This document shows positions 1 through 64,000 of a stretch of DNA of 64,000 nt, piece after piece (positions within the stretch are counted from its first letter, which is position 1; the number at the start of each line of letters is the position of its first letter). The notes beneath the pieces are model-generated. The model was given only the letters and a program-made list of their open reading frames with translations, had not been told where the DNA came from and searched no databases. The stretch comes from Poseidonibacter parvus (GTDB lineage Bacteria; Campylobacterota; Campylobacteria; Campylobacterales; Arcobacteraceae): NCBI RefSeq assembly GCF_001956695.1, contig NZ_CP019070.1:1116001-1180000 (forward strand). The letters are read 5' to 3'. The translations under genes were made by a program, and so were the position numbers.

Positions 1-335
1 TCTTTATTATGTGCAATAAAAATACTTGTATTATTATTTAAATAATTTGAAAACACAGCACCACTTAAAGCTCCAAGAACATTAAATACCATATCTTCAT
101 TTGAAAATTCATCATCTGTTAATTCTTTTGCCAAACCTGGAAGTGATCCAATAGCTGTTGCATAAGAAATTGTCTCAATATCATCAAATTGTTGATAATT
201 CTTATGAAGTATTGTCTCACTAGCAAGTCCAAAAATCGCTGAAAACCCAAAATGTTTAATAGAGTTTGAATCTGCAGCATTTAAGCTAATTGCACTTAAA
301 ACTGATATTGCTAATATTTTTTTTAATGATTTCAT
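1..335 (-). CDS. Exported YfiM-like small protein, 3' end outside the window
   Basis: Reading the minus strand from an ATG at 335 gives an open frame that runs off the left edge of the window (about 111 residues seen). It starts with a clear signal peptide (MKSLKKILAISVLSAISLNA), then a KHFGFSAIFGLASETILHK segment. That pattern of a Lys-His pair followed by small and hydrophobic residues resembles the periplasmic YfiM/DUF2279 group, but the match is from memory and weak. A second hydrophobic patch (VFNVLGALSGAVFSNYL) follows. A ribosome site (AAAGGA) lies just upstream of the ATG. The 10-base gap to the stop of the next gene upstream suggests co-transcription. Function is unknown. Confidence 0.7.
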   Translation of the reverse strand, partial: MKSLKKILAISVLSAISLNAADSNSIKHFGFSAIFGLASETILHKNYQQFDDIETISYATAIGSLPGLAKELTDDEFSNEDMVFNVLGALSGAVFSNYLNNNTSIFIAHNK

Positions 336-345
336 TTTTATCCTT

Positions 346-1092
346 TTATTCGTATGGTGTAATAACTGGTGGAAACTGTTCAAATGATTTTTTAATAGCA
401 TTTGCTATTAATTTTTTATTTTTATGATTTTGAACTGGGTTTGAGAACTGTAAAAACTCGATTGAACCTTGTTCGGTTTTTTCTCTTTTATAAACAAAGG
501 CAACTTTTTTACCAAGTTTAACTGCATTGTCATATAATACTTTTGCATATTCTTGAATATAAGGGAACTCTTTAGAAGAAATTTTATCTCCCCATGCAAA
601 AAATACAAATTTACCACTTGGAATCAAATTTGCAGCATCTAAATACATGATTTCTCTTTCAAACTCTGTGTTTTGAGCTGAATTATAAATTTCTAAATCA
701 TCATTAAATTTCATTAGTAGAGTTGAGGCATCAATATTTTGCTCATTTAAATTAAATAAGTTTCTAATCTCAACTATTTTACCTGCACAATGTTCTCTCA
801 TTGCTTGTTTAAAAATAGTGATATATGTTTCAGCTTTTAACTCAACCATATCTCCAAAGCTATCAAAATCTTGATCTAAAAGGTAGTTGTTTGAATCGTA
901 TCCTACAGGAGTTACTACAGGGTTATATAAATAAACTGTACCTATTACATTTTTCTTTTTTTCTTTTGCTGATTTAATCTTTGCTTTTAGCTCTTTTGGT
1001 GTTATTACTTCATCTTCTGCACCAAAATACATGTAACTTGATGTTACGAAAATCTCTTCATATTTAGTTTCAATCGTTCCAAAATATTGCAT
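346..1092 (-). CDS. Conserved hypothetical protein, possibly DUF1643-like
   Basis: This is a 248-residue soluble protein without signal peptide or membrane segment. The ATG is preceded by AAGGAA at good spacing. The middle holds an IRNLFNLN stretch and, around residue 165, KFVFFAWGDK. The order 'NLF...' then '...AWG' recalls DUF1643 proteins, which have no known function; I place it there only tentatively. The C-terminal part (VFYKREK-like, then FLQFSNPVQNHKNK) is basic. It is separated from the selAB operon by a hairpin at 1128-1160 and is probably transcribed with the exported gene downstream. Confidence 0.6.
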   Translation of the reverse strand: MQYFGTIETKYEEIFVTSSYMYFGAEDEVITPKELKAKIKSAKEKKKNVIGTVYLYNPVVTPVGYDSNNYLLDQDFDSFGDMVELKAETYITIFKQAMREHCAGKIVEIRNLFNLNEQNIDASTLLMKFNDDLEIYNSAQNTEFEREIMYLDAANLIPSGKFVFFAWGDKISSKEFPYIQEYAKVLYDNAVKLGKKVAFVYKREKTEQGSIEFLQFSNPVQNHKNKKLIANAIKKSFEQFPPVITPYE

Positions 1093-1127
1093 AAAATTCC
1101 TTGTTTCTTTCTATTTGGATATTAACA

Positions 1128-1160
1128 AATCTTAGTATATAGTTAGCTTATACTAAGATT
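1128..1160 (-). terminator. Hairpin at the end of the selA-selB operon
   Basis: A 12-bp perfect inverted repeat (AATCTTAGTATA / TATACTAAGATT) with a 9-base loop overlaps the stop codon of the last gene of the minus-strand operon. The T-run after it on the minus strand is short, so termination may be partial. Confidence 0.5.
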
Positions 1161-3318
1161 ATTTGCTCTTTTGATAAACTCTTAAGTTTGCACATTCTTT
1201 TAAAACTTCTTCATAATATTTTGTATTTGAATATTCATCTTTTAATTTATCGAAATATTTTCCATAATTATTATTTATATAGTTATTATATACTTTATTT
1301 TTTGTATATGACCACTGTCTTTTTAAATCATAAGAGCTTATTTCTTTTGTATTAAAATAATGGTATTTAGATTTTTCTGAAAAGTTTATATCAAAAAGTG
1401 CAAGTTCTGATTTTGCTAACATATATGTAATTTTTGCTTTAAATTCATCTTTTTTTGAATATTTCAATGCTTTTTCATAATATTTTATAGAATTATTAAC
1501 TTTTTGCAATTCTAATTTTTTATTTCTAAATGAATAAACACTTCTATATTCAGTAGTAATTTTATTAGAGTTACCAAAATAACTTAGATTATATATCGCA
1601 TTTGCATATAGATAATTATCCATTACACTATTTGGATTGTTTTTTAAGATTTTTTTAATTTGGGTTATTTTGTCTAAAAACTCTTTTATTGTATATGTTT
1701 GAGTTTTTCCTGAGCGATTATTTCCTCTAATTGAAACATTAAAAGGGTTGAACTTAATTATTTCATTTAAATATTCACTTTTTATTTTTCTTGCTTTTTC
1801 AAATTGTAAATTATTAATCAATAGTTTAATCTTAGTTCTTTTTAAACTTTCATCAAATAAATATTTATCCTTTACTTTTTTTATTTTTGATTGTTCTTTG
1901 TATCTTTCTTTTAGGTATTCATCTATTTTTGATTTACTTTTTGTTTTAATAAATTGATTAAATTCATTTAAAGATTGCAAAGAAAAAGAGCTATTATTCA
2001 AATAATTTATATTAGCACTTAGAAATTCTTTTAATTTGTTATCTTGTTTTTTATATAGTTTTTCTAAAATTACAAAGGTATAATCATTTGTAGCTTTTGT
2101 ACATTCATTTGTATTGCTTGATAATTGTATCATCTGTGAATAGATATCATTTTCTACTTGAGTATCTATACTTTTTAGTTGATATAAATTTACAAGATAG
2201 TTAAATGTTTGAACTTCATGATTGTTTCTTAATGTTAAAAGTTTGCTTGCTATATTTTTAGCTTTTTTTAAATTATTTGTATACAAGTTAAAATAACCTA
2301 GTGCTAAACTAACTAAATACATATCATCTTTTTTTATTGTTTGAAGATAATTAATAAAATCTTGTGTTGGAAAATTACGTACATAAAAATCTTGATTATC
2401 AAAGAAGTGCTGTGAATCTAATAATGCTCTATATAAAAGAAAATCAAACCAAATAGAGTTTTTATCTATTTCATAAATATTTTTTAATTCTTCAATTATA
2501 TTACTATTTTTATTTAAAGCACGAAGAGTAATAAGTTTTGTCTTTTCAAAATCTGTTGTTGGAATATTTATTAAATTATTCCATTGTTTAGCTGTTTTTA
2601 TATGATGAAAATTATAATATGACAAATGCCAATTTATTTTGTTTTTATCAAAAAGTTTAGAAAACTCATACACACCTTTTTCTATATTATTATTTTTGAT
2701 TAAAGCACCTGCATATATTCCTTGTATCCAATCTTTTACTATAGTTTTTTGCTTTGTATTTAAAAGATATTTATACTCTTTATATATTTTTAAAGGATTT
2801 AATTTTTTGTAATGAGCAAGTCTTATGCTTAAGTAAAAGTATCTAAGTTTTAGCCAAGGGTTTATATTTGTATTAATTCTTTTTATAGCTTCATTTATTA
2901 ATAGTTCTTCTTTTTTCTTTTCTTTTGTCTGTTTTTTCCCATAATAATAATTTGTTACGTACTCTTCTTGATTATGTACAAACTGCAAATATTTTTTTGT
3001 ATTTAAATTCTTAATTAATGAAAGCTCTTTTCCTTTATAAACAATTTGTTCAATTGTATCAAGATCTAAATTTTCTTTTAAATCTTTTTTTAAATATGCT
3101 TGCCATTCTTTTAGATTGATTTTTTTTGCAGTAGTTTTATATTTGTAATTAATATCATTATAAACACTTGGACTATTTAAATTTTTATCAAGGTTAGAAA
3201 AAGGAAGTTCTCTTTGTTTTAAAAATACAAAGGATTTATCACTATAGTCCCATCCTGATGCACATGAGAATAAGCTAATATTAAAGCTAAGAAGAAGTAT
3301 TAAAATTACTTTAATCAT
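1159..3318 (-). CDS. Large exported protein, probably helical repeat (TPR-like)
   Basis: The 719-residue product begins with a hydrophobic signal sequence (MIKVILILLLSFNISLFSC). A Cys at 19 followed by AS could be a lipobox-like site, though the preceding residues (SLFSC) are not a strong match. The rest is Lys/Asn/Tyr-rich and predicted helical, with many Ala/Leu/Tyr helix pairs (for example ALGYFNLYTNNLKKAKNIA) of the kind seen in TPR or SEL1-like solenoids. I see no catalytic motif. Its start overlaps the stop of the upstream DUF3142-like gene by 4 bases, so the two are translationally coupled and probably work together at the cell envelope. Confidence 0.7.
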   Translation of the reverse strand: MIKVILILLLSFNISLFSCASGWDYSDKSFVFLKQRELPFSNLDKNLNSPSVYNDINYKYKTTAKKINLKEWQAYLKKDLKENLDLDTIEQIVYKGKELSLIKNLNTKKYLQFVHNQEEYVTNYYYGKKQTKEKKKEELLINEAIKRINTNINPWLKLRYFYLSIRLAHYKKLNPLKIYKEYKYLLNTKQKTIVKDWIQGIYAGALIKNNNIEKGVYEFSKLFDKNKINWHLSYYNFHHIKTAKQWNNLINIPTTDFEKTKLITLRALNKNSNIIEELKNIYEIDKNSIWFDFLLYRALLDSQHFFDNQDFYVRNFPTQDFINYLQTIKKDDMYLVSLALGYFNLYTNNLKKAKNIASKLLTLRNNHEVQTFNYLVNLYQLKSIDTQVENDIYSQMIQLSSNTNECTKATNDYTFVILEKLYKKQDNKLKEFLSANINYLNNSSFSLQSLNEFNQFIKTKSKSKIDEYLKERYKEQSKIKKVKDKYLFDESLKRTKIKLLINNLQFEKARKIKSEYLNEIIKFNPFNVSIRGNNRSGKTQTYTIKEFLDKITQIKKILKNNPNSVMDNYLYANAIYNLSYFGNSNKITTEYRSVYSFRNKKLELQKVNNSIKYYEKALKYSKKDEFKAKITYMLAKSELALFDINFSEKSKYHYFNTKEISSYDLKRQWSYTKNKVYNNYINNNYGKYFDKLKDEYSNTKYYEEVLKECANLRVYQKSK

Positions 3319-4277
3319 TTATAATCCTTTATTAATTTATCTAAATCATATTTGTTTTTATATTTTATTGTATAGAATATTATTTCATCAAAGTTATTTG
3401 AAGAAATTGAAAAAAAATCTTTTAATGCAGTTTTTATATCTTCTTCTTTTGAATCTTCGAATCTAAATATATCATTTTTGTAAATATATCTACCTTTGAA
3501 ATAATCACTTTTTAAACACTTATAAATATTAGGTTTTATCATCTCAAAGTTAGTTGAAAAATCTTTTTCATTTACTCCCTCCAATATTTCTAAAGCTTGA
3601 GTTTTTCTAAACCATATAGCTTGAGAATATAAAGGAAGAGCTAGTTTTAATTTTAAAGGATAAGTCTCAAAGTTATAGTGATATTTTTTTGCAATAGTAT
3701 TATCTAAAATTGAATTTTTAGTTTCTAGTTTTGTAATTGTAGACATATTATAATACATTAATAAGCCATAATCAACTGGTGGAACACCTGTTCTTTTATA
3801 ATATTTGATTTGATGTAATCGAATGGTTGCACTAATTTTTAAAGGAAGTTTTGATTTTAAATCTTCTAATAATTTAAAGTAATTAACTTTTGTTAAATCA
3901 GACCAATCACAATCGATTTGTACTTCTTTATACTTTACATTAATGTTTTTTAGTGTTTGAACTATACTTTTTGAGATGTCTTTAAAAGATAGATTTTTCA
4001 TTGCTTCATTTGTTATATAAACAACGGGAACAAAGTTTTTGTTTGGATTTGTTATAAATCTTGTTTTTATTAATTCAATTTTATTTGAATATTTAACTTC
4101 AAGTACTTTGATATAAAGTTTATCTTTTATATTTGTTTGATTGTAGCTATTTTTCCAATGATAAAAAGAATAGTTAAGCTCTCTATTTTTATCATTAAAA
4201 ATAAAAAAAGCTATAAGTATAGTTCCAATAATAAGTAAAGATATAAAAATACTTTTTTTCATATTCTTAAAAAGCAT
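3315..4277 (-). CDS. Membrane-anchored DUF3142-like protein
   Basis: The 320-residue product has one N-terminal membrane segment (residues about 8-26, SIFISLLIIGTILIAFFIF) and an extracytoplasmic domain. The block KEVQIDCDWS (about 117-126), then 'FKLLEDLKSKLPLKISATIRLHQIKYY' and 'VDYGLLMYYNM', follows the order of conserved blocks in DUF3142, a family related to TIM-barrel glycosidase folds: strand with acidic residues, helix, ISAT strand, then a YYNM strand. This is a recalled family resemblance, not a search result. It overlaps the helicase gene upstream by 11 bases and the large exported protein downstream by 4 bases. A sugar-binding or hydrolytic role at the envelope is inference. Confidence 0.65.
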   Translation of the reverse strand: MLFKNMKKSIFISLLIIGTILIAFFIFNDKNRELNYSFYHWKNSYNQTNIKDKLYIKVLEVKYSNKIELIKTRFITNPNKNFVPVVYITNEAMKNLSFKDISKSIVQTLKNINVKYKEVQIDCDWSDLTKVNYFKLLEDLKSKLPLKISATIRLHQIKYYKRTGVPPVDYGLLMYYNMSTITKLETKNSILDNTIAKKYHYNFETYPLKLKLALPLYSQAIWFRKTQALEILEGVNEKDFSTNFEMIKPNIYKCLKSDYFKGRYIYKNDIFRFEDSKEEDIKTALKDFFSISSNNFDEIIFYTIKYKNKYDLDKLIKDYK

Positions 4278-5892
4278 TAACTTTATTTACTCTATTTTGT
4301 TTAAGCCATTCTTCTTGCATTTGTTTCATTTTTTTAGAGCTTGTTTTTTTACTAGAGTATTTTGATTTTGCAAAATTATTTTCATCACCTTCTTTGTAAA
4401 CATAATCAAGATTTAATGATGCTTGCCAAATGGCACTTTTAACTCTAGTTGCTGCAACGTAATAAATATTTAACTCTTCTTGTAGTTTTAAAAATGATAC
4501 TTTGCTTTTTGGATTTGATAACTCTTTTTTTGTAATAAAATCATCTGCCATAATAATTTGTTCATACTCTAAACCTTTTGATTTATGAGTTGTTGTAAAA
4601 ATTAAATCTGCGTCTTTTTTGTTTGTTGTAATTTTTGTTTTAATCTTTTTATTGATTTCAAAAATATTATCTCCGTAAGTGTTGATGAACTTTATAATAT
4701 TTAAATAGTCTTGATTTTTTGTATCTTTTGCAAACTGTTCAAGCTCTTGAATAGTTTCAAAATCTTTAATTTCATCAATTGTAATCTTGTCATTTTTCTT
4801 TTCTTTTAAATAAAAAATTGAATATACAGTTTGATTCATAAAAGAGTATGAATTATAACCACCTTCAAAGTATATTTTTTTATCATCTTGAATAAAGTGC
4901 ACAATTTGTTGAATTAACCCAAAAGTAGAACGAGCAATTACACAAATAGGTTTTTTATAATCAATAGCTTTTTCACCTAAGTTTGTAGTTGTATCAACAC
5001 CTGAGATTTTTAATAATTTTTTACTATTCATACCGTATAAAGTGTTTAAGTTTTTTTCTAAAACCTTTGCATAAGAATCACTAAACCTAAAACTTTTTGA
5101 TAATTCATAACTTGGCAATTCTATTTTATTTAAAGCGTTTATTGCATATCTAAAAGAATATATTTGTTGAAAGGAATCACCTACATAAATACGCTTACAA
5201 TTTTGTGCTTCAACAATTGCTATCATTACATCTGAAATATCTTGTGCTTCATCTACAAGTATCAAATCATAGCCTAAGTTTGTACTTACTTTTTTATTTA
5301 AATAAAACATTTTTAAGTAAAAATCATGAGTTGCATCTATGATTTTATTTTTCATAGCGGATAAGATATGTTTTAAATGATTTAGAGCCTTTTGTTCATC
5401 TTTGTTTAAAAGTTCAAGTATCTTTGCACTTAAATCACCTTGTTTTTTGTATGATTCTAAAAGTTTTAAATCAAGTGCTATTAATGATGAATTACAATAA
5501 AAATTAACCAAATCTTTTATAAGTGCAACATATTCAGCAACAGGATAATAGTTTGTTCTTTGATTAAAAGTTTGCTCATAACCATTTAAAAGTTTTTCAA
5601 TTACTTGAATCTTTAAATCATGTGCTAAATTGTATTGATATGCACTTATTTTTTGATAGGCAAGAGAGTGAATAGTACTTACATTCATATGTGTTAGTTT
5701 ATATTCATGAAGTTTTTTTTGAAGACTTGTTTGCAGGGATTTATTATATGCTAAATATAAAATTCTTAAATGAGAGTTTTTCTTTGCATATTCAAGCAAG
5801 GTTGTGGTTTTTCCACTTCCTGCTACTGCATTTATTTTAAACGACTCTTCTTTTGCATTTATTATATTTGTCTGCTCTTTAGTTAATGTCAT
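4267..5892 (-). CDS. UvrD/Rep-type superfamily 1 DNA helicase
   Basis: The 541-residue protein carries the motifs of SF1A helicases in order: Q motif TKEQTNIINA near the start, Walker A AVAGSGKTT (residues 22-30), Walker B LILVDEAQD (about 210), motif III VGDSFQQIYSFR, the motif V region TTHKSKGLEY and motif VI YYVAATRVKSA. It should unwind DNA 3'-5' using ATP. At 541 residues it is shorter than UvrD (about 720), so the 2B domain is probably reduced, as in small UvrD-like/Fbh1-like enzymes. It starts 3 bases after selB ends and overlaps the following gene, so it is embedded in the sel operon; a link with selenium metabolism is not evident. Confidence 0.88.
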   Translation of the reverse strand: MTLTKEQTNIINAKEESFKINAVAGSGKTTTLLEYAKKNSHLRILYLAYNKSLQTSLQKKLHEYKLTHMNVSTIHSLAYQKISAYQYNLAHDLKIQVIEKLLNGYEQTFNQRTNYYPVAEYVALIKDLVNFYCNSSLIALDLKLLESYKKQGDLSAKILELLNKDEQKALNHLKHILSAMKNKIIDATHDFYLKMFYLNKKVSTNLGYDLILVDEAQDISDVMIAIVEAQNCKRIYVGDSFQQIYSFRYAINALNKIELPSYELSKSFRFSDSYAKVLEKNLNTLYGMNSKKLLKISGVDTTTNLGEKAIDYKKPICVIARSTFGLIQQIVHFIQDDKKIYFEGGYNSYSFMNQTVYSIFYLKEKKNDKITIDEIKDFETIQELEQFAKDTKNQDYLNIIKFINTYGDNIFEINKKIKTKITTNKKDADLIFTTTHKSKGLEYEQIIMADDFITKKELSNPKSKVSFLKLQEELNIYYVAATRVKSAIWQASLNLDYVYKEGDENNFAKSKYSSKKTSSKKMKQMQEEWLKQNRVNKVNAF

Positions 5893-5895
5893 TAT

Positions 5896-7725
5896 TTAAG
5901 TAAATACTCTTTTATTATCTATCTTTTTGATATTTGAAAAATTATCTAGATAGTCTAAATAAGTAACTAAATATTTTCTACTCATTGGAAATTTTGCTTT
6001 AAAGTTTGCAATATCAATATGTCCATCTTCTTTTATGATTTCTTTCATTTTCATAATGATATTATTTAAACTCTCAGCATGAATAAAAAGATTATGTTGA
6101 AGTCTAACTACATGTTTTTTAGCAGTTAAAGATTTTAAAATATCATCACCTAATTTTCTATCTAAGTCTAATTCATCATAAATATTATATGGTGCAGTTG
6201 GTGTAATATCTTCTTTTTTTAATCTAGCTAAAAACGAATCTTCTAGGTTTTTAGCAAAATTTTCTATTATGTTTGCATTTTTATATAAGTTATTATCTTT
6301 ACTTAAAAAACCTTCATTCTCAAGTTCATCTAGTGCTGCTTGAATAAAAGAAGTACTTGCCCATTTTAAACGAAGTGCTATTGAAGCATTTGAAAGTAGG
6401 GCATAATTGTTTTTTGTATAAATTTCTCTAATTGAATCTACAATTAACTCTTTTGTTTCAATTGGATAAATTACAAGCTCTTTTTCATCAATAAATACAT
6501 TTTCTAAATTTTTAGCAAATTCTATTGCTTCTGAGTGTGAAAGTGCAAATCTTTGAGCTGAAGATATTATTCCTAAGCCTTTTTTATGTGCTTGAAGCAG
6601 TTCATAATATGCATCTTTAAAGTTATTGTTTTCTAAGTGTTCTAAAAGTTGTCTTTTTTGATTTTTTTTCATTGGATCAATAATTGGATTTAAAACTTTT
6701 CCTCCACTTATAGTTTGATTTCCTTGTCGAATAATTAGTTTTTCTGCAAATATTGTAAAAAGCTTTTCATCTGCTTTAATAGTTGCAAATCCACTTTCAA
6801 GCTCTTGTGTTGAATCAAATAGTAAAATCTTTGCTTCAAGTTTTTTTGCACCTATAAATATTGTATATGATTTATTATGATGAAGTTTCTTTCCCTTTAA
6901 AGCTTTAAAAGAAATATCAATTTCATCAAAACCACGAACGTGACCTTTTTTTGTAATTAAATCACCTCTTTTGATATTTGAGCTATTTACACCTTGTAAA
7001 TTTAAAGCTGCTCTATTTGAGATATTTGCTTCAAGCACGTTTTCATTATGTACTTGAATATTTTTGATTTTTGATTCTTTTTGTGCTTCACAAATAAATA
7101 CTTTTTCATTTAATTCTAATTTTTTACCTAAAACAGTTCCCGTTACAACTGTACCAATACCTTTAGGAGAAAAAACTCTATCAACATAATATCTAAAGAA
7201 GTTTTCTTCTTGTTTCGTTGAGTTTTTAATAGTGAATAGATTGTTTTTTAGTTTTTCTATTGATTCAGATTCAAAGATTGAAACTTCTTGAGTAAATTTA
7301 ATATCAAAATCAAACTCATTTAAAAAAGCTAATGATTTTTCTTTTGTTTTTTCAAGCTCATCACTACTTACTAAATCACTTTTTGTAATAACTAAAATTA
7401 AGTTCTTGATTCCAAGTAAATTTATAATTTCAATATGCTCAACAGTTTGAGGCATAATTCCTTCGTACGCAGAAACAACAAGCATTACATAATCAAAACC
7501 AAAAGCACCTGCAATCATATTTTTTACAAGTTTCTCATGACCAGGTACATCAATAAAAGCAATATTTTGCTGTCCACGACTTAAATTTGAAAAAGATAAA
7601 TCAATAGTGATTCCTCTTTGTTTTTCTTCATTTGTAATATCACCTTCGTAACCATTTAGTGCTTTAATTAAAGCAGTTTTACCATGGTCAATATGTCCTG
7701 CTGTTCCTATAATTATATTTGCCAT
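5896..7725 (-). CDS. selB: Selenocysteine-specific translation elongation factor SelB
   Basis: SelB binds GTP and Sec-tRNA and delivers it to UGA codons marked by a SECIS hairpin. The 609-residue length is typical. The G domain is clear: G1 GTAGHIDHGKTALI (residues 7-20), the ITIDLSF switch, G3 DVPGHEKLVKNM, and TKSD (G4). Translation-factor domains II-III follow, with winged-helix domains at the C-terminus (about 390-609) that bind the mRNA hairpin. Its ATG overlaps the last base of selA. Two TGA-recoded genes in the window (selD, fdhA) are its expected clients. Confidence 0.97.
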   Translation of the reverse strand: MANIIIGTAGHIDHGKTALIKALNGYEGDITNEEKQRGITIDLSFSNLSRGQQNIAFIDVPGHEKLVKNMIAGAFGFDYVMLVVSAYEGIMPQTVEHIEIINLLGIKNLILVITKSDLVSSDELEKTKEKSLAFLNEFDFDIKFTQEVSIFESESIEKLKNNLFTIKNSTKQEENFFRYYVDRVFSPKGIGTVVTGTVLGKKLELNEKVFICEAQKESKIKNIQVHNENVLEANISNRAALNLQGVNSSNIKRGDLITKKGHVRGFDEIDISFKALKGKKLHHNKSYTIFIGAKKLEAKILLFDSTQELESGFATIKADEKLFTIFAEKLIIRQGNQTISGGKVLNPIIDPMKKNQKRQLLEHLENNNFKDAYYELLQAHKKGLGIISSAQRFALSHSEAIEFAKNLENVFIDEKELVIYPIETKELIVDSIREIYTKNNYALLSNASIALRLKWASTSFIQAALDELENEGFLSKDNNLYKNANIIENFAKNLEDSFLARLKKEDITPTAPYNIYDELDLDRKLGDDILKSLTAKKHVVRLQHNLFIHAESLNNIIMKMKEIIKEDGHIDIANFKAKFPMSRKYLVTYLDYLDNFSNIKKIDNKRVFT

Positions 7726-9071
7726 TACTTAAATACCTTTGTTATAATTGCTTCTATTTTATATATTTCATTCTCTTTTATACTTCTAAAATCAATTAAA
7801 ACTTTTTCATTTTCAATTCTTGTTATTAGATTCTCTTTTCTAAACATTTGTTCAATTTTATTTGCTTTATAATTTTTATATGAAATACTTAAAGCAACTG
7901 TAGGTATTTTTTTATTAGGAGTTGTTCCTCCACCTATAAGTGTTTGCGTATGAATAACTTCACATTCACAAATATCATTTATTGCTTCTTTTAAACTTCT
8001 AGCTCTTTTTTCTAATTCAATAACAGAAGTATTTAGCATTTTTAAAGTTGGTATGTCATCAAGTCTGTTTTCTAAATATGAAGTTAAATTATCTTCAAGT
8101 AGTGCAAGTGTTATTTTATCAACTCTTAGCATTCTTAAAAGTTGATTTTGTTTGATTTCTTCAATTAATTCTTTTTTACCTATAATTACACCAGCTTGAA
8201 CAGAACCTAGAAGTTTATCACCTGAGAAACTTAATAAGCTTGGATTATATTGCATGATTTTTAAAATTGAAGGTTCAGCCTGATCTAAATTAAAAGGCAA
8301 GTCAATCATATGTCCACTTCCCATATCATAGTAATCAATTACATTTTTTTCTTTTGCAATTTCTACAACTTCTTCATAAGGAACTTCTGAAGTAAATCCT
8401 TCTATTGTATAGTTTGATTTATGAACTTTCATAAGCATTGAAGTGTTTTCATTCACAGCGTTTCTATAGTCTTTTGGATGTGTTTTATTAGTAGTTCCTA
8501 TCTCTTTTAAAATAGCACCACTTTGACTCATTACATCAGGAACTCTAAAACTTCCACCAATTTCTACAAGCTCACCACGACTAACAACTGCTTCTTTATT
8601 TTTACAAAAAGTATTTAGTACTAAAAAAACTGCACTTGCATTGTTGTTTACAACAATTGCATCTTCACAACCTGTTAGTGCTTGAAGTGTTTTTACAATA
8701 TGAGAGTATCTTTCACCTCTTTTACCTTTTTCTAAATCATATTCTAAATTGTTATATGAAGTTGCTACTTTCATTGCTTTATTAAAACTCTCTTCATTTA
8801 TTAGTGATCGTCCTAAATTTGTATGAACAATAATTCCTGTTGCATTTATTACACTTTGAAGAGATGGAGATATTAATAAATTATATTTATTTATTACATT
8901 TTGAATAAGCTCTTCTTCATTTATTGCATCAATTTTATTATTTAAGATATCTTCTCTTAAATTAACTATTAATTCTTTTGATAACTTTGTTATAAGAGAT
9001 TTTGAAAACCCGTTAAACTTTTTGTTGTTGATAAACTTATCAACCTTTGGAATACTTTTTAGTAGACTCAT
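7725..9071 (-). CDS. selA: L-seryl-tRNA(Sec) selenium transferase SelA
   Basis: SelA is a PLP enzyme that converts Ser-tRNA(Sec) into Sec-tRNA(Sec) with selenophosphate. The 448 residues match the family. Visible marks are the N-terminal 'INATGIIVHTNLGRSL' block, 'NNNASAVFLVLNTF', the VSRGELVEIGGSFRVPDVM block, and SFSGDKLLG with the PLP lysine. It is the first gene of the minus-strand operon selA-selB-helicase-DUF3142-like-exported protein. Its start lies 57 bases from the 5' end of the divergent tRNA-Sec gene. Confidence 0.97.
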   Translation of the reverse strand: MSLLKSIPKVDKFINNKKFNGFSKSLITKLSKELIVNLREDILNNKIDAINEEELIQNVINKYNLLISPSLQSVINATGIIVHTNLGRSLINEESFNKAMKVATSYNNLEYDLEKGKRGERYSHIVKTLQALTGCEDAIVVNNNASAVFLVLNTFCKNKEAVVSRGELVEIGGSFRVPDVMSQSGAILKEIGTTNKTHPKDYRNAVNENTSMLMKVHKSNYTIEGFTSEVPYEEVVEIAKEKNVIDYYDMGSGHMIDLPFNLDQAEPSILKIMQYNPSLLSFSGDKLLGSVQAGVIIGKKELIEEIKQNQLLRMLRVDKITLALLEDNLTSYLENRLDDIPTLKMLNTSVIELEKRARSLKEAINDICECEVIHTQTLIGGGTTPNKKIPTVALSISYKNYKANKIEQMFRKENLITRIENEKVLIDFRSIKENEIYKIEAIITKVFK

Positions 9072-9127
9072 AATTAACTCTTTCAGATGGTTTTAAAACT
9101 AAATAATGTAAACTTCTACTTCAAAAG

Positions 9128-9227
9128 TGGGGGGTATGTGACCCTGGTGGGCACCGCAGGTTTCAACCCTGATCGGCGGTTTACGTGTGTACGCCGCGGT
9201 AGGTTCAATTCCTACACCTTCTCGCCA
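9128..9227 (+). tRNA. selC: tRNA-Sec (anticodon TCA)
   Basis: The gene has the features of bacterial tRNA-Sec: anticodon TCA at 9163-9165 between CAGG and CCTG; D-arm pairs GTG and CCC with GGG and CAC around a TGGT loop (9138-9153, one unpaired A); a long variable arm (CGGCG / CGCCG); T arm GTAGG-TTCAATT-CCTAC; and an encoded GCCA end at 9224-9227. The acceptor 3' strand ACCTTCTC would pair with the bases ending at 9135, giving 7 pairs, three of them G-U, and a T-C mismatch at position 1. The exact 5' end is therefore uncertain by a base or two. It lies directly upstream of selA in the opposite direction. Confidence 0.92.
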
Positions 9228-9395
9228 CTTATCTACAATAATTTAATTCATTAATTTTTATGGATTGTATCTAAACAAAAATCAACAAAACCTTAATATT
9301 TTAATATTGAAACTATCGATAAATTAGATTCTAAAGACTTATTATTACTTTAGCTTATGCTAGAATTAATAGTTCTATTTAACATAAATTTAGAC

Positions 9396-10904
9396 TTAAG
9401 TATTATTTTTACGAGGTAAAGAAATAGTGAGTTTTGCACCTTTGTATGTCATATTATCAGCCTCAAAAGTGTCATTAAATACACTTATATTACCATTTAA
9501 ATGTTTATTTACAATTTCTTTTGACATAAATAGTCCAATACCTGTACCTTGAGACTTATGTTTAGTTGTAAAATATGGCTCAAATATTTTGTCGATAATA
9601 TCTAAAGAAATACCTTCTGCATTATCAAGAATTTCTATATGTACATTTATTTTATCTTGGTAAGTTCTTATCTGAATAACTTTTTTCTCTTTCTTATTTA
9701 AAAGTGCATCTTTTGAATTATTGATTATATTTAATAAAACTTGAATGAGTTCATTTTCATAAGTACTTATTTTAAAATCATCAATTATTTTTATTAATTC
9801 AATTTCCTTATTTTTAAGTTGGCTATTGACAAGACTTAGAGTTTTATCTATTAAGTTACTTATATGAAATGTAGTGACTTTTATATTTTTATGATTAAAG
9901 AAACCTCTGAAGTCATCAATTGTTTGTGATAAATATTTTGTTGTACTAATTATATTATCCATTGCATAAGTAAAATCTTCATCACTTATAATACCAAGCT
10001 CTTTTTCTAGTTTTAACCCAGATGCTAAAACTGATATTGATGATAAAGGTTGTCTCCATTGGTGTGCAATATTTCCAATCATTTCACCCATTGAAGCAAA
10101 CTTCGCTTGTTGGAATAATAGTTTTTCTTTTTGAGCTAACTCTTGATTCTTTTTATTTAATTCTGTTACGTCATTTGCAATTACTAATATAAAATCTTCA
10201 TTATGCTGATTTCTGAAAGGTTTTTTAATAGACATGTAGTTTTTTACTTCATTTGTTTTTACATCTATTGAATCTTCGTATACAATTTCAGTTTTTTTAT
10301 TATTCATAATTTCTTGAACATTTTCTTTAAAAAATTCTGCTAATTTTTTATCTGGAATAAAATCTCCATCATCTTTTCCTATCATTTCATCTGGTGTTGA
10401 ATTGTACAGCAGAGCTGTTGCTTTGTTCACAAGTACAAATTTAGCATCATAATTTTTTAATACAATAGGATTTGGATTTTCATCTATTACTGTTTTTAAA
10501 AGTTTGGATTGTTCTTTTATTTCATTTCTCATATTAATTGTTTCAGTTATATCAACAATCATCCATAAGAAGAGATTATCATTTTTTGAAGGATTACCAG
10601 ATATCTTAGCCCAAAAAGTACTACCGTCTTTCTTTTTAAATTCATATTCAATACTCACAGGTTCATTTTTAATGATTTTTTCAAAAGCAATTTTTCTAAA
10701 ATCATCAAAATAATTATTATTTATATGAAATTTATTAGTATCTTTTCCTATAATTTCATCTTTTGTATATCCATATAATTTACAAAAGGCATTATTAACT
10801 ACTCTAGTGATTCTTTCTTTATTTACAACAATTATTGCGACAAATTCATTATCAAAAACATCATTGAGAATTTCATTTTTGTGTATCTGTGAGAAGCTAT
10901 CCAT
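9396..10904 (-). CDS. Cytoplasmic PAS-PAS sensor histidine kinase
   Basis: The 502-residue protein has no membrane segment, so it senses an internal signal. It has two PAS domains (about 12-125, with the PAS-like IGKDTNKFH and WAKISGNPS, and about 130-250, with NPNPIVLKNYDAKFVLVNKA and IGKDDGDF), a short coiled coil, an H-box IAHQWRQPLSS (His near residue 281), an N-box NIINNSKDAL and a G2 box GTGIGLFMSKEI. The G1 box reads DNAEGI instead of DNAGG or DNGGG, which may weaken ATP binding. The H-box region is nearly the same as in the kinase at 16347-17927. No response regulator is adjacent, so it is an orphan here. Confidence 0.9.
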   Translation of the reverse strand: MDSFSQIHKNEILNDVFDNEFVAIIVVNKERITRVVNNAFCKLYGYTKDEIIGKDTNKFHINNNYFDDFRKIAFEKIIKNEPVSIEYEFKKKDGSTFWAKISGNPSKNDNLFLWMIVDITETINMRNEIKEQSKLLKTVIDENPNPIVLKNYDAKFVLVNKATALLYNSTPDEMIGKDDGDFIPDKKLAEFFKENVQEIMNNKKTEIVYEDSIDVKTNEVKNYMSIKKPFRNQHNEDFILVIANDVTELNKKNQELAQKEKLLFQQAKFASMGEMIGNIAHQWRQPLSSISVLASGLKLEKELGIISDEDFTYAMDNIISTTKYLSQTIDDFRGFFNHKNIKVTTFHISNLIDKTLSLVNSQLKNKEIELIKIIDDFKISTYENELIQVLLNIINNSKDALLNKKEKKVIQIRTYQDKINVHIEILDNAEGISLDIIDKIFEPYFTTKHKSQGTGIGLFMSKEIVNKHLNGNISVFNDTFEADNMTYKGAKLTISLPRKNNT

Positions 10905-10982
10905 TTATTACACCTTTTAATTATGTTATCTTTAACTATGTGAAAAATAACTTAAGGAAAATGAATGAAAATAATAAAAAAA

Positions 10983-11004
10983 AGTTGATGTTTAAACATC
11001 AACT
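10983..11004 (-). terminator. Intrinsic terminator of selD
   Basis: A 22-base perfect palindrome (AGTTGATG-TTTAAA-CATCAACT) sits 20 bases beyond the selD stop codon. On the minus strand it is followed by a run of eight T residues. Confidence 0.85.
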
Positions 11005-11024
11005 CTTAATTTGAAGTAGTATTT

Positions 11025-12062
11025 TTAGTGAACTATAATATCTTTAGCACCTTTTGGTATAACTTCTCCAATAATAGAAGCATAACCTAAAGATAAATCT
11101 TCGATTTCTTTGATATATTCTTTAGCATCATTTCTATCCATGGCTATTAATAATCCTCCAGATGTTTGAGCATCACATAAAATAGTCTTACAATAGTTAG
11201 CTAATCCACTCATATATAAAACTTTGTCTTCCATATATTTCATATTCTTTTTTGTTCCTCCAGGAATTACATTATCTTCTGATAATGCAATTGCATCAGT
11301 TACTAAAGGAACAGCAGAACATTCAATAGAAAAAGATGTAAGTTCATTTACTGATTCTAAACTATGACCTAATAATCCAAAACCTGTAATATCTGTACAA
11401 GAACTTACATCATATTTTCTCATTATCTTTGATGGTAAGTAATTTAACGATGCCATAATATCAGCACAATGTCTCGCAACTTTTTCTTCTAATAAATCTC
11501 TTTTTATAGCTGTAGTTAAAATACCCATTCCAAGAGGTTTTGTTAAAATTAAAACATGACCTATTTTAGATGTGTTATTTCTTACTACATCATTTGGATG
11601 AATTATTCCTGTTACTGATAAACCATAATACATTTCTGGTGATTCAATTGTATGTCCACCTAATAAAAGTCCACCACATTCTTTTATTTTTTCATTTCCA
11701 CCATTTAGGATTTCACCTAAAGCTTCTGAAGATAGGTTTTTCTTATCAAATCCAACAATGTTTAAAGCTGTTTTTACTTCAGCTCCCATCGCAAAAACAT
11801 CTGATAATGAATTAGCTGCTGCAATTTGTCCATAAATATATGGATCATCTACAACAGGAGTTATAAAATCTAATGTTTGAACAATGGCTTGGTCTTCATT
11901 TATTTGATAAACACTAGCATCTTCTGCTGTGTCAAATCCTACTAAAATTTTTTCATCTTTTGGAGAAAGATTACAAAGAGTTTGTTTAAGATCCCCCGGA
12001 CCCATCTTTGCAGCTCATCCAGCAGCTTGAACGAATTTAGTTAGTTTATATTCGTTGTTCAT
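11025..12062 (-). CDS. selD: Selenophosphate synthase SelD, itself a selenoprotein (TGA at codon 16)
   Basis: SelD makes selenophosphate from selenide and ATP. An open frame without recoding would begin only at MGPGDL (12005). Upstream in the same frame, an ATG at 12062, preceded by GAGGAAAT, gives MNNEYKLTKFVQAAG, then TGA at 12017-12015, then AAKMGPGDL. SelD enzymes carry Cys or Sec exactly there, before the AAK(M/I)GPGDL loop, so the TGA is selenocysteine 16 of 345 residues. The ATP-binding LLLGGHTIE block and the C-terminal CDAQTSGGLL block are present. The full selenium machinery in the window supports recoding. Confidence 0.95.
11985..12017 (-). promoter_or_regulatory. Sec TGA codon and putative SECIS hairpin of selD
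   Basis: The TGA is at 12017-12015 on the minus strand. Just downstream, AAGAT and ATCTT can form a 5-bp stem closing an 11-base G/C-rich loop that contains GGTCCGGGG. G/C-rich codons such as CCG GGG are rare in this AT-rich genome, so they are probably kept for RNA structure. The hairpin has not been folded computationally. Confidence 0.6.
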
Positions 12063-12216
12063 TGATTTCCTCTTTTAGATTTTTTTCTTATTTGTGGATT
12101 TTACATCTTTTTATTTTAAATAGTTATTAATAAAGAGTAAAAAGTAAAAAAAAATTTACCATTTAATCTTTTGTTTACTATTCATATTGTATTATTTCGT
12201 ACAAAATAGCATTTAG

Positions 12217-12237
12217 ACCTAAGGTTTAGGTTTGACA
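12217..12237 (+). promoter_or_regulatory. Palindrome and -35-like box upstream of the selenium-type ABC operon
   Basis: ACCTAA-GGT-TTAGGT (12217-12231) is a perfect 6-bp inverted repeat touching a consensus TTGACA at 12232-12237. It lies about 70 bases before the substrate-binding protein start. It could be an operator over the promoter of this operon. The rest of the 242-base gap between selD and this operon shows no gene. Confidence 0.4.
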
Positions 12238-12304
12238 TAAAGAAATGATTATTTAAAATCTACTTTATATCTTAATGTATGCTTCAAATTATTGAGGTTT
12301 TTTC

Positions 12305-13150
12305 ATGAAAAAAATACTTATTTCATTCTTAGTACTTTCATCAGTACTATTTTCACAAACATTTACTTTCACAGCGATTCCAGATCAAGATGAAACTAAA
12401 TTAAAAGAAAGATTTTCAAAATTAGCTGTTTATTTAACAAAAGAGTTAAATGTAGACGTTAAATTTGTTCCAGTTAAGTCATACTCAGCATCAATTGCTG
12501 CGTTTAGAAACAATCAAGTTCAATTAGCATGGTTTGGTGGATTATCAGGTGTTAAAGCTAGATTAATCGTTCCTGGTTCTGTTGCAATTGCACAAGGTGT
12601 TGAAGATCCAGAATTTCATTCTTATATCATCGCAAATTCATCAACTGGCTTAGAAAAAAGTGAAGCATTCCCAGCAGGAATTGCAGATAAAACATTTACT
12701 TTTGGTTCAAAAGGTAGTACAAGTGGTAGATTAATGCCAGAATATTTCATCAGAGAAAATATGAAAAAAGCTCCAAATGATTTATTTAAAAAAGTTGGTT
12801 TCTCTGGAAATCATACTAAAACTATTTCACTAGTTCAAAGTGGTGCTTATGAAGTTGGTGCCGTAAACTTTAAAGTATGGGATAGAGAGCTTAAAGCTGG
12901 AAATATTGATACTTCAAAAGTAAAAGTTTTATGGAAGACTCCTGCTTATCCTGATTATCAGTTCACAGCTCATGGTAACTTAGATGAAGTTTATGGTGCT
13001 GGATTTACTACTAAACTTACAAACGCATTATTAAATTTAAAAGATAAAGCAATCTTAGATGCATTCCCAAGAGCTGCATTTATTAAAGCTAAAAATGCTG
13101 ATTTTGACCCAATTTTAAATGTTGGAAGAAAAATAGGTTTAATAGACTAA
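12305..13150 (+). CDS. Putative selenate/phosphonate-type ABC transporter substrate-binding protein
   Basis: The 281-residue periplasmic protein starts with a signal peptide (MKKILISFLVLSSVLFSQ). It has the PhnD-like fold order: FTAIPDQDETKLKERFSKLAVYL, FVPVKSYSASIAAFRNNQVQLAWFGGLSGVKAR, then FTFGSKGSTSGRLMPEYF. This is the type defined as a 'putative selenate ABC transporter' binding protein (TIGR04553) on the basis of frequent location near selD. Here it lies divergently next to selD, which fits selenium uptake. Phosphonate or phosphite import cannot be excluded from sequence alone. ATPase and permease genes follow at once. Confidence 0.8.
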   Translation: MKKILISFLVLSSVLFSQTFTFTAIPDQDETKLKERFSKLAVYLTKELNVDVKFVPVKSYSASIAAFRNNQVQLAWFGGLSGVKARLIVPGSVAIAQGVEDPEFHSYIIANSSTGLEKSEAFPAGIADKTFTFGSKGSTSGRLMPEYFIRENMKKAPNDLFKKVGFSGNHTKTISLVQSGAYEVGAVNFKVWDRELKAGNIDTSKVKVLWKTPAYPDYQFTAHGNLDEVYGAGFTTKLTNALLNLKDKAILDAFPRAAFIKAKNADFDPILNVGRKIGLID

Positions 13151-13155
13151 TTATT

Positions 13156-13815
13156 ATGGCATTTTATTTACAAAATGAATCTATTTCATATTTTGATACA
13201 GTAATCTTAGACTCTTTATCTTTAGAGATAAAAAAAGGAGAAAAGGTTGCTTTATTAGGTAAAAGTGGAAGTGGTAAATCCACACTTATAAAAAGACTTT
13301 ATGAACTTAAAAAAGATGAGTCTTCATATATTCCACAAGAATTAGGTTTAGTAAATAATTTGTCAGTTTTTCATAATGTCTATTTAGCAAGATTAGATGA
13401 TTATTCAACTTTTTATAATATTAGAAATCTAATCAAACCAGCTTCAAAAGAAGTTGAACAAATCAAGAATATACTTATTGATTTTGATTTAGAAGATAAG
13501 ATTTTTGTAAAAAACCATGACTTATCAGGTGGTCAAAAACAAAGATCAGCAATTGCAAGGTCAATTTATAATCAAAAAGATATCTTATTAGCTGATGAGC
13601 CTATATCTGCTTTAGATGAATATCTAAGTTCAAAAGTTCTAGAAGTTTTAAATCAAAAATTTGAAACAATTGTTTGTGCCTTACATAACGTTGATTTAGC
13701 AGTAGAGCATTTTGATAGAGTAATTGGTCTTAAAAATGGAAAAGTACTTGTTGATAAGAAATGTACTGAATTAACAAATGAAGATAGACAAAAGTTATAT
13801 TATGTCTGTGACTAA
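13156..13815 (+). CDS. ABC transporter ATP-binding protein (PhnC-like)
   Basis: This 219-residue ATPase has Walker A GKSGSGKST (about 36-44), signature LSGGQKQRSA, Walker B DILLADEP and a His-loop VCALHNVD. It is shorter than most PhnC proteins (about 250), with a compact helical region. It starts 5 bases after the binding-protein stop and overlaps the permease start. It should energise the uptake system encoded by its neighbours. Confidence 0.9.
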   Translation: MAFYLQNESISYFDTVILDSLSLEIKKGEKVALLGKSGSGKSTLIKRLYELKKDESSYIPQELGLVNNLSVFHNVYLARLDDYSTFYNIRNLIKPASKEVEQIKNILIDFDLEDKIFVKNHDLSGGQKQRSAIARSIYNQKDILLADEPISALDEYLSSKVLEVLNQKFETIVCALHNVDLAVEHFDRVIGLKNGKVLVDKKCTELTNEDRQKLYYVCD

Positions 13816-15283
13816 AAATACTAAAGTTTCTATATTATTCATTTTTATAGGAATTCTTTCTTTTATTCTTGCTGATTTAGAAGTATCAACTGTTGATACA
13901 ACTCAACTTACAAAAGATTTTTTTTATTCTATTTTTGATTTGAAATTTAATGATTATTCAATTTTATTTGATGCATTTTTAAATACTATTTCAATTGCAA
14001 TATTAGCAATATTTTTCTCTTCTATTATTGGATTTTTTTTAGCACTGTTTTTTAATTTTTTATTAGTGCGAATTTCATTAGCAATTACAAGAGCAATACA
14101 TGAACTTTTTTGGGCTTTAATTTTTTTACAAATATTTGGTCTTAATACATTAACAGCATTACTAGCAATTGTAATACCATATAGTGCGATTTTAGGAAAA
14201 GTATACGCAGAAATACTTGAAGAGCATGATACCTTTCCTAAAGTTTTACGAGGTAAAGATGCCTTATCTTACTTTTTATTTACAAAAATACCCGATGCTT
14301 TCCCACATTTAGTATCTTACACACTTTATAGATTTGAGTGTGCTTTACGTTCAACTGCTATTTTAGGTTTTGTTGGAATTACAACACTAGGTTATTATTT
14401 ATCATCATCATTTATGCAAGGAATTTATTCTGAAGTATGGATGATTTTAATTTCGTTTTATATTGTAATTGCAACTATTAAATATTGGTTTACAAAATAT
14501 TCTTTTCCTTTTTTAGTTATTGCTTCATTTTTTTATTTAGATGATTTTAAAGGTTTTAATCTTGATAATTTAATTAGATTTGTTACAAATGATATTGTCC
14601 CTCATCCAATTAGAAATGACCTAGGTTTTGAAAAAACTCTTTCTTGGTTTTCAAATATTTTTACAAATGAGATAGTTCCTGGAACGATTAATACAATTGT
14701 TTTAACGCAATTATCACTTGTTCTAACAGCAGTTTTAGCTTTGATTTTATTTCCATTATTATCACAAAAATTTGTTTCAAAACCTACAAGGGTTTTAAGT
14801 CATATAGTTTTAGTAATACTTCGTTCAACTCCTGAGTATATATTAGCTTATATTTTCTTACAGCTTTTTGGTCCTTCAATGCTTCCTGCAGCTTTAGCTC
14901 TTATGCTTCATAATGGTTCAATTATTGGGCATTTAATGGGTAATGAAACGACTTTAATTACTTTAAGAGCTGGGGTAAGTAAAAAAAGAATTAATCTTTA
15001 TTTTTATGAAATAATGCCAAGAGTTTATAATCAGTTCTTAGCTTACCTTTTTTATAGATGGGAAATAATTATGAGAGAGAGTGCGATTTTAGGTATTTTA
15101 GGAATTGCTACATTAGGTTTCTTTATTGATTCTGCTATTGCAGATTTTAGACTCGATAAGATGTTTTTACTTTTAGTTGTAACGGCATTGTTAAATATAC
15201 TTGTAGATTTAATCTCAAGAAAAGTAAGAGCTTATTTAAGAGTTGATGAAAACATTACATCTTGCGGATGTTCTTTGAAGTAA
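13802..15283 (+). CDS. ABC permease with two fused PhnE-like domains
   Basis: The likely start is the ATG at 13802, inside the end of the ATPase gene (an in-frame ATG at 13778 is farther in). The 493-residue protein has two homologous membrane halves. Each carries an EAA-type loop: 'ILGKVYAEILEEHD...LRGKDALSYFLFTKIPDAFPHLVSYTLYRFE' in the first and 'IIGHLMGNETTLITLRAGVSKKRINLYFYEIMPRVYNQFLAYLFYRWE' in the second. Each then has an R(S/E)(T/S)AILG(F/I)(V/L)GI turn. One polypeptide can thus provide both permease subunits. It ends in ITSCGCSLK, a Cys-Gly-Cys tail of unknown use. Substrate is inferred from selD proximity. Confidence 0.85.
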   Translation: MSVTKNTKVSILFIFIGILSFILADLEVSTVDTTQLTKDFFYSIFDLKFNDYSILFDAFLNTISIAILAIFFSSIIGFFLALFFNFLLVRISLAITRAIHELFWALIFLQIFGLNTLTALLAIVIPYSAILGKVYAEILEEHDTFPKVLRGKDALSYFLFTKIPDAFPHLVSYTLYRFECALRSTAILGFVGITTLGYYLSSSFMQGIYSEVWMILISFYIVIATIKYWFTKYSFPFLVIASFFYLDDFKGFNLDNLIRFVTNDIVPHPIRNDLGFEKTLSWFSNIFTNEIVPGTINTIVLTQLSLVLTAVLALILFPLLSQKFVSKPTRVLSHIVLVILRSTPEYILAYIFLQLFGPSMLPAALALMLHNGSIIGHLMGNETTLITLRAGVSKKRINLYFYEIMPRVYNQFLAYLFYRWEIIMRESAILGILGIATLGFFIDSAIADFRLDKMFLLLVVTALLNILVDLISRKVRAYLRVDENITSCGCSLK

Positions 15284-15338
15284 AATGAGTTTAAATATTT
15301 CTTGATATAATACGAAAAAAATATAAAGAAGTTTAAAT

Positions 15339-15698
15339 ATGAATGAAGTTATGAACAAAGATTACGAACCTGTAGAAGTATTTGATTATGCACAATATCA
15401 AAAAGATATGGAAGCAAAAATAGTTAGAAATCCACGAACAAATACACCAATTGATTATATTTCAGATGAAAAATTAGCACAATTAGAAAAAGATGGAATT
15501 ACAGATTTTAGACCTTATATTCCAGTTCCAAAAGATATTAAAGCTCATTTATTATTTGCTGTAAATATTTGGATTAAATTAACTAAAACATACCCAAATG
15601 ATGAGTATCTAAAAAGCTTAGACAATGAAGCTAATCATCATATTGTATTATCTTATGATTGGTATAAAAAGTTTGGAGTTGATAAACCAGTGCTTTAG
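15339..15698 (+). CDS. Conserved hypothetical protein
   Basis: This is a 119-residue soluble, acidic protein (MNEVMNKDYEPVEVFDYAQYQ...). There is no signal peptide, membrane segment or cysteine. A YIPVPKDIKAHLLFAVNIWIKL helix block and a NHHIVLSYDWYKKFG block near the C-terminus are the most distinctive parts. It is 55 bases after the permease and may be in the same transcript. I do not recognise the family. Confidence 0.6.
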   Translation: MNEVMNKDYEPVEVFDYAQYQKDMEAKIVRNPRTNTPIDYISDEKLAQLEKDGITDFRPYIPVPKDIKAHLLFAVNIWIKLTKTYPNDEYLKSLDNEANHHIVLSYDWYKKFGVDKPVL

Positions 15699-15715
15699 AT
15701 TTATTTTAAAGCACT
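15689..15715. terminator. Bidirectional hairpin between convergent genes
   Basis: AGTGCTTTA / TAAAGCACT with a 9-base loop overlaps the stop codons of both the 119-residue gene (plus strand) and the response regulator (minus strand). Confidence 0.55.
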
Positions 15716-16357
15716 TTGATTAAATTTATAAGTTTTATGAGCTACTTTTACTAAAATATCTTTTTGGGCTAAATCTTTAAATAGTTTTATCAACGTAGGT
15801 TTTGATATTGATATCTCTTCCATAATATCTGTATAAGAAGCTGTAAAATGATTATCATTGTCTAAACTATTTATGATATATTTTATAATATCAACTTGCT
15901 TACTATCTGTAATTGCTGAAATAGTTTTGATTACATAAATGTTTTTTAAAATCTCTTGTTTTTGTACAATTGGAAGTAAAATATCATGTAAGCTATTTAG
16001 TAGTTCTTTAATATTAATAGGCTTTACAATATAATTTTCTACTTTTAGTTTTATTGCATCAAGTAAATATTTTGTATCTGTATGTGCAGTTGTAAGTATA
16101 GTTGGAATAAATATTTCTTTTTCTTTTATATGTTTTAAAAAATCAATTCCATTTTCATTTTCAAGTAAAATATCTGAGATAATTACATCAACTTTTTTAT
16201 TTAGTAATATATTCATAGCTTCTTTTGAAGTCTTAACTGCATAAATATTGTTAACAAAATCTTCTAATAAATCTTTTGTATGTTTTAATAAATTCTCATC
16301 ATCTTCTAAATATAAAATATTAAAATCTTGTAATATATTTAAATCTTTATTTTGCAT
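15701..16357 (-). CDS. Response regulator with receiver and winged-helix-like output domain
   Basis: The 218-residue protein has a CheY-like receiver (about 12-125): acidic pair in YLEDDE, phospho-acceptor Asp in VIISDILLENENG, Thr in LTTAHT and Lys in YIVKPI. The C-terminal part (about 140-215) contains SYTDIMEEISISKPTLIKLFKDLAQKDIL, which looks like a winged helix-turn-helix, so it probably binds DNA. Its start overlaps the end of the kinase gene by 11 bases. It is the output of the binding protein-kinase-regulator set that faces the fdh operon. Confidence 0.88.
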   Translation of the reverse strand: MQNKDLNILQDFNILYLEDDENLLKHTKDLLEDFVNNIYAVKTSKEAMNILLNKKVDVIISDILLENENGIDFLKHIKEKEIFIPTILTTAHTDTKYLLDAIKLKVENYIVKPINIKELLNSLHDILLPIVQKQEILKNIYVIKTISAITDSKQVDIIKYIINSLDNDNHFTASYTDIMEEISISKPTLIKLFKDLAQKDILVKVAHKTYKFNQSALK

Positions 16358-17927
16358 TTATTTCCTTTTTAAACTCTTGCTTTATTGGGATTTTGATTGT
16401 AAAGAGTGAACAATTAAAACTTCTTTTATCAATAATTTTATGACTAACAGTTTTATATAATATTGTACCATTCATATGTTTTTCAATAATTTGTTTTGAC
16501 ATATAAAGACCAATTCCTGTACCAGCACTTTTATACTTTGTTGTGTAATATGGTTCAAAGATTTTAGGAATAATTTCTTCATCTATTCCACCACCATTAT
16601 CAATCATATTTATGATGATATTTTCTTTATATTTATGTACTATTATTTTAATAATTCTATCATTTTTATTAGATATAGCACATAAAGCATCTTTTGAGTT
16701 AGATAAGATATTTAAAAAAACATGCGATAGTTCATTATAAAAACTATTAATCTGAATATCTTGTTTTACAATTAGTTTTATTTGTATATTTTCTTTCTCT
16801 AATAAATATTTCGCTAGTTGCATTGAATGTTCAATACAGTTTTTTATAAAAAAATCACTTCTTGCTTTATCTGGACTAAAAAAGTTTTTAAAATCATCAA
16901 GTGTATTTGACATATTATTAGCTAGCAATAATGCATCTTCTACTTTTTCATCTACAAATTTCTCACTTAATTTTCCTAAAGACATTTTTGTCTGAAAACT
17001 CTGTACTATCATTGTTAAAGAACCTAAAGGTTGTCTCCATTGGTGAGCTATATTTCCAATCATTTCACCCATTGAAGCAAGTTTTGCTTGTTGAAACATG
17101 ATAATATCTTTTTTTCTATTTTGAGCAACTTCTTTTGATACTTTAGTCTCAAGGTAGTTATTTAACTCTATTAATTCTTTTGTTTTATCTTCAACTTTTT
17201 GCTCTAAGGTATTATGTAAAACTTTAAAATTATTGATTATTAATACTGTAAGAATTATTGAAAATAAAAAAACTAAAATAATAGATATAAAGGAAAATAT
17301 CATTATTGTATTAAATATTTTTTGAGTGTTTCTTTTTTCATTAACTGCAAGTGATAAATCATAATTAATCAAACTAGTAAGATAGATTGATATTGCATTT
17401 ATATCAAGGTTTAGTTTTGCAAAGTTTTTATTATTTTGATTGATATTAAGATTATCTTTTATATCTAAAAGTTTTTTATTTATATTTTTTATAATATTTT
17501 GTTTTAATATTTTATTTTCATAATATTTTTCTTCATGAATTAAAAAATCTTTTATAAACTTTGTTATGAATATTCTAGTTTTTTTATTTTGTATATTTAT
17601 TTTGTATTCACTCCAATTTTTATCAATCAATTGTTGTGCTAAAGCTAAAACTTCATCTGCTTGATTATATGTTATGTCTGCTTGTTCTAAATCTTTTAAT
17701 GTATCTTGAATATTCACGCTATAAATATCTTTTATATTTTCAAGTTTGATTAATGTTTTTGTTCTGTTATCAAATAAAGTATCAAAATCTTCTTTTATCG
17801 TAAAAGTTGAAATTTGTGATAAGACAACAATACAAATCATTCCACCTGTAATAATAAAAATCAAAAATGATGTTTTATATTTAAAGCTAAGATTATCAAA
17901 GAATATTAGTATTTTTTTTAAACTCAT
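16347..17927 (-). CDS. Membrane sensor histidine kinase
   Basis: The 526-residue protein has a first membrane segment (about 19-40), a periplasmic helical domain of about 165 residues, a second membrane segment (about 207-230), a coiled coil, and kinase core motifs: H-box IAHQWRQPLGS, N-box NILSNSKDAL, G1 DNGGGI and G2 GTGIGLYMSKQI. The four-helix-like sensor domain would receive a signal from the neighbouring periplasmic binding protein. It lies one base after that gene and overlaps the regulator gene, so the three are one operon. Confidence 0.92.
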   Translation of the reverse strand: MSLKKILIFFDNLSFKYKTSFLIFIITGGMICIVVLSQISTFTIKEDFDTLFDNRTKTLIKLENIKDIYSVNIQDTLKDLEQADITYNQADEVLALAQQLIDKNWSEYKINIQNKKTRIFITKFIKDFLIHEEKYYENKILKQNIIKNINKKLLDIKDNLNINQNNKNFAKLNLDINAISIYLTSLINYDLSLAVNEKRNTQKIFNTIMIFSFISIILVFLFSIILTVLIINNFKVLHNTLEQKVEDKTKELIELNNYLETKVSKEVAQNRKKDIIMFQQAKLASMGEMIGNIAHQWRQPLGSLTMIVQSFQTKMSLGKLSEKFVDEKVEDALLLANNMSNTLDDFKNFFSPDKARSDFFIKNCIEHSMQLAKYLLEKENIQIKLIVKQDIQINSFYNELSHVFLNILSNSKDALCAISNKNDRIIKIIVHKYKENIIINMIDNGGGIDEEIIPKIFEPYYTTKYKSAGTGIGLYMSKQIIEKHMNGTILYKTVSHKIIDKRSFNCSLFTIKIPIKQEFKKEINAK

Positions 17928-17928
17928 G

Positions 17929-19077
17929 TTAGTTCTTCACTTCTACAAATTTTGAGTTTTCATAATGAAATAGATAAACTTTATTTAAAAGTTGTGTGTT
18001 TCTAAAGTTTAAATATATTCCATCTAATGAATTATAAGGTGTTTTTTTCAATGCACTTAGAAATTTCTTTCTTGTTAAGTCTCCTTTTACTCTATTTAAT
18101 GCATTAACTAATATTTTTGCACTAAGATAAGCTTCCAATGAAATAAAACCAAGTTCTTCTTCAGGGTAGTATTTTTTCATCAATGTTTGATATCCTAAAA
18201 TTGTAGGAATACTAGTATCTGTATAGTTTGGAACAACTTGTGAAAACAAAAGATTATTAGTATTTGTATTTTGTTTTTTTAACTCTTTTATCATTTCATT
18301 TGCATCTCCAAATGAAATATTGCAAAATATTGCATCTTTTAAATATTCATTTTCTTTTGCTTTTTTTATAAATAAAGAGTTTGTTTTATAAGCTCCAACC
18401 ATAACTATTGCTTGCGGGTGTGCATCTTTGATTTCATTAAAAGCATGGTTTATTGAAAATGTATTTCTTTTATATGAACCTTGTGCTACTAAAGATAAAT
18501 TTCTTTTTTCTAAAGATTTTAATAATGATATGTAACCTTCTTCTCCATAATCATCATTTTGATAAAAAACTGCAATTGATGTTAATCCTTTATCGTCATG
18601 TAAATGAGAAACAATAGCTTCGATTTCCTCTTCATAAGAACTTCTAAAATTCACTAAGTTTTCTTTTTTACTGTTTCTTAAAAATGAAGCTCCTGTAAAA
18701 GCTCCAAAGAAAGGAATATCTTCATCATATAAAATTGGTAAAATACTTTTAACCGTTGGAGTTCCTACAAAACCAAAAAGTGCAAAGACATTATCTTTAA
18801 ATGTAAGATTGTTAGTATTATCTATTGTAAGCTCTGGTTCATATTTATCATCATAAATTAAAAAATCAATTTTTTTATTTCCTAGAATATTTTTTTCATT
18901 CACAAACTTAAAATATGAGTTTGCTCCTGCAGTTACTGAATCACCCCATGCTTTTATTATTCCTGTTTTAGGAATGGATGTTCCAATAGTAATAGTTTTA
19001 CTTGTAAATACTTCATCCTTAAAATAAATATATAGTAATGCAAAAATAAAAAGTAATATAGGTATACGTTTAATCAT
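17929..19077 (-). CDS. Periplasmic Leu/Ile/Val-type ligand-binding protein, probable sensor partner
   Basis: The 382-residue protein has an N-terminal signal or anchor segment (about 5-18, IPILLFIFALLYIYF) and a type I periplasmic-binding fold. Blocks seen are IGTSIPKTGIIKAWGDSVTAGANSYF, FALFGFVGTPTVKSILP, SIAVFYQNDDYGEEG and LGFISLEAYLSAKILVNAL, as in amino-acid/amide ABC receptors. No transporter genes follow; instead a histidine kinase starts 1 base downstream. It therefore probably presents a ligand to that kinase. The ligand is not readable from sequence. Confidence 0.85.
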   Translation of the reverse strand: MIKRIPILLFIFALLYIYFKDEVFTSKTITIGTSIPKTGIIKAWGDSVTAGANSYFKFVNEKNILGNKKIDFLIYDDKYEPELTIDNTNNLTFKDNVFALFGFVGTPTVKSILPILYDEDIPFFGAFTGASFLRNSKKENLVNFRSSYEEEIEAIVSHLHDDKGLTSIAVFYQNDDYGEEGYISLLKSLEKRNLSLVAQGSYKRNTFSINHAFNEIKDAHPQAIVMVGAYKTNSLFIKKAKENEYLKDAIFCNISFGDANEMIKELKKQNTNTNNLLFSQVVPNYTDTSIPTILGYQTLMKKYYPEEELGFISLEAYLSAKILVNALNRVKGDLTRKKFLSALKKTPYNSLDGIYLNFRNTQLLNKVYLFHYENSKFVEVKN

Positions 19078-19269
19078 AAGACAGTTTACTAAAAAATGAA
19101 CAAAATATGGCTTTAATTATTTAGATATAAAAATAATTAAATTTAAATTAGAGGTTAAAAGTAACAGTCTATTTTTTTTTGGTAAAATATTTTTTAACTT
19201 TTAAGCTTTGTTTAATTTTTATACATATATTATTAAAATAAAATATTATTGACTAAAAAGGCATGTTAA
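19078..19269. promoter_or_regulatory. Divergent promoter region between the sensor operon and the fdh operon
   Basis: This 192-base AT-rich gap separates the minus-strand sensor operon from the plus-strand fdh operon, so both promoters must lie here. AAAAAGG about 10 bases before the ATG at 19270 is the ribosome site. TATATTATTAAAATAAAATATTATT upstream holds several -10-like hexamers. I found no strong palindrome. Confidence 0.45.
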
Positions 19270-20958
19270 ATGCAAGAATTTATTTATTATAACCCAAAAG
19301 AACTAGATTTCCCACTAAGTGAAGAAATTTTAGTTACAACAAATATCGAAGATACAAAAGAAAAGAATTTTTTAATATCAAATACAAAAGAAGTACAATC
19401 AGAATTAAACGCAAGTGAAATAGAATTTTATATAAATAATTCAAAAGATTCAGTATCAGCAAAAATTGAAAATGTATTAAAGCTTTATGAAATTGCTGCA
19501 AGTAAATATGATTTTGCACAAGATATATCTTATTCAGAAGAAGTTTCAAAACAATTATTACTAATTACAAACTCTCAAGAAGAATATGAAGCTTTTACAG
19601 CCTGTATAATGCCTGATGATTTTGAACTATTTTCTGTAAATGAAGATATTGTAAAAGAAATCTCAGGCCATATTGGAAATCTTACAGTTATAGTTGATGA
19701 TGAAGGTAAAGATGTTACTTTAAACGTTTCTCAAATTGTTTGGTTTGATGCTAAACAAATAGGTCTTAATCAAAGTGGAACATTTGATCCAAATCTTTCA
19801 AGTGTAGAAGAAGTTGTACAAACTTTAAAAGAGAATATTAATGAATATTCTTACAAAAAATTTACAACATATGATCAAAGTATTTGCCAGTATCATGAAA
19901 GAAGAGAAGAAATTTGTTCTAAATGTGAAGAGGTTTGTCCAACTGTTGCAATCACTAAAGATGATGAAACAAAAACATTAGGCTTTTCTCAAATTGATTG
20001 TCATGGTTGTGGTGGTTGTGTTTCTGTTTGTCCAAGTGGTGCAATAGATTATGCTCCATCAAACAAAGAGTCATTATTTGAAATGAGTAAGTTCTATGAA
20101 GAAACACACCCTTTAGTAGTTCCTGAAAAAATGAATATAGGTGATTTAAATCTTTCTTTAAAAGAAAATGTTTTACCTTTTGCAGTTGAAGGAGAAAAGT
20201 TTTTACATGAAGCTTCATTTTTAACACTACTTCAAATATCTGGTTCACAAGTAATTTTCTATAGTGATTTTATTTCAAAAGGAAGTGGAGATGCTATTAG
20301 AATTGTAAATGATATTTATCAAGCTAAATATGGTAAAGATGCTATTTTAGTTGCTATGAACGAAGAAGAACTTCAAAATGCACTTGAAGAAGTTTCATTT
20401 ATTGAAGGTTCAGAATTTAACTTCAATCAAGATACACTTAAAAAAAGAGAAATTTTCTCTCATAGATTACAAAAAATTGTAGGTGATGAAGATTTAGGTG
20501 AGGTTAAAACTGGAGAACACGTTCATTATGGACTTGTAAAAGTAAATGAAGATAAATGTACTTTATGTCTAGTTTGTGTGGGAGCTTGTAATGTTGATGC
20601 ACTACAAGCAGATGCAAGTGATAATACTTTAAGACTTAATCCATCATTATGTACATCATGTGGTTATTGTGAAGTTTCATGTCCTGAAGCTGATTGTTTA
20701 ACTATTGAAAGAGATGTAATAAAATTAGAGCCAACTTGGTTTAAAGAAAGTGTTTTAGCACAAGATGAATTATTTGCATGTGTTGAGTGTGGGGTAGAGT
20801 TTGCAACAGTAAAATCTGTAACTAAAATTGCAGATATGATGGCTCCGTTATTCTCACATGACCCTGTTAAAGAGAGATCTTTATACTGTTGTGCTGATTG
20901 TAAACCAAAAATTATGATGCAAAATTATTATGATCAAAAAAATAAAGGAAATGACTAA
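19270..20958 (+). CDS. Multi-cluster 4Fe-4S ferredoxin-like protein of the formate dehydrogenase cluster
   Basis: The 562-residue cytoplasmic protein contains four ferredoxin-type Cys motifs in two pairs: CSKCEEVCP and CHGCGGCVSVCP in the middle (about 217-255), and CTLCLVCVGAC and CTSCGYCEVSCP later (about 435-480). The C-terminus has CVECGVEF and CCADC, a possible zinc or rubredoxin-like site. It heads the fdh operon and overlaps the next gene by one base. Such proteins commonly sit with FdhM-like chaperones in Campylobacter fdh loci. An electron-transfer or assembly role is inferred. Confidence 0.88.
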   Translation: MQEFIYYNPKELDFPLSEEILVTTNIEDTKEKNFLISNTKEVQSELNASEIEFYINNSKDSVSAKIENVLKLYEIAASKYDFAQDISYSEEVSKQLLLITNSQEEYEAFTACIMPDDFELFSVNEDIVKEISGHIGNLTVIVDDEGKDVTLNVSQIVWFDAKQIGLNQSGTFDPNLSSVEEVVQTLKENINEYSYKKFTTYDQSICQYHERREEICSKCEEVCPTVAITKDDETKTLGFSQIDCHGCGGCVSVCPSGAIDYAPSNKESLFEMSKFYEETHPLVVPEKMNIGDLNLSLKENVLPFAVEGEKFLHEASFLTLLQISGSQVIFYSDFISKGSGDAIRIVNDIYQAKYGKDAILVAMNEEELQNALEEVSFIEGSEFNFNQDTLKKREIFSHRLQKIVGDEDLGEVKTGEHVHYGLVKVNEDKCTLCLVCVGACNVDALQADASDNTLRLNPSLCTSCGYCEVSCPEADCLTIERDVIKLEPTWFKESVLAQDELFACVECGVEFATVKSVTKIADMMAPLFSHDPVKERSLYCCADCKPKIMMQNYYDQKNKGND

Positions 20959-21731
20959 TGCAAGATACTCAAGGAATAAATAAAGCTAGAGCTCTTTATT
21001 ATAATTTATTTGCAAACTTTTTTATAGTTTCATCTAAAAGTGAAAACTATTTTGAATTAGTAAGATTAATTAATATTCTAAAAGATAGTCCTTTAGATAT
21101 TGAATCAGGAAAAGCTTTACAAAATATTTCAGATGAATTAGATCCTAGTTCAAATGTTGCTTTAGTTCAAGAATTTGATGATTTATTTCATAGTCCTTTA
21201 AACAAAAAAATAAGACTTACAGCTTCTTATTATGATGAAGGTGTTGAATCAGGTAAAAAAAGAGTAGAAATGATTCAATTTGTTGCAAAAACAAAGCTAA
21301 GACGTGATGAAAAAAGCTATTTTGATTATGAAGATTCAATTGGATTTATTTTTTCTTTTATGGCTCAATTATGTGATAATATTGCTAATGGAGAAAAAGA
21401 GTATGAAAATACAGTTCATTGTATTTTCTCACAAATTTTAAATGATTTTGTAGATGAGTTTGCAAAAGAAGTTTATGAAAGTGAAAATGCAAAAATATTT
21501 GCACAATTGATGATTGTATTACACTCATTTGCTGAATTTGAAAGATTATATTTAGAAGTTTCAAAACCAAAGCCAAAAGAAAAAATTAAAAAAGAAGTAA
21601 AAAGTGATGGAATTTCTGATGAAGAATTAGAAAGACGAGCAAAAAATAAAGCTTTAAAAGCTTTAGGTCCAAAAGAAGACATAGTTACAGGACCTGTTGA
21701 TACAGCAACAGCAATGGAAACAGATATATAA
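20958..21731 (+). CDS. TorD/NarJ-family chaperone for formate dehydrogenase (FdhM-like)
   Basis: The 257-residue protein has the helical TorD-family layout: ARALYYNLFANFFIV at the N-terminus, VALVQEFDDLFHSP in the middle, then ASYYDEGVESGKKRVEM and DSIGFIFSFMAQL. TorD chaperones bind the TAT signal and apoenzyme of molybdo/tungstopterin enzymes until cofactor is inserted. It lies directly before the TAT protein and fdhA. The C-terminal 60 residues are charged and low in complexity (KPKPKEKIKKEVK). Confidence 0.85.
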   Translation: MQDTQGINKARALYYNLFANFFIVSSKSENYFELVRLINILKDSPLDIESGKALQNISDELDPSSNVALVQEFDDLFHSPLNKKIRLTASYYDEGVESGKKRVEMIQFVAKTKLRRDEKSYFDYEDSIGFIFSFMAQLCDNIANGEKEYENTVHCIFSQILNDFVDEFAKEVYESENAKIFAQLMIVLHSFAEFERLYLEVSKPKPKEKIKKEVKSDGISDEELERRAKNKALKALGPKEDIVTGPVDTATAMETDI

Positions 21732-21823
21732 ATAATAAATCCTTAGAGATTTTATTAAGAAAATTAAGTTTTTTTAATAAAGTCTCTAATTCAAGGGACT
21801 TAATTTCTATAAGGAGGTCAGTC

Positions 21824-22036
21824 ATGCAAGAAAGTAGAAGAAATTTTGCAAAGAAGACAGCACTTGTTGCTGCGGGTGCTGCAGCAGTTGCGGGAACTAG
21901 TGTATTGGCGGCTAACGGTGATTCACATACACAAAGTGATGAAAATAATGGTGTTGTTTTAGGAAGCTCTACAAAAAAAGAGATTCTATACAAAAAATCT
22001 GCGGCTTGGGAAGAATATTACAAGACTGCAAAATAA
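21824..22036 (+). CDS. Small TAT-signal protein of the formate dehydrogenase complex
   Basis: This 70-residue protein begins with a twin-arginine signal (ESRRNFAKKTALVAAGAAAVAG) and leaves a short exported region ending in KSAAWEEYYKTAK. An AAGGAGG ribosome site precedes the ATG. Proteins of this kind precede fdhA in Campylobacterota and are annotated as formate dehydrogenase region TAT targets. It lies 12 bases before fdhA and may be a small subunit or escort; its function is unproven. Confidence 0.88.
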   Translation: MQESRRNFAKKTALVAAGAAAVAGTSVLAANGDSHTQSDENNGVVLGSSTKKEILYKKSAAWEEYYKTAK

Positions 22037-22048
22037 AAGGAGTAATGT

Positions 22049-24880
22049 ATGTCAGCAAATACATATGAAACTCTAAATGCAAAGGTAGGAAGACGGTCAT
22101 TTATGAAAATGGCTGCGGTTGCTACTGCATTTGGTGTTACGTCTTCTTTTGCTAGTACAAATGCAACTAGAAAAGCTACAGAGGAAGAGATTAAAAATCC
22201 ATTCCCTGGTTCAAAAATGGTGAAAACTGTTTGTACAGCTTGTTCTGTTGGTTGTGGTGTAATAGCAGAAGTACAAAATGGCGTGTGGGTAAGACAAGAA
22301 GTTGCTCAAGATCACCCTGTATCACTTGGAGGGCACTGCTGTAAAGGTGCTGATATGATTGATATGGTTAGATCAGAAGTAAGACTTAAGCATCCAATGG
22401 TTAAGAAAGATGGACAATGGAAAAGAATTTCTTGGGATGAAGCTTTAGATGGTATTGCTTCAAAATTAGAAGATCTTAGACAAAAAGATGGTCCAGATTC
22501 AACAATGTTTTTAGGATCAGCAAAATTCGGTAATGAGCAATCATATTATTACAGAAAATTTGCTGCAATGTTTGGAACTAATAATATAGATCACCAAGCT
22601 AGAATTTGACATAGCTCAACAGTTGCCGGGGTGGCAAACACATGGGGTTATGGTGCTATGACAAATTCTTTAGGAGATATTCAAAATTCTAAAGCGATAA
22701 TTATTTTTGGAGCAAATCCAGCAGTAAATCATCCAGTAGGGTTCCAACATTTCTTAAAAGCAAAAGAAAGAAATAACACAAAGATTATTGTAGTAGATCC
22801 TAGATTTACTAAAACAGCAGCAAAAGCTGATTATTATGCACAAATTAGACCTGGTACTGATATTCCATTTATGTATGGAATGTTAAATATCATCTTTAAA
22901 AATAATTGGCATGATAAAAACTTTATCAACGATAGAGTTTTTGGTATGAAAGATATCATGGAAGAGGCTAAAAATTGGCCTATTGAAAAAGTTGCAGAAG
23001 TAACGGGTGTTGATGCAGATTTAATTGTACAAATTACTAAGCATTACGCACACAATACACCAGGTACATTAATTTGGGCTATGGGATTAACGCAACACAC
23101 AAATGGTACTTCTAATACAAGAATGGCTCCAATTTTACAATTGGCACTTGGTAATATGGGTGTTGAAGGTGGTGGAACTAATATTCTTAGAGGTCATGAT
23201 AATGTTCAAGGTGCAACTGATTTTGGTTGTTTAGCTGATTCATTACCTGGTTATTATGGTTTATCAGAAGGTTCATGGAAATACTTCGCTTCTTCATGGG
23301 GTGTAGATTTTGATTGGCTTCAAGGTAGATTTAAAGATCCTTCATGGATGGGTAAAAAAGGTTTCACATTAGCTAGATGGTGGGCTGGTGTACTTGGTGA
23401 AAATGAAGGCGAAGATGCAATTCACAATGCAGGAACAAGATTAAAAGCTTTATTTGTTATGGGTAATGGTATTACATCAACTGCACAAACAAAAAAAGTT
23501 AAAGAAGCTCTAGATAACTTAGACATTGCAGTATTCTGTGATCCATTTGTTAATGAGGGTGCTATTATAACTGATAAGCAAAATGATGTGTATATTTTAC
23601 CAGCAGCTACTCAGTTTGAAACAAGCGGTTCAGTAACAGCTACAAATAGATCTGCTCAATGGAGAGATAAAGTAGTTGAACCAATGTTTGAATCTAAAAC
23701 AGATGAAGACATTATGTTTGAATTAGCAAAAAGACTTGGATTCTATGATGAATTTACAGCTGGTATGAAAATGAATGATGATAAAAAAGATTTCAAATGG
23801 CCAGAAGATGCAACAGATGAGATAGCTAGAATTATCAAAACTATTGGATTAACAGGTTGGACAGCTAAAAGATTAAAAGCACACCAAGAAAATTGGCACA
23901 TGTTTGACGAAGTAACTTTAAGAGGTTATGGAGATATGACTGGTGAGTACTATGGTTTACCATGGCCTTGTTGGACAGAAGGACATTCAGGAAGTCCAGT
24001 ACTATACAATATTAACAGAAGTGTTAAAGAAGGTGGTATGGGATTCAGAAACAGATTTGGTATGGAAAGAGATGGTGAGAATTTACTAGCTGGTAAAGGT
24101 AGTGCACCAAAAGCTTCAAGTAACAAAGATGGATATCCTGAAATTAATAAAGATAACATTGAAGCTGTTTTAGGAATTACTTTAACAGAAGATGAGAAAT
24201 CTAGAATTGGTAAAAACTGGAAAGTTGATAAATCAAATATTATTGCTGAAAAATGTATGGAAGCTGGAATAGCTCCTTATGGAAATGCAAAAGCAAGAGC
24301 AAAAGTATGGGGATGGGCAGATGAGATTCCAAAACATAGAGAACCTCTACATTCGCCTAGAACAGATTTAACAAAAGATTATCCAAGTTTTGCAGATAAG
24401 CCAAATCACTGGAGAGTAGATACAAGATATATTTCTGAGCAAACTAAACAAGATTGGGCAAAAGATTTCCCAATTAACCTTGTAACAGGAAGACTTGTAA
24501 ATATGAATGGTGCTGGTATGGAAAATAGAGCATCTAAGTATCTTGCAAAATTAACACCAGAAATGTTCTGTGATATTAATCCAGATTTAGCTGGTAGATA
24601 CGGAATTAGAGATGGTTCAATGATGTGGATTCATTCACCTCAAGGAACTAAAATTAAAGTAAAAGCACATTATTCTTATTCAGTTAGTCCTGATAGAATA
24701 TTTATTCCAATTCACTTCGCAGGTGTAATGGAAGGTGAAAGTTTACTTCATAAGTATCCTGATGGAACTGCTCCTTATGCTACAGGTGAGAGTGCAAATA
24801 CTGTTACTAACTACGGTTATGACATTGTTACTCAAATACCTGAGACTAAGGGTGGATTATGTCAGATATCAAGAGTGTAG
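22049..24880 (+). CDS. fdhA: Formate dehydrogenase catalytic subunit FdhA, selenoprotein (TGA at codon 187)
   Basis: FdhA oxidises formate at a Mo/W-bis-pterin centre in the periplasm. A frame that stops at the TGA at 22607-22609 would give only 186 residues. The frame continues without a break to 24880, giving 943 residues in all. The sequence around the TGA reads NIDHQARI-U-HSSTVAGVANT, the known Sec (or Cys) metal-ligand site of formate dehydrogenases. The N-terminus has a TAT signal (GRRSFMKMAAVATAF) and a 4Fe-4S motif (CTACSVGCGV...HCCKG). Molybdopterin-binding blocks follow (GMGVEGGGTNILRGHDNVQGATD; near the end GRLVNMNGAGMENRAS). Ribosome site AAAGGAG precedes the second of two close ATGs. 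Confidence 0.97.
22607..22645 (+). promoter_or_regulatory. Sec TGA codon and SECIS hairpin of fdhA
   Basis: The TGA at 22607-22609 is followed 12 bases later by GTTGCC (22622-22627), loop GGGGT and GGCAA (22633-22637). These form a short stem with a G-rich apical loop, the layout SelB needs just after UGA. As in selD, the loop codons (CCG GGG GTG) are unusually G/C-rich for this genome. Confidence 0.75.
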
Positions 24881-24889
24881 GAGAGCAAA

Positions 24890-25504
24890 ATGAGTAATAA
24901 TAATGTAGATTTCGCAAGTATGAGATTTTACTGTGATGAAAACAGATGTATTCATTGTGATGGTTGTTCAGTTGCTTGTGCCGAAGCTCATGAGTTACCT
25001 GTTGAGATCTCTAGAAGAAAAGTTGTAACTGTAAACGAAGGTAAGCAAGGGATGGAGTTTTCTTTATCTGTTGCTTGTATGCACTGTACAGATGCACCTT
25101 GTGAGCAAGTATGTCCAGTAGATTGTTTTTACATTAGACAAGATGGTATTGTTTTACATGATAAAGATAAATGTATTGGTTGTTCATATTGTTTATATGC
25201 TTGTCCATTTGGAGCTCCACAGTTCCCTAAAAATGGAGCATTTGGAACAAAAGGTGTAATGGATAAGTGTACTATGTGTGCTGGTGGTCCATTAGAAACA
25301 AATAGTGAACATGAAAGAGAATTATACGGTCAGAATAGAATTTCTGAAGGTAGAGTTCCTGTTTGTGCTGCTATGTGTTCAACAAAAGCTTTATTAGTAG
25401 GTGATGCAGAATCTGTATCAAATATTTTTAGAGAAAGAGTAATGGCATCTGGACATGGAGTTCAGTCTGCACCTTACGGTTGGGATAAAGCGTATGGAAA
25501 ATAA
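24890..25504 (+). CDS. fdhB: Formate dehydrogenase iron-sulfur subunit FdhB
   Basis: The 204-residue protein has the four-cluster ferredoxin pattern of FdhB/NrfC/DmsB subunits: CDENRCIHCDGCSVAC, CMHCTDAPCEQVCPVDC, CIGCSYCLYACP and CTMC with CAAMC. It passes electrons from FdhA to the cytochrome subunit. No signal peptide is present, so it is expected to be exported with FdhA via the TAT system. It starts 9 bases after fdhA and overlaps fdhC by 11 bases. Confidence 0.95.
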   Translation: MSNNNVDFASMRFYCDENRCIHCDGCSVACAEAHELPVEISRRKVVTVNEGKQGMEFSLSVACMHCTDAPCEQVCPVDCFYIRQDGIVLHDKDKCIGCSYCLYACPFGAPQFPKNGAFGTKGVMDKCTMCAGGPLETNSEHERELYGQNRISEGRVPVCAAMCSTKALLVGDAESVSNIFRERVMASGHGVQSAPYGWDKAYGK

Positions 25505-26453
25505 AAGTTTTCTAAGTGAGTATAAGGTCTATTTAATTATAGGCCTTCTATTCGTCCTTTTAACATATTGGTACTTTTGGTTAGCAACTATTGCAGATAT
25601 TTCATATGTATATGAATTTATTTTACAAATGCTGCAAGGTAATTTTACAGGGCAAATTGTTCCATTTGAAAGTTTAACTAACTATCAACAAATGGAAGTT
25701 GGTTTATTTGGACCAGATTACCATTCAATTGCACCAGAAGTAATAAGAGCATTTGAAGAGAGACAACATTTACTACCTATAGTATTTTTAGTTGAATTTT
25801 TATTGTTCTTAACAATGTTTATTGTTGCAAAGGGAAGAAAACAAGCAAAAATTACTAGAGCAGAAGATACTGTTCAAGTATATTCTATTTTTCAAAGATT
25901 AGTACTAATGTTAAATATTATCATTATGATATATTTATTTATCACTGGTTTTTCAATTACATTTGGAAATGTAACTGGTGGTGGAGAAATTGCTAGATTT
26001 ATGAGAGCAACTCATGAAATTGTTGGAGTAGGTTGGATACCAGTTTGGCTTATTATGACAATAATTGCTTTTAAAGATCATAAGTATTTTGCAAGACCAA
26101 GTATGAAGATTTGGAATAAGATCTTTTTGCGAGGAAAATATGAAGCAATGAATAGAATTAATTATTATGCGTACGTAGCTTTTGGCTTCTTACTTGTATT
26201 AAGTGGTTTTATTATTTGGTTTATGTTCCCTGATGCAGCAACACATGCTGAAACTATTCAGGTTAAAAGATTGCTTTTATTTGTTCACTTTATGGGAAGT
26301 GCGATTATTTCGTTCTTTACATTTGAAACAATTTATTCATATTTTGTTTCAGTGAAAGGTTATATTCCTGGTATAATTACTGGAAGATTACCTGTTGAAT
26401 ATTTAGAACAATTTAGACCAGAAATTTTAGAATACGAAGATTTAAAAAAATAG
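25494..26453 (+). CDS. fdhC: Formate dehydrogenase cytochrome b subunit FdhC
   Basis: I chose the ATG at 25494 (MENKSFLSEYKVYLII); an earlier in-frame start at 25455 would lie deeper in fdhB. The 319-residue membrane protein has about five hydrophobic segments, an extended first periplasmic loop (GNFTGQIVPFESL), and histidines in membrane helices (RATHEIVGVGW, LFVHFMGSAII) suited to b-heme ligation. It links FdhAB to the quinone pool. It ends the fdhABC unit before a strong terminator. Confidence 0.93.
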   Translation: MENKSFLSEYKVYLIIGLLFVLLTYWYFWLATIADISYVYEFILQMLQGNFTGQIVPFESLTNYQQMEVGLFGPDYHSIAPEVIRAFEERQHLLPIVFLVEFLLFLTMFIVAKGRKQAKITRAEDTVQVYSIFQRLVLMLNIIIMIYLFITGFSITFGNVTGGGEIARFMRATHEIVGVGWIPVWLIMTIIAFKDHKYFARPSMKIWNKIFLRGKYEAMNRINYYAYVAFGFLLVLSGFIIWFMFPDAATHAETIQVKRLLLFVHFMGSAIISFFTFETIYSYFVSVKGYIPGIITGRLPVEYLEQFRPEILEYEDLKK

Positions 26454-26463
26454 ATTAAGTAGT

Positions 26464-26499
26464 TTTACTCCTTAGGGAGTAAAGCCTCTTTTCTTTTTT
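26464..26499 (+). terminator. Intrinsic terminator after fdhC
   Basis: Perfect 8-bp stem TTTACTCC-TTAG-GGAGTAAA (26464-26483), followed by GCC and a T-rich run (CTCTTTTCTTTTTT). It separates fdhABC from fdhD. Confidence 0.85.
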
Positions 26500-26540
26500 A
26501 TAATATAGATATATGCAAGATTTGCATATTAAGGAAAAAC

Positions 26541-27338
26541 ATGGAAAATATAGAAAACGCCAAATATTTAAAAACAGTAATTATTGACAAACTTATAGAA
26601 AATGAAGCGACAGAATTTGAGGATGTGACAATAGATGAATCACGTCTTAACTTGTATTTAAATGGTGAAAAAACTATATCTATGATGTGTATTCCAAAAG
26701 ATCAAGATGCTCATGCAATTGGTTTTTTAATGAGTGAGAATGTAATTTCAAGTGTTGATGATATAGAAGAATTAAGTGTTAGTGAAGATGGATTAAGAGT
26801 AGATGTAAAGGCTAAAATTAATGATGGTTCATTAGAAAACCTTTATAAAGAAAAAACACTTGTAAGTGGTTGTGGTGGTGGAGTTACTGGAAATATTGAA
26901 GGTTCTTTAGAAATACCTTTTAACCAAACTGCATTTACTATAAAACCAGAAACAATCTCAAAAGAAGTAAAAATCTTTTACAAAGAGAGTGAATTATATT
27001 ATCTAACTGGTTGTGTTCATAAAGCTATGATTTATTTACTAGATGGGTCTACTATTACTGCTGAAGATATTGGGCGACATAATGCAATTGATAAAGTTGT
27101 TGGTAAATGTAAATTAAAAGGTTTAGATACATCAAAATCAGTTTTATTTGTATCAGGACGTTTAAGTTCTGAAATGGTTACAAAAGCTGTAATGCACAAA
27201 ATTCCTATTATTGTATCAAGAACTGCACCTACATATTTAGGTGTGCAAGTTGCACATAAACATGGAGTTACAATGATAGGTTTTGCAAGAGGTAAAAAAA
27301 TGAATTTATATACACATCAAGGGAGAATAGATGTCTAG
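26541..27338 (+). CDS. fdhD: Formate dehydrogenase sulfur-carrier protein FdhD
   Basis: FdhD passes sulfur from a cysteine desulfurase to the FDH pterin cofactor. The 265 residues include the conserved HAIGFLMSENVIS, TITAEDIGRHNAIDKVVG, LFVSGRLSSEMVTKA and the SRTAPT(Y)LGV block. The loop that normally holds CGxCG reads SGCGGGVTG here (Cys111, no second Cys), and the later TGG(V)H motif reads TGCVHKA (Cys148). The next gene overlaps by 8 bases. A NifS-like gene three genes on could be its sulfur donor. Confidence 0.93.
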   Translation: MENIENAKYLKTVIIDKLIENEATEFEDVTIDESRLNLYLNGEKTISMMCIPKDQDAHAIGFLMSENVISSVDDIEELSVSEDGLRVDVKAKINDGSLENLYKEKTLVSGCGGGVTGNIEGSLEIPFNQTAFTIKPETISKEVKIFYKESELYYLTGCVHKAMIYLLDGSTITAEDIGRHNAIDKVVGKCKLKGLDTSKSVLFVSGRLSSEMVTKAVMHKIPIIVSRTAPTYLGVQVAHKHGVTMIGFARGKKMNLYTHQGRIDV

Positions 27339-27768
27339 TATTGATGATAATTTAGATTTTAAACTTGATAATATTCAAAAAGAATTAATAATGACAAATT
27401 TAGACGAAGACGGAAAAATGTCTTGTCTAAAGGCGTTTAAAGTTGCACGTTTAATTGGACGAGAGCCAAAAGAAATGTCTGCTATTACAAAAAGTTTAGG
27501 TTTAAAGATAACAAATTGTGAGTTAGGTGTGTTTGGAAAGATTAAATTTCAAGATCCAAATATGGCAGTTTATAATAAATTAGAAGAAAACTATAATGGG
27601 AAGAAAAGACTTGGTTGTGAAATTCTATGGGAAGAAGCTAAGAAAACTTCTTTACGTACAGTAGGTTCTACAGTTAAGGGTACTGATATTGATGTAGTAC
27701 ATTGTCAACTTGGATGTTTTAGAGAAAAACAAGGACATAAAGCGGGACATCATGAAAGTAAAAGTTAA
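27331..27768 (+). CDS. Conserved hypothetical protein between fdhD and modE
   Basis: This 145-residue soluble protein overlaps fdhD at its start and the ModE-like gene at its end, so it is translated as part of the maturation operon. Residues about 25-75 (MSCLKAFKVARLIGREPKEMSAITKSLGLKITNCELGVFGKI) look like a helix-turn-helix-like or ferredoxin-like module, and this part is partly repeated near the C-terminus (LRTVGSTVKGTDIDVVHCQLGCFREK). Both contain the pattern 'C(E/Q)LG'. Cys residues near 28, 63, 98, 129 and 133 could bind a metal. I do not recognise the family. Confidence 0.7.
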   Translation: MSSIDDNLDFKLDNIQKELIMTNLDEDGKMSCLKAFKVARLIGREPKEMSAITKSLGLKITNCELGVFGKIKFQDPNMAVYNKLEENYNGKKRLGCEILWEEAKKTSLRTVGSTVKGTDIDVVHCQLGCFREKQGHKAGHHESKS

Positions 27769-28126
27769 AATTTGGATTGAAGATGAAGAACAAAATCTAA
27801 TTTTTGGTGGTGGAAAAACTGAAGTATTAGAATTAATTGATGAAACAGGTTCTATTTCAAAAGCAGCTCAAAAAGTTGGGATGAATTATAAAAAAGCTTG
27901 GTCACATATAAAAATATTAGAAAAACATATTGAAGATGATTTAGTACATACAAATAAAGGACAAGGTGAGCTAAGTGGTAGCTCACTTACTCCAAAAGCA
28001 AGAGAAGTAATACAAACATATAAAATCTTACAATATGATATTAAAAAATATGCAGACAAAAGATATAAAGAGCTATTTTTGAAAGATAACAAAGAGATAC
28101 TAAAGATTAAAGAAGGTGAAAAGTGA
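27752..28126 (+). CDS. modE: Short ModE-family transcriptional regulator without TOBE domain
   Basis: The ATG at 27752 is the likely start (MKVKVKIWIEDEEQNLIFGGGK); an in-frame ATG at 27710 is internal to the upstream gene. The 124 residues match the ModE N-terminal domain: FGGGKTEVLELIDETGSISKAAQKVGMNYKKAWSHIKILE, then DDLVHTNKGQGELSGSSLTPKARE. The C-terminal molybdate-binding TOBE domain is absent, as in the short ModE reported from Campylobacter jejuni. It probably represses metal uptake genes such as tupABC downstream. It overlaps the next gene at GTGA. Confidence 0.87.
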   Translation: MKVKVKIWIEDEEQNLIFGGGKTEVLELIDETGSISKAAQKVGMNYKKAWSHIKILEKHIEDDLVHTNKGQGELSGSSLTPKAREVIQTYKILQYDIKKYADKRYKELFLKDNKEILKIKEGEK

Positions 28127-29112
28127 TTAAATTAAATTCTTTACAATACCCAAATGTGCAAAATTTGCATATATCAAATGAATTATCATTAGGAATATTA
28201 AAAAGTAATGATGAATATGAAAAACTTGAAAATAGTTTTAAAAAAGAATATTCATTTTCTAAGTTAAATACTTTTTCATTCTCTAAAAGTGGTTTTCTCG
28301 GACTATTTTTAGAATTAAAAGAAAAAGGGAAAATTGCTGTAAGTATTGGAGAATCACATGCAATTGTTCAAGCAGCTAAACAGTATGAAGCATTAGGCTT
28401 TGAACTTGATTGGATTAGCTTACAAAAAGATGGAAATATAAATGTAAATGATATTAAAAATACAAATGCAGATTTTATTTTTATCTCTTCTTATGTAATT
28501 GATACTTTTGTAAAAGTTGATTTAGAAGAAATCAAAACACTTAGCAAGGCTACAATTATTTCAAATGCAAGTGCACAGTTTTCATCTTTTAGTGATGCTG
28601 TTTATTTTGATGCATATAAATTAAGTGGTTATGCCTTATCTTCAGTTTTATTATATAACAAGGAATTATTTGAAGAGCAAGTTATTGGTTTTAAAGATGT
28701 AGCCTCTTTAATTGCTATTAGTGAAGGTTTAAAAATACAATCTTTTCATACTTCACAAAAAGATATTTTCAAGCAAAAGCTTATTGAGGCTTTTGGTGAG
28801 GATTTATACTTTTTTGTAGATTCAAAACAAACACTTCCTTTTTCTCTTCATTTTGCATTAAAAAACATAAAAGCAAGAGAAATTATTAGAACATTAGCAT
28901 TAAACTCTATTCATATTACAAATGGTGAAGGATGTTCTCTCGGTTTATCAATGCCTTCTCGAGTTATTCAAGAAATGGGATATGAAGAAATCATTTCAAG
29001 AAATGCAATTTCATTAACTTTTACACAAGAGTTTGAAGAAGAAGAGATTGAAAAAATTATAAAAACATTTGTAAAAAAATATAAACAAATAAAGGTTTTA
29101 AATGAGCAATAA
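28123..29112 (+). CDS. NifS-like class V PLP enzyme (putative cysteine desulfurase/selenocysteine lyase)
   Basis: The frame starts at a GTG overlapping the modE stop. The 329 residues follow the NifS fold order: GESHAIVQAAKQYEALGFELDWISLQKDGNI, then DAYKLSGYALSSVLLY with the probable PLP Lys166, then ITNGEGCSLG with Cys271, the only cysteine, at the catalytic Cys position. It is shorter than IscS (about 400). The Asp that contacts the PLP ring (HVDATQ in IscS) appears as Asn148 (ISNASAQ). The location after fdhD suggests sulfur supply to FdhD, or selenium supply to SelD. Activity is not certain. Confidence 0.75.
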   Translation: MIKLNSLQYPNVQNLHISNELSLGILKSNDEYEKLENSFKKEYSFSKLNTFSFSKSGFLGLFLELKEKGKIAVSIGESHAIVQAAKQYEALGFELDWISLQKDGNINVNDIKNTNADFIFISSYVIDTFVKVDLEEIKTLSKATIISNASAQFSSFSDAVYFDAYKLSGYALSSVLLYNKELFEEQVIGFKDVASLIAISEGLKIQSFHTSQKDIFKQKLIEAFGEDLYFFVDSKQTLPFSLHFALKNIKAREIIRTLALNSIHITNGEGCSLGLSMPSRVIQEMGYEEIISRNAISLTFTQEFEEEEIEKIIKTFVKKYKQIKVLNEQ

Positions 29113-30361
29113 AATGAATTTTTTAGATTTTCAAGAAGCTGTAAAAATTAGCTTAGATTTAGCAAAAACAACAACTCTAAAAGAAATAATACCAATTTCA
29201 AAAGCTTTAGGAAGAGTTGTAGGAAGTGATGTACTTTGTAAGAAGAACCTTCCTTCTTTTAATAACTCAGCTATGGATGGATTTGCTTTTAAAATCAAAG
29301 ATGCAGGAAAAACACTAAAAATCAAAAAAGTGATTTTTGCAGGTGATAAAGGTGATGATGTAAAAGCAATTTTAAAAGAGGAAGAATGTTATAAAATTAT
29401 GACAGGAGCAAAGGTTCCAAGTGATGTTGATACTATTATTCCAATTGAAAATTGTATAAATGCAAATGAACAAACTGTAACACTTCCAAGTGATTTAAAA
29501 GAAGGAAGTAATTTAAGATTAAAAGGTGAAGAGCAAAAAGAGGGAAATGTATTATTTAAAAAAGGTGAAGTTATAAACTCATCTCATATTACTCTTTTAG
29601 CTTCTCAAGGTCTTATGATGATTGAAGTTTTTAAGCAAATTTCAATAGCAGTTGTATCAACAGGAAATGAGCTTAAAGAACCTTGGGAAGAAGCAAATGA
29701 AGAAGAGATTTACAACTGTAACTCTTATGCTTTAGTTTCACTTTTAAGCGAAGCAGGATTTGACGCAACTTATAGTGGTGTAGTTCCTGATAATTTAGAA
29801 GAATCTATAAATTTTATATCTAATCTAAAAACTTATGATGTTGTAATTACTACAGGTGGTATTTCTATGGGAGATGCTGATTTTGTTGGTGAGGCATTTA
29901 TTCAAAATGGTTTAAAAACTGCTTTTCATGGTGTAAATGTAAAACCAGGACGTCCTATTATGATGGGAAGTATAGAACATGAAAATAAGCAAACTTTTGT
30001 AATGTGTTTACCTGGAAATCCACTAACAGCAATGGTAAATATGCAACTTTTTGCAATTCCTGTATTAAATAAAATACAAGGTAATAGTGGTTTTTACCAT
30101 GATATTTGTATTGCAAATAATGTACAAGAATTTAAAACAAAAAAAGGACGAGTAAATTTAGTACTTGGAAATCTAGAAAATGGAGGATTTAGCGTAACAA
30201 GAAACAATAAATATGGTTCAGGAATGATTACTGCTTTATATGAAAGTAATTGCATCTTAGTAACAGATGAGAACACTTCAAATATAGAGCAAAAGCAAAT
30301 GGTTAAGGTTATTAAATTTAATAACAAGTTATTACAAACACAAATAAATATATTTAATTAA
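29102..30361 (+). CDS. moeA: Molybdopterin molybdenumtransferase MoeA
   Basis: MoeA inserts molybdate or tungstate into adenylated molybdopterin. The 419 residues are typical. Visible blocks are LPSFNNSAMDGFAF, AGDKGDDV, IMTGAKVPSDVDTIIPIE, VVSTGNEL, the Moco-binding TTGGISMGDADFV, VNVKPGRPIMMG and CLPGNPLTAMVNM. It overlaps the NifS-like gene by 11 bases and precedes tungstate uptake, fitting a metal-to-cofactor supply for FdhA. Confidence 0.96.
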   Translation: MSNKMNFLDFQEAVKISLDLAKTTTLKEIIPISKALGRVVGSDVLCKKNLPSFNNSAMDGFAFKIKDAGKTLKIKKVIFAGDKGDDVKAILKEEECYKIMTGAKVPSDVDTIIPIENCINANEQTVTLPSDLKEGSNLRLKGEEQKEGNVLFKKGEVINSSHITLLASQGLMMIEVFKQISIAVVSTGNELKEPWEEANEEEIYNCNSYALVSLLSEAGFDATYSGVVPDNLEESINFISNLKTYDVVITTGGISMGDADFVGEAFIQNGLKTAFHGVNVKPGRPIMMGSIEHENKQTFVMCLPGNPLTAMVNMQLFAIPVLNKIQGNSGFYHDICIANNVQEFKTKKGRVNLVLGNLENGGFSVTRNNKYGSGMITALYESNCILVTDENTSNIEQKQMVKVIKFNNKLLQTQINIFN

Positions 30362-30375
30362 AAGGAAAAAATAAA

Positions 30376-31200
30376 ATGAATTTAAAAAAACTGGCTTTAC
30401 TTACAGCATCCGTGTCAATGGTTTTTGCAACAAGCTTAAGTGCAAAAGACTCATTAATGATGGCAACAACAACAAGTACTGATAATACAGGTTTATTAGA
30501 TTATTTAGCTCCTATTTTTGAAAAAGAAACAGGAACAAATTTAAAATGGGTAGCAACTGGTACTGGAAAAGCTCTTAAAATGGGTGGAAATTGTGATGTT
30601 GATATCTTATTTGTTCATGCACCTGCATCTGAGAAAAAATTTATAGCTACTGGATTTGGTGTTGATAGAAAGCAAGTTATGTATAATGATTTTGTAATAG
30701 TAGGACCAAAAAAAGATCCAGCAATGGTAAATGGAATGACTCCAAGTGATGCTTTACAAAAAATCAAAACTAACAAATCAAACTTCTTCTCACGTGGTGA
30801 TAATTCAGGAACGAATAAAAAAGAACTTTCTTTATGGAAAAATGCAAATGTAGATACAAAAGCTGAATCTTCATGGTATGTTCAAACTGGTCAAGGAATG
30901 CTAAGAACTATCAATATGGCATCTGAAAAAGGTGGATATACAATGACTGATAGAGGTACTTGGATTAAATATATGTCACAAACTGGTGATAAAAATATGA
31001 TGAAAGTAGTAGTTGAGGGTGATAAATCATTATTCAATCAATACTCTGTTGTTTCTATTAATAAAGAAAAATGTGCAAATGTAAAACCAGAACTTGCAAA
31101 AAAATTCACAAACTGGGTTGTTTCACCAACTACTCAAAAAACAATAGCTGACTTTAGATTATTAGGTCAAGCTTTATTTATTCCAAACGCTGATAAATAG
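30376..31200 (+). CDS. tupA: Tungstate ABC transporter substrate-binding protein TupA
   Basis: The 274-residue periplasmic protein has a signal peptide (MNLKKLALLTASVSMVFATSLSAK) and the TupA signature MATTTSTDNTGLLDYLAPIFE, with a VATGTGKALKMGGNCDVDILFVHAP block and the SRGDNSGTNKKEL oxyanion loop. TupA binds tungstate with very high affinity in related bacteria. Tungsten is probably destined for FdhA. Ribosome site AAAGGAAA precedes the ATG. Confidence 0.95.
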   Translation: MNLKKLALLTASVSMVFATSLSAKDSLMMATTTSTDNTGLLDYLAPIFEKETGTNLKWVATGTGKALKMGGNCDVDILFVHAPASEKKFIATGFGVDRKQVMYNDFVIVGPKKDPAMVNGMTPSDALQKIKTNKSNFFSRGDNSGTNKKELSLWKNANVDTKAESSWYVQTGQGMLRTINMASEKGGYTMTDRGTWIKYMSQTGDKNMMKVVVEGDKSLFNQYSVVSINKEKCANVKPELAKKFTNWVVSPTTQKTIADFRLLGQALFIPNADK

Positions 31201-31220
31201 ACAAAAGGTTTTAATAGAAA

Positions 31221-31916
31221 ATGAATTTATTCACCGATGGTTTTAATGAGGCAATTGATTTATTAGTCTCAGGTAATGAGAGTGTGTACTCTGCAATTAC
31301 TACAACTATAACTGTGTCATCATGGTCTTTACTAATTAGTTTAGCAATAGGGCTTCCTTTAGGATTTGCTCTTGGTTATTATAACTTTTTTGGTAAAGCA
31401 GTAATAAGAACTATTGTTGATACGCTTCTAGCCTTACCAACAGTAGTAATTGGTCTTATTGCATATACTATGCTTTCGCAAGCTGGGCCATTTGGTGAGT
31501 ATAATTTACTATTTTCACAACAAGCAATAATAATAGGTCAAATAGTACTAGGTTTACCTATTATAATTGCACTTACAGCAACTCAAGTTGAATCAGTTGA
31601 TAAAAGACTGTATACCTCTTTAAAAGGCATGGGAGCTAGCTCTTATCAAATATTAGTAGCAACTCTAGTAGAAGCTAGATTTGGTCTTATGACAGCTGCT
31701 ATGACTGCTTATGGAAGAATTATTACAGAAATTGGTATTTCGATGATGGTTGGTGGTAATATTAAATACCATACAAGAACAGTAACAACTGCAATTGCAC
31801 TTGAAACTGGAAAAGGTGAGTTTGTAACTGGTATTGCTTTAGGGCTTGTATTATTTGCAGTAGCATTGATTGTTAATATCGCATTATCATCTTTAAAAAG
31901 GAAATGGACACAGTGA
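31221..31916 (+). CDS. tupB: Tungstate ABC transporter permease TupB
   Basis: The 231-residue membrane protein has five to six helices and the EAA-type loop TSLKGMGASSYQILVATLVEARFGLMTAAMTAYGRIITEIGISMMVGGNI, typical of TupB/WtpB permeases. It starts 20 bases after tupA and overlaps tupC by 13 bases. Confidence 0.94.
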   Translation: MNLFTDGFNEAIDLLVSGNESVYSAITTTITVSSWSLLISLAIGLPLGFALGYYNFFGKAVIRTIVDTLLALPTVVIGLIAYTMLSQAGPFGEYNLLFSQQAIIIGQIVLGLPIIIALTATQVESVDKRLYTSLKGMGASSYQILVATLVEARFGLMTAAMTAYGRIITEIGISMMVGGNIKYHTRTVTTAIALETGKGEFVTGIALGLVLFAVALIVNIALSSLKRKWTQ

Positions 31917-32935
31917 GTACTTTGTATGAATTAGAGAATATCGAGCAACATTATGATGGTAAAAAAGTATTAAGTATAGATAGCTTATGTCTTGAAGAAA
32001 ATAAAATTATTGGTTTTTTTGGACCAAATGGTAGTGGTAAATCAACGCTATTTTCATTACTTTCTTTTATAGATAAGCCAACAAGTGGAACTTTACATTT
32101 TAATGGAATTGATAATAAACATATAAATCAAGAAACAAAACAAAACATAGTTATGGTTCCCCAAAATCCATATTTGTTAAAACGAACAGTATATGAAAAT
32201 GTAGCGTTTGGATTAAAGCTTAGAAAAGATTTTAAAGATATTGAGCAAAGAGTTGAAGAAGCTTTATCTTTAGTTGGACTTGATAGCTCATTTATCAATA
32301 GAAAATGGTCACAGCTTTCAGGTGGAGAAGCACAAAGAGTAGCACTTGCAGCAAGACTAATACTAAAACCAAAAGTTTTAATCTTAGATGAACCAACAAG
32401 TGGAGTTGATACAAACTCAGCGCAACTAATCAAAGAAGCGATTCTAAGTGCAAAACAAAAGTACAATACTACAATATTTATTTCAAGTCATGACCATAAC
32501 TGGCTAAATCATATCTGTGATAGTAGAGTAGCACTTTTTCAAGGTAATTTAGTAGAAAGTGGTAGTGTAAACTTACTTTTTGCACCATGGGAAAAAAGCC
32601 CTGAAGGAAATCTTGTAAAAGTATTTATAGATGGTCAAAGATTACTTATACCAAATAGCTATTCTAAAAAAAGAGACTCAGTAGTAATGATAAACTCAGA
32701 TGATATAGAAATCTGTAGAGAAAACTGTGATGATATGAAAAATTCTAATACTTTAATAGGTGAAATTCAATCAATAAGACAAGAGTCCTCAACTCAAAAC
32801 CTTCTAATAGAGTTTAGTATTGGAGGTATTTCTTTTAATAGTAAAATCACAAGAGAAGAAATGCAATCTCAGACCTTACTACCTGGTGATAAAATCCATG
32901 TGAATATTAATGTTGATGAGGTTTGTTGGATTTAA
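31904..32935 (+). CDS. tupC: Tungstate ABC transporter ATP-binding protein TupC
   Basis: The 343-residue ATPase has Walker A GPNGSGKST, signature LSGGEAQRVALAARL, Walker B VLILDEPTSG and His-loop FISSHDHNW. The C-terminal 110 residues, ending in NINVDEVCWI, resemble a TOBE/MOP regulatory domain. An alternative GTG start lies at 31913. With tupA and tupB it forms the tungstate importer. Confidence 0.93.
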   Translation: MDTVSTLYELENIEQHYDGKKVLSIDSLCLEENKIIGFFGPNGSGKSTLFSLLSFIDKPTSGTLHFNGIDNKHINQETKQNIVMVPQNPYLLKRTVYENVAFGLKLRKDFKDIEQRVEEALSLVGLDSSFINRKWSQLSGGEAQRVALAARLILKPKVLILDEPTSGVDTNSAQLIKEAILSAKQKYNTTIFISSHDHNWLNHICDSRVALFQGNLVESGSVNLLFAPWEKSPEGNLVKVFIDGQRLLIPNSYSKKRDSVVMINSDDIEICRENCDDMKNSNTLIGEIQSIRQESSTQNLLIEFSIGGISFNSKITREEMQSQTLLPGDKIHVNINVDEVCWI

Positions 32936-33186
32936 AATTTCAATGAGTCTATGAATTAAGCTACTAGAAAGAATTAATACATCTTTGAGTAAATCAAATG
33001 GTACTTCAAAAACTTCTGGAGAATTAATATCTGAAGTAACTGACAAAGCCAATTTAGTTAATGAGAAACAAACTTGGGAGTTATTTGAAGATAAAAAATG
33101 ATATTGAATGTATGAAGCAATGCTTACAAAATAAATACTTAACAAGGTGTTTTAATAAATTCAAAAGAATTATTTCACAGAATTCC
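32936..33186 (+). pseudogene. Non-coding gap with a possible gene remnant
   Basis: There is no intact gene in the roughly 300 bases between tupC and the rhodanese gene. On the plus strand, 32960-33101 reads as 46 codons without a start (LLERINTSLSKSNGTSKTSGELISE... and ...KQTWELFEDKK) ending in TGA. The TWELF near the end recalls the (N/D)WExF tail of chemoreceptors, so this may be a decayed chemoreceptor or other gene end. The reading is short and could be chance. Confidence 0.3.
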
Positions 33187-33234
33187 GGGGACGTTTACTT
33201 AATTAATTAAGTAGTTAAATTAGTAAACTATCCC
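33187..33234. repeat. Imperfect inverted repeat, terminator or element end
   Basis: GGGGACGTTTACT (33187-33199) and AGTAAACTATCCC (33222-33234) pair at 10 of 13 positions around an AT-rich loop with AATTAATTAATT-type sequence. A T-run follows on the plus strand. It could be a bidirectional terminator for the convergent genes, or a relic of a small mobile element end. Confidence 0.45.
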
Positions 33235-33243
33235 TCTTTTTTA

Positions 33244-33834
33244 CTAATGTTTAAAATTTGTAAAGTACATTTTCTCTTTATTTAATTTATTACTCCATGG
33301 TAACCCTGAATTTTTCCATCCATTTTCCAATCTAAAACCTTTTTTATCACCAGTTTTAGTTTTTGAACCTTCAAATCCATCTGTTACAACATAAACTTTT
33401 GAATATCCATGACCTTCTAATAATTTAGTTGCAGGTGCACCTCTTGTTCCACCACTTCTACACATAATCAAAATAGGTGTGTCTTTTGACATACCTTTCA
33501 TTTTTAATGCATTCGCAATATCTTCTTCAAAATATTTATTTTTTTCTAATTTAAATACAGGTTTTTTACTGTGCCACTCATTTGTATTAGTAGTCATAAA
33601 TGGAATATTATAATCTACGACATCAGTAAAACCTACAAACATGATTTCCACAGGATCACGAACATCTATAAATAAAACATTATCTGGATCAGCTTTTTTC
33701 ATTGAATTAGCTTCTTTAGCATCCACATATAAGCCCCATTTCGTTTGTTTTTTTGGTGATGTTGGTGTAGGTGCTGATAGTAAAGCACTACTCATAACTA
33801 TTGATAATAATGTTGTAATTAATATTTTTTGCAT
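33244..33834 (-). CDS. Periplasmic rhodanese-like protein
   Basis: The 196-residue protein has a signal peptide (MQKILITTLLSIVMSSALLSA) and one rhodanese domain: VLFIDVRDPVEIMF, and an active-site loop ILIMCRSGGTRGA with catalytic Cys. A loop insertion (VDYNIPFMTTNTNEWHSKKPVFKLEK) and a C-terminal NGWKNSGLPWS tail follow the pattern of exported single-domain rhodaneses in Campylobacterota. It would transfer sulfane sulfur in the periplasm. Ribosome site AAAGGAA precedes the ATG. Confidence 0.87.
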   Translation of the reverse strand: MQKILITTLLSIVMSSALLSAPTPTSPKKQTKWGLYVDAKEANSMKKADPDNVLFIDVRDPVEIMFVGFTDVVDYNIPFMTTNTNEWHSKKPVFKLEKNKYFEEDIANALKMKGMSKDTPILIMCRSGGTRGAPATKLLEGHGYSKVYVVTDGFEGSKTKTGDKKGFRLENGWKNSGLPWSNKLNKEKMYFTNFKH

Positions 33835-34053
33835 ATTTTTCCTTTTAATCTGATTTTTAAAATTATATATAATTATTCTTAAACTTAGCCAAATTATTAT
33901 AATTATAAATTATTAATATAGTATAATTTTTAATTATAATAGTAGGCGATTTGACAACTATATTACTTTATTTAAATACTGAATCAAGACTAATTATGTG
34001 ACAATACAAAATCAAAAATACTTAAAAAATATAAATATCAAGGAAATATTAAA

Positions 34054-34710
34054 ATGGAAACAAGTTATTCAAAAAAAAATCATCTAGAAATTAACACTAG
34101 TGTTTTATATAAATCTTCAGAATTCAAAGAAAGTGTGATGAAAGAATCGGCAGAAAAATTTGTACTTATTTCTCAAACGACAAGATATATGCCAGATATA
34201 AATCATAAAGGAGATTTTACTAATATTGTTTCATTTTTTGACAAAATGAAAGAAGAATATCTAAACGAGAGCTCTTATAAAAATATATTTAATGGATGGG
34301 AAGAAGAGCCTTCAAAGCTAGTTTCCTTTTTAACTCCTCTGTATCATATGGGGTATTTTTTACTTTTAGCAGATATTTCAAATAATAAAGATTTAAAAAA
34401 TAAACTTAAAAACAGAGCTTCAAGTTTTTTAAGAACTTACTATAAATTTGAAGAATATCAAGCTATTATCGCTGCTAATGAAGATGCAAAAGTAAATATA
34501 AAATCTTTAGATTTTAAAGGGTTAATTGCTCAATGGATGTCTTTTATCAATTCATTTTTAAGTGATTTTTCTGTTTATTTAATCAAATCAAATCAAAAAA
34601 TGACTAGTGAAAATAAAGATGAAATAGAATTAAATTTTAAAAATTTAATGAAAGATATTAAACCAAAAACTCTTAATATTAATGAAGAGGTTTTGACTTA
34701 CTTAAAATAG
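34054..34710 (+). CDS. Hypothetical helical protein
   Basis: The 218-residue soluble protein has no signal peptide. It is helical and rich in Lys, Glu, Ser and Phe. Two hydrophobic stretches (LTPLYHMGYFLLLADIS, and LIAQWMSFINSFLSDFSVYLI) are amphipathic rather than clearly membrane-spanning. Ribosome site AAGGAA lies upstream. It stands alone on the plus strand between minus-strand genes. I do not recognise it. Confidence 0.6.
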   Translation: METSYSKKNHLEINTSVLYKSSEFKESVMKESAEKFVLISQTTRYMPDINHKGDFTNIVSFFDKMKEEYLNESSYKNIFNGWEEEPSKLVSFLTPLYHMGYFLLLADISNNKDLKNKLKNRASSFLRTYYKFEEYQAIIAANEDAKVNIKSLDFKGLIAQWMSFINSFLSDFSVYLIKSNQKMTSENKDEIELNFKNLMKDIKPKTLNINEEVLTYLK

Positions 34711-34742
34711 AATTAATAGATGATTCATTTTCCTCAATGTAA

Positions 34743-35357
34743 TTAGATATGACCTGTTTTAACAAATATTATTGTTTCTTCTTTTACAAAAGGAAAATGT
34801 TCACTTAAGTGGGGGCTTCTTAGCCAAGTGTTTTTTACATAAGCTCCATATTCATCCATAAATGTACCACTTAAAACAAATATTTCTTCTCCACCCCAAT
34901 GTTTATGAGCTAAAAAACGTTCATTTTCTGGCCATTTTACTAAAGCAGTTTGATCAGATAAAGGCATAACCTCTAGATTACCTTGGCCTTCTAACCAATT
35001 TGTTTTTTGTGTATTGATAATAACTTGTTCATTATTTGAAAAATGATTAGTTTTTCTAAATATTACACATGTATTTTTTGAGGATACTTGGGCTTCATCT
35101 TCTTTTGAAAGTTTTAAATATGTACCTTTTTCAAACTCTCCATATTCATTAACATAAATACCTTCAAGTACGAATATCTCCACACTATTTATTAATGAGT
35201 TTTTATTTAAAACACTTGAATTATCTAGTTTTATTAAAGCTGTTTCTTGATTGTCTTTTATTGCTAAAATTTTTTTAAAGACATTTTCATATTTACTTTT
35301 TTCCCATATTAATTTATCTGTATTTATTAAAGCTCTTTTTTCATAATCACTATTCAC
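34743..35357 (-). CDS. Two-part cupin protein (ChrR-like)
   Basis: The 204-residue protein contains two similar cupin halves. The first reads 'SVEIFVLEGIYVNEYGEFEKGTYLKLS' and the second 'HKHWGGEEIFVLSGTFMDEYGAYVKNTWLRSPHLSEHFPF'. Only the second has the metal-ligand set (HKHWGGEE and a later His), so the N-terminal half is probably structural. This is the layout of ChrR/cupin_7 proteins. It is 11 bases after the next upstream gene, so they are co-transcribed. Confidence 0.8.
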   Translation of the reverse strand: MNSDYEKRALINTDKLIWEKSKYENVFKKILAIKDNQETALIKLDNSSVLNKNSLINSVEIFVLEGIYVNEYGEFEKGTYLKLSKEDEAQVSSKNTCVIFRKTNHFSNNEQVIINTQKTNWLEGQGNLEVMPLSDQTALVKWPENERFLAHKHWGGEEIFVLSGTFMDEYGAYVKNTWLRSPHLSEHFPFVKEETIIFVKTGHI

Positions 35358-35368
35358 AGTATTTTCCC

Positions 35369-35713
35369 TTAGTTACAATAAGGACAATCATAATCTGCAT
35401 CTTCAGGTTTTTTGGGATGCGTTTTATTGTCTAGTTTCTTTTTATCAAAAGCGTGATAATTTTTGCACTCTTTTACAAAAGCACTTTTAGGACTTGAGGC
35501 ATAGAAGAATTTAAATCTTTTATATTTACCAATCCAGTTTTTAACTTCTTGATTTAAATCTGTATCAGAACGACCAAAGTTTTGAACTACAAATAGACCA
35601 CTTTTACTTTCATATCCTAAAGCAAAGTTACCAGCTGATATTTTTGTGATTTCATCATCGACACTTTGATTTGTTAGAGCATGAGAACTTTTCATTCCAA
35701 TAGATCTTTTCAT
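35369..35713 (-). CDS. Conserved hypothetical protein with C-terminal CPYCN
   Basis: The 114-residue soluble protein has a central FALGYESKSGLFVVQNFGRSDTDLNQEVKNWIGKYKRF and a basic C-terminal part that ends DADYDCPYCN. The Cys pair resembles a short metal or redox motif, but with only two Cys plus one earlier (KECKNYH) no known domain is visible. It is in an operon with the cupin gene downstream. Function unknown. Confidence 0.65.
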   Translation of the reverse strand: MKRSIGMKSSHALTNQSVDDEITKISAGNFALGYESKSGLFVVQNFGRSDTDLNQEVKNWIGKYKRFKFFYASSPKSAFVKECKNYHAFDKKKLDNKTHPKKPEDADYDCPYCN

Positions 35714-35854
35714 TTATTTTCCTTACAATCATTTTTCTAAATGATATTGATATTAAGCGTACGATACCATCCTTTGCCTGAAAATATAGCTAATATGTAT
35801 TGTGATATAATTGCTTTTATATAAAGAAACAAAAGAACGAGGAACAATAAAATT

Positions 35855-36307
35855 ATGAAAATATTAAAATCCTTCTTTTTTATATTAGCACTTGTATCTA
35901 CTTTGTTTGAATATTTATCTGCAGAATCATCTACTAATTCAAATGATGCTTTATTATCCTTAGCAAAATCAAAACTTGGCAGTCCCTATGTTTATGCTAA
36001 AACTGGTCCTAACAGTTTTGATTGTTCTGGATTTGTGTATTATGTTTTTAATAAAAATAACATTCAAGTTCCTAGGACATCGATTGCTCAATCAAAAATA
36101 GGACGGAAGATTACAAGAGATAAAATCAAAAGAGGTGATTTAGTTTTTTTTGATACAAGTTTAAAAGGTCACGTAAATCATAGTGGGATATATCTAGGCA
36201 ATGGTAAATTTATTCATGCTAGTTCTGGAAGAGCAAATAGTGTAACTATTTCTAATATAGATGGATGGTATAAAGATAAATTTAAATGGGGAATAAATAG
36301 GAAATAA
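35855..36307 (+). CDS. NlpC/P60-family cell-wall endopeptidase
   Basis: The 150-residue exported protein has a signal peptide (MKILKSFFFILALVSTLFEYLSA) and the full catalytic set of NlpC/P60: Cys in SFDCSGFVYYVF, His in GHVNHSGIYLGNG and the third polar residue in FIHASSGR. These enzymes cleave D-gamma-glutamyl-diaminopimelate bonds in peptidoglycan. The length suits a single-domain Spr/NlpC-like protein. Confidence 0.92.
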   Translation: MKILKSFFFILALVSTLFEYLSAESSTNSNDALLSLAKSKLGSPYVYAKTGPNSFDCSGFVYYVFNKNNIQVPRTSIAQSKIGRKITRDKIKRGDLVFFDTSLKGHVNHSGIYLGNGKFIHASSGRANSVTISNIDGWYKDKFKWGINRK

Positions 36308-36398
36308 AATTAATGTACACAATATGAACTTTATTCCAATCCTAAGTTACACTTAGATAAAAATTATCGGTTTTTAACTTTGTTTTTTATTTTTATTA

Positions 36399-36415
36399 GC
36401 TTATAATATAAGCTA
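36399..36415. promoter_or_regulatory. 17-base palindrome upstream of the dienelactone hydrolase gene
   Basis: AGCTTATA-A-TATAAGCT is a perfect 8-bp inverted repeat, 29 bases before the ATG at 36444, overlapping -10-like sequence (TATAAT). It may be an operator. Confidence 0.4.
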
Positions 36416-36443
36416 TAAATTATTAAAAAATAAAGGATTAACT

Positions 36444-37340
36444 ATGAAAAATAATACTACAGAATATGATAACATCCCTCAAGAAGCATTTGATTGGTAT
36501 GATGAATATGCACACGGCATAATAGATAGACGTACTTTTATGAAAAAACTTGGAGGTTTAACTGCTCTTGGTTTTACTATGGCTACATTAACTTCTGCTT
36601 TATTACCAAATTATCTTTTAGCAGAGCAAGTATCTTTTAATGATGAAGGTATAAAAGCAACATATGAAGAGTTTGATTCGCCTGAAGGTCATGGTAAAGG
36701 AAAGGGTTATTTAGTAGTTCCAAAAAATTTAGATGGAAAAGCTCCCGTAGTATTAGTAATACACGAAAATCGTGGCTTAAACCCTTATATCAAAGATGTT
36801 GCAAGACGACTTGCTAAAGCTGGTTTTATTGCTTTTGCTCCTGATGCTTTATATCCTTTAGGTGGATATCCAGGGAACGATGATGAAGGTCGTGCTATGC
36901 AAAAAACAATGGATAGAGCAAAAATTCAAAATGATTTTGTTGCAGCTGCACACTTTTTAAAATCGCACTCTAATAGTAATGGTAAATTAGGCGCTGTTGG
37001 TTTTTGTTTTGGTGGTTATATTGTAAATTATTTAGCTGCTGTTGATTCTAAGCTTATTAATGCTGGAGTACCTTTTTATGGTACACCTGCAAGTGCAAAC
37101 TTACGTAAAAATATTAAAGCACCTCTTATGATTCAATTAGGTGAATTAGATAAAAGAGTTAATGCCACATGGCCTGAATATGAGCAGGACTTAAAAGCTA
37201 ATAATGTTGAATATACAATGCACATGTATAAAAATGCTAACCATGGTTTTCATAATGACTCAACAGGTCGATATGATAAAGGAAATGCTCAACTTGCATG
37301 GGAAAGAACAATTGAGTTTTTTAATAAAAAATTAACTTAA
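36444..37340 (+). CDS. Exported dienelactone hydrolase family protein
   Basis: The 298-residue alpha/beta hydrolase starts with a TAT-like region (DRRTFMKKLGGLTALGFTMATLTSALL). The core matches dienelactone hydrolases: VVLVIHENRGLNPYIKDVARRLAKAGFIAFAPDAL, nucleophile loop GAVGFCFGGY (Cys as nucleophile), acid near GELDKRVN and His in NANHGFHND. It should hydrolyse a lactone or ester in the periplasm. The substrate is unknown. It is convergent with the peroxiredoxin gene. Confidence 0.9.
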   Translation: MKNNTTEYDNIPQEAFDWYDEYAHGIIDRRTFMKKLGGLTALGFTMATLTSALLPNYLLAEQVSFNDEGIKATYEEFDSPEGHGKGKGYLVVPKNLDGKAPVVLVIHENRGLNPYIKDVARRLAKAGFIAFAPDALYPLGGYPGNDDEGRAMQKTMDRAKIQNDFVAAAHFLKSHSNSNGKLGAVGFCFGGYIVNYLAAVDSKLINAGVPFYGTPASANLRKNIKAPLMIQLGELDKRVNATWPEYEQDLKANNVEYTMHMYKNANHGFHNDSTGRYDKGNAQLAWERTIEFFNKKLT

Positions 37341-37372
37341 TATTTACTCTTACGACCCATAATAAATTAAAG

Positions 37373-37407
37373 ACTTTAACTCTTATAAATAATTTAAGAG
37401 TTAAAGT
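37373..37407. terminator. Bidirectional hairpin between convergent genes
   Basis: A 13-bp perfect stem (ACTTTAACTCTTA / TAAGAGTTAAAGT) with a 9-base loop lies between the ends of the dienelactone hydrolase and peroxiredoxin genes. Confidence 0.6.
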
Positions 37408-37432
37408 ATTGTCTAATAAAAATGATGAAGCA

Positions 37433-38080
37433 TTAGAATTTTTTTAAAGCATCAATAATATCTTCAGGTTCAGCTCTTGTTCTATAGTCTACATCTACAT
37501 GCCTCCATGTAATAATTCCATCTTTTCCAAGTACATACGTAGCAGGAATAGGTAATATATCTGCATTTCCATTATTGATTGATTCTAGGTCAAGGCCTCT
37601 ATCTACTTTCATATGGTCTGTTAAAAATTCAGGTACTTTCCATGCTACACCATATTTCGATGCTACACTTGCGTTTTGGTCTGATAGCACAATAAAGTCA
37701 ATCTTTGATATCTCATCTTTGTTTAGTGAATTATCAGGTATTTGAGGACTGATAGCTACAAGTTGTGCACCAAGTGCATGAATATCTGCTAATCTTGATT
37801 GCATTGCTTTTAACTGTAAATTACAATAAGGACACCAGCTTCCACGGTAAAATGTAACAACTACAGGACCATCTTTTATTAATGTTTCTAAAGAAATGAT
37901 TTCATTTTGTGCATTTGGTAATTCAAAGTTCGGAGCTTTTGTATTAACTTTTACTGCATTTTTACCTTCTTGAAATTCTTTTGCAGTGTTTACTACTTCA
38001 TCAACTGTTTTCATAAAATCAGGATTTGCTTCTCTTCCCATTGCAACTTTTTCATCTGTTTGTTCTTTTAATGTTTTCAT
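37433..38080 (-). CDS. Peroxiredoxin-like (AhpC/TSA) protein
   Basis: The 215-residue protein has a thioredoxin fold with VVVTFYRGSWCPYCNLQLKAMQ. A CPYC pair sits where peroxiredoxins have the peroxidatic Cys. The sequence KAPNFELPNAQNEIISLETLI before it and the PATYVLGKDGIITWRHVDVDYRTRAEP after it are typical of the 'AhpC/TSA, peroxiredoxin-like' group. It should reduce peroxides. It lies beside a TetR-DoxX-AhpD-like set on the same strand, which suggests a shared oxidative or electrophile stress role. Confidence 0.88.
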   Translation of the reverse strand: MKTLKEQTDEKVAMGREANPDFMKTVDEVVNTAKEFQEGKNAVKVNTKAPNFELPNAQNEIISLETLIKDGPVVVTFYRGSWCPYCNLQLKAMQSRLADIHALGAQLVAISPQIPDNSLNKDEISKIDFIVLSDQNASVASKYGVAWKVPEFLTDHMKVDRGLDLESINNGNADILPIPATYVLGKDGIITWRHVDVDYRTRAEPEDIIDALKKF

Positions 38081-38167
38081 ATTGTTCCTTTGAGTTTTTA
38101 ATAAAAAATTAATTTAATGTTCTTTTTTCTAGAATACTAGTTAGGGTATTAAGGAAGTTAAAGAGTT

Positions 38168-38197
38168 AGATAAATCCTATAAAAATAGGATTTATCT
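38168..38197. terminator. Hairpin downstream of the DoxX-like gene
   Basis: A 13-bp perfect stem (AGATAAATCCTAT / ATAGGATTTATCT) with an AAAA loop on the plus strand. No long T-run follows on the minus strand, so it may end the TetR operon only in part. Confidence 0.5.
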
Positions 38198-38201
38198 TAG
38201 T

Positions 38202-38648
38202 TTATTTCTTTTCTGATAAACTTTTTAGTGAGCTTAAAATATCATATTTTCTTAAGTATAGTAGGTTTATAATTGATGTTATCACAATAAAAAGAGCGAT
38301 AATAACAAGAGGTAATTTAGGTTCATCTCTTAGTATAAACTCTGCTAGTAAAGCACCTATCATTGCACCTATTCCATATAGATAAAAAAACACTATGTAG
38401 ATTAATTCTTTAGATTGAGTTCTTACTTTATTTCTTATTAGTAGATAAAAACTTATTAAAAAACCTAAACAAGCTATCATAATAATAACTCCTGTGAATA
38501 ATCTAAAGAATGTTGGGTCTATTCCTATAGGCTTAGCCATTTCGATAAATGCTTGAACTGAAACTGGCCAAGCAAAAAACTTTGATAAAACAAATCTTAT
38601 TAGAAGAAGACCACTTAACAATGTTGTGATTTTCGTAAATATACTCAT
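38202..38648 (-). CDS. DoxX-like small integral membrane protein
   Basis: The 148-residue protein has four hydrophobic segments (about 7-22, 47-67, 82-102, 112-130). The start (SGLLLIRFVLSKFFAWPVSVQAFIEMAKPIGIDPTFFRLFTGVIIMIACLGFLI) follows the DoxX-type pattern, with sequence before the second helix resembling 'f.G..ellgg..l'. DoxX proteins often accompany redox or detoxification genes. It is 48 bases from the AhpD-like gene upstream. Confidence 0.7.
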   Translation of the reverse strand: MSIFTKITTLLSGLLLIRFVLSKFFAWPVSVQAFIEMAKPIGIDPTFFRLFTGVIIMIACLGFLISFYLLIRNKVRTQSKELIYIVFFYLYGIGAMIGALLAEFILRDEPKLPLVIIALFIVITSIINLLYLRKYDILSSLKSLSEKK

Positions 38649-38696
38649 AATTTTCCTTAATTTTTATTTGATTTTATAATTTATAATTATTAGATT

Positions 38697-38996
38697 TTAG
38701 CTAACGCTACAAGTTCCATCAGTACAGATTTCATCATTATTATCATCCCAGCTAGATAAGGCTGTTCTTGAAATAACACCAGCACTAGTTATTGCAACAA
38801 AATCTGAAAGATCTATTAATTCTTTTTTAGAAATATCATCTTCTAATGCTTCTGTAAACCTTCTAGTTGAACATACAGTACAGCCTAATGTTAATGTAAC
38901 GGCTAACCCTACTAAATGTTTTTCTCTTTTTGATAGAGATGAATCCTCACTTATTTCTTTTAATGCTTTTACTGCTTTTAAATCTTCACCTGTCAT
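38697..38996 (-). CDS. AhpD-like (carboxymuconolactone decarboxylase family) protein
   Basis: The 99-residue protein has the CMD/AhpD core: SKREKHLVGLAVTLTLGCTVCSTRRFTEALE, with the CxxC redox pair (CTVC). The usual His after the CxxC is replaced by Arg (CSTRRF). AhpD-like proteins reduce peroxiredoxins or act as decarboxylases. It sits 26 bases after the TetR gene. The C-terminal ICTDGTCSVS adds two more Cys. Confidence 0.82.
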   Translation of the reverse strand: MTGEDLKAVKALKEISEDSSLSKREKHLVGLAVTLTLGCTVCSTRRFTEALEDDISKKELIDLSDFVAITSAGVISRTALSSWDDNNDEICTDGTCSVS

Positions 38997-39022
38997 TTTT
39001 AATCCTTTATTTTTAATTTTTA

Positions 39023-39583
39023 TTATCTAATCATATTTAGAATATTTTTTATTATAATTTCACCATCTTCTTTTGATGAATTATATTTACCATGTACATG
39101 AAAACCATGAACCATTGTTATAATAGTTAGAGACATTGCTCTCTCATCTGCACTAAATTCATCCATTTCTTTTGCCTGTTGAAGGTTAAGCTCTAATTGC
39201 ATACGAATTTTTTTAAAAAACTCTTCTGGAATTTCATATGCCTGTGTATCTAAAAAATCTTTTTCACACATTGTATTAGAAAATAAACAACCTTTGTAAT
39301 TCTCACTAAAGGCAAAATTCCTAAAAAAAAGTTCAATACCTTTTTTTCCAGGATTGTCTTTTAAAATAGAAACTTGATTTGAAGCTCGTCTTTTATAATA
39401 ATTATTTAATGCATCTTTAAAAAGACCTTCTTTATCTTTAAATAAAGAGTACATAGTTCCACGATTTAATCCTGTATGTGAAACCAACTCTGCCATAGAT
39501 ACTGCTTCATATCCTTTTTGCCAAAATATTTCCATTGCACGATCAAGTACATTTTCTAAATCATATTCAACAGGTCTTGCCAT
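39023..39583 (-). CDS. TetR-family transcriptional regulator
   Basis: The 186-residue protein has an N-terminal HTH (AMEIFWQKGYEAVSMAELVSHTGLNRGTMYSLFKDKEGLFKDAL) and a C-terminal ligand/dimer domain. Its last residues before the stop are NILNMIR. It heads the operon with AhpD-like and DoxX-like genes. A long palindrome 20 bases upstream of its ATG is the probable operator, so it likely represses its own operon. An electrophilic or peroxide signal would release it; the ligand is unknown. Confidence 0.92.
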   Translation of the reverse strand: MARPVEYDLENVLDRAMEIFWQKGYEAVSMAELVSHTGLNRGTMYSLFKDKEGLFKDALNNYYKRRASNQVSILKDNPGKKGIELFFRNFAFSENYKGCLFSNTMCEKDFLDTQAYEIPEEFFKKIRMQLELNLQQAKEMDEFSADERAMSLTIITMVHGFHVHGKYNSSKEDGEIIIKNILNMIR

Positions 39584-39602
39584 TATATATCCTTTGTAAA
39601 TA

Positions 39603-39628
39603 CATTATAGAATAGTAATTCTATAATG
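39603..39628. promoter_or_regulatory. Probable TetR operator
   Basis: CATTATAGAAT-AGTA-ATTCTATAATG: perfect 11-bp arms with a 4-base spacer, 20 bases upstream of the TetR gene start. Size and position fit autoregulation by a TetR dimer. Confidence 0.72.
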
Positions 39629-39634
39629 TCAAGT

Positions 39635-39669
39635 AAAAAAAGCCAACAAAAGAATTGTTGGCTTTTTTT
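39635..39669 (-). terminator. Intrinsic terminator of the ASFYP repeat gene
   Basis: AGCCAACAA (39641-39649), loop AAGAA, TTGTTGGCT (39655-39663), flanked by A-runs and T-runs on both sides, so it works in both directions. It lies just beyond the minus-strand repeat gene. Confidence 0.85.
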
Positions 39670-39698
39670 ATTAAGGAGAGGGATTTCTTGTTAAATTA

Positions 39699-40061
39699 TT
39701 AACAAGAAGTATGAAGTCTAGTATCAGTATCTTCTTCTGGATAGAAAGAAGCTAGTGTACAATGACTAATAGCAGATGCTGCTAAAATATTAGTACTTGC
39801 TGCTGATGTTTGTGTATTGTTAAAACTTAAATAATCTGGTGTATCACTATTTTCTAGTGGATAAAAAGATGCAAATACTTTGTTATCACTAGTTGCTACT
39901 GCCAAAGTTTGATAAGCTTTTGAATCATCTTGAACTGAAGAAAGATAACTTGGAGTGTCATCGTTCTCAACTGGGTAAAAACTTGCAAATGTATCTTGTG
40001 CTGATAATGCACTTCCTGCTAATAAACTTAATCCTATAATAGTTGTTGATAATTTTTTCAT
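39699..40061 (-). CDS. Small secreted protein with three ASFYP repeats
   Basis: The 120-residue protein has a signal peptide (MKKLSTTIIGLSLLAGSALSA, cut after residue 21). The mature part carries three copies of a short motif: FASFYPVENDDTPSYL (25-40), FASFYPLENSDTPDYL (63-78) and LASFYPEEDTDTRLH (103-117). They are spaced 38 and 40 residues apart by low-complexity Ser/Thr/Ala-rich linkers. The only cysteines are 101 and 120, flanking the third repeat, so a disulfide is possible. I know no family with this motif. It has its own terminator, which fits a monocistronic transcript. Confidence 0.8.
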   Translation of the reverse strand: MKKLSTTIIGLSLLAGSALSAQDTFASFYPVENDDTPSYLSSVQDDSKAYQTLAVATSDNKVFASFYPLENSDTPDYLSFNNTQTSAASTNILAASAISHCTLASFYPEEDTDTRLHTSC

Positions 40062-40243
40062 TGTAAATCCTTTTAAATATTAATTTTTTATTTTCGTTTG
40101 TTTGATAAGTGTATTATAGATTTTTTATGTGTATCTTGCGTAAAGAGTTCGTTTATTGTTTGTGTAGTGAGATTTAAACAATATATTAACTCTAGTATCA
40201 TAAAATGGCAGTAAGGTATGTAAAAGTTAAAAGGACACATCTA

Positions 40244-40837
40244 ATGTTAAACGCTAATGACAATCATCAGCACTTCAAAATATTCAAACCACATGGTTTT
40301 TTAAGTCAGTTTGTACAAGAAGCTAAAAGAAAGAAAAAACTATTAGGTGACTTATTTAATTTCCCTGATAAGACTATGGCTATTGGCCGTTTAGATCATG
40401 ACTCAGAAGGATTATTGTTACTTACAACTGATGGTATGATGAGTTATAAAATAAGAGACAAAGGTATAGAAAAAGAGTATTATGTACAAGTTGATGGAGA
40501 TATTACCGAAGATGCAATGACTAAGCTTCAAAATGGTGTTGAAATTACAGTTAACTCAAGTAAATATCAAACACTACCTTGTAAAGCATTTACTCTTGAT
40601 ATTGAACCTAAACTGCCCAATCGTGGACGTAATATTCGTGACCAAAGACATGGACCTACAAGTTGGATTTCTATTACTTTATGTGAAGGTAAAAAGCGCC
40701 AAATAAGAAAAATGACAGCAGCTGTTGGTTTTCCTACTTTAAGACTAGTTAGAGTTAGAATTGGCGATATTCACATTGATGAGATGAATGCTGGTGATGT
40801 TGTTGCACTAGCAAATTTTAATGATGTAATTGAGTGA
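40244..40837 (+). CDS. rluE: Ribosomal large subunit pseudouridine synthase (RluE-like)
   Basis: I prefer the ATG at 40244, 8 bases after AAGGA, over an earlier in-frame ATG at 40205; this gives 197 residues. The protein starts in the catalytic domain without an S4 domain: IFKPHGFLSQF, the active-site GRLDHDSEGLLLLTTDG with catalytic Asp, KEYYVQVDG, LCEGKKRQIRKMTAAVGFPTLRLVRVRIGD. The absence of S4 fits RluE, which modifies U2457 of 23S rRNA in E. coli. Confidence 0.88.
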   Translation: MLNANDNHQHFKIFKPHGFLSQFVQEAKRKKKLLGDLFNFPDKTMAIGRLDHDSEGLLLLTTDGMMSYKIRDKGIEKEYYVQVDGDITEDAMTKLQNGVEITVNSSKYQTLPCKAFTLDIEPKLPNRGRNIRDQRHGPTSWISITLCEGKKRQIRKMTAAVGFPTLRLVRVRIGDIHIDEMNAGDVVALANFNDVIE

Positions 40838-40881
40838 CAGTTTCAGATATAAACGGATGTCTAAAGATAAATTAAAACTTT

Positions 40882-42045
40882 TTATTCTTCAGTTACATCA
40901 GGCATATAATCTAAACTATCATGAATTGCATGATGAATAAATGAAAGTTTTGTTCTTACAGCTTGAGTTAAAACAAATGGGTAAGCATCATTCATCCCCA
41001 TACTACGATTTAATGAATTAAGAATAATTGCAAAATCCATCCATGTATCTAAAATTGTATCTATTGATGTTTGAGAAGAAAAGAAATATGAATCTTGTGG
41101 TAAATTTAAATCTCCAACATGTTCTTTTATATCCGTTCTTCCTGTTGTTGAACCAGTAATATTAAAGTTTTTTGCAGTTTCTAATGTATCCATTATATGC
41201 ATATAATGAGCCCATGTTTCTGCCCAATCTTCATAAGGATGCATTGTTGCATATTCACTAATAAAATCTTTATCCCAATCTTTTGGTGCACCATTTTTAT
41301 AATATTTTTTAAGTGCTTTTGAGTAATCTTCTTCATCATCTCCAAAATACTTTTTACATAATTCATGTTTCTCTTCAGAAATTAGAATTAGTTTATTAAA
41401 ATAGTAGTGTCCTAGTTCATGTCTAAAATGACCAAGTAATGTACGATATTTTTCACTCATAGCAACTTTCGTATGTGATCTAGCTACTTCATCTGCTTCA
41501 GCTAAGTTAATAGTGATATGACCATTGTCATGACCTGTAAAAACAGCTTCTTGGTCTTCTAATTTGCTTACAAAGTGATCTTCTACATCTCTATCAGTTA
41601 TAAAATCAAAACTCAAACCACTTTCTTCATTTTGAAGAATATTTTCTAATGGAAGGTTTAATTCTTTTAAAGTATAAATAGCACGACGCTTTGCAACTTC
41701 CATTTTTTTCCATAAAGGAATATGTTTAACAATAGTTAAATCAGGAATCGTTTCATTAAAACGACAAGCAAAACACAATACTTCGTCTTTATCAGGCACT
41801 GGTTCAAAAGTATCCATGTTTACCATACCATTACAAGCTTGATATGTTTTGTGATTATCACATTTTTGATAAGGTACTTTTGATTGTGATGCTTTATAAT
41901 AATAACCGCTTTCTTCATCAAAATCATAAGGTTCAACTTTATTAAAAGTGTCATCAACTCCTACAACTCTTTCACAAGCAACACAAGATTGGCTTTCAAA
42001 AAATAGTATTTGTTGATTTTCACAACTACATTTAAATGTTCTCAT
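40882..42045 (-). CDS. Putative zinc-binding metallopeptidase (Peptidase_Mx type)
   Basis: The 387-residue protein begins with a zinc-ribbon-like region (FKCSCENQQILFFESQSCVAC, later CDNH, CNGM, CFAC) followed by a peptidase domain with the HFRHELGHYYF zincin motif (His, Glu, His). YEDWAETWAHYMHIMDTLETA supplies the third ligand region. This is the arrangement of the 'putative zinc-binding peptidase' family PF15887. It is cytoplasmic (no signal). The substrate is unknown. Confidence 0.87.
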   Translation of the reverse strand: MRTFKCSCENQQILFFESQSCVACERVVGVDDTFNKVEPYDFDEESGYYYKASQSKVPYQKCDNHKTYQACNGMVNMDTFEPVPDKDEVLCFACRFNETIPDLTIVKHIPLWKKMEVAKRRAIYTLKELNLPLENILQNEESGLSFDFITDRDVEDHFVSKLEDQEAVFTGHDNGHITINLAEADEVARSHTKVAMSEKYRTLLGHFRHELGHYYFNKLILISEEKHELCKKYFGDDEEDYSKALKKYYKNGAPKDWDKDFISEYATMHPYEDWAETWAHYMHIMDTLETAKNFNITGSTTGRTDIKEHVGDLNLPQDSYFFSSQTSIDTILDTWMDFAIILNSLNRSMGMNDAYPFVLTQAVRTKLSFIHHAIHDSLDYMPDVTEE

Positions 42046-42218
42046 TTAGGTACTCTACTTATTATATGGATTTGTTAGATATAAAAAACGCAACTATTGC
42101 ATATAGAAGCTTTTAAAAGGATTAAAAGTATACAGCTGATTACTTTTATCTAATTTATTGTTAAGTATAGATTTATTTAATGTACAGTAAATTGTGGCAA
42201 TTTTAAATAAGGACAATT

Positions 42219-42566
42219 ATGGATAATACTTTAATTTATATACCTTTAGCATTTATAGCTTTTATCGCTTATAAAAAATACGCTCAGTATAAGGTCTTAA
42301 AACTCGTTCCATCTTTACTTAAAGAGGGTGCTTTGATTATTGATGTTAGAAGTGTAGATGAGTTTACTATAGCAAATAAAAAAGGAAGTATAAATATACC
42401 CATAACTTCGATTAATGAAAAAATATCACAAGTTGATAAAAATAAACCTATAATTCTTTGTTGTGCAAGTGGAAGTAGAAGTGCAATAGCAAAGCGTGTT
42501 TTTATTTCTAAAGGATTTAAAAGTGTTCATAATGCAGGTTCATGGCATGCTCTAAGAAAATTTTAA
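42219..42566 (+). CDS. Membrane-anchored rhodanese-like protein
   Basis: The 115-residue protein has one N-terminal membrane segment (about 4-20, LIYIPLAFIAFIAYKKY) and a single rhodanese domain with ALIIDVRSVDEF and active-site loop ILCCASGSRSAIA. It has two adjacent Cys (CC) at the catalytic position. A sulfur-transfer or redox role at the inner membrane is likely. Ribosome site AAGGA precedes the ATG. Confidence 0.88.
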   Translation: MDNTLIYIPLAFIAFIAYKKYAQYKVLKLVPSLLKEGALIIDVRSVDEFTIANKKGSINIPITSINEKISQVDKNKPIILCCASGSRSAIAKRVFISKGFKSVHNAGSWHALRKF

Positions 42567-42608
42567 ACATTTATTACTAAGGAAGATATTATTTTTACAA
42601 TCAAAGAA

Positions 42609-43091
42609 ATGTGGATTTTTCCAATGTGTGTTACAGTATATCTTCTTATGGATATATATTATGAAATTCTAGGAGGAATCTCTCTTTACTTATTTTGTAT
42701 AGTTGCTTTTGGTGTAATTTTTGCCTTTTCCTTTATAATTACTAGAAAAGGTAAACGTTTGGAATACGTTGGTATATACTTTATGACTTATTTAATAACT
42801 AGTATATTTTGTATAGTAATGTTATTCCCTCAAACGAGTAAAGAGCAGTACTTAGAAGCACCAGTTCTTAATAAAATTAGAAAAAGCACATCAAGATCAA
42901 CTGGAGTTTATGCATATCTTCTAGAACTTAATATTAATGACAAAGAAAAGTTTGAATATTTTGTACCAAAAAGAATTTGGAATAATATAAGACCAAAAAA
43001 TATTGTTTTTGTATTTTATAAAGAGAATATTTTTGGTTTCAAAGTTGTTAAGGATGTTAGACAAACGATTGAAAAAAGAAAAAGGTATTAA
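42609..43091 (+). CDS. Hypothetical membrane protein
   Basis: The 160-residue protein has three hydrophobic segments in its first 80 residues (FPMCVTVYLLMDIYYEI, ISLYLFCIVAFGVIFAFSFII, VGIYFMTYLITSIFCIVMLF) and a basic soluble C-terminal half (KIRKSTSRSTG... and FKVVKDVRQTIEKRKRY). The ATG at 42609 has no ribosome site close by. AAGGAAG lies 20 or more bases upstream, so a start at an upstream ATT or ATA codon is possible. Function unknown. Confidence 0.6.
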   Translation: MWIFPMCVTVYLLMDIYYEILGGISLYLFCIVAFGVIFAFSFIITRKGKRLEYVGIYFMTYLITSIFCIVMLFPQTSKEQYLEAPVLNKIRKSTSRSTGVYAYLLELNINDKEKFEYFVPKRIWNNIRPKNIVFVFYKENIFGFKVVKDVRQTIEKRKRY

Positions 43092-43163
43092 CAAATCTAG
43101 CAAATGTACTAATAAAACAATCTACTTAGTTCTTGAAATTTGGACTTCAAGTCCTCGTTTTAA

Positions 43164-43189
43164 AAACTAGATTATTTTTAATCTAGTTT
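43164..43189 (-). terminator. Terminator of the methyltransferase gene
   Basis: AAACTAGATTA-TTTT-TAATCTAGTTT, an 11-bp perfect stem, overlaps the stop codon region of the minus-strand methyltransferase gene. Confidence 0.6.
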
Positions 43190-44350
43190 ATTTGTTAGAC
43201 TTTCTCCAAAGGCTTCTTCTATATATGGCGAGATTTGCCACTGATTTTTAAACTCTTTGTATTCATTTACTACTTTTTGTATATTTTGTGTATCTTCAAA
43301 AAAAGCTCTTATCATAATATTTTTAGGTGTGTGTTCCATATCTACAAATTCTAAAACTTGCGTACGATAACCCATGATTTCTAATACATTCGCTCTTACA
43401 CTATCTGTTAAAAGTGAAGCTAATTTTTCTTTTATAATTCCAAATTTCATCATTGGATTCATTTTTTGATTTTTGATTTTCTTTAAGAATTCATGTTGAC
43501 AACAAGGAACTGCAAGTATTACTTTAGAACCCCAATTTACTGCTTTTGCTAAGGCTTCGTCTGTTGCTGTATTACATGCATGAAGTGAAATAACCATATC
43601 AACATTTGAAAATTGATTAAATCCTTTAATATCACCTTGCTCAAATCTTAAATCATCAAAGCTAAGTTTTTTAGCTAAGTTTGAACAAAATTCAATAACA
43701 TTTTCTTTTAAGTCAAGTCCTACAATTTCTACATTGTAACCCATTTTTAGTACTAAATAATCATAAAGTGCAAAAGTTAAATATGCTTTTCCACAACCAA
43801 AATCAATGATTCTAATTGTTTTATTTTTATCTAAATAAGGAATACAATCAGAAACAAGCTCTAAATATCTATTTATTTGCTTAAACTTATCATATTTTGA
43901 GTTTACGATTTTCCCTTCTTTTGTCATAATTCCAAGTTCAATTAAAAAAGGTGTTAACTCGCCTTCATTTAGAATATATTTTTTCTTTCTATTATGAGAG
44001 GCTTCTTCAAACTTTTTTGTAGGTTTTTTTTGATTGATATTTAACTTACCTTTTTTATTTATTAAAACATGATAATCAGATTTAATTGTATTAATAAGTG
44101 CTTGTTTGAAATATGTTTCAAGAAGCTTTGTCATTTCTTCTATCGTTTCATTATTATTTAGATTTTTATGTTCTACATTTTTATCATAGAAGTATTCAAA
44201 TTGATATTTTTCTTCATTTTTTATTATTACTTTTTTTATTGTCACTTTATTAAAAGTTTTTGAAGCTTTATTTCTTATTCCAGAAAAACTTGCAGATATT
44301 ATACTTTCTTCGTTTATTACTTTTTTTACTAATTCAGATATATTTTCCAA
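43178..44350 (-). CDS. SAM-dependent methyltransferase (Methyltransf_32 type)
   Basis: The 390-residue protein has an N-terminal region of about 150 residues (IRNKASKTFNKVTIKKV...) and a methyltransferase domain. It shows the SAM loop IRIIDFGCGKAYLTFALYDYL, acidic VEIVGLDLKENVIEFC, then VDMVISLHACNTATDEALA and KVILAVPCCQHEF. The HACNTATD and PCCQHE blocks are those of PF13679 proteins (METTL25/TRMT13-like fold), many of which act on RNA. The target is unknown. It stands alone. Confidence 0.85.
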   Translation of the reverse strand: MENISELVKKVINEESIISASFSGIRNKASKTFNKVTIKKVIIKNEEKYQFEYFYDKNVEHKNLNNNETIEEMTKLLETYFKQALINTIKSDYHVLINKKGKLNINQKKPTKKFEEASHNRKKKYILNEGELTPFLIELGIMTKEGKIVNSKYDKFKQINRYLELVSDCIPYLDKNKTIRIIDFGCGKAYLTFALYDYLVLKMGYNVEIVGLDLKENVIEFCSNLAKKLSFDDLRFEQGDIKGFNQFSNVDMVISLHACNTATDEALAKAVNWGSKVILAVPCCQHEFLKKIKNQKMNPMMKFGIIKEKLASLLTDSVRANVLEIMGYRTQVLEFVDMEHTPKNIMIRAFFEDTQNIQKVVNEYKEFKNQWQISPYIEEAFGESLTNKLD

Positions 44351-44439
44351 AACTTTAAAACTCCTATTTTTTGTATGATATCAAAACACAAGTGAAGTTT
44401 AATTAAAATACGAAACAAATATATAAAAAGGCAATGATA

Positions 44440-44724
44440 ATGTCAATAACAAGACAAATAATATTTTTAGCAAAAAAAGATTGTATTAATGAATTAAAAG
44501 CACTACTAAAAACAACAATTGAAGGTAGTAAAAAAGAAGAAGGATGTTTAATGTATGAAGTTTTTCAAACAAAAAACAATCCAGTAGAATTTATTGTTAT
44601 TGATTCATGGGAAAATGAAGAAGCTTTAAATGCACATTATGAAAGTGAACACTATTTACATTTTATAAACAACTTCCAACAATATAATGCTCATATAGAG
44701 CCATTTGAACTTGAAGTTTTATAA
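44440..44724 (+). CDS. Antibiotic biosynthesis monooxygenase-type (ABM) protein
   Basis: The second ATG (44440) is 8 bases after AAAAGG, while the first (44434) is too close, so the product is 94 residues (MSITRQIIFLAKKD). It is a ferredoxin-like ABM fold: LKTTIEGSKKEEGCLMYEVFQTKNNPVEFIVIDSWENEEALNAHYESEHYLHFI is the standard YgiN-like pattern. These proteins act as small quinol or heme-type monooxygenases or as unknown dimers. It is followed by a short membrane gene 18 bases on. Confidence 0.87.
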   Translation: MSITRQIIFLAKKDCINELKALLKTTIEGSKKEEGCLMYEVFQTKNNPVEFIVIDSWENEEALNAHYESEHYLHFINNFQQYNAHIEPFELEVL

Positions 44725-44742
44725 AAATTAAGGATTACACTA

Positions 44743-45135
44743 ATGAAAAAACAACGTAGAATTATAAATGCTTTAGTTCTAATAATAGTTTTAATAATGG
44801 GATACATTACTTTTTTTCCAGGAAGAGAAGCTATAAGTGAAGAGATTAAAAATAAACACTTTACAAATATAAGTATAAATAAACTTTATAAAATTAAAAA
44901 TGCAAATGAAAGAAAATACTTTGTAATAGAAGATAAAAAAACTATCAAAGTTTTTGAAGTAGATGAAAATACAAATGAAATTCAAAAAAAGACAATAATT
45001 CCTTTTGATGAATACTGGTTTACAGAAAAAAACCAAGGAATAGATACCTATTTAGTTCTTTTTAAAAATACAACAAAAACTGAAATACTGCTTTTTGATA
45101 ATGATATCAGAACTTTAAGTAAAGAGTTAAAATAG
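44743..45135 (+). CDS. Hypothetical single-pass membrane protein
   Basis: The 130-residue protein has one N-terminal membrane segment (about 8-23, INALVLIIVLIMGYITFF) and a hydrophilic outside domain (KNKHFTNISINKLYKIKNANERKYFVIEDKKTIKVFEVDEN). Ribosome site AAGGA is about 10 bases upstream. No known domain is seen. It probably shares a transcript with the ABM gene. Confidence 0.6.
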   Translation: MKKQRRIINALVLIIVLIMGYITFFPGREAISEEIKNKHFTNISINKLYKIKNANERKYFVIEDKKTIKVFEVDENTNEIQKKTIIPFDEYWFTEKNQGIDTYLVLFKNTTKTEILLFDNDIRTLSKELK

Positions 45136-45142
45136 ATTTAAA

Positions 45143-45170
45143 GTTCAAAAGTTAAATAATACTTTTGAAC
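45143..45170. terminator. Bidirectional hairpin between convergent genes
   Basis: GTTCAAAAGT-TAAATAAT-ACTTTTGAAC, a 10-bp perfect stem, overlaps the stop of the minus-strand MocR gene and follows the 130-residue plus-strand gene. Confidence 0.6.
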
Positions 45171-46558
45171 CATATTTGTGAAAAAATATCAATTGCATCT
45201 TCTATTTCATTTTCTTGAAGACCCCCAAAGCCCATCATTATTGCTTGCCAATTATCTCCACTTCTTGTTTTTGCAAAGTAAAGTTTTAGTGATTCTTCTT
45301 TTGATAATTTTATTAATTTATTCCAATTAAAAGGAACACTTGGGTTTATAAGTATTGCTAACCCTCCACCTTGTGATTCTATTTTTATTGTATTTTTTAG
45401 TTTTTCTTTTAATAGTTTATACATTAAATTATGTTTCTTTTTATTTAATGTTCTAATTTTACGTAAATGCTTATCCCAATGTCCTTTTTTTATAAACTCT
45501 TCAAGTACTTTTTGTGTAGTCAAACACACTCTTGCGCCATGATATGAAAAGTCTTTTTTAAATTTATCAAGTAAAGTATTTGGTAAAACTAAATAACTAA
45601 CACGAAGACTAGGTGAGAGTGCTTTTGAGAATGTACCAATATAAATAACACGTTCTTCTTCATCTAAACCTTGAAGTGAAGGTATTGGTCTATTTTGATA
45701 TGTTAATTCACTGTCGTAATCATCTTCAATTATAAAAGCATTCTTTCTTTTTGCCCAATCAAGAAGTTTAAACCTATTTGATATAGGTATACTAACTCCT
45801 GTTGGGTACTGATGAGAAGGTGTTATATATACAAGTTTTGATTTTGAATACTCTAGCTGCTTAATATCAATTCCATCTTTATTTATATTTATTCTATTTA
45901 TATTATAAGAATGGTTTTCAAAAACTTTTCTTGCAACATGATAACCTGGTTCTTCTATTGCTAAAGTGTCAAAATCTTCTTTTAATATCATTGCCAATAA
46001 GGACATACAGTCTGCAAATCCATTTCCTAATATAATTTGATTCTCATTACACTTGACTGCTCTTGAATGGTTTAAATATTTTGCAATTTGTACTCTTAAT
46101 CCTAATTCACCTTGATTATTTGTATATTCTCCTAAATTAATTTGATTATCTATTACTTTATTAAAAACTCTTTTCCATGTTTTTAAAGGAAAAGAGTCTT
46201 TTTCTAATTTTGCTGGTGCAAAATCATATTTAATTATATTTACTTCTATATTTTTATCATTTATTTGTTTAGAAATTTTAAAATTACTTGTATTTGTATT
46301 TATTACGTAATATCCACTTTTTGGTCTACTATTTATAAATCCTTCTACTATTAATTGAGAGTAAGCAGTTTCAACGGTGTTTTTACTAATATTGTAAGAA
46401 CTAGATATTTTTCTTATTGAAGGTAATTTTTGATCAATCGTATAGTTAGAGATGATGTCTTTTTTTAGTTCTTCAAAAAGTTGAATATGAAGAGGTTTTT
46501 TAATTTTAGGATTAAGTATATACAAAACTGTCCTTAATATTTTTTTATTATTTGGCAC
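45152..46558 (-). CDS. MocR/PdxR-type transcriptional regulator
   Basis: The 468-residue frame starts at GTG; a TTG at 46525 with AAGGA before it is an equally good start. The N-terminus is a GntR winged helix (PLHIQLFEELKKDIISNYTIDQKLPSIRKISSSYNISKNTVETAYSQL). The C-terminal 350 residues are an aminotransferase class I fold with IILGNGFADCM, VYITPSHQYPTGVSI, IIEDDYDSEL and the PLP lysine region YIGTFSKALSPSLRVSYLVLP. MocR proteins bind PLP and DNA. The divergent PfpI and PNPOx-like genes are likely targets. Confidence 0.93.
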   Translation of the reverse strand: MPNNKKILRTVLYILNPKIKKPLHIQLFEELKKDIISNYTIDQKLPSIRKISSSYNISKNTVETAYSQLIVEGFINSRPKSGYYVINTNTSNFKISKQINDKNIEVNIIKYDFAPAKLEKDSFPLKTWKRVFNKVIDNQINLGEYTNNQGELGLRVQIAKYLNHSRAVKCNENQIILGNGFADCMSLLAMILKEDFDTLAIEEPGYHVARKVFENHSYNINRININKDGIDIKQLEYSKSKLVYITPSHQYPTGVSIPISNRFKLLDWAKRKNAFIIEDDYDSELTYQNRPIPSLQGLDEEERVIYIGTFSKALSPSLRVSYLVLPNTLLDKFKKDFSYHGARVCLTTQKVLEEFIKKGHWDKHLRKIRTLNKKKHNLMYKLLKEKLKNTIKIESQGGGLAILINPSVPFNWNKLIKLSKEESLKLYFAKTRSGDNWQAIMMGFGGLQENEIEDAIDIFSQIWFKSII

Positions 46559-46614
46559 TTACAATAAGTACACTTTAATGATATACTACACAAAAAAAAT
46601 AAAAGGAAGGTTTA

Positions 46615-47199
46615 ATGAATATTGGAATTTATATTTATGATGATGCAGAGGTATTAGATTTTTCTGGACCTTTTGAAGTGTTTTCTGTAGCTTCAAGATT
46701 TTTAAAAGAAAGTGAAAAGTTTAATGTTTTTCTAATAAGTGAAAATAAAACTACGATAATTGCAAGAGGAGGGTATGAAGTAAATTCAAAATATACTTTT
46801 ACTAATCATCCAATTTTAGATGTTTTAATTGTTGTTGGTGGAGTACATACAAAAGAAGTAAAAAAACAAAATGTAATTACTTGGATTACTAATCAAGCTA
46901 AAAGTACTAAACTAATAGCTTCTGTTTGTACAGGTGCATTTTTATTAGCTCAAGCAAAAGTAGTAACAAATCATAAAGTAACTACTCATTGGGAAGACAT
47001 AGAAGACTTAAAAAATGATTATCCCCATTTAGATGTTATAAAAAATGTTAGGTGGGTAGATGAAGGAAATATTGTAAGTTCAGCAGGAATATCAGCTGGT
47101 ATTGATATGAGTTTACATTTAGTTTCTAAACTTCATAGTAATGATTTAGCTCTTAAAACAGCAAAACAAATGCAATTTGATTGGACAAAGAATAATTAA
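46615..47199 (+). CDS. DJ-1/PfpI family protein
   Basis: The 194-residue protein has the class I glutamine-amidotransferase-like fold: IGIYIYDDAEVLDFSGPFEVFSVASRF, then LIVVGGVHTKEV, the nucleophile elbow IASVCTGAFLLAQAKV with Cys, and KVTTHWEDIEDL. This pattern is close to the isonitrile hydratase/AraC-type DJ-1 subgroup. It lies divergently from the MocR regulator and is followed 1 base later by a PNPOx-like gene, so it is probably regulated by MocR. Confidence 0.9.
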   Translation: MNIGIYIYDDAEVLDFSGPFEVFSVASRFLKESEKFNVFLISENKTTIIARGGYEVNSKYTFTNHPILDVLIVVGGVHTKEVKKQNVITWITNQAKSTKLIASVCTGAFLLAQAKVVTNHKVTTHWEDIEDLKNDYPHLDVIKNVRWVDEGNIVSSAGISAGIDMSLHLVSKLHSNDLALKTAKQMQFDWTKNN

Positions 47200-47200
47200 G

Positions 47201-47797
47201 ATGAAAAAAATACATGAAATAAAAGACAAGATTTTAATAAATGGCGTTTTGGAAAAAGTAGAGTTTGGAACACTTGCTTTATGTTTTGAAAATAAACCAT
47301 ATTCTTTACCTTTAAATTTTGTACAGTTCAAAAATGATATTTATTTTCATGGTACTAAGAAAGGAAAGAAAATAGATATGATAAAAGAAAATTCTAATGC
47401 TAGTTTCTCAGTTGTTGAAAATATATCTTTTCTACCTTCTTACTTTAGTACAGCAGACGAAAATGCATCACCTGCAACTCACATGTATAAATCTGTAATA
47501 ATTGATGGAATTATTGAAATAGTTGAAGATTATGAACTAAAAAAGTCAGCGTTATCTGCATTAATGGAAAAATATCAAAAAGAGGGTGGATATAAAACTT
47601 TAGATGATGAGATGTATGAAAAAATTATAAATGCTACAGGTGTTTATAGATTAATAAATAAAGAAATTAGTGCAAAGTTTTACTTAGGACAAAACTTCAA
47701 TGAACAAAGGTTTAAAAGAGTAAGTGAACATTTAAAACAAAGAGGAAGAAAAGAAGATTTAGCTACTTTAAAAATATTAGAGGAGTTTAGAAAATAA
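47201..47797 (+). CDS. Pyridoxamine 5'-phosphate oxidase family flavin-binding protein
   Basis: The ATG at 47201 (MKKIHEIKDKILING) is preferred over an in-frame ATG at 47177 that lies inside the previous gene. The 198 residues have the split-barrel flavin fold: GTLALCFENKPYSLPLNFVQFKNDIYFHGTKKGKKIDMIKENSNASFSVVE, then YKSVIIDGIIEIVED. The N-terminal FENKPYSLPLNF and HGTKKGKK segments fit the NimA/PNPOx-like group, which binds FMN or heme. A role in PLP metabolism would explain the MocR neighbour, but is inferred. Confidence 0.85.
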   Translation: MKKIHEIKDKILINGVLEKVEFGTLALCFENKPYSLPLNFVQFKNDIYFHGTKKGKKIDMIKENSNASFSVVENISFLPSYFSTADENASPATHMYKSVIIDGIIEIVEDYELKKSALSALMEKYQKEGGYKTLDDEMYEKIINATGVYRLINKEISAKFYLGQNFNEQRFKRVSEHLKQRGRKEDLATLKILEEFRK

Positions 47798-47808
47798 CTC
47801 CTTTATAT

Positions 47809-48222
47809 TTATTTAGTTTGAATATTTGCTGCATATCCAAGATTGGAACGATTTTTTATTATTCCATAATAAGTTTGATCTCTTATTTTTTTAATCATAT
47901 TTCTAAATGTATAAATAGAAACATTATCTTTTTTCCAAGATACTTCCATTAGTTTTTCAACAGAAACGATTTCGCCATTAGCTTGGATAAGGTTACGTAA
48001 AAGTTCTTTTCCAATTCTTGTTAAGAGAACTTCTTTGTTTTCTTTATCATATAGTTTATTTAATTGTTTATTATAATTAAAACCTTCTCCTAAATCTATT
48101 CTTAATAAATCATATTCTATTAAATCTAAAATATATTCTGAGTCGGTTAAATTTCTTCTTTTGAGTTTATAAGATAATTCATTTTCTAATTGTTCTGATA
48201 ATTTAAAAGTTATTGTCCTCAT
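47809..48222 (-). CDS. Ribbon-helix-helix plus winged-helix DNA-binding protein
   Basis: The start is the ATG at 48222 (MRTITFKLSEQLENELSYKLKRR), 7 bases after AAAGGAG; an upstream in-frame ATG at 48255 has no good ribosome site. The 137-residue protein has an N-terminal ribbon-helix-helix (RTITFKLSEQLENELSYKLKRRNLTDSEYILDLIEYDLLR) and a C-terminal OmpR-type winged helix (VLLTRIGKELLRNLIQANGEIVSVEKLMEVSWKKDNVSIYTFRNMIKKIR). It has no receiver domain. It probably acts as a regulator; the target is unknown. Confidence 0.78.
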   Translation of the reverse strand: MRTITFKLSEQLENELSYKLKRRNLTDSEYILDLIEYDLLRIDLGEGFNYNKQLNKLYDKENKEVLLTRIGKELLRNLIQANGEIVSVEKLMEVSWKKDNVSIYTFRNMIKKIRDQTYYGIIKNRSNLGYAANIQTK

Positions 48223-48364
48223 ATAATCTCCTTTAACTTTAAAGAGATTATACATTAAATTTATTTAATAACTAATATAAGTCCTATGAAATAGATAGTT
48301 GCTATAATAATAATTTTATAACTTTTTATATGCTTCCGAAGAATAGTATTGTTGAAATTATTGA

Positions 48365-49012
48365 TTAAGTTCTAATTTTTTTAATATATCTATAAATAGA
48401 TGGCTCTGACATAGCAAGTTTATTTGCCACTTCTTGAACAGAACCTCTTATATTGAAAATTCCACACTCTTCAAGTGCTTTCATTACTTCTGTTTTTTCT
48501 TTAGGAGTCATTCTTGTAGGAGTTACATTAAATTGGTCAATAATTGTATCAATTTTATTAAGTGTTAACTCTTGTCCATCTGAACTTAGATTTTCTTTGA
48601 TAATATTTAATGATGATAATTTATCATCAACATAATTAGGTAATAAAGAAGTTAAAAAAGATAAAGAGTTTTTTACTTCTTGATAATCTGAGTTTAAACC
48701 TAATGCTCCAACAATTTTATTTGAATCATCTCTAATAAAGTATGTAGAAGAGTATAAAAGTTTGCCTTCAATATTTTTTGAATTATAATTACAAATAAAC
48801 TGTTTATTTCCTTTTGATTCGCTAAGAATAAATTCTAACATTAAATCTGTAATTGAATCTCCAATTTTTCTACCACTTATATGTCCATTTACTATATAAA
48901 CAATTGACTTTTGATAATCAGTTAAATCATGAAGTATCACTTCCGTGTTTGAGCCTAGAACTTCTGCTAAAAAATCTGCAATTGATATGTATTTATTAAT
49001 ATATTTATTCAA
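48365..49012 (-). CDS. YheO/DauR-type transcriptional regulator (PAS + HTH)
   Basis: The 215-residue protein has the YheO PAS-like domain (IADFLAEVLGSNTEVILHDLTDYQKSIVYIVNGHISGRKIGDSITDLML) and a C-terminal helix-turn-helix (GIFNIRGSVQEVANKLAMSEPSIYRYIKKIR). This is the layout of DauR, the repressor of D-arginine utilisation. It is divergent from ridA-dadA-like genes at 49197 onward, so it probably controls D-amino-acid degradation in this cluster. Confidence 0.9.
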   Translation of the reverse strand: MNKYINKYISIADFLAEVLGSNTEVILHDLTDYQKSIVYIVNGHISGRKIGDSITDLMLEFILSESKGNKQFICNYNSKNIEGKLLYSSTYFIRDDSNKIVGALGLNSDYQEVKNSLSFLTSLLPNYVDDKLSSLNIIKENLSSDGQELTLNKIDTIIDQFNVTPTRMTPKEKTEVMKALEECGIFNIRGSVQEVANKLAMSEPSIYRYIKKIRT

Positions 49013-49196
49013 AAAAAGCCTTAGATATTTTATGAAGAGTTATTATAGAAGAATAATAAATTATTGTCAAAAAAATGATAAAAAATTATTACAATAATAA
49101 ATTTGTATTAAAAATATACAATAAAAGTATAAAAATGATAAAAATTTATTATATAATACTTTTAATGAAAATAAATTATCATAAAAAAGGAATAAA
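49013..49196. promoter_or_regulatory. Divergent control region with a 21-bp direct repeat
   Basis: Two 21-base copies, 49071-49091 and 49131-49151, differ at one base (core AAAAATGATAAAAA then TTATTA) and are exactly 60 bases apart. Between and beside them, ATTATTGT (49060-49067) and ACAATAAT (49091-49098) form an inverted repeat. TATAAT at 49152-49157 is a good -10 box for the ridA operon, and AAAAAGGAA is its ribosome site. The repeats are likely binding sites of the adjacent DauR-type regulator. Confidence 0.6.
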
Positions 49197-49571
49197 ATGA
49201 AAGCTATTAACTCAACAAAAGCACCAAGTGCAATCGGACCATATTCTCAAGCTGTGGACAAAGATGGTTTTATCTTTGTATCTGGACAATTACCAATTGA
49301 TGAAAATACAGGAGAATTTGCAGGAGATGACATTGCATCACAAGCAAGACAATCAATGGAAAATATCAAATATATTTTAGAAGAAGCTGGATTAGAAATG
49401 AAAGATATTTCAAAAACTACTATACTATTAAAAGATCTTGAAGATTTTGTAACTGTTAATGAAATTTATGGAGAGTATTTTACTGTGCCTTATCCAGCAC
49501 GTGCAACATATGAAGTTGCAAGATTGCCAAAAGATGCTTTGATTGAAATTGAAGCAATTGCTAAAAAATAA
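49197..49571 (+). CDS. ridA: RidA family reactive intermediate/imine deaminase
   Basis: The 124-residue protein has the RidA signature: [41 protein letters not shown], and [25 protein letters not shown] with the catalytic Arg. RidA hydrolyses imines released by PLP or flavin enzymes acting on amino acids. It is placed ahead of the D-amino acid dehydrogenase gene, so it would deaminate the imino acids formed by it. Confidence 0.96.
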
Positions 49572-49608
49572 AAAATAAAATTTATTATAAAATTAATGGA
49601 GAAATAAA

Positions 49609-50847
49609 ATGAAAAAAGATGTGATTATTGTAGGTGGTGGTTGTATTGGACTTATGAGTGCATATTGTTTACAAAAAAGTGGTAGAAGTGTAACTGTAAT
49701 TGAAAAAAATGATATTACAAATGGTACATCTTTTGGTAATGCAGGATTATTGTCAGCATTTAAAAAAGCTCCATTAAGTGCTCCAGGAGCTATTACTGAT
49801 ACTATTAAATTAATGCTAAAAGGAGAATCACCTGCAAGTGTTCATCCTACATTTAATTTACATTTATATAAATGGCTTTTAAAGTTTGCTGCAAGTTCAA
49901 CTGAAGCTAGATTAAGAAGAACATTAGCATTATTTGAAAGATATGGGCAAATTAGTTTAGATATGTATGAAGCTATGGTTGAAGATGAAGGAATGGATTT
50001 TCACTTTAGAAAAGATGGATTACTAATGATTTATACAGAGCAACAAACATTTGATGCAAAAGCTGCTCATTGTACAGACCCAGATGCTTATGAAATTCTT
50101 TCTAAAGAAAAAACTAAAGAGTATATGCCAATTTTAAATGATAAGGTAATAGGTTCTATTTTATTAAAAGAAAATGGTCACATTGATCCAGGTGAAATGA
50201 TGCTTGAATTAAAAAAATATTTAGAAGCAAAAGGCGTTGAGTTTCTTTTAAATGAAGAAGTAGATAGATTAGAGTTTGAAGGTTCAAAAGTTAGTAAAAT
50301 AAGAACTTCTAAAGGTGTTTATGAAGCTGAAACATTTATTCTTTCAACTGGAGCTGATGATAAACTTGCACGACAAGCTAAAAACAAATTTATGATGACA
50401 CCTGCAAAAGGTTATAGTCTTACATTTAAAATGAATGAAGAATTAATGCCTAAAACTACATCATTATTTGCAGATCTATTTATTGCAATGACTCCAAGAA
50501 AAGAAACACTAAGAATGACTTCAAAATTAGAACTTGGAACTACAGATCCATCAATTGTAAAAAAACAAATTGATAGTATGAATAAAAACTTAGCTCAATA
50601 TACAAATGAATTTGAAAGAAGAGATGTTGTTGAATGGTCAGGATTTAGACCACTTACTCCAAATGATATTCCAATTTTAGGATTTGATGAAAACTATAAA
50701 AACTTAGTTCATGCAACTGGTTTAGGATGGTTAGGAATTACATTTGCCCCTTCAATTGGAAAAATTATCAATGATGTTATTACTATTGATAAGAAAAATG
50801 AAACTAATGCGGATATTTTATTGTTTTCATCATTTTTTCAAGGATAG
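49609..50847 (+). CDS. dadA: D-amino acid dehydrogenase (DadA-like FAD oxidoreductase)
   Basis: The 412-residue flavoprotein has the FAD fold at the N-terminus (VIIVGGGCIGLMSAYCLQKSGRSVTVIEKNDITNGTSFGNAGLL), typical of DadA, and a C-terminal DAO block (ATGLGWLGITFAPSIGKIINDVI). It would oxidise D-amino acids such as D-alanine to 2-oxo acids and pass electrons to the respiratory chain. Its family neighbours include alanine racemase and an alanine symporter here, which supports the assignment. Exact substrate is inferred. Confidence 0.93.
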   Translation: MKKDVIIVGGGCIGLMSAYCLQKSGRSVTVIEKNDITNGTSFGNAGLLSAFKKAPLSAPGAITDTIKLMLKGESPASVHPTFNLHLYKWLLKFAASSTEARLRRTLALFERYGQISLDMYEAMVEDEGMDFHFRKDGLLMIYTEQQTFDAKAAHCTDPDAYEILSKEKTKEYMPILNDKVIGSILLKENGHIDPGEMMLELKKYLEAKGVEFLLNEEVDRLEFEGSKVSKIRTSKGVYEAETFILSTGADDKLARQAKNKFMMTPAKGYSLTFKMNEELMPKTTSLFADLFIAMTPRKETLRMTSKLELGTTDPSIVKKQIDSMNKNLAQYTNEFERRDVVEWSGFRPLTPNDIPILGFDENYKNLVHATGLGWLGITFAPSIGKIINDVITIDKKNETNADILLFSSFFQG

Positions 50848-50852
50848 ATTTT

Positions 50853-50877
50853 AAAGAAAGAGTTTTTCTCTTTCTTT
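50853..50877 (+). terminator. Hairpin after dadA
   Basis: AAAGAAAGAG-TTTTT-CTCTTTCTTT, a 10-bp perfect stem 5 bases after the dadA stop. It lacks a following T-run, so it may act as an RNA-processing or attenuating hairpin rather than a strong terminator. Confidence 0.5.
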
Positions 50878-50924
50878 AGTTAAAAAAAGCTTATTTACTA
50901 AATCAATTAATTAATAATTAGATA

Positions 50925-50968
50925 GTTACGTAACAAAAAATTAATAATGTAATGTCTTATTACATTAT
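50925..50968. promoter_or_regulatory. Two palindromes upstream of the symporter gene
   Basis: GTTACGTAAC (50925-50934) is a perfect 10-bp palindrome. ATAATGTAAT-GTCTT-ATTACATTAT (50944-50968) is a 10-bp inverted repeat that ends 20 bases before the symporter ATG, beside AAAAGGAG. One may be an operator and the other a hairpin in the leader. Confidence 0.45.
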
Positions 50969-50988
50969 ATAAAATAAAAGGAGATATC

Positions 50989-52500
50989 ATGAACAAGTTT
51001 AAGAATGTGCTATTTTATATGGCAATGATGTGTATACCAAGTCTAAGTTTTGCAGAGGAAATTGTAGGGATTGATCAGAAAATCGATCAATTTTTTACTA
51101 CATATTTTGGTTGGTTTGCAAGTGCAATTTTTTATGGTGTAAAAATAGAAGATGGAGTAACTTTTCCCCTTATTGTTGGTTGGTTATTTGTTGCTGCAAT
51201 AGTTTTTACTTTTTATTTTGGTTTTATACAATTAAGAAAATTTAGATTATCTGTAGATATAGTATCAGGTAAATATTCTGATCCTAAATCTAAAGTACCT
51301 GGTGAAGTTTCACATTTCCAAGCACTTACTACTGCTTTATCAGGTACAGTTGGCCTTGGAAATATTGCAGGAGTTGGTGTTGCTTTAGCAATTGGTGGAC
51401 CAGGAGCTACTTTTTGGATGATTGTTTGTGGTTTATTCGGAATGGCTTCAAAGTTTACGGAGTGTACACTAGGTGTAAAGTATAGAAATGAGAATGCTGA
51501 TGGTACAGTATCTGGTGGTCCAATGTACTACCTATCAAAAGCATTTAAAGAAAAAGGTAATGTAAAAACTGGTAAATTTTTAGCTGTTGGTTTTGCAATT
51601 ATGACAATATTTGCAGCACTTGGTGCAGGAAATATGTTTCAAGGAAATCAAGCTAATGCGATGATTGTTCAAACATTTGGAATTGCTCCTGGTTATGGTT
51701 GGGTTACAGGTATTGTTTTTGCTGTACTTGTTGCAGGAGTTATCATAGGTGGTATGCCTTCAATTGGGTCTGTTACTTCAAAATTAGTTCCTTTTATGGC
51801 AGCTTTATACATTGGTATGGCACTTATTGTTTTAATCTCTCATTATGATCAAATAGGCGGTGCTTTTGAACAAATATTTGTTGGAGCATTTACTGGTGCT
51901 GGTGTTGCAGGTGGTTTTATTGGAGCATTAATACAAGGACTAAAAAGAGCAACTTTCTCAAATGAAGCAGGTGTTGGATCAGCTGCAATTGCGCATTCGG
52001 CTGTAAAAACTAAAGAACCAATAACTGAAGGTTTTGTTTCTTTACTTGAACCGTTTATTGATACTGTATTAATTTGTACAATGACAGCTTTAGTTATTAC
52101 TATTTCAGGAATGAATACAGGTGAACTAACTGGTGTTGCATTAACTGCTGCTGCATTTACAGAAACTGCATCTATTTTTGAATATCTTTTAGCACTTGCA
52201 GTAGTTATGTTTGCCTTTTCAACAATGGTATCATGGTCATATTATGGACTAAAAGCATGGACTTATCTTTTTGGTGAAGGTAAAACAACTGAACTTGTTT
52301 ATAAAGGAATGTTTTGTTTATTTGTAATTGTTGGTACAAGTATAAGTTTTGGTGCAGTTATAGACTTCTCTGATGCTGCAATGTTTGCAATGTCTATATT
52401 TAATATTATTGGGTTATATTACTTAATGCCAATTGTTAAAGAAGAACTTAAATCTTACCTTTCAAGAATTGAATCTGGAGAAATTAAAAAATATAGATAA
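50989..52500 (+). CDS. Alanine or glycine:cation symporter (AGCS family)
   Basis: The 503-residue protein is polytopic (about ten to eleven segments) with the AGCS signature: FQALTTALSGTVGLGNIAGVGVALAIGGPGATFWMIV, FTECTLGVKYR, GGPMYYLSKAFKEKG and KRATFSNEAGVGSAAIAHSAVKTKEP. It imports L- or D-alanine or glycine with Na+ or H+. The N-terminus resembles a signal sequence (MMCIPSLSFAEEIVG), as in several AGCS proteins. It sits between dadA-like and alr genes, so alanine is the likely substrate. Confidence 0.94.
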   Translation: MNKFKNVLFYMAMMCIPSLSFAEEIVGIDQKIDQFFTTYFGWFASAIFYGVKIEDGVTFPLIVGWLFVAAIVFTFYFGFIQLRKFRLSVDIVSGKYSDPKSKVPGEVSHFQALTTALSGTVGLGNIAGVGVALAIGGPGATFWMIVCGLFGMASKFTECTLGVKYRNENADGTVSGGPMYYLSKAFKEKGNVKTGKFLAVGFAIMTIFAALGAGNMFQGNQANAMIVQTFGIAPGYGWVTGIVFAVLVAGVIIGGMPSIGSVTSKLVPFMAALYIGMALIVLISHYDQIGGAFEQIFVGAFTGAGVAGGFIGALIQGLKRATFSNEAGVGSAAIAHSAVKTKEPITEGFVSLLEPFIDTVLICTMTALVITISGMNTGELTGVALTAAAFTETASIFEYLLALAVVMFAFSTMVSWSYYGLKAWTYLFGEGKTTELVYKGMFCLFVIVGTSISFGAVIDFSDAAMFAMSIFNIIGLYYLMPIVKEELKSYLSRIESGEIKKYR

Positions 52501-52547
52501 AAGTATAAATGGTAGCTTCCTTTTTATAAGTGAAGCTATTTATACTT
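52501..52547 (+). terminator. Imperfect hairpin after the symporter gene
   Basis: AAGTATAAAT-GG-TAGCTTC and GAAGCTA-TTTATACTT pair over about 16 bp with a two-base bulge and a 12-base loop. It separates the symporter from alr. Confidence 0.6.
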
Positions 52548-52617
52548 ATTAAAATCTTACCTTAGGTTTAGTAAATATTCTTATGGTAAAATTATACCTT
52601 ATAGAATAGTAGGAGAA

Positions 52618-53796
52618 ATGTACGTGAATTTATCAAGACCTGTGTGGGCTGAAATTAATTTAGATAATTTAGCTCATAATATGAAAGAAACAAGAAGAGT
52701 TGTAAATAAAAATACATTAATTACAGCAGTTATAAAAGCTGATGGATATGGCCATGGTGCCGTTTGTATTGGACAAACTTTACTTGATAATGGAGCTAAT
52801 AGATTTGCAGTTGCTACTTTAAGTGAAGCTATACAATTACGAGCATCTTTTCCAAATACTGAAATAATGGTTTTAGGTTACACTCCAAATGACTTAACAG
52901 AAGATATTTTAGCAAACAATATTATTCAAACTATTTATACTTTAGAGCAAGCAGAATACTTTTCAAAATTAGCACTTTTATCAAATAAAAAAATTACAGT
53001 ACATATTAAACTTGATACAGGAATGAATCGTTTGGGTATGCAAGAAAGCCAAGAAACAATTGATACTATTTTACAAATGAGTAAACTTGAAGGCTTATTT
53101 ATAGAAGGGATTTTTACGCACTTTGCAATGGCTGATGAAATTGATAAAGAATATACTAACAATCAAGTAAAAAAATATAAAAGAATTGTAAATACATTAG
53201 AAGAAAATGGTTTAAATATTCCTATTAAACATGTATCAAATAGTGCAGCTATTATTGATATGCCTGAACTTAATATGGATATGGTTCGTGCTGGTATTAT
53301 GTTATATGGTTTATATCCATCAAAAAATGTTAATCAAAATAATGTAAATTTAAAAGAAGTAATGTGTTTAAAAGCGAAAATATCTCAAGTAAAAGAAATA
53401 CCTAAAGGTACAGGTGTTAGTTATGGTTTAAAATACAAATGTACTAAAAATTCAAAAGTTGCAACACTACCAATAGGATATGCAGATGGATTAACTCGAA
53501 TGTTATCAGGAAAAGCATCCACAATGCTTCAAAATAAAAAAGTTCCCATTATAGGAAATATTTGTATGGATCAATGTATTATTGATATAAGTGGTCTTGA
53601 TGCAAAAATTGATGATGAGGTTGTTTTATTTGGTGGAAATGATAAAAATGGAATTTCTATCACTAGTGTTAGTGAACTTTTAAATACAATTAATTATGAA
53701 ATAGTTTGTATGGTTGATAAACGTGTTCCTAGAGTATATATAAAAGATGAAAAGGCAATTTACTATAAAGATTATCTCAAACTTATTACAAGTTAA
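52618..53796 (+). CDS. alr: Alanine racemase
   Basis: The 392-residue PLP enzyme has the PLP-lysine block ITAVIKADGYGHGAV, KLDTGMNRLGM, EGIFTHFAMAD, HVSNSAAII, VRAGIMLYGLYP, GYADGLTRMLSG and IGNICMDQCIIDISG. It interconverts L- and D-alanine. Here it could serve both cell-wall D-Ala synthesis and D-amino-acid catabolism with the neighbouring dehydrogenase. The ATG is followed by an in-frame GTG, and GGAGAA lies directly upstream. Confidence 0.96.
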   Translation: MYVNLSRPVWAEINLDNLAHNMKETRRVVNKNTLITAVIKADGYGHGAVCIGQTLLDNGANRFAVATLSEAIQLRASFPNTEIMVLGYTPNDLTEDILANNIIQTIYTLEQAEYFSKLALLSNKKITVHIKLDTGMNRLGMQESQETIDTILQMSKLEGLFIEGIFTHFAMADEIDKEYTNNQVKKYKRIVNTLEENGLNIPIKHVSNSAAIIDMPELNMDMVRAGIMLYGLYPSKNVNQNNVNLKEVMCLKAKISQVKEIPKGTGVSYGLKYKCTKNSKVATLPIGYADGLTRMLSGKASTMLQNKKVPIIGNICMDQCIIDISGLDAKIDDEVVLFGGNDKNGISITSVSELLNTINYEIVCMVDKRVPRVYIKDEKAIYYKDYLKLITS

Positions 53797-53842
53797 TTCA
53801 AATTTTAATAGAATACGATAATTATAAACATTAAGGTAAAAC

Positions 53843-54064
53843 ATGTCAAGAAAAAACACTTCAAGCGTTGATACAACTAAAGGTGATAAGATTGCAATGA
53901 AGTCTAATCAAAATAAAAATCCTGTATTAGTTGATTTTAATCATAAAGAGATTGGTAAGCAAGTAGTAAACGCTAGAAAAGGTGCAAATGTAGATTTAGC
54001 AAAAGCTAAAGCTAAGAAAAAAGCCAAAATGGCTAAAGCTTCAAAAAAGAAGAATAAAAAATAA
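53843..54064 (+). CDS. Small basic hypothetical protein
   Basis: The 73-residue protein has no signal peptide. Its last 25 residues are Lys/Ala repeats (DLAKAKAKKKAKMAKASKKKNKK), a type of tail that often binds nucleic acid. The N-terminal half (SRKNTSSVDTTKGDKIAMKSNQNKNP) is polar. AAGGTAAA precedes the ATG. I do not recognise the family; a histone-like or ribosome-associated role would be a guess. Confidence 0.6.
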   Translation: MSRKNTSSVDTTKGDKIAMKSNQNKNPVLVDFNHKEIGKQVVNARKGANVDLAKAKAKKKAKMAKASKKKNKK

Positions 54065-54074
54065 AATAGATTTT

Positions 54075-54108
54075 TTAATTAACAGAAAATTTAATTTCTG
54101 TTAATTAA
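54075..54108. terminator. Bidirectional hairpin between convergent genes
   Basis: TTAATTAACAGAAA-ATTTAA-TTTCTGTTAATTAA is a 14-bp perfect stem overlapping the stop codon of the DsbA-like gene and following the small basic gene. Confidence 0.7.
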
Positions 54109-54826
54109 GTTCTTTTTCTAAATCTTTTAAAATTTCTTTGTATTCTGAAGTTTTATTTGCTCCCATTCGTGCAATTTTATTATTAAATATAATAGTTGGA
54201 ATTGCATAAACACCTTGGTCTCTCCAAAACTTCTCTTCATTTTCAATAGCTTTAATTTCTTTTTCATCATCTAAAAGTTTCATTGCCTCATCTGCATTTA
54301 ATCCAACTGCTAAAAGTTCTTCTCTTAAAACACTTCTTTGGCTAATATCTTTTCTTTCTCCAAAGTATGCATGTTGTAATCGTACTTTTAATTCTGTTTG
54401 CTTGTTAAATTTTTTTGCATATTTAAGTAAGATATGAGAATTAAATGAATTTACTTTTTTCATTTCAGCAAAATAGTCAAATTCAAATCCTGTTTCTTTT
54501 CCTAAATTTGTCACTCTATTTCTTGTTTCTTGAAGCTTTTTCTCAGTTAAATTATATTTATCCATTAAGTATTCATTCGCATTTCTACCTTCTCTTGGCA
54601 TATCAGGGTTAAGCTCAAAAGGATGCCATACAATTTCAACTTTTTCATTAAGTTTCAACTCATCAATAGCTACACTTAATCGTTTATAACCAATTGCACA
54701 CCACGGACATACAACATCAGATACGATATCAATTTTGATTTTATCTGCAGCTGTCAAGTGCAAAGGTAAAATACACCAGTAGTGCAAAGTAAAAGTGCAC
54801 CACTTTATTAATAGAAATAAATACAA
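54101..54826 (-). CDS. DsbA/FrnE-like dithiol oxidoreductase, 5' end replaced by an IS21 element
   Basis: The DsbA-family domain is intact: DIVSDVVCPWCAIGYKRL (active-site CPWC), WHPFELNPDMPREG, and a C-terminal GVYAIPTIIFNNKI. The gene is cut by an IS21 element at 54752. The native start lies at 56777 on the far side and encodes MKKILKAILSITIISQFSFA, a signal peptide. Joining the two parts with one GCAGC copy gives 708 bases, 235 residues in frame. The frame now present starts at a TTG at 54826 inside the IS end, with 25 IS-encoded hydrophobic residues fused in frame; its TTG has only a weak ribosome site. Expression today is uncertain. Confidence 0.85.
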   Translation of the reverse strand: MYLFLLIKWCTFTLHYWCILPLHLTAADKIKIDIVSDVVCPWCAIGYKRLSVAIDELKLNEKVEIVWHPFELNPDMPREGRNANEYLMDKYNLTEKKLQETRNRVTNLGKETGFEFDYFAEMKKVNSFNSHILLKYAKKFNKQTELKVRLQHAYFGERKDISQRSVLREELLAVGLNADEAMKLLDDEKEIKAIENEEKFWRDQGVYAIPTIIFNNKIARMGANKTSEYKEILKDLEKELN

Positions 54827-54856
54827 TAAACTCTAAATAAAATATTTGGAGTTGGT

Positions 54857-55900
54857 ATGATTGATAAAGAGGAATTTACCGTGATACATACTTTACATAA
54901 AAGAGGATATAGTATAAGAGCTATATCAAAAATAGTTGGATTGAATAGAAGAACAGTTTCAAAACGATTAAAAGAAAATGAATTAAAATCTTATAAAAAT
55001 ATTCAGTATAAATCAAAATTAGATCCATATAAAGAATATATAATTTCCAGAGTACAACAAGCTTTACCAGATAATATTCCATCAAGTGTAATATATGAAG
55101 AGATAAAGAAATATGGATATGATGGAAAAGTGAGAATATTACAAACATTTTTAAGTTCATTAAAAATAGATTCAGCTCCAGAAGAAGTAATAAGATTTGA
55201 GACAAAGCCATCTTATCAAGCACAAGTTGATTGGACATTTATAAGAACAGGGAAAAATCCTGTATATGGCTTTGTTATGGTATTAGGATTTAGTAGAATG
55301 GCATTTGTATATTTTACAGATAATATGAGACAAGAGACTTGGCAAGATTGCCATGTTAAAGCATTTGAATACTTTGGTGGAGTTCCACAAACACTTCTCT
55401 ATGATAATTTAAAATCAGTAGTAATACAAAGAGATAAATATGGGAAAAATCAACATGGATTTAATAATGATTTTTTAGAGTTTGCAAAAGATAATTTTAT
55501 TCCAAAATTATGTAAAGTTTATCGTGCACAAACTAAAGGAAAAGTGGAAAGATTTAATCTATATTTAAAACGTAACTTCTATGTACCACTAAAAGCTGCT
55601 TTAAAAGGTAGTCAAGTAGAAATGAATTGTGACTTACTAAATAATAAAGTATTTACTTGGTTAGAAATGGCAAACTCAAGAATCCATGATACAACAAAGA
55701 AAAAGCCAATTGATCTGTTTAAAGAAGAGAAACATTTGTTACAGCCATTTTACTCAAGTGTAAAAGAAGTAAAAAATAAACAAGAAGATAATCATATAAC
55801 TAACAGTATAAATTTAGAGAAACTAAATATAGATATAAAATATCATACAACAATTTCAGATTATGAAAAAGTGTTAGGAGTCTCGTATGCTACTGCATGA
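54857..55900 (+). CDS. istA: IS21-family transposase IstA
   Basis: The 347-residue transposase has an N-terminal helix-turn-helix (YSIRAISKIVGLNRRTVSKRLKEN), and the DDE set: Asp in QAQVDWTFIRTG, Asp in TLLYDNLKSVV and Glu in TKGKVERFNLYLKRN. It is somewhat shorter than classical IstA proteins (about 390-500), as in some compact IS21 members. Its end overlaps istB by 14 bases. Confidence 0.95.
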   Translation: MIDKEEFTVIHTLHKRGYSIRAISKIVGLNRRTVSKRLKENELKSYKNIQYKSKLDPYKEYIISRVQQALPDNIPSSVIYEEIKKYGYDGKVRILQTFLSSLKIDSAPEEVIRFETKPSYQAQVDWTFIRTGKNPVYGFVMVLGFSRMAFVYFTDNMRQETWQDCHVKAFEYFGGVPQTLLYDNLKSVVIQRDKYGKNQHGFNNDFLEFAKDNFIPKLCKVYRAQTKGKVERFNLYLKRNFYVPLKAALKGSQVEMNCDLLNNKVFTWLEMANSRIHDTTKKKPIDLFKEEKHLLQPFYSSVKEVKNKQEDNHITNSINLEKLNIDIKYHTTISDYEKVLGVSYATA

Positions 55901-56654
55901 ATCAATTAATGAATATTGTTCAAAGTTTAAACTTCCTGGTATTTTAGAACAGTATCAACACTTAGCAGATACAGCTTCAAAAGAGAAAATGTCTTATAGT
56001 GAATATCTACATAAATTATTAGAGTTTGAAAATATAGGAAGAGAACAAAGAAGTAAAGATATGCTTTTAAAAATAGCAGGGTTGCCTAAAATAAAAACAA
56101 TTGATAGCTTCGATTATAAATCTTCATCAGTTGATAAAACACTAATAAATGAGCTTCTAACTTTTAGATTTATAGATGAATTTAAAAATATTTTACTATT
56201 TGGCCCAAGTGGAGTTGGAAAAACACATTTGGCAAGTGCAATAGCATATGCAGCAACACAAAAAAGAATAAAAACTAAATTTATATCTGCAAGCGATTTA
56301 ATTATACAACTTGAAAGTGCACAATCTCAAAATAAACTTGATAACTACTTTAAAAGAGTTATAGGTACTCCAAGACTTTTAGTTATTGATGAGTTTGGAT
56401 ATGTAAAGTTCAATGAAAATCAAGCTAATTTATTTTTTCAAATAATTAATAAAAAATATGAATTAGGATCAATAATAATTACATCAAATTTATCATTTAC
56501 AAAATGGAAGGAGGTACTCAATAATGATGAAGCATTAACAACAGCAATATTAGATAGATTAATTCATCACTCACATTTAATAAATGTTACAGGTGAAAGC
56601 TATAGATTGAAACAAAAAAGGGAAGCTGGATTGTTAAATATTTCTAATAAATAG
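55887..56654 (+). CDS. istB: IS21 transposition helper ATPase IstB
   Basis: The 255-residue AAA+ ATPase has Walker A LLFGPSGVGKTHLASAI, Walker B LLVIDEFGYVKF and a sensor region SIIITSNLSFTKWKEVL. IstB assembles on DNA and helps IstA choose the target. The ATG lies in the end of istA, and GGAG is just upstream, so the two are coupled. Confidence 0.95.
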   Translation: MLLHESINEYCSKFKLPGILEQYQHLADTASKEKMSYSEYLHKLLEFENIGREQRSKDMLLKIAGLPKIKTIDSFDYKSSSVDKTLINELLTFRFIDEFKNILLFGPSGVGKTHLASAIAYAATQKRIKTKFISASDLIIQLESAQSQNKLDNYFKRVIGTPRLLVIDEFGYVKFNENQANLFFQIINKKYELGSIIITSNLSFTKWKEVLNNDEALTTAILDRLIHHSHLINVTGESYRLKQKREAGLLNISNK

Positions 56655-56715
56655 GTGTTACAAAGTGGTGCACTTTTGCACTGCATATTGGTGCATTTTT
56701 GGATTGCACTTGACA

Positions 56716-56777
56716 GCAGCAAAAGAAAATTGGGAAATTATTGTTATTGAGAGTATTGCTTTTAATATTTTTTTCAT
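56716..56777 (-). pseudogene. Severed 5' end of the DsbA/FrnE-like gene
   Basis: From the ATG at 56777 the minus strand reads MKKILKAILSITIISQFSFAA up to the IS21 end. This is the native start and signal peptide (cut predicted at SFA-A) of the gene whose remainder is at 54101-54751. It is now cut off from its gene by the 1964-bp element. Confidence 0.9.
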
Positions 56778-56833
56778 ATTTTCACTTTATATTGGGATAT
56801 GAAATAATAGAATGAATGTTCTAAAATATAACT

Positions 56834-56868
56834 TAAAAAAAGAGTAACTAACTAGTTACTCTTTTTTT
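56834..56868. terminator. Strong bidirectional terminator
   Basis: AGAGTAACT-AACT-AGTTACTCT (56841-56862) flanked by an A-run on the left and TTTTTTT on the right. It serves the minus-strand aldolase-like gene and possibly reads from the IS side. Confidence 0.85.
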
Positions 56869-56887
56869 ATCTTATTAAAGTTTAATA

Positions 56888-57856
56888 TTATTCTGCAAGT
56901 AAGTTTCTGTAAAAGTCTCTATAGTTAGTGTCTTTTTCATCTCTAGCTTTCATCGCAGCTCTTGGATGTTCGTTTAATTGTCCTGTTAACATGTATGGAA
57001 TTGAGTAACCCCAGTCAAGTTCTTTTTCTAATGGAATAATAAACTCTTCAATAAATTTTAATACTGGCATTAATTTATATTTTGGATTTTTTAAAAAACC
57101 AATTAAAAGTTCCATAGGACAGTTTCCAGCACCTCTTCCTAATCCAGAGATTGTAACATCAAGAAAACTTGTACCATATGTTAATGCTTCAATAGTATTA
57201 GCATATGCTAATTGCATATTATTATGTGCATGAATACCAATTTGTTTACCATGTGCTTGTGCAATAGTTAAATATTTTTCAGTTAATTTATTGATTTGCT
57301 CAGGGTAAAATGAACCAAATGAATCAGCAATATAAATTACATCAACACTAGATTTAGCAACTGTTTCTAAAACTTCAGTTAATTCATCATCAAATGATTT
57401 TGAAATAGCCATAATATTAATAGTCGTTTCATAACCTTTTTTATGTGCTTCTTCTACAAGTTCAATTGCAGCAGGAATTTGATGAATATAAGTTGCAATT
57501 CTAATCATATCAACTACAGATTCACTTTTTGGAAGTAATTCTTCATTTACAGTTCTTCCAATATCAGACATTACTGCAATTTTCATATTAGTATCGTTGT
57601 TTCCTACAATTCTTCTAATATCTTCTTCTTTACAGAAATTCCAAGGTCCAAACTCTTCTTCACTCATAATTGAAGGTGAATTGTTTTTTCCAATTTCCAT
57701 ATAATCAATACCAGCTGCTACACATGTGTCGTATTGTGCTTTTACAAACTCATCTGTAAAATGAAAATTGTTTACTAAACCACCATCTCTTATAGTACAA
57801 TCAAATACTTTTATGTCTTCTCTTACAGTTAGTATTGAACCTTTTCTTTCAATCAT
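56888..57856 (-). CDS. Aldolase-like DRE-TIM metallolyase (HMGL-like)
   Basis: The 322-residue protein follows the HMGL/4-hydroxy-2-oxovalerate aldolase fold: FDCTIRDGGLVNNFHF (D-x-T-x-R-D-G start of the barrel), YMEIGKNNSP, IYIADSFGSFYPE, and metal-ligand block IGIHAHNNMQLAYANTIEALTYGTSFLDVTISGLGRGAGNCPME. It lacks an obvious partner aldehyde dehydrogenase next to it. It cleaves or forms C-C bonds of a 2-oxo or hydroxy acid, but the substrate is not readable. It ends near the strong terminator at 56834. Confidence 0.88.
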   Translation of the reverse strand: MIERKGSILTVREDIKVFDCTIRDGGLVNNFHFTDEFVKAQYDTCVAAGIDYMEIGKNNSPSIMSEEEFGPWNFCKEEDIRRIVGNNDTNMKIAVMSDIGRTVNEELLPKSESVVDMIRIATYIHQIPAAIELVEEAHKKGYETTINIMAISKSFDDELTEVLETVAKSSVDVIYIADSFGSFYPEQINKLTEKYLTIAQAHGKQIGIHAHNNMQLAYANTIEALTYGTSFLDVTISGLGRGAGNCPMELLIGFLKNPKYKLMPVLKFIEEFIIPLEKELDWGYSIPYMLTGQLNEHPRAAMKARDEKDTNYRDFYRNLLAE

Positions 57857-58003
57857 AAATATTTCCTATTCTCTTTTAATAATATTTTTCCAAATAATAT
57901 CTTAACACTGCTCAATTCATCTTTAAATATATGATAAACCTTGATTTATTTCAATGAATTAAATAAAGATTATATGTATACTGTCCTAAACAAAGGAATT
58001 TTA

Positions 58004-58225
58004 ATGAAAAAACTAATATTTACAATTATAAGCATAGCTTTTATTTCTTCTTTATCAGCGCAAGCTACAGAAGTAAATAAAACAATTACAAAGAAAGAAA
58101 AAACTGCACTGACATTAGAAATGTGTAAAAAGAAAATGGGTCAAGATAATTTCAATTTTATTAAAGAAGTTTTCAATGATGAAAATGTGTTACTATTAAA
58201 ATGTAAGGAAGCACTTAGTAAATAA
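58004..58225 (+). CDS. Small exported hypothetical protein
   Basis: The likely start is the ATG at 58004 (MKKLIFTIISIAFISSLSAQA), with AAAGGAAT just before it; an in-frame ATG at 57941 would add 21 unlikely residues. The 73-residue product has a signal peptide (cut near SAQA) and a short Lys-rich mature part with two Cys (LTLEMCKKKMGQDNF and LLLKCKEAL), which could form a disulfide. Function is unknown. Confidence 0.7.
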   Translation: MKKLIFTIISIAFISSLSAQATEVNKTITKKEKTALTLEMCKKKMGQDNFNFIKEVFNDENVLLLKCKEALSK

Positions 58226-58273
58226 ATTTTTGTTATAGTATTAGATATGATGATTTAATAAAAGGAATTTATA

Positions 58274-58735
58274 ATGAAAAGAATACTATTTATATCTATT
58301 TTAATAATACTAGACTTATTTGCAAAGAGTGAATTTATAAGAGATGATCAAACAGTAATTGATAAGAAATTAAATCTTCAATGGCAAGATAATAAGCAAT
58401 CACAAGAAACAAAACTTTTTTTAGAGGATTCTATTAATCATTGTAATAGCTTAGCTTTACAAGATAAGAAAGATTGGAGGCTTCCAACTTATGAAGAGTT
58501 ATTAAGTTTAGGTGATTATGAAGTATATAAACCCACTATAAATGATATATTCAAATATACAGCTTCTGGTCATTATTGGACAATTTTATATAAAACTACA
58601 CAATTAGGTGAACATATTACATTGAAAGATTCCACAGAAGTAAAAAGAATTTACTTCAGCGATGGCTTTTCTTATGATAATGATAGAACTGGTAAAGCCT
58701 ATGTTAGATGTGTTCGTAATATGATAAAAGATTAG
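58274..58735 (+). CDS. Exported DUF1566-like protein
   Basis: The 153-residue protein has a signal peptide (MKRILFISILIILDLFAKS) and a DUF1566-type domain: FIRDDQTVIDKKLNLQWQDN, SINHCNSLALQDKKDWRLPTYEELLSL and YFSDGFSYDNDRTGKAYVRCVR. The WRLPTxxELLSL and VRCVR parts are the hallmark of this family, which is a C-type-lectin-like fold found on envelope proteins. It is followed convergently by RNase HI. Confidence 0.87.
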   Translation: MKRILFISILIILDLFAKSEFIRDDQTVIDKKLNLQWQDNKQSQETKLFLEDSINHCNSLALQDKKDWRLPTYEELLSLGDYEVYKPTINDIFKYTASGHYWTILYKTTQLGEHITLKDSTEVKRIYFSDGFSYDNDRTGKAYVRCVRNMIKD

Positions 58736-59568
58736 TAAGAAGTTAAGTTTAAAACTTCTTCTATCTTGTCATAAGAATACATCTCATAGTTTGTAGTTTG
58801 CTCTTTTATAGCAGTTACTGCCATTCTATCAGCAAGCTCATTACCTTCAATTCCAGCATGACCTTTTACATGTTTGATTTCTATTAAATCTTTTATTCTC
58901 TCATATAGTTCATGAGTTTTTTTAATAAGTTCAAGGTTTTTAATCTCTCCTCCTTTTTTAGTCCAGCCTTTTGCTTTCCATCCATAAGCCCAAGTTGTAA
59001 TACAATCAATAGAATATTTTGAATCAGAATAAATAGTAATAATATTTTTAGAACTTGTTTGCTTTGCTATTATTAAAGCTTGATAAAGTGCATTTAATTC
59101 TGCAATATTATTTGTACCATTTTCTACAAAATCGCCATGTAATAAAACTGGGTTTCTTTCATTTGAGTAAATAGCTAAACCACTTCCTGCAAGTCCTGGG
59201 TTTCCAGAACATGCTCCATCACAATAAATTCTAATATGCTCTTCATCTTCATCTATTTGTGTAGTATTTTGTGTGTTAGTTTTTGATGTTTCTTGAACTT
59301 TGTTACTTGTAGTTTTATTTGGTGTCTTTATATTATTAAACTCTAAAACCATATTGTAGTTTTTTAATATTTGTTCTTGTGCTTTTAATGCTAGTTTACC
59401 TTTTAAAAGCATAAGTCTATTTGCATCATTTTTTAGTATATCTTTATTTAGAACTACTTCTTTCCAGTTGTCTTCACAAGGGAAGGGTAGTTCTAATATT
59501 TTACATTGCTCTTTATTTAGTGTTTCCTCAAAGGAAATAAGGTGTATAAATTCGTAAGTGATTTGCAT
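58732..59568 (-). CDS. rnhA: Ribonuclease HI with N-terminal extension
   Basis: The C-terminal part (about 110-250) is a complete RNase HI: catalytic residues in IRIYCDGACSGNPGLAGSGLAIY, NNIAELNALYQALIIA, ITIYSDSKYSIDCI and VKGHAGIEGNELADRMA. It cleaves RNA in RNA-DNA hybrids. The N-terminal 110 residues hold a helical region (LMLLKGKLALKAQEQILKNYNMVLEF) and a polar Thr/Asn/Gln linker. They are an extra domain that I do not recognise. Length is 278 residues, while E. coli RNase HI has 155. Confidence 0.93.
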   Translation of the reverse strand: MQITYEFIHLISFEETLNKEQCKILELPFPCEDNWKEVVLNKDILKNDANRLMLLKGKLALKAQEQILKNYNMVLEFNNIKTPNKTTSNKVQETSKTNTQNTTQIDEDEEHIRIYCDGACSGNPGLAGSGLAIYSNERNPVLLHGDFVENGTNNIAELNALYQALIIAKQTSSKNIITIYSDSKYSIDCITTWAYGWKAKGWTKKGGEIKNLELIKKTHELYERIKDLIEIKHVKGHAGIEGNELADRMAVTAIKEQTTNYEMYSYDKIEEVLNLTSY

Positions 59569-59628
59569 AAATTATCCATAATTTTTTCGCTGATTATATC
59601 AAAAAAAACTACATTTATCTATTTTTAT

Positions 59629-60603
59629 TTATGCCCAATCTAAAAGTCTTTTATCACCTTCAAGTTTTTTAATATCTGTAATATCTTGAGACATTTCAAT
59701 TACACCTTTGTAGTTTTTTTCTTCATCTCTAATTGCAAAATATCTAATATGAATAAACTTGCCTTTAAATTGAATCCAAAACTCAGCCGTATCTTGACGT
59801 CCTGCTTTAAACTCTTCAAGTATTTTAAGTACTTGGTCAACACTTTTTGGAGGATGGCAAAATTTAACTTCACGTCCTATTATTCCTGCACTTCTTGGAA
59901 ATACTCTATCATCACCTCTATTGTAAAAAATTACAATATCATTTTCATCAACATAAGTAATATCTATAGGAAGGAATTTAAAAATAAAATTAACTTGTTC
60001 AGGAGTTAAATAACCTTCATCAAAATGTGTTCTATCTTCAAGTGAAAAAGGTAGTTTTCTTCTTTTTTTATCTTCACTTGGGTGAACATAATCTTCTTCT
60101 TTTACTTCAGGATATCTAACAGGAGCATCTGCAAACATCCAACCAATCTCTTTATCTCCTTCATACATTTCTTTCCAATCATCTTCATTTAACATTTCAA
60201 GTGCTCTTGGAAGAAGTCTTCCTTCTTCTACTTGTAAAAGATGATCTATACTATTAAATAGACTCATAGCATCATTTAAAATGTCACTTGAATCTTTTGC
60301 TTCAACTTTTTTTCTTACAAATTTAATCTCTTCTCTAATTTGGTCATGAAAAGCCCACATTCCCTGACTTGGACCTGTCCATCCGTATTTTTCTAAGTAT
60401 GGGAAGAGCTGATTTTCTTTTCTTGCAAAGTGCTTTTCGATTTCACAGATTTGATTAAAGATATTATAAAACCTTTGGTAGTCTTCTTGCATATTAGTTT
60501 GTAAAAGTTCTTGAAAAAGTTTTCTTGTTAGTATATTTTCTTCAAGATAGACCCTTACTGGATGACCTTCTTGAAAGTTTTGTATATTTGATAAATCATT
60601 CAT
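59629..60603 (-). CDS. Hemerythrin-PAS protein (DUF438 group)
   Basis: The 324-residue soluble protein has an N-terminal hemerythrin-like four-helix domain (EGHPVRVYLEEN, EIEKHFARKENQLFPYLEKYGW, MWAFHDQIREEIKFV, IDHLLQVEEGRLLPRALEML) with the His/Glu ligand set. A C-terminal PAS domain (about 205-324) includes VIFYNRGDDRVFPRSAGIIGREVKFCHPPKSVDQV. DUF438 proteins have this HHE-PAS order, but the usual small DUF438 domain at the very N-terminus is missing here. It may sense oxygen or nitric oxide, which is inference. Confidence 0.85.
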   Translation of the reverse strand: MNDLSNIQNFQEGHPVRVYLEENILTRKLFQELLQTNMQEDYQRFYNIFNQICEIEKHFARKENQLFPYLEKYGWTGPSQGMWAFHDQIREEIKFVRKKVEAKDSSDILNDAMSLFNSIDHLLQVEEGRLLPRALEMLNEDDWKEMYEGDKEIGWMFADAPVRYPEVKEEDYVHPSEDKKRRKLPFSLEDRTHFDEGYLTPEQVNFIFKFLPIDITYVDENDIVIFYNRGDDRVFPRSAGIIGREVKFCHPPKSVDQVLKILEEFKAGRQDTAEFWIQFKGKFIHIRYFAIRDEEKNYKGVIEMSQDITDIKKLEGDKRLLDWA

Positions 60604-60699
60604 GTAAATTATATTCCTTAAGTTTTTTCTTTTAAATATAACTTAATGAATACAATTTTCCATGATATTTATCAATTTTTAGTTTTTTATGTAGTTAAC

Positions 60700-61125
60700 T
60701 TACATATTCCAAGGAATTCCTGCAAGTATTAAAATTAAACCAATTGTAAAATAGATGATTTGAGTTTTGTATTTTTTTCTTTCATCTTCAATTCTTTTTG
60801 CTTTAAAAGAACCAATTGTTATTATAATTATTGCTATTAGCATAATTAAACTATGCTCAACTGCATAAAATCTTAATTCACTAATTGCCATAGAGCCTTT
60901 TACATCACTTAAAAAAATACTTGTTTTTTCACTAGTATAGTAAACATATAAACCTACAACAAACTGTAAATGAATGAAACCAACAGTTACATGAGAGAAG
61001 ATATTATTAAATTTTGTAAATGGTTTATGTTTAAAATATCCTGTATAAATGCAATATAAATGCACTAAAAGTGTAATTAGTATTATCCAACGTAAACTTG
61101 AATGTATAATTAATTCTGTTTCCAA
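60700..61125 (-). CDS. Four-helix membrane protein of unknown function
   Basis: A TTG at 61125 with AAAGGA upstream is a likely start (about 141 residues); an ATG at 61149 lies inside the preceding gene and is less likely. The protein has four hydrophobic segments with a helix start LIIHSSLRWIILITLLVHLYCIYTGYF and IPWNM at the end. The spaced histidines (IIHSSLRW, LVHLY, FSHVTVGFIHLQF, VEHSLIML) could bind heme, as in b-type cytochromes. No motif proves this. It overlaps or abuts the zinc-ribbon gene upstream. Confidence 0.6.
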   Translation of the reverse strand: METELIIHSSLRWIILITLLVHLYCIYTGYFKHKPFTKFNNIFSHVTVGFIHLQFVVGLYVYYTSEKTSIFLSDVKGSMAISELRFYAVEHSLIMLIAIIIITIGSFKAKRIEDERKKYKTQIIYFTIGLILILAGIPWNM

Positions 61126-61127
61126 TT

Positions 61128-61526
61128 TTATTTTTCCTTTAAGTTCCAAATGTGAGTATCGTTTTTATCACATAAGATTTTTTTTGTATTATCTTTTTTA
61201 ACTATTTTTAACGAACCTTTACACTTTGGACAAATACCTTGAAGTTGTGTAAGATAAACATCACCTGCACTTGAGCATTCAAGATTATACTTTCCAAAGT
61301 ATAAAATTCTTTTAAACATTAAAAATGCTGAAATTCCTAATAAAATTAAAAGTAAAATTAAAAATACTAAAGGCGTATAAGAGTGAGTTTCATTAAATAG
61401 CATTCCCGTATATAAAATACCCGCACCTGCAATTAGTATTACTCTAATAATTTTTAATTGTTTACCAAAAACTTTTATAGGTTTTTCTAAAATTCTTTCT
61501 AGTTTTGGAATTTTATCATTTTTCAT
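61128..61526 (-). CDS. Hypothetical membrane protein with zinc ribbon
   Basis: The 132-residue protein has two membrane segments (about 26-41 and 51-70: VILIAGAGILYTGMLF, LVFLILLLILLGISAFLMF), then a cytoplasmic tail with CPKCKGSLKIVKKDNTKKILC, which looks like three to four ligands of a zinc ribbon, ending in DTHIWNLKEK. Its start abuts the methyltransferase gene (TGA/ATG overlap by one base), so it belongs to the same operon. Function unknown. Confidence 0.65.
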   Translation of the reverse strand: MKNDKIPKLERILEKPIKVFGKQLKIIRVILIAGAGILYTGMLFNETHSYTPLVFLILLLILLGISAFLMFKRILYFGKYNLECSSAGDVYLTQLQGICPKCKGSLKIVKKDNTKKILCDKNDTHIWNLKEK

Positions 61527-62209
61527 TAAACTTCTTTCTTATAAACTGCAAAAAAATGAGGAATACTAGGTGTTTGATTATCATTATAAGCTTTAAAACT
61601 AATTTCTTTTAGTTTATCATCTGTTACAAACTTATTAATTTCTTCATAATCTAAAGGTAATGGTATTTCATCTTTTTTTTCATTTTTTTCTCTGCTTCTA
61701 CATGATACTAAGATATGAGCATTTTTACTTAATAAATTTGACATAGCAATTCTTGCTTGAATTCTATACTCTCCAGGAAGAATTTGTATAGTGTTACACT
61801 CATAAACTACATCAAAATTTTCAAGCCATGCTTTATCATAATCAAATAAATCAGCGACTAGATAATCAACCTTAGTATTTGGGTATCTTTTCTTACATAG
61901 TTTAATAGCTTCAGGTGAAATATCAAAAGCTGTTACTTTATATCCATAATCACTTAAAGCTTCTGAGTCATCACCAACTCCACATCCAATTACTATTGCT
62001 TTTTTATCTTGTAAGTTACTTGTTAATTGATTTTTATTTTCTTCAAGCCACTTTACTAAATAAGGACTTGCTTCTAAATCTGCCCAAAATACTGCTTTAT
62101 AATCACCTTGTGCATCTGTATAAACAGAATCACACCATGAAAAAGGTTCATCATTTTCATGGTGTTCTTTTACCATTTGTTTATATTTTACTGCATCAAA
62201 CTCTATCAT
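61526..62209 (-). CDS. SAM-dependent methyltransferase (TPMT-like fold)
   Basis: The 227-residue protein has the class I motif KKAIVIGCGVGDDSEALSDYGYKVTAFDISPEAIKLCKKR and, later, VDYLVADLFDY and FDVVYECNTIQILP. The N-terminal FSWCDSVYTDAQGDYKAVFWADLEASPYLVKWL resembles thiopurine methyltransferase-type small-molecule enzymes. The methyl acceptor is unknown. It overlaps the DUF302 gene by 4 bases. Confidence 0.85.
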   Translation of the reverse strand: MIEFDAVKYKQMVKEHHENDEPFSWCDSVYTDAQGDYKAVFWADLEASPYLVKWLEENKNQLTSNLQDKKAIVIGCGVGDDSEALSDYGYKVTAFDISPEAIKLCKKRYPNTKVDYLVADLFDYDKAWLENFDVVYECNTIQILPGEYRIQARIAMSNLLSKNAHILVSCRSREKNEKKDEIPLPLDYEEINKFVTDDKLKEISFKAYNDNQTPSIPHFFAVYKKEV

Positions 62210-62583
62210 TTAGCTTCATCAATGATTTTTAATAGTGTTTCTTGTGTACTTTGCGCTAATTCAATAAAATCAGGGTTAATATCATCAATTAATTGAGTTA
62301 AAGAATTCATTGCAATATTTGTAATTCCTTCATCTTTATAAACTGAAATTTTACATGGCATAATTACTGATAAAGACATATCAGAACTTAAGAATTCTTT
62401 TGCAACTTTTGGATTACAAACATCTAAAATTTGACATTCGTTTTCAAAATCTATTCCTTTTGAATTTAGTGTATTTTTAACATTATGAATATGTAATACT
62501 CCAAAACTATAATTTGAAACGATTTCTTGTATTGTATCAACTACTTCTTGTACGCTTTTTTCTGATTGTTCTATATAATGCAT
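62206..62583 (-). CDS. DUF302 domain protein
   Basis: The 125-residue protein has the DUF302 pattern: SVQEVVDTIQEIVSNYSFGVLHIHNVKNTLNSKGIDFENECQILDVCNPKVAKEFLSSDMSLSVIMPCKISVYKDEG. The family has no established function; structures show a fold akin to small ligand-binding proteins. It is cytoplasmic and co-transcribed with the methyltransferase. Confidence 0.9.
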   Translation of the reverse strand: MHYIEQSEKSVQEVVDTIQEIVSNYSFGVLHIHNVKNTLNSKGIDFENECQILDVCNPKVAKEFLSSDMSLSVIMPCKISVYKDEGITNIAMNSLTQLIDDINPDFIELAQSTQETLLKIIDEAK

Positions 62584-62619
62584 TTTAATTCCCTAATAAT
62601 TTTTCGTAATTATAATATA

Positions 62620-63063
62620 CTATTTTTTTAAACTGGCTTTCTTCTTTTTTATAAAAGAAGTAGTAAAAAATATCTCTTTTTGAAATAAAATTAATGAAAC
62701 AATCAAAGATAGCATTGCAAAGATAAACAAAGTTGCTATAAATACTGAACCATTAAACTGAAATATTGAACTTAAAAACATTGTTACAATAACAAGTGCT
62801 ATTAATAGTCCAGTCATAGTACATAAAGAAATTGCATAGTTAATATTTTGCATTCTAAGTGTTAGTGATAACCTTCTATCTTCATGCTCATTATTTATAC
62901 TAGTAGCATCAAATTTTTCTACTTTATCAATAATTCTTGATAATCTTCCTGTAAAAACATTTAGTAAGCCTGCCACACCCGCTAGTAAAAAAACAGGTGC
63001 GACTGAAAGCTGTATTAGATGAGAAACTGTGTTTACTCCCTCTTGTGTTATTGCTGTAATCAT
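62620..63063 (-). CDS. DUF2721 integral membrane protein
   Basis: The 147-residue protein has the DUF2721 layout: LIQLSVAPVFLLAGVAGLLNVFTGRLSRIIDKVEKFD, a short polar stretch with RRLSLTLRMQNINYAISLCTMTGLLIALVIVTMFLSS, then two further membrane helices. It has four helices in all. The function of the family is unknown. It is 36 bases from the DUF302 gene, on the same strand. Confidence 0.9.
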   Translation of the reverse strand: MITAITQEGVNTVSHLIQLSVAPVFLLAGVAGLLNVFTGRLSRIIDKVEKFDATSINNEHEDRRLSLTLRMQNINYAISLCTMTGLLIALVIVTMFLSSIFQFNGSVFIATLFIFAMLSLIVSLILFQKEIFFTTSFIKKKKASLKK

Positions 63064-63188
63064 ATTATATGCCTATAGTTTGTATTTTGTATAGAAGTTT
63101 ATCATAATTTTGATTTTACTAATTCAATTGTTTTAATTTAGATATAATGCTAAAAAATCATATAATATATATTACAAAAGGAGCTAAA

Positions 63189-63623
63189 GTGGCTAAAGGG
63201 AAAAAGACAAGTATTAAAGAAATCAAAAGACTTGATAACAATGAAATAATGATTAATGGAAAAGAATATATTATTACAGAAGATACAAAAGATATTGAAA
63301 GTGCGATAACTATGAAAATTTCTTCAAATGGTAATAGAATTTTAAGATTTGAAGATGCTAATAAAAAAGCAAGAATTGATGTAAAAAAGAATTTTAATAT
63401 CGTAAAGTATTCTTTTGTAGATAAAGATGCAGCTTCAAAATTTAAAAAAGGACATGATCAAAACTTCTTAACAAAAGATGATTTAAAAGAAGTAATTGGA
63501 AATGCAAATTGTCATAAAGATGCAATGGAAATGATATATAAATTTACAGATAAAAAAAGTGATTCTTATGATTCAAAATCTGGCAATATGAACTTTTATT
63601 TATTTGAAGAAATAAAAGATTAA
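63189..63623 (+). CDS. Conserved hypothetical protein
   Basis: The GTG at 63189 (MAKGKKTSIKEIKRLDNNEIMING) is favoured because AAAAGGAG lies 6-8 bases upstream; the in-frame ATG at 63147 has no ribosome site and would give 14 extra residues. The 144-residue protein is hydrophilic and Lys-rich, with YIITEDTKDIESAITMKISSNGNRILRFEDANKKARIDVKK at its core. No cysteine pair or known motif is seen. Function unknown. Confidence 0.65.
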   Translation: MAKGKKTSIKEIKRLDNNEIMINGKEYIITEDTKDIESAITMKISSNGNRILRFEDANKKARIDVKKNFNIVKYSFVDKDAASKFKKGHDQNFLTKDDLKEVIGNANCHKDAMEMIYKFTDKKSDSYDSKSGNMNFYLFEEIKD

Positions 63624-63720
63624 GAGTAAAAAAGACTAAATATTACAAACTGACATAAAATTAAAACAAAATCATAAAATTTTGTATACTCTCATTTAAT
63701 ATTAATAAAAGGATTATTAA

Positions 63721-64000
63721 ATGAGAGTATGTGGAATCGAATTAAAATCAAACTATACAGTATTAACAGTTGTTGATTTTTTATCTGATGATATTGTTGA
63801 CTATATTGATTTAAAAATAAAAAAAATCACTTTAGACGATGATGAAAATAAACAAAGTATAATTTCTTACCTCAATGAAATAAATAGTTTTTTCAATAAT
63901 GAAAAAGTTGAAAAAATAGTAATAAAAAAACGCTCAAAAAAGGGAGCCTTTTCAGGTGGTGCACTAACTTTTAAAATGGAAGCTTTAATACAGTTATATC
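63721..64000 (+). CDS. DUF3010 family protein, 3' end outside the window
   Basis: The reading frame opens at an ATG at 63721, preceded by AAAGGA, and runs off the right edge (93 residues seen). It begins MRVCGIELKSNYTVLTVV and contains VEKIVIKKRSKKGAFSGGALTFKMEALIQLY. Both the start MRVCGIELK and the K(K)GxFxGGxxTFKxEALIQL block are the signature of DUF3010, a cytoplasmic family of unknown function. Confidence 0.85.
   Translation, partial: MRVCGIELKSNYTVLTVVDFLSDDIVDYIDLKIKKITLDDDENKQSIISYLNEINSFFNNEKVEKIVIKKRSKKGAFSGGALTFKMEALIQLY

Follow-up and report, generated by a model that had tools for sequence, protein, structure and literature searches.

Read with standard codons, the selD gene of the window (the whole 64,000-nucleotide stretch of DNA analysed here) appears to lack its catalytic loop. 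A preliminary description had proposed that the frame instead begins further upstream and crosses a TGA at codon 16, making SelD itself a selenoprotein that could gauge its own selenium supply. The question raised by this locus is whether that TGA is a selenocysteine (Sec) codon or a stop and, if it encodes Sec, whether the self-dependence of SelD amounts to regulation.

The selD frame and its catalytic column

The gene occupies a single minus-strand frame, 12062..11025, which runs from an ATG at 12062 to a TAA stop at 11025-11027 and is interrupted once, in frame, by TGA. Its features are as follows:

12069..12074, minus strand: ribosome site AGAGGA, 6 nt upstream of the ATG at 12062 (sequence; purine-rich sites in relatives)
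11025..12062, minus strand: selD, selenide water dikinase (TIGR00476, PDB relatives 3u0o and 2yye, read-through translation)
12015..12017, minus strand: predicted Sec codon, the in-frame TGA at codon 16, in the column of E. coli Cys17 (translation, alignments)
11989..12003, minus strand: predicted bacterial SECIS apical hairpin, GGGUCC-GGG-GGAUCU (folds; 67/67 core pairs)
10980..11007, minus strand: terminator-like hairpin 3' of selD (pattern scan; on its own no evidence of function)

The frame reads MNNEYKLTKFVQAAG-TGA-AAKMGPGDL... up to the TAA, giving a read-through product of 345 aa with a predicted Sec16. This product matches TIGR00476 over residues 6-312 (E 7e-107, 357 bits, cut-off 125) and, as the match starts at residue 6, the family profile spans the TGA. 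A search of the genome found this one copy and no second SelD. The sequence thus agrees with the preliminary description on the in-frame TGA at codon 16 (12017-12015), on a ribosome site ahead of the ATG at 12062, which is AGAGGA at a spacing of 6 nt, and on a start at MGPGDL under standard codons, the listed frame being 326 aa long from an ATG at 12005. A purine-rich site also precedes the selD ATG in most of the relatives shown.

In the alignment with E. coli SelD (3u0o), residue 16, encoded by the TGA, falls on Cys17 and Lys19 falls on Lys20. E. coli SelD belongs to the same family and shares these active-site residues; it differs in having Cys at the site, so that no SECIS is needed, and its Cys19 is Ala here. 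D51, D68 and D91 of E. coli SelD, which we take to be the ATP/metal Asp residues, all align to Asp in the phmmer alignment. The loop of Aquifex aeolicus SelD (PDB 2yye, 2zod) is nearly the same, reading SSG-C-AAKVGPGDL in the crystallised construct where this gene has AAG-U-AAKMGPGDL; the stretch aligned with the TGA residue in 2yye is SSGCAAKVGPGDL. The crystallised chain carries Cys where the TGA stands in our gene, and its native residue is presumably Sec. The N-terminal loop U16-A-A-K19 is an intact example of the published SelD motif UxxK (PMC9312934), with both the catalytic Cys/Sec and the Lys present. An alignment that places the TGA outside the conserved Cys/Sec column, which the preliminary description had named as grounds for abandoning its reading, does not occur: the codon stands on that column, at the position of E. 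coli Cys17, as the description had claimed.

Sec machinery, codon 16 in relatives and the internal start

The genome contains the full Sec gene set (SelA, SelB and SelC) required for a bacterial selenoprotein. The corresponding genes, together with a second UGA-containing candidate, a transporter and a small protein, lie in the window:

5896..7725, minus strand: selB, Sec-specific elongation factor (TIGR00475, E 5e-88)
7725..9071, minus strand: selA, Sec synthase (TIGR00474, E 5e-168)
9127..9223, plus strand: tRNA-Sec, selC (Rfam RF01852, 47.8 bits; ARAGORN)
12305..15283, plus strand: ABC transporter, divergent from selD (TIGR04553, 370.9 bits, cut-off 250; TIGR01097)
15339-15698, plus strand: 119-aa protein, downstream of the transporter
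22049..24880, plus strand: fdhA-like gene with one in-frame TGA, the second candidate selenoprotein gene (open frame with TGA read as U)

Of the 22 genomes searched, most gave relatives of fdhA with one TGA. The transporter comprises a substrate-binding protein of a putative selenate family (12305-13150), an ATPase (13156-13815) and a fused double permease (13778-15283), and the placement of a putative selenate transporter beside selD recurs in several relatives. We rejected the idea of a new selenium transporter next to selD, as the binding protein falls in the already named family TIGR04553. The 119-aa protein gave no match in Pfam or NCBIfam; near relatives keep it in the same place at 88-94% identity.

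SelD was present in 75 of the 104 same-family genomes searched, a few of these being weak partial matches only, and its nearest named relatives are from Poseidonibacter. Across 77 distinct orthologous genes with more than 60% identity, codon 16 was TGA in 58, TGT or TGC in 18 and TTA (Leu) in one. The 15 codons upstream of the TGA are kept as protein among relatives. Given this protein-level conservation and a TGA or Cys codon at position 16 in 76/77 orthologues, the TGA in selD is not a chance occurrence.

Were the UGA a true stop, translation would start at the internal ATG and yield a shortened protein that lacks both Sec16 and Lys19. The 326-aa standard frame that this ATG opens is the likely choice of automatic annotation, and a truncated product as the only one detected was the other outcome that the preliminary description had set against its own reading. 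Such a product would lack the residues that define SelD activity, in a genome that has no other SelD yet retains selA, selB, tRNA-Sec and a TGA-containing fdhA, and the conservation of the 15 codons before the TGA also argues against it. The internal ATG is itself not a conserved feature: of 68 Sec genes, 53 have ATG as codon 20 and the remaining 15 have TTA, CTA, TTG, GTG or GCA. Since this codon is not ATG in about one fifth of related Sec genes, we rejected a start at MGPGDL and consider truncation extremely improbable. The UGA of selD very probably specifies selenocysteine at the catalytic site, and the 326-aa frame, which begins past the catalytic residue, is a likely annotation error that the read-through frame corrects.

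The hairpin downstream of the UGA

The sequence that follows the UGA of selD is GCUGCAAAGAUGGGUCCGGGGGAUCUU. In our folds GGGUCC pairs with GGAUCU and the GGG loop starts 18 nt past the UGA. The published model of the bacterial SECIS places the apical loop 16-37 nt after the UGA with a G within the first two loop positions (PMC13188914), and the selD hairpin lies within these limits for both loop distance and loop G. When folded as a single sequence, the hairpin region showed no extra stability over shuffled sequence (z -1.16), and so the case for a SECIS rests on comparison.

We compared the hairpin across 67 distinct Campylobacterota Sec-selD sequences in a gap-free alignment. The core pairs 16-28, 17-27, 18-26 and 19-25 were all formed in 67/67 Sec genes, and RNAalifold recovered the identical stem unprompted. 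Both sides had changed in 13 cells of the hairpin pairs, against a shuffled mean of 1.9 and with 0/500 shuffles as high; among these compensatory changes is G-U to C-G where GPGD becomes APGE in the protein. Codon choice follows the same region: in Sec genes codon 21 was GGT in 58/58 and codon 22 was NCG in 58/58, and CCG made up only 22/694 of the other Pro codons of these AT-rich genes. A nine-codon scan for synonymous conservation gave no significance for the Sec genes.

By analogy with the known family, we infer that SelB carrying Sec-tRNA-Sec would bind the hairpin just 3' of the UGA and that the complex would place Sec in the flexible N-terminal loop of SelD, as residue 16. Sec16 would then act with Lys19 to activate selenide. 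Taken together, the frame, the alignment column, the covarying hairpin and the complete Sec gene set make the protein almost certainly an ordinary Sec-containing selenophosphate synthetase, with Sec predicted at residue 16 under the direction of SelB and the hairpin.

Only one prokaryotic selenoprotein is more widespread than SelD. In a 2015 survey Sec-SelD accounted for 19% of prokaryotic SelD genes, with Sec always at this position (PMC4561486). The closest described system is the Sec-SelD of Epsilonproteobacteria (Cravedi et al. 2015, PMC4607533), where the SECIS region around the SelD TGA was analysed; enzyme, Sec site and selABC context are the same, and although the genus here is another, we found no difference in kind. 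As Sec-SelD, Sec-to-Cys changes in SelD (PMC1794560) and remnant SECIS structures are all on record, the Sec-SelD described here is an already known, well-documented enzyme form and no new discovery. The selD of this window adds a clean case to that class.

Sec, Cys and unusual SelD genes among relatives

Among close relatives SelD has changed between Sec and Cys several times, with SelA and SelB retained. On a quick protein tree, from which direction was not inferred, the state at this site (Sec, Cys or Leu) has to change 9 times. SelA and SelB were kept in all Cys-SelD genomes examined, and these genomes carry formate dehydrogenase genes interrupted by a single in-frame TGA; two genomes (G235 and G285) each have one FdhA copy with the TGA and one without.

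These switches bear on the suggestion in the preliminary description that SelD, through its Sec codon, could act as a self-limiting gauge, in which low selenium would give less SelD and hence less Sec synthesis. This hypothesis could be added to the Sec-SelD explanation. It follows from the logic of a circuit in which SelD both belongs to the machinery and is itself a selenoprotein (PMC4607533), and Guimaraes et al. 1996 (cited in PMC8659212) already put autoregulation as a question in their title. However, Cys-SelD relatives operate the Sec system without self-dependence, the 9 state changes on the tree speak against a gauge, and the self-dependence could equally be a tolerated cost. Repeated switches to Cys with the Sec system retained indicate that such a loop is at least dispensable, and we regard the gauge as unlikely. 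With this set of Sec/Cys switches among genomes that are otherwise alike, the old question of autoregulation would become testable.

The otherwise rare SECIS-like codons CCG GGG are retained in several Cys-SelD genes (L019, L020, L022, L024, L025, L030, L056, L143 and others). Such retention could be explained if the hairpin had a role beyond UGA decoding, for example in SelB-dependent control of selD mRNA. Pro22 is CCG in 16/18 Cys genes against 1/190 other Pro codons, and of the 74 four-fold columns in a 10-member Aliarcobacter Cys clade, only those of codons 22 and 23 have a G/C majority. Under a fitted neutral model, however, the per-site probability that an ancestral G persists in at least 8 of the 10 clade tips is about 0.19. 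Cys homologues with remnants of a SECIS structure have also been reported before (Zhang 2006, PMC1794560). The hairpin is lost in two clade members, L026 and L029, whose genomes keep both SelA and SelB, and we accordingly rejected a tie between hairpin retention and SelB presence. The nine-codon synonymous scan was likewise not significant for the whole Cys clade or the full Cys sets, and became so only on removal of the two hairpin-loss genes, a biased choice. An additional role of this kind therefore seems very unlikely. We give slightly less credence still to a reversible Sec/Cys switch module in Arcobacteraceae, in which the hairpin would be kept after a change from UGA to Cys, permit flipping back and forth and possibly serve as a SelB-bound regulator of selD.

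Two further genomes carry unusual SelD genes. In G226 (contig PKUJ01000020.1) the position of the Sec codon is taken by TTA (Leu) in the sole SelD; the gene lies at L173:6062-7096 and is found again in L023 and L055, the three loci being apparently one contig. This genome keeps SelA, SelB, tRNA-Sec and three TGA-containing FdhA genes, and the divergence of its Leu-SelD by codon position resembles that of its neighbours. A genome that encodes selenoproteins is reported to have a SelD of the Sec or Cys type (PMC4561486), and the Leu-SelD, if correct, would depart from this rule; as it comes from a single metagenome assembly, a real departure is no more likely than an assembly error or a recent mutation. 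The second genome, G244, has no SelA and no SelB orthologue, and its FdhA is without TGA. It encodes an intact SelD relative of 343 aa (L167:6071-7102) in which the catalytic residues are lost (no Cys/Sec, GGH, DITGFG). Third codon positions are still the most changed in this gene, which may be slowly decaying or may encode a bacterial SelD pseudoenzyme.
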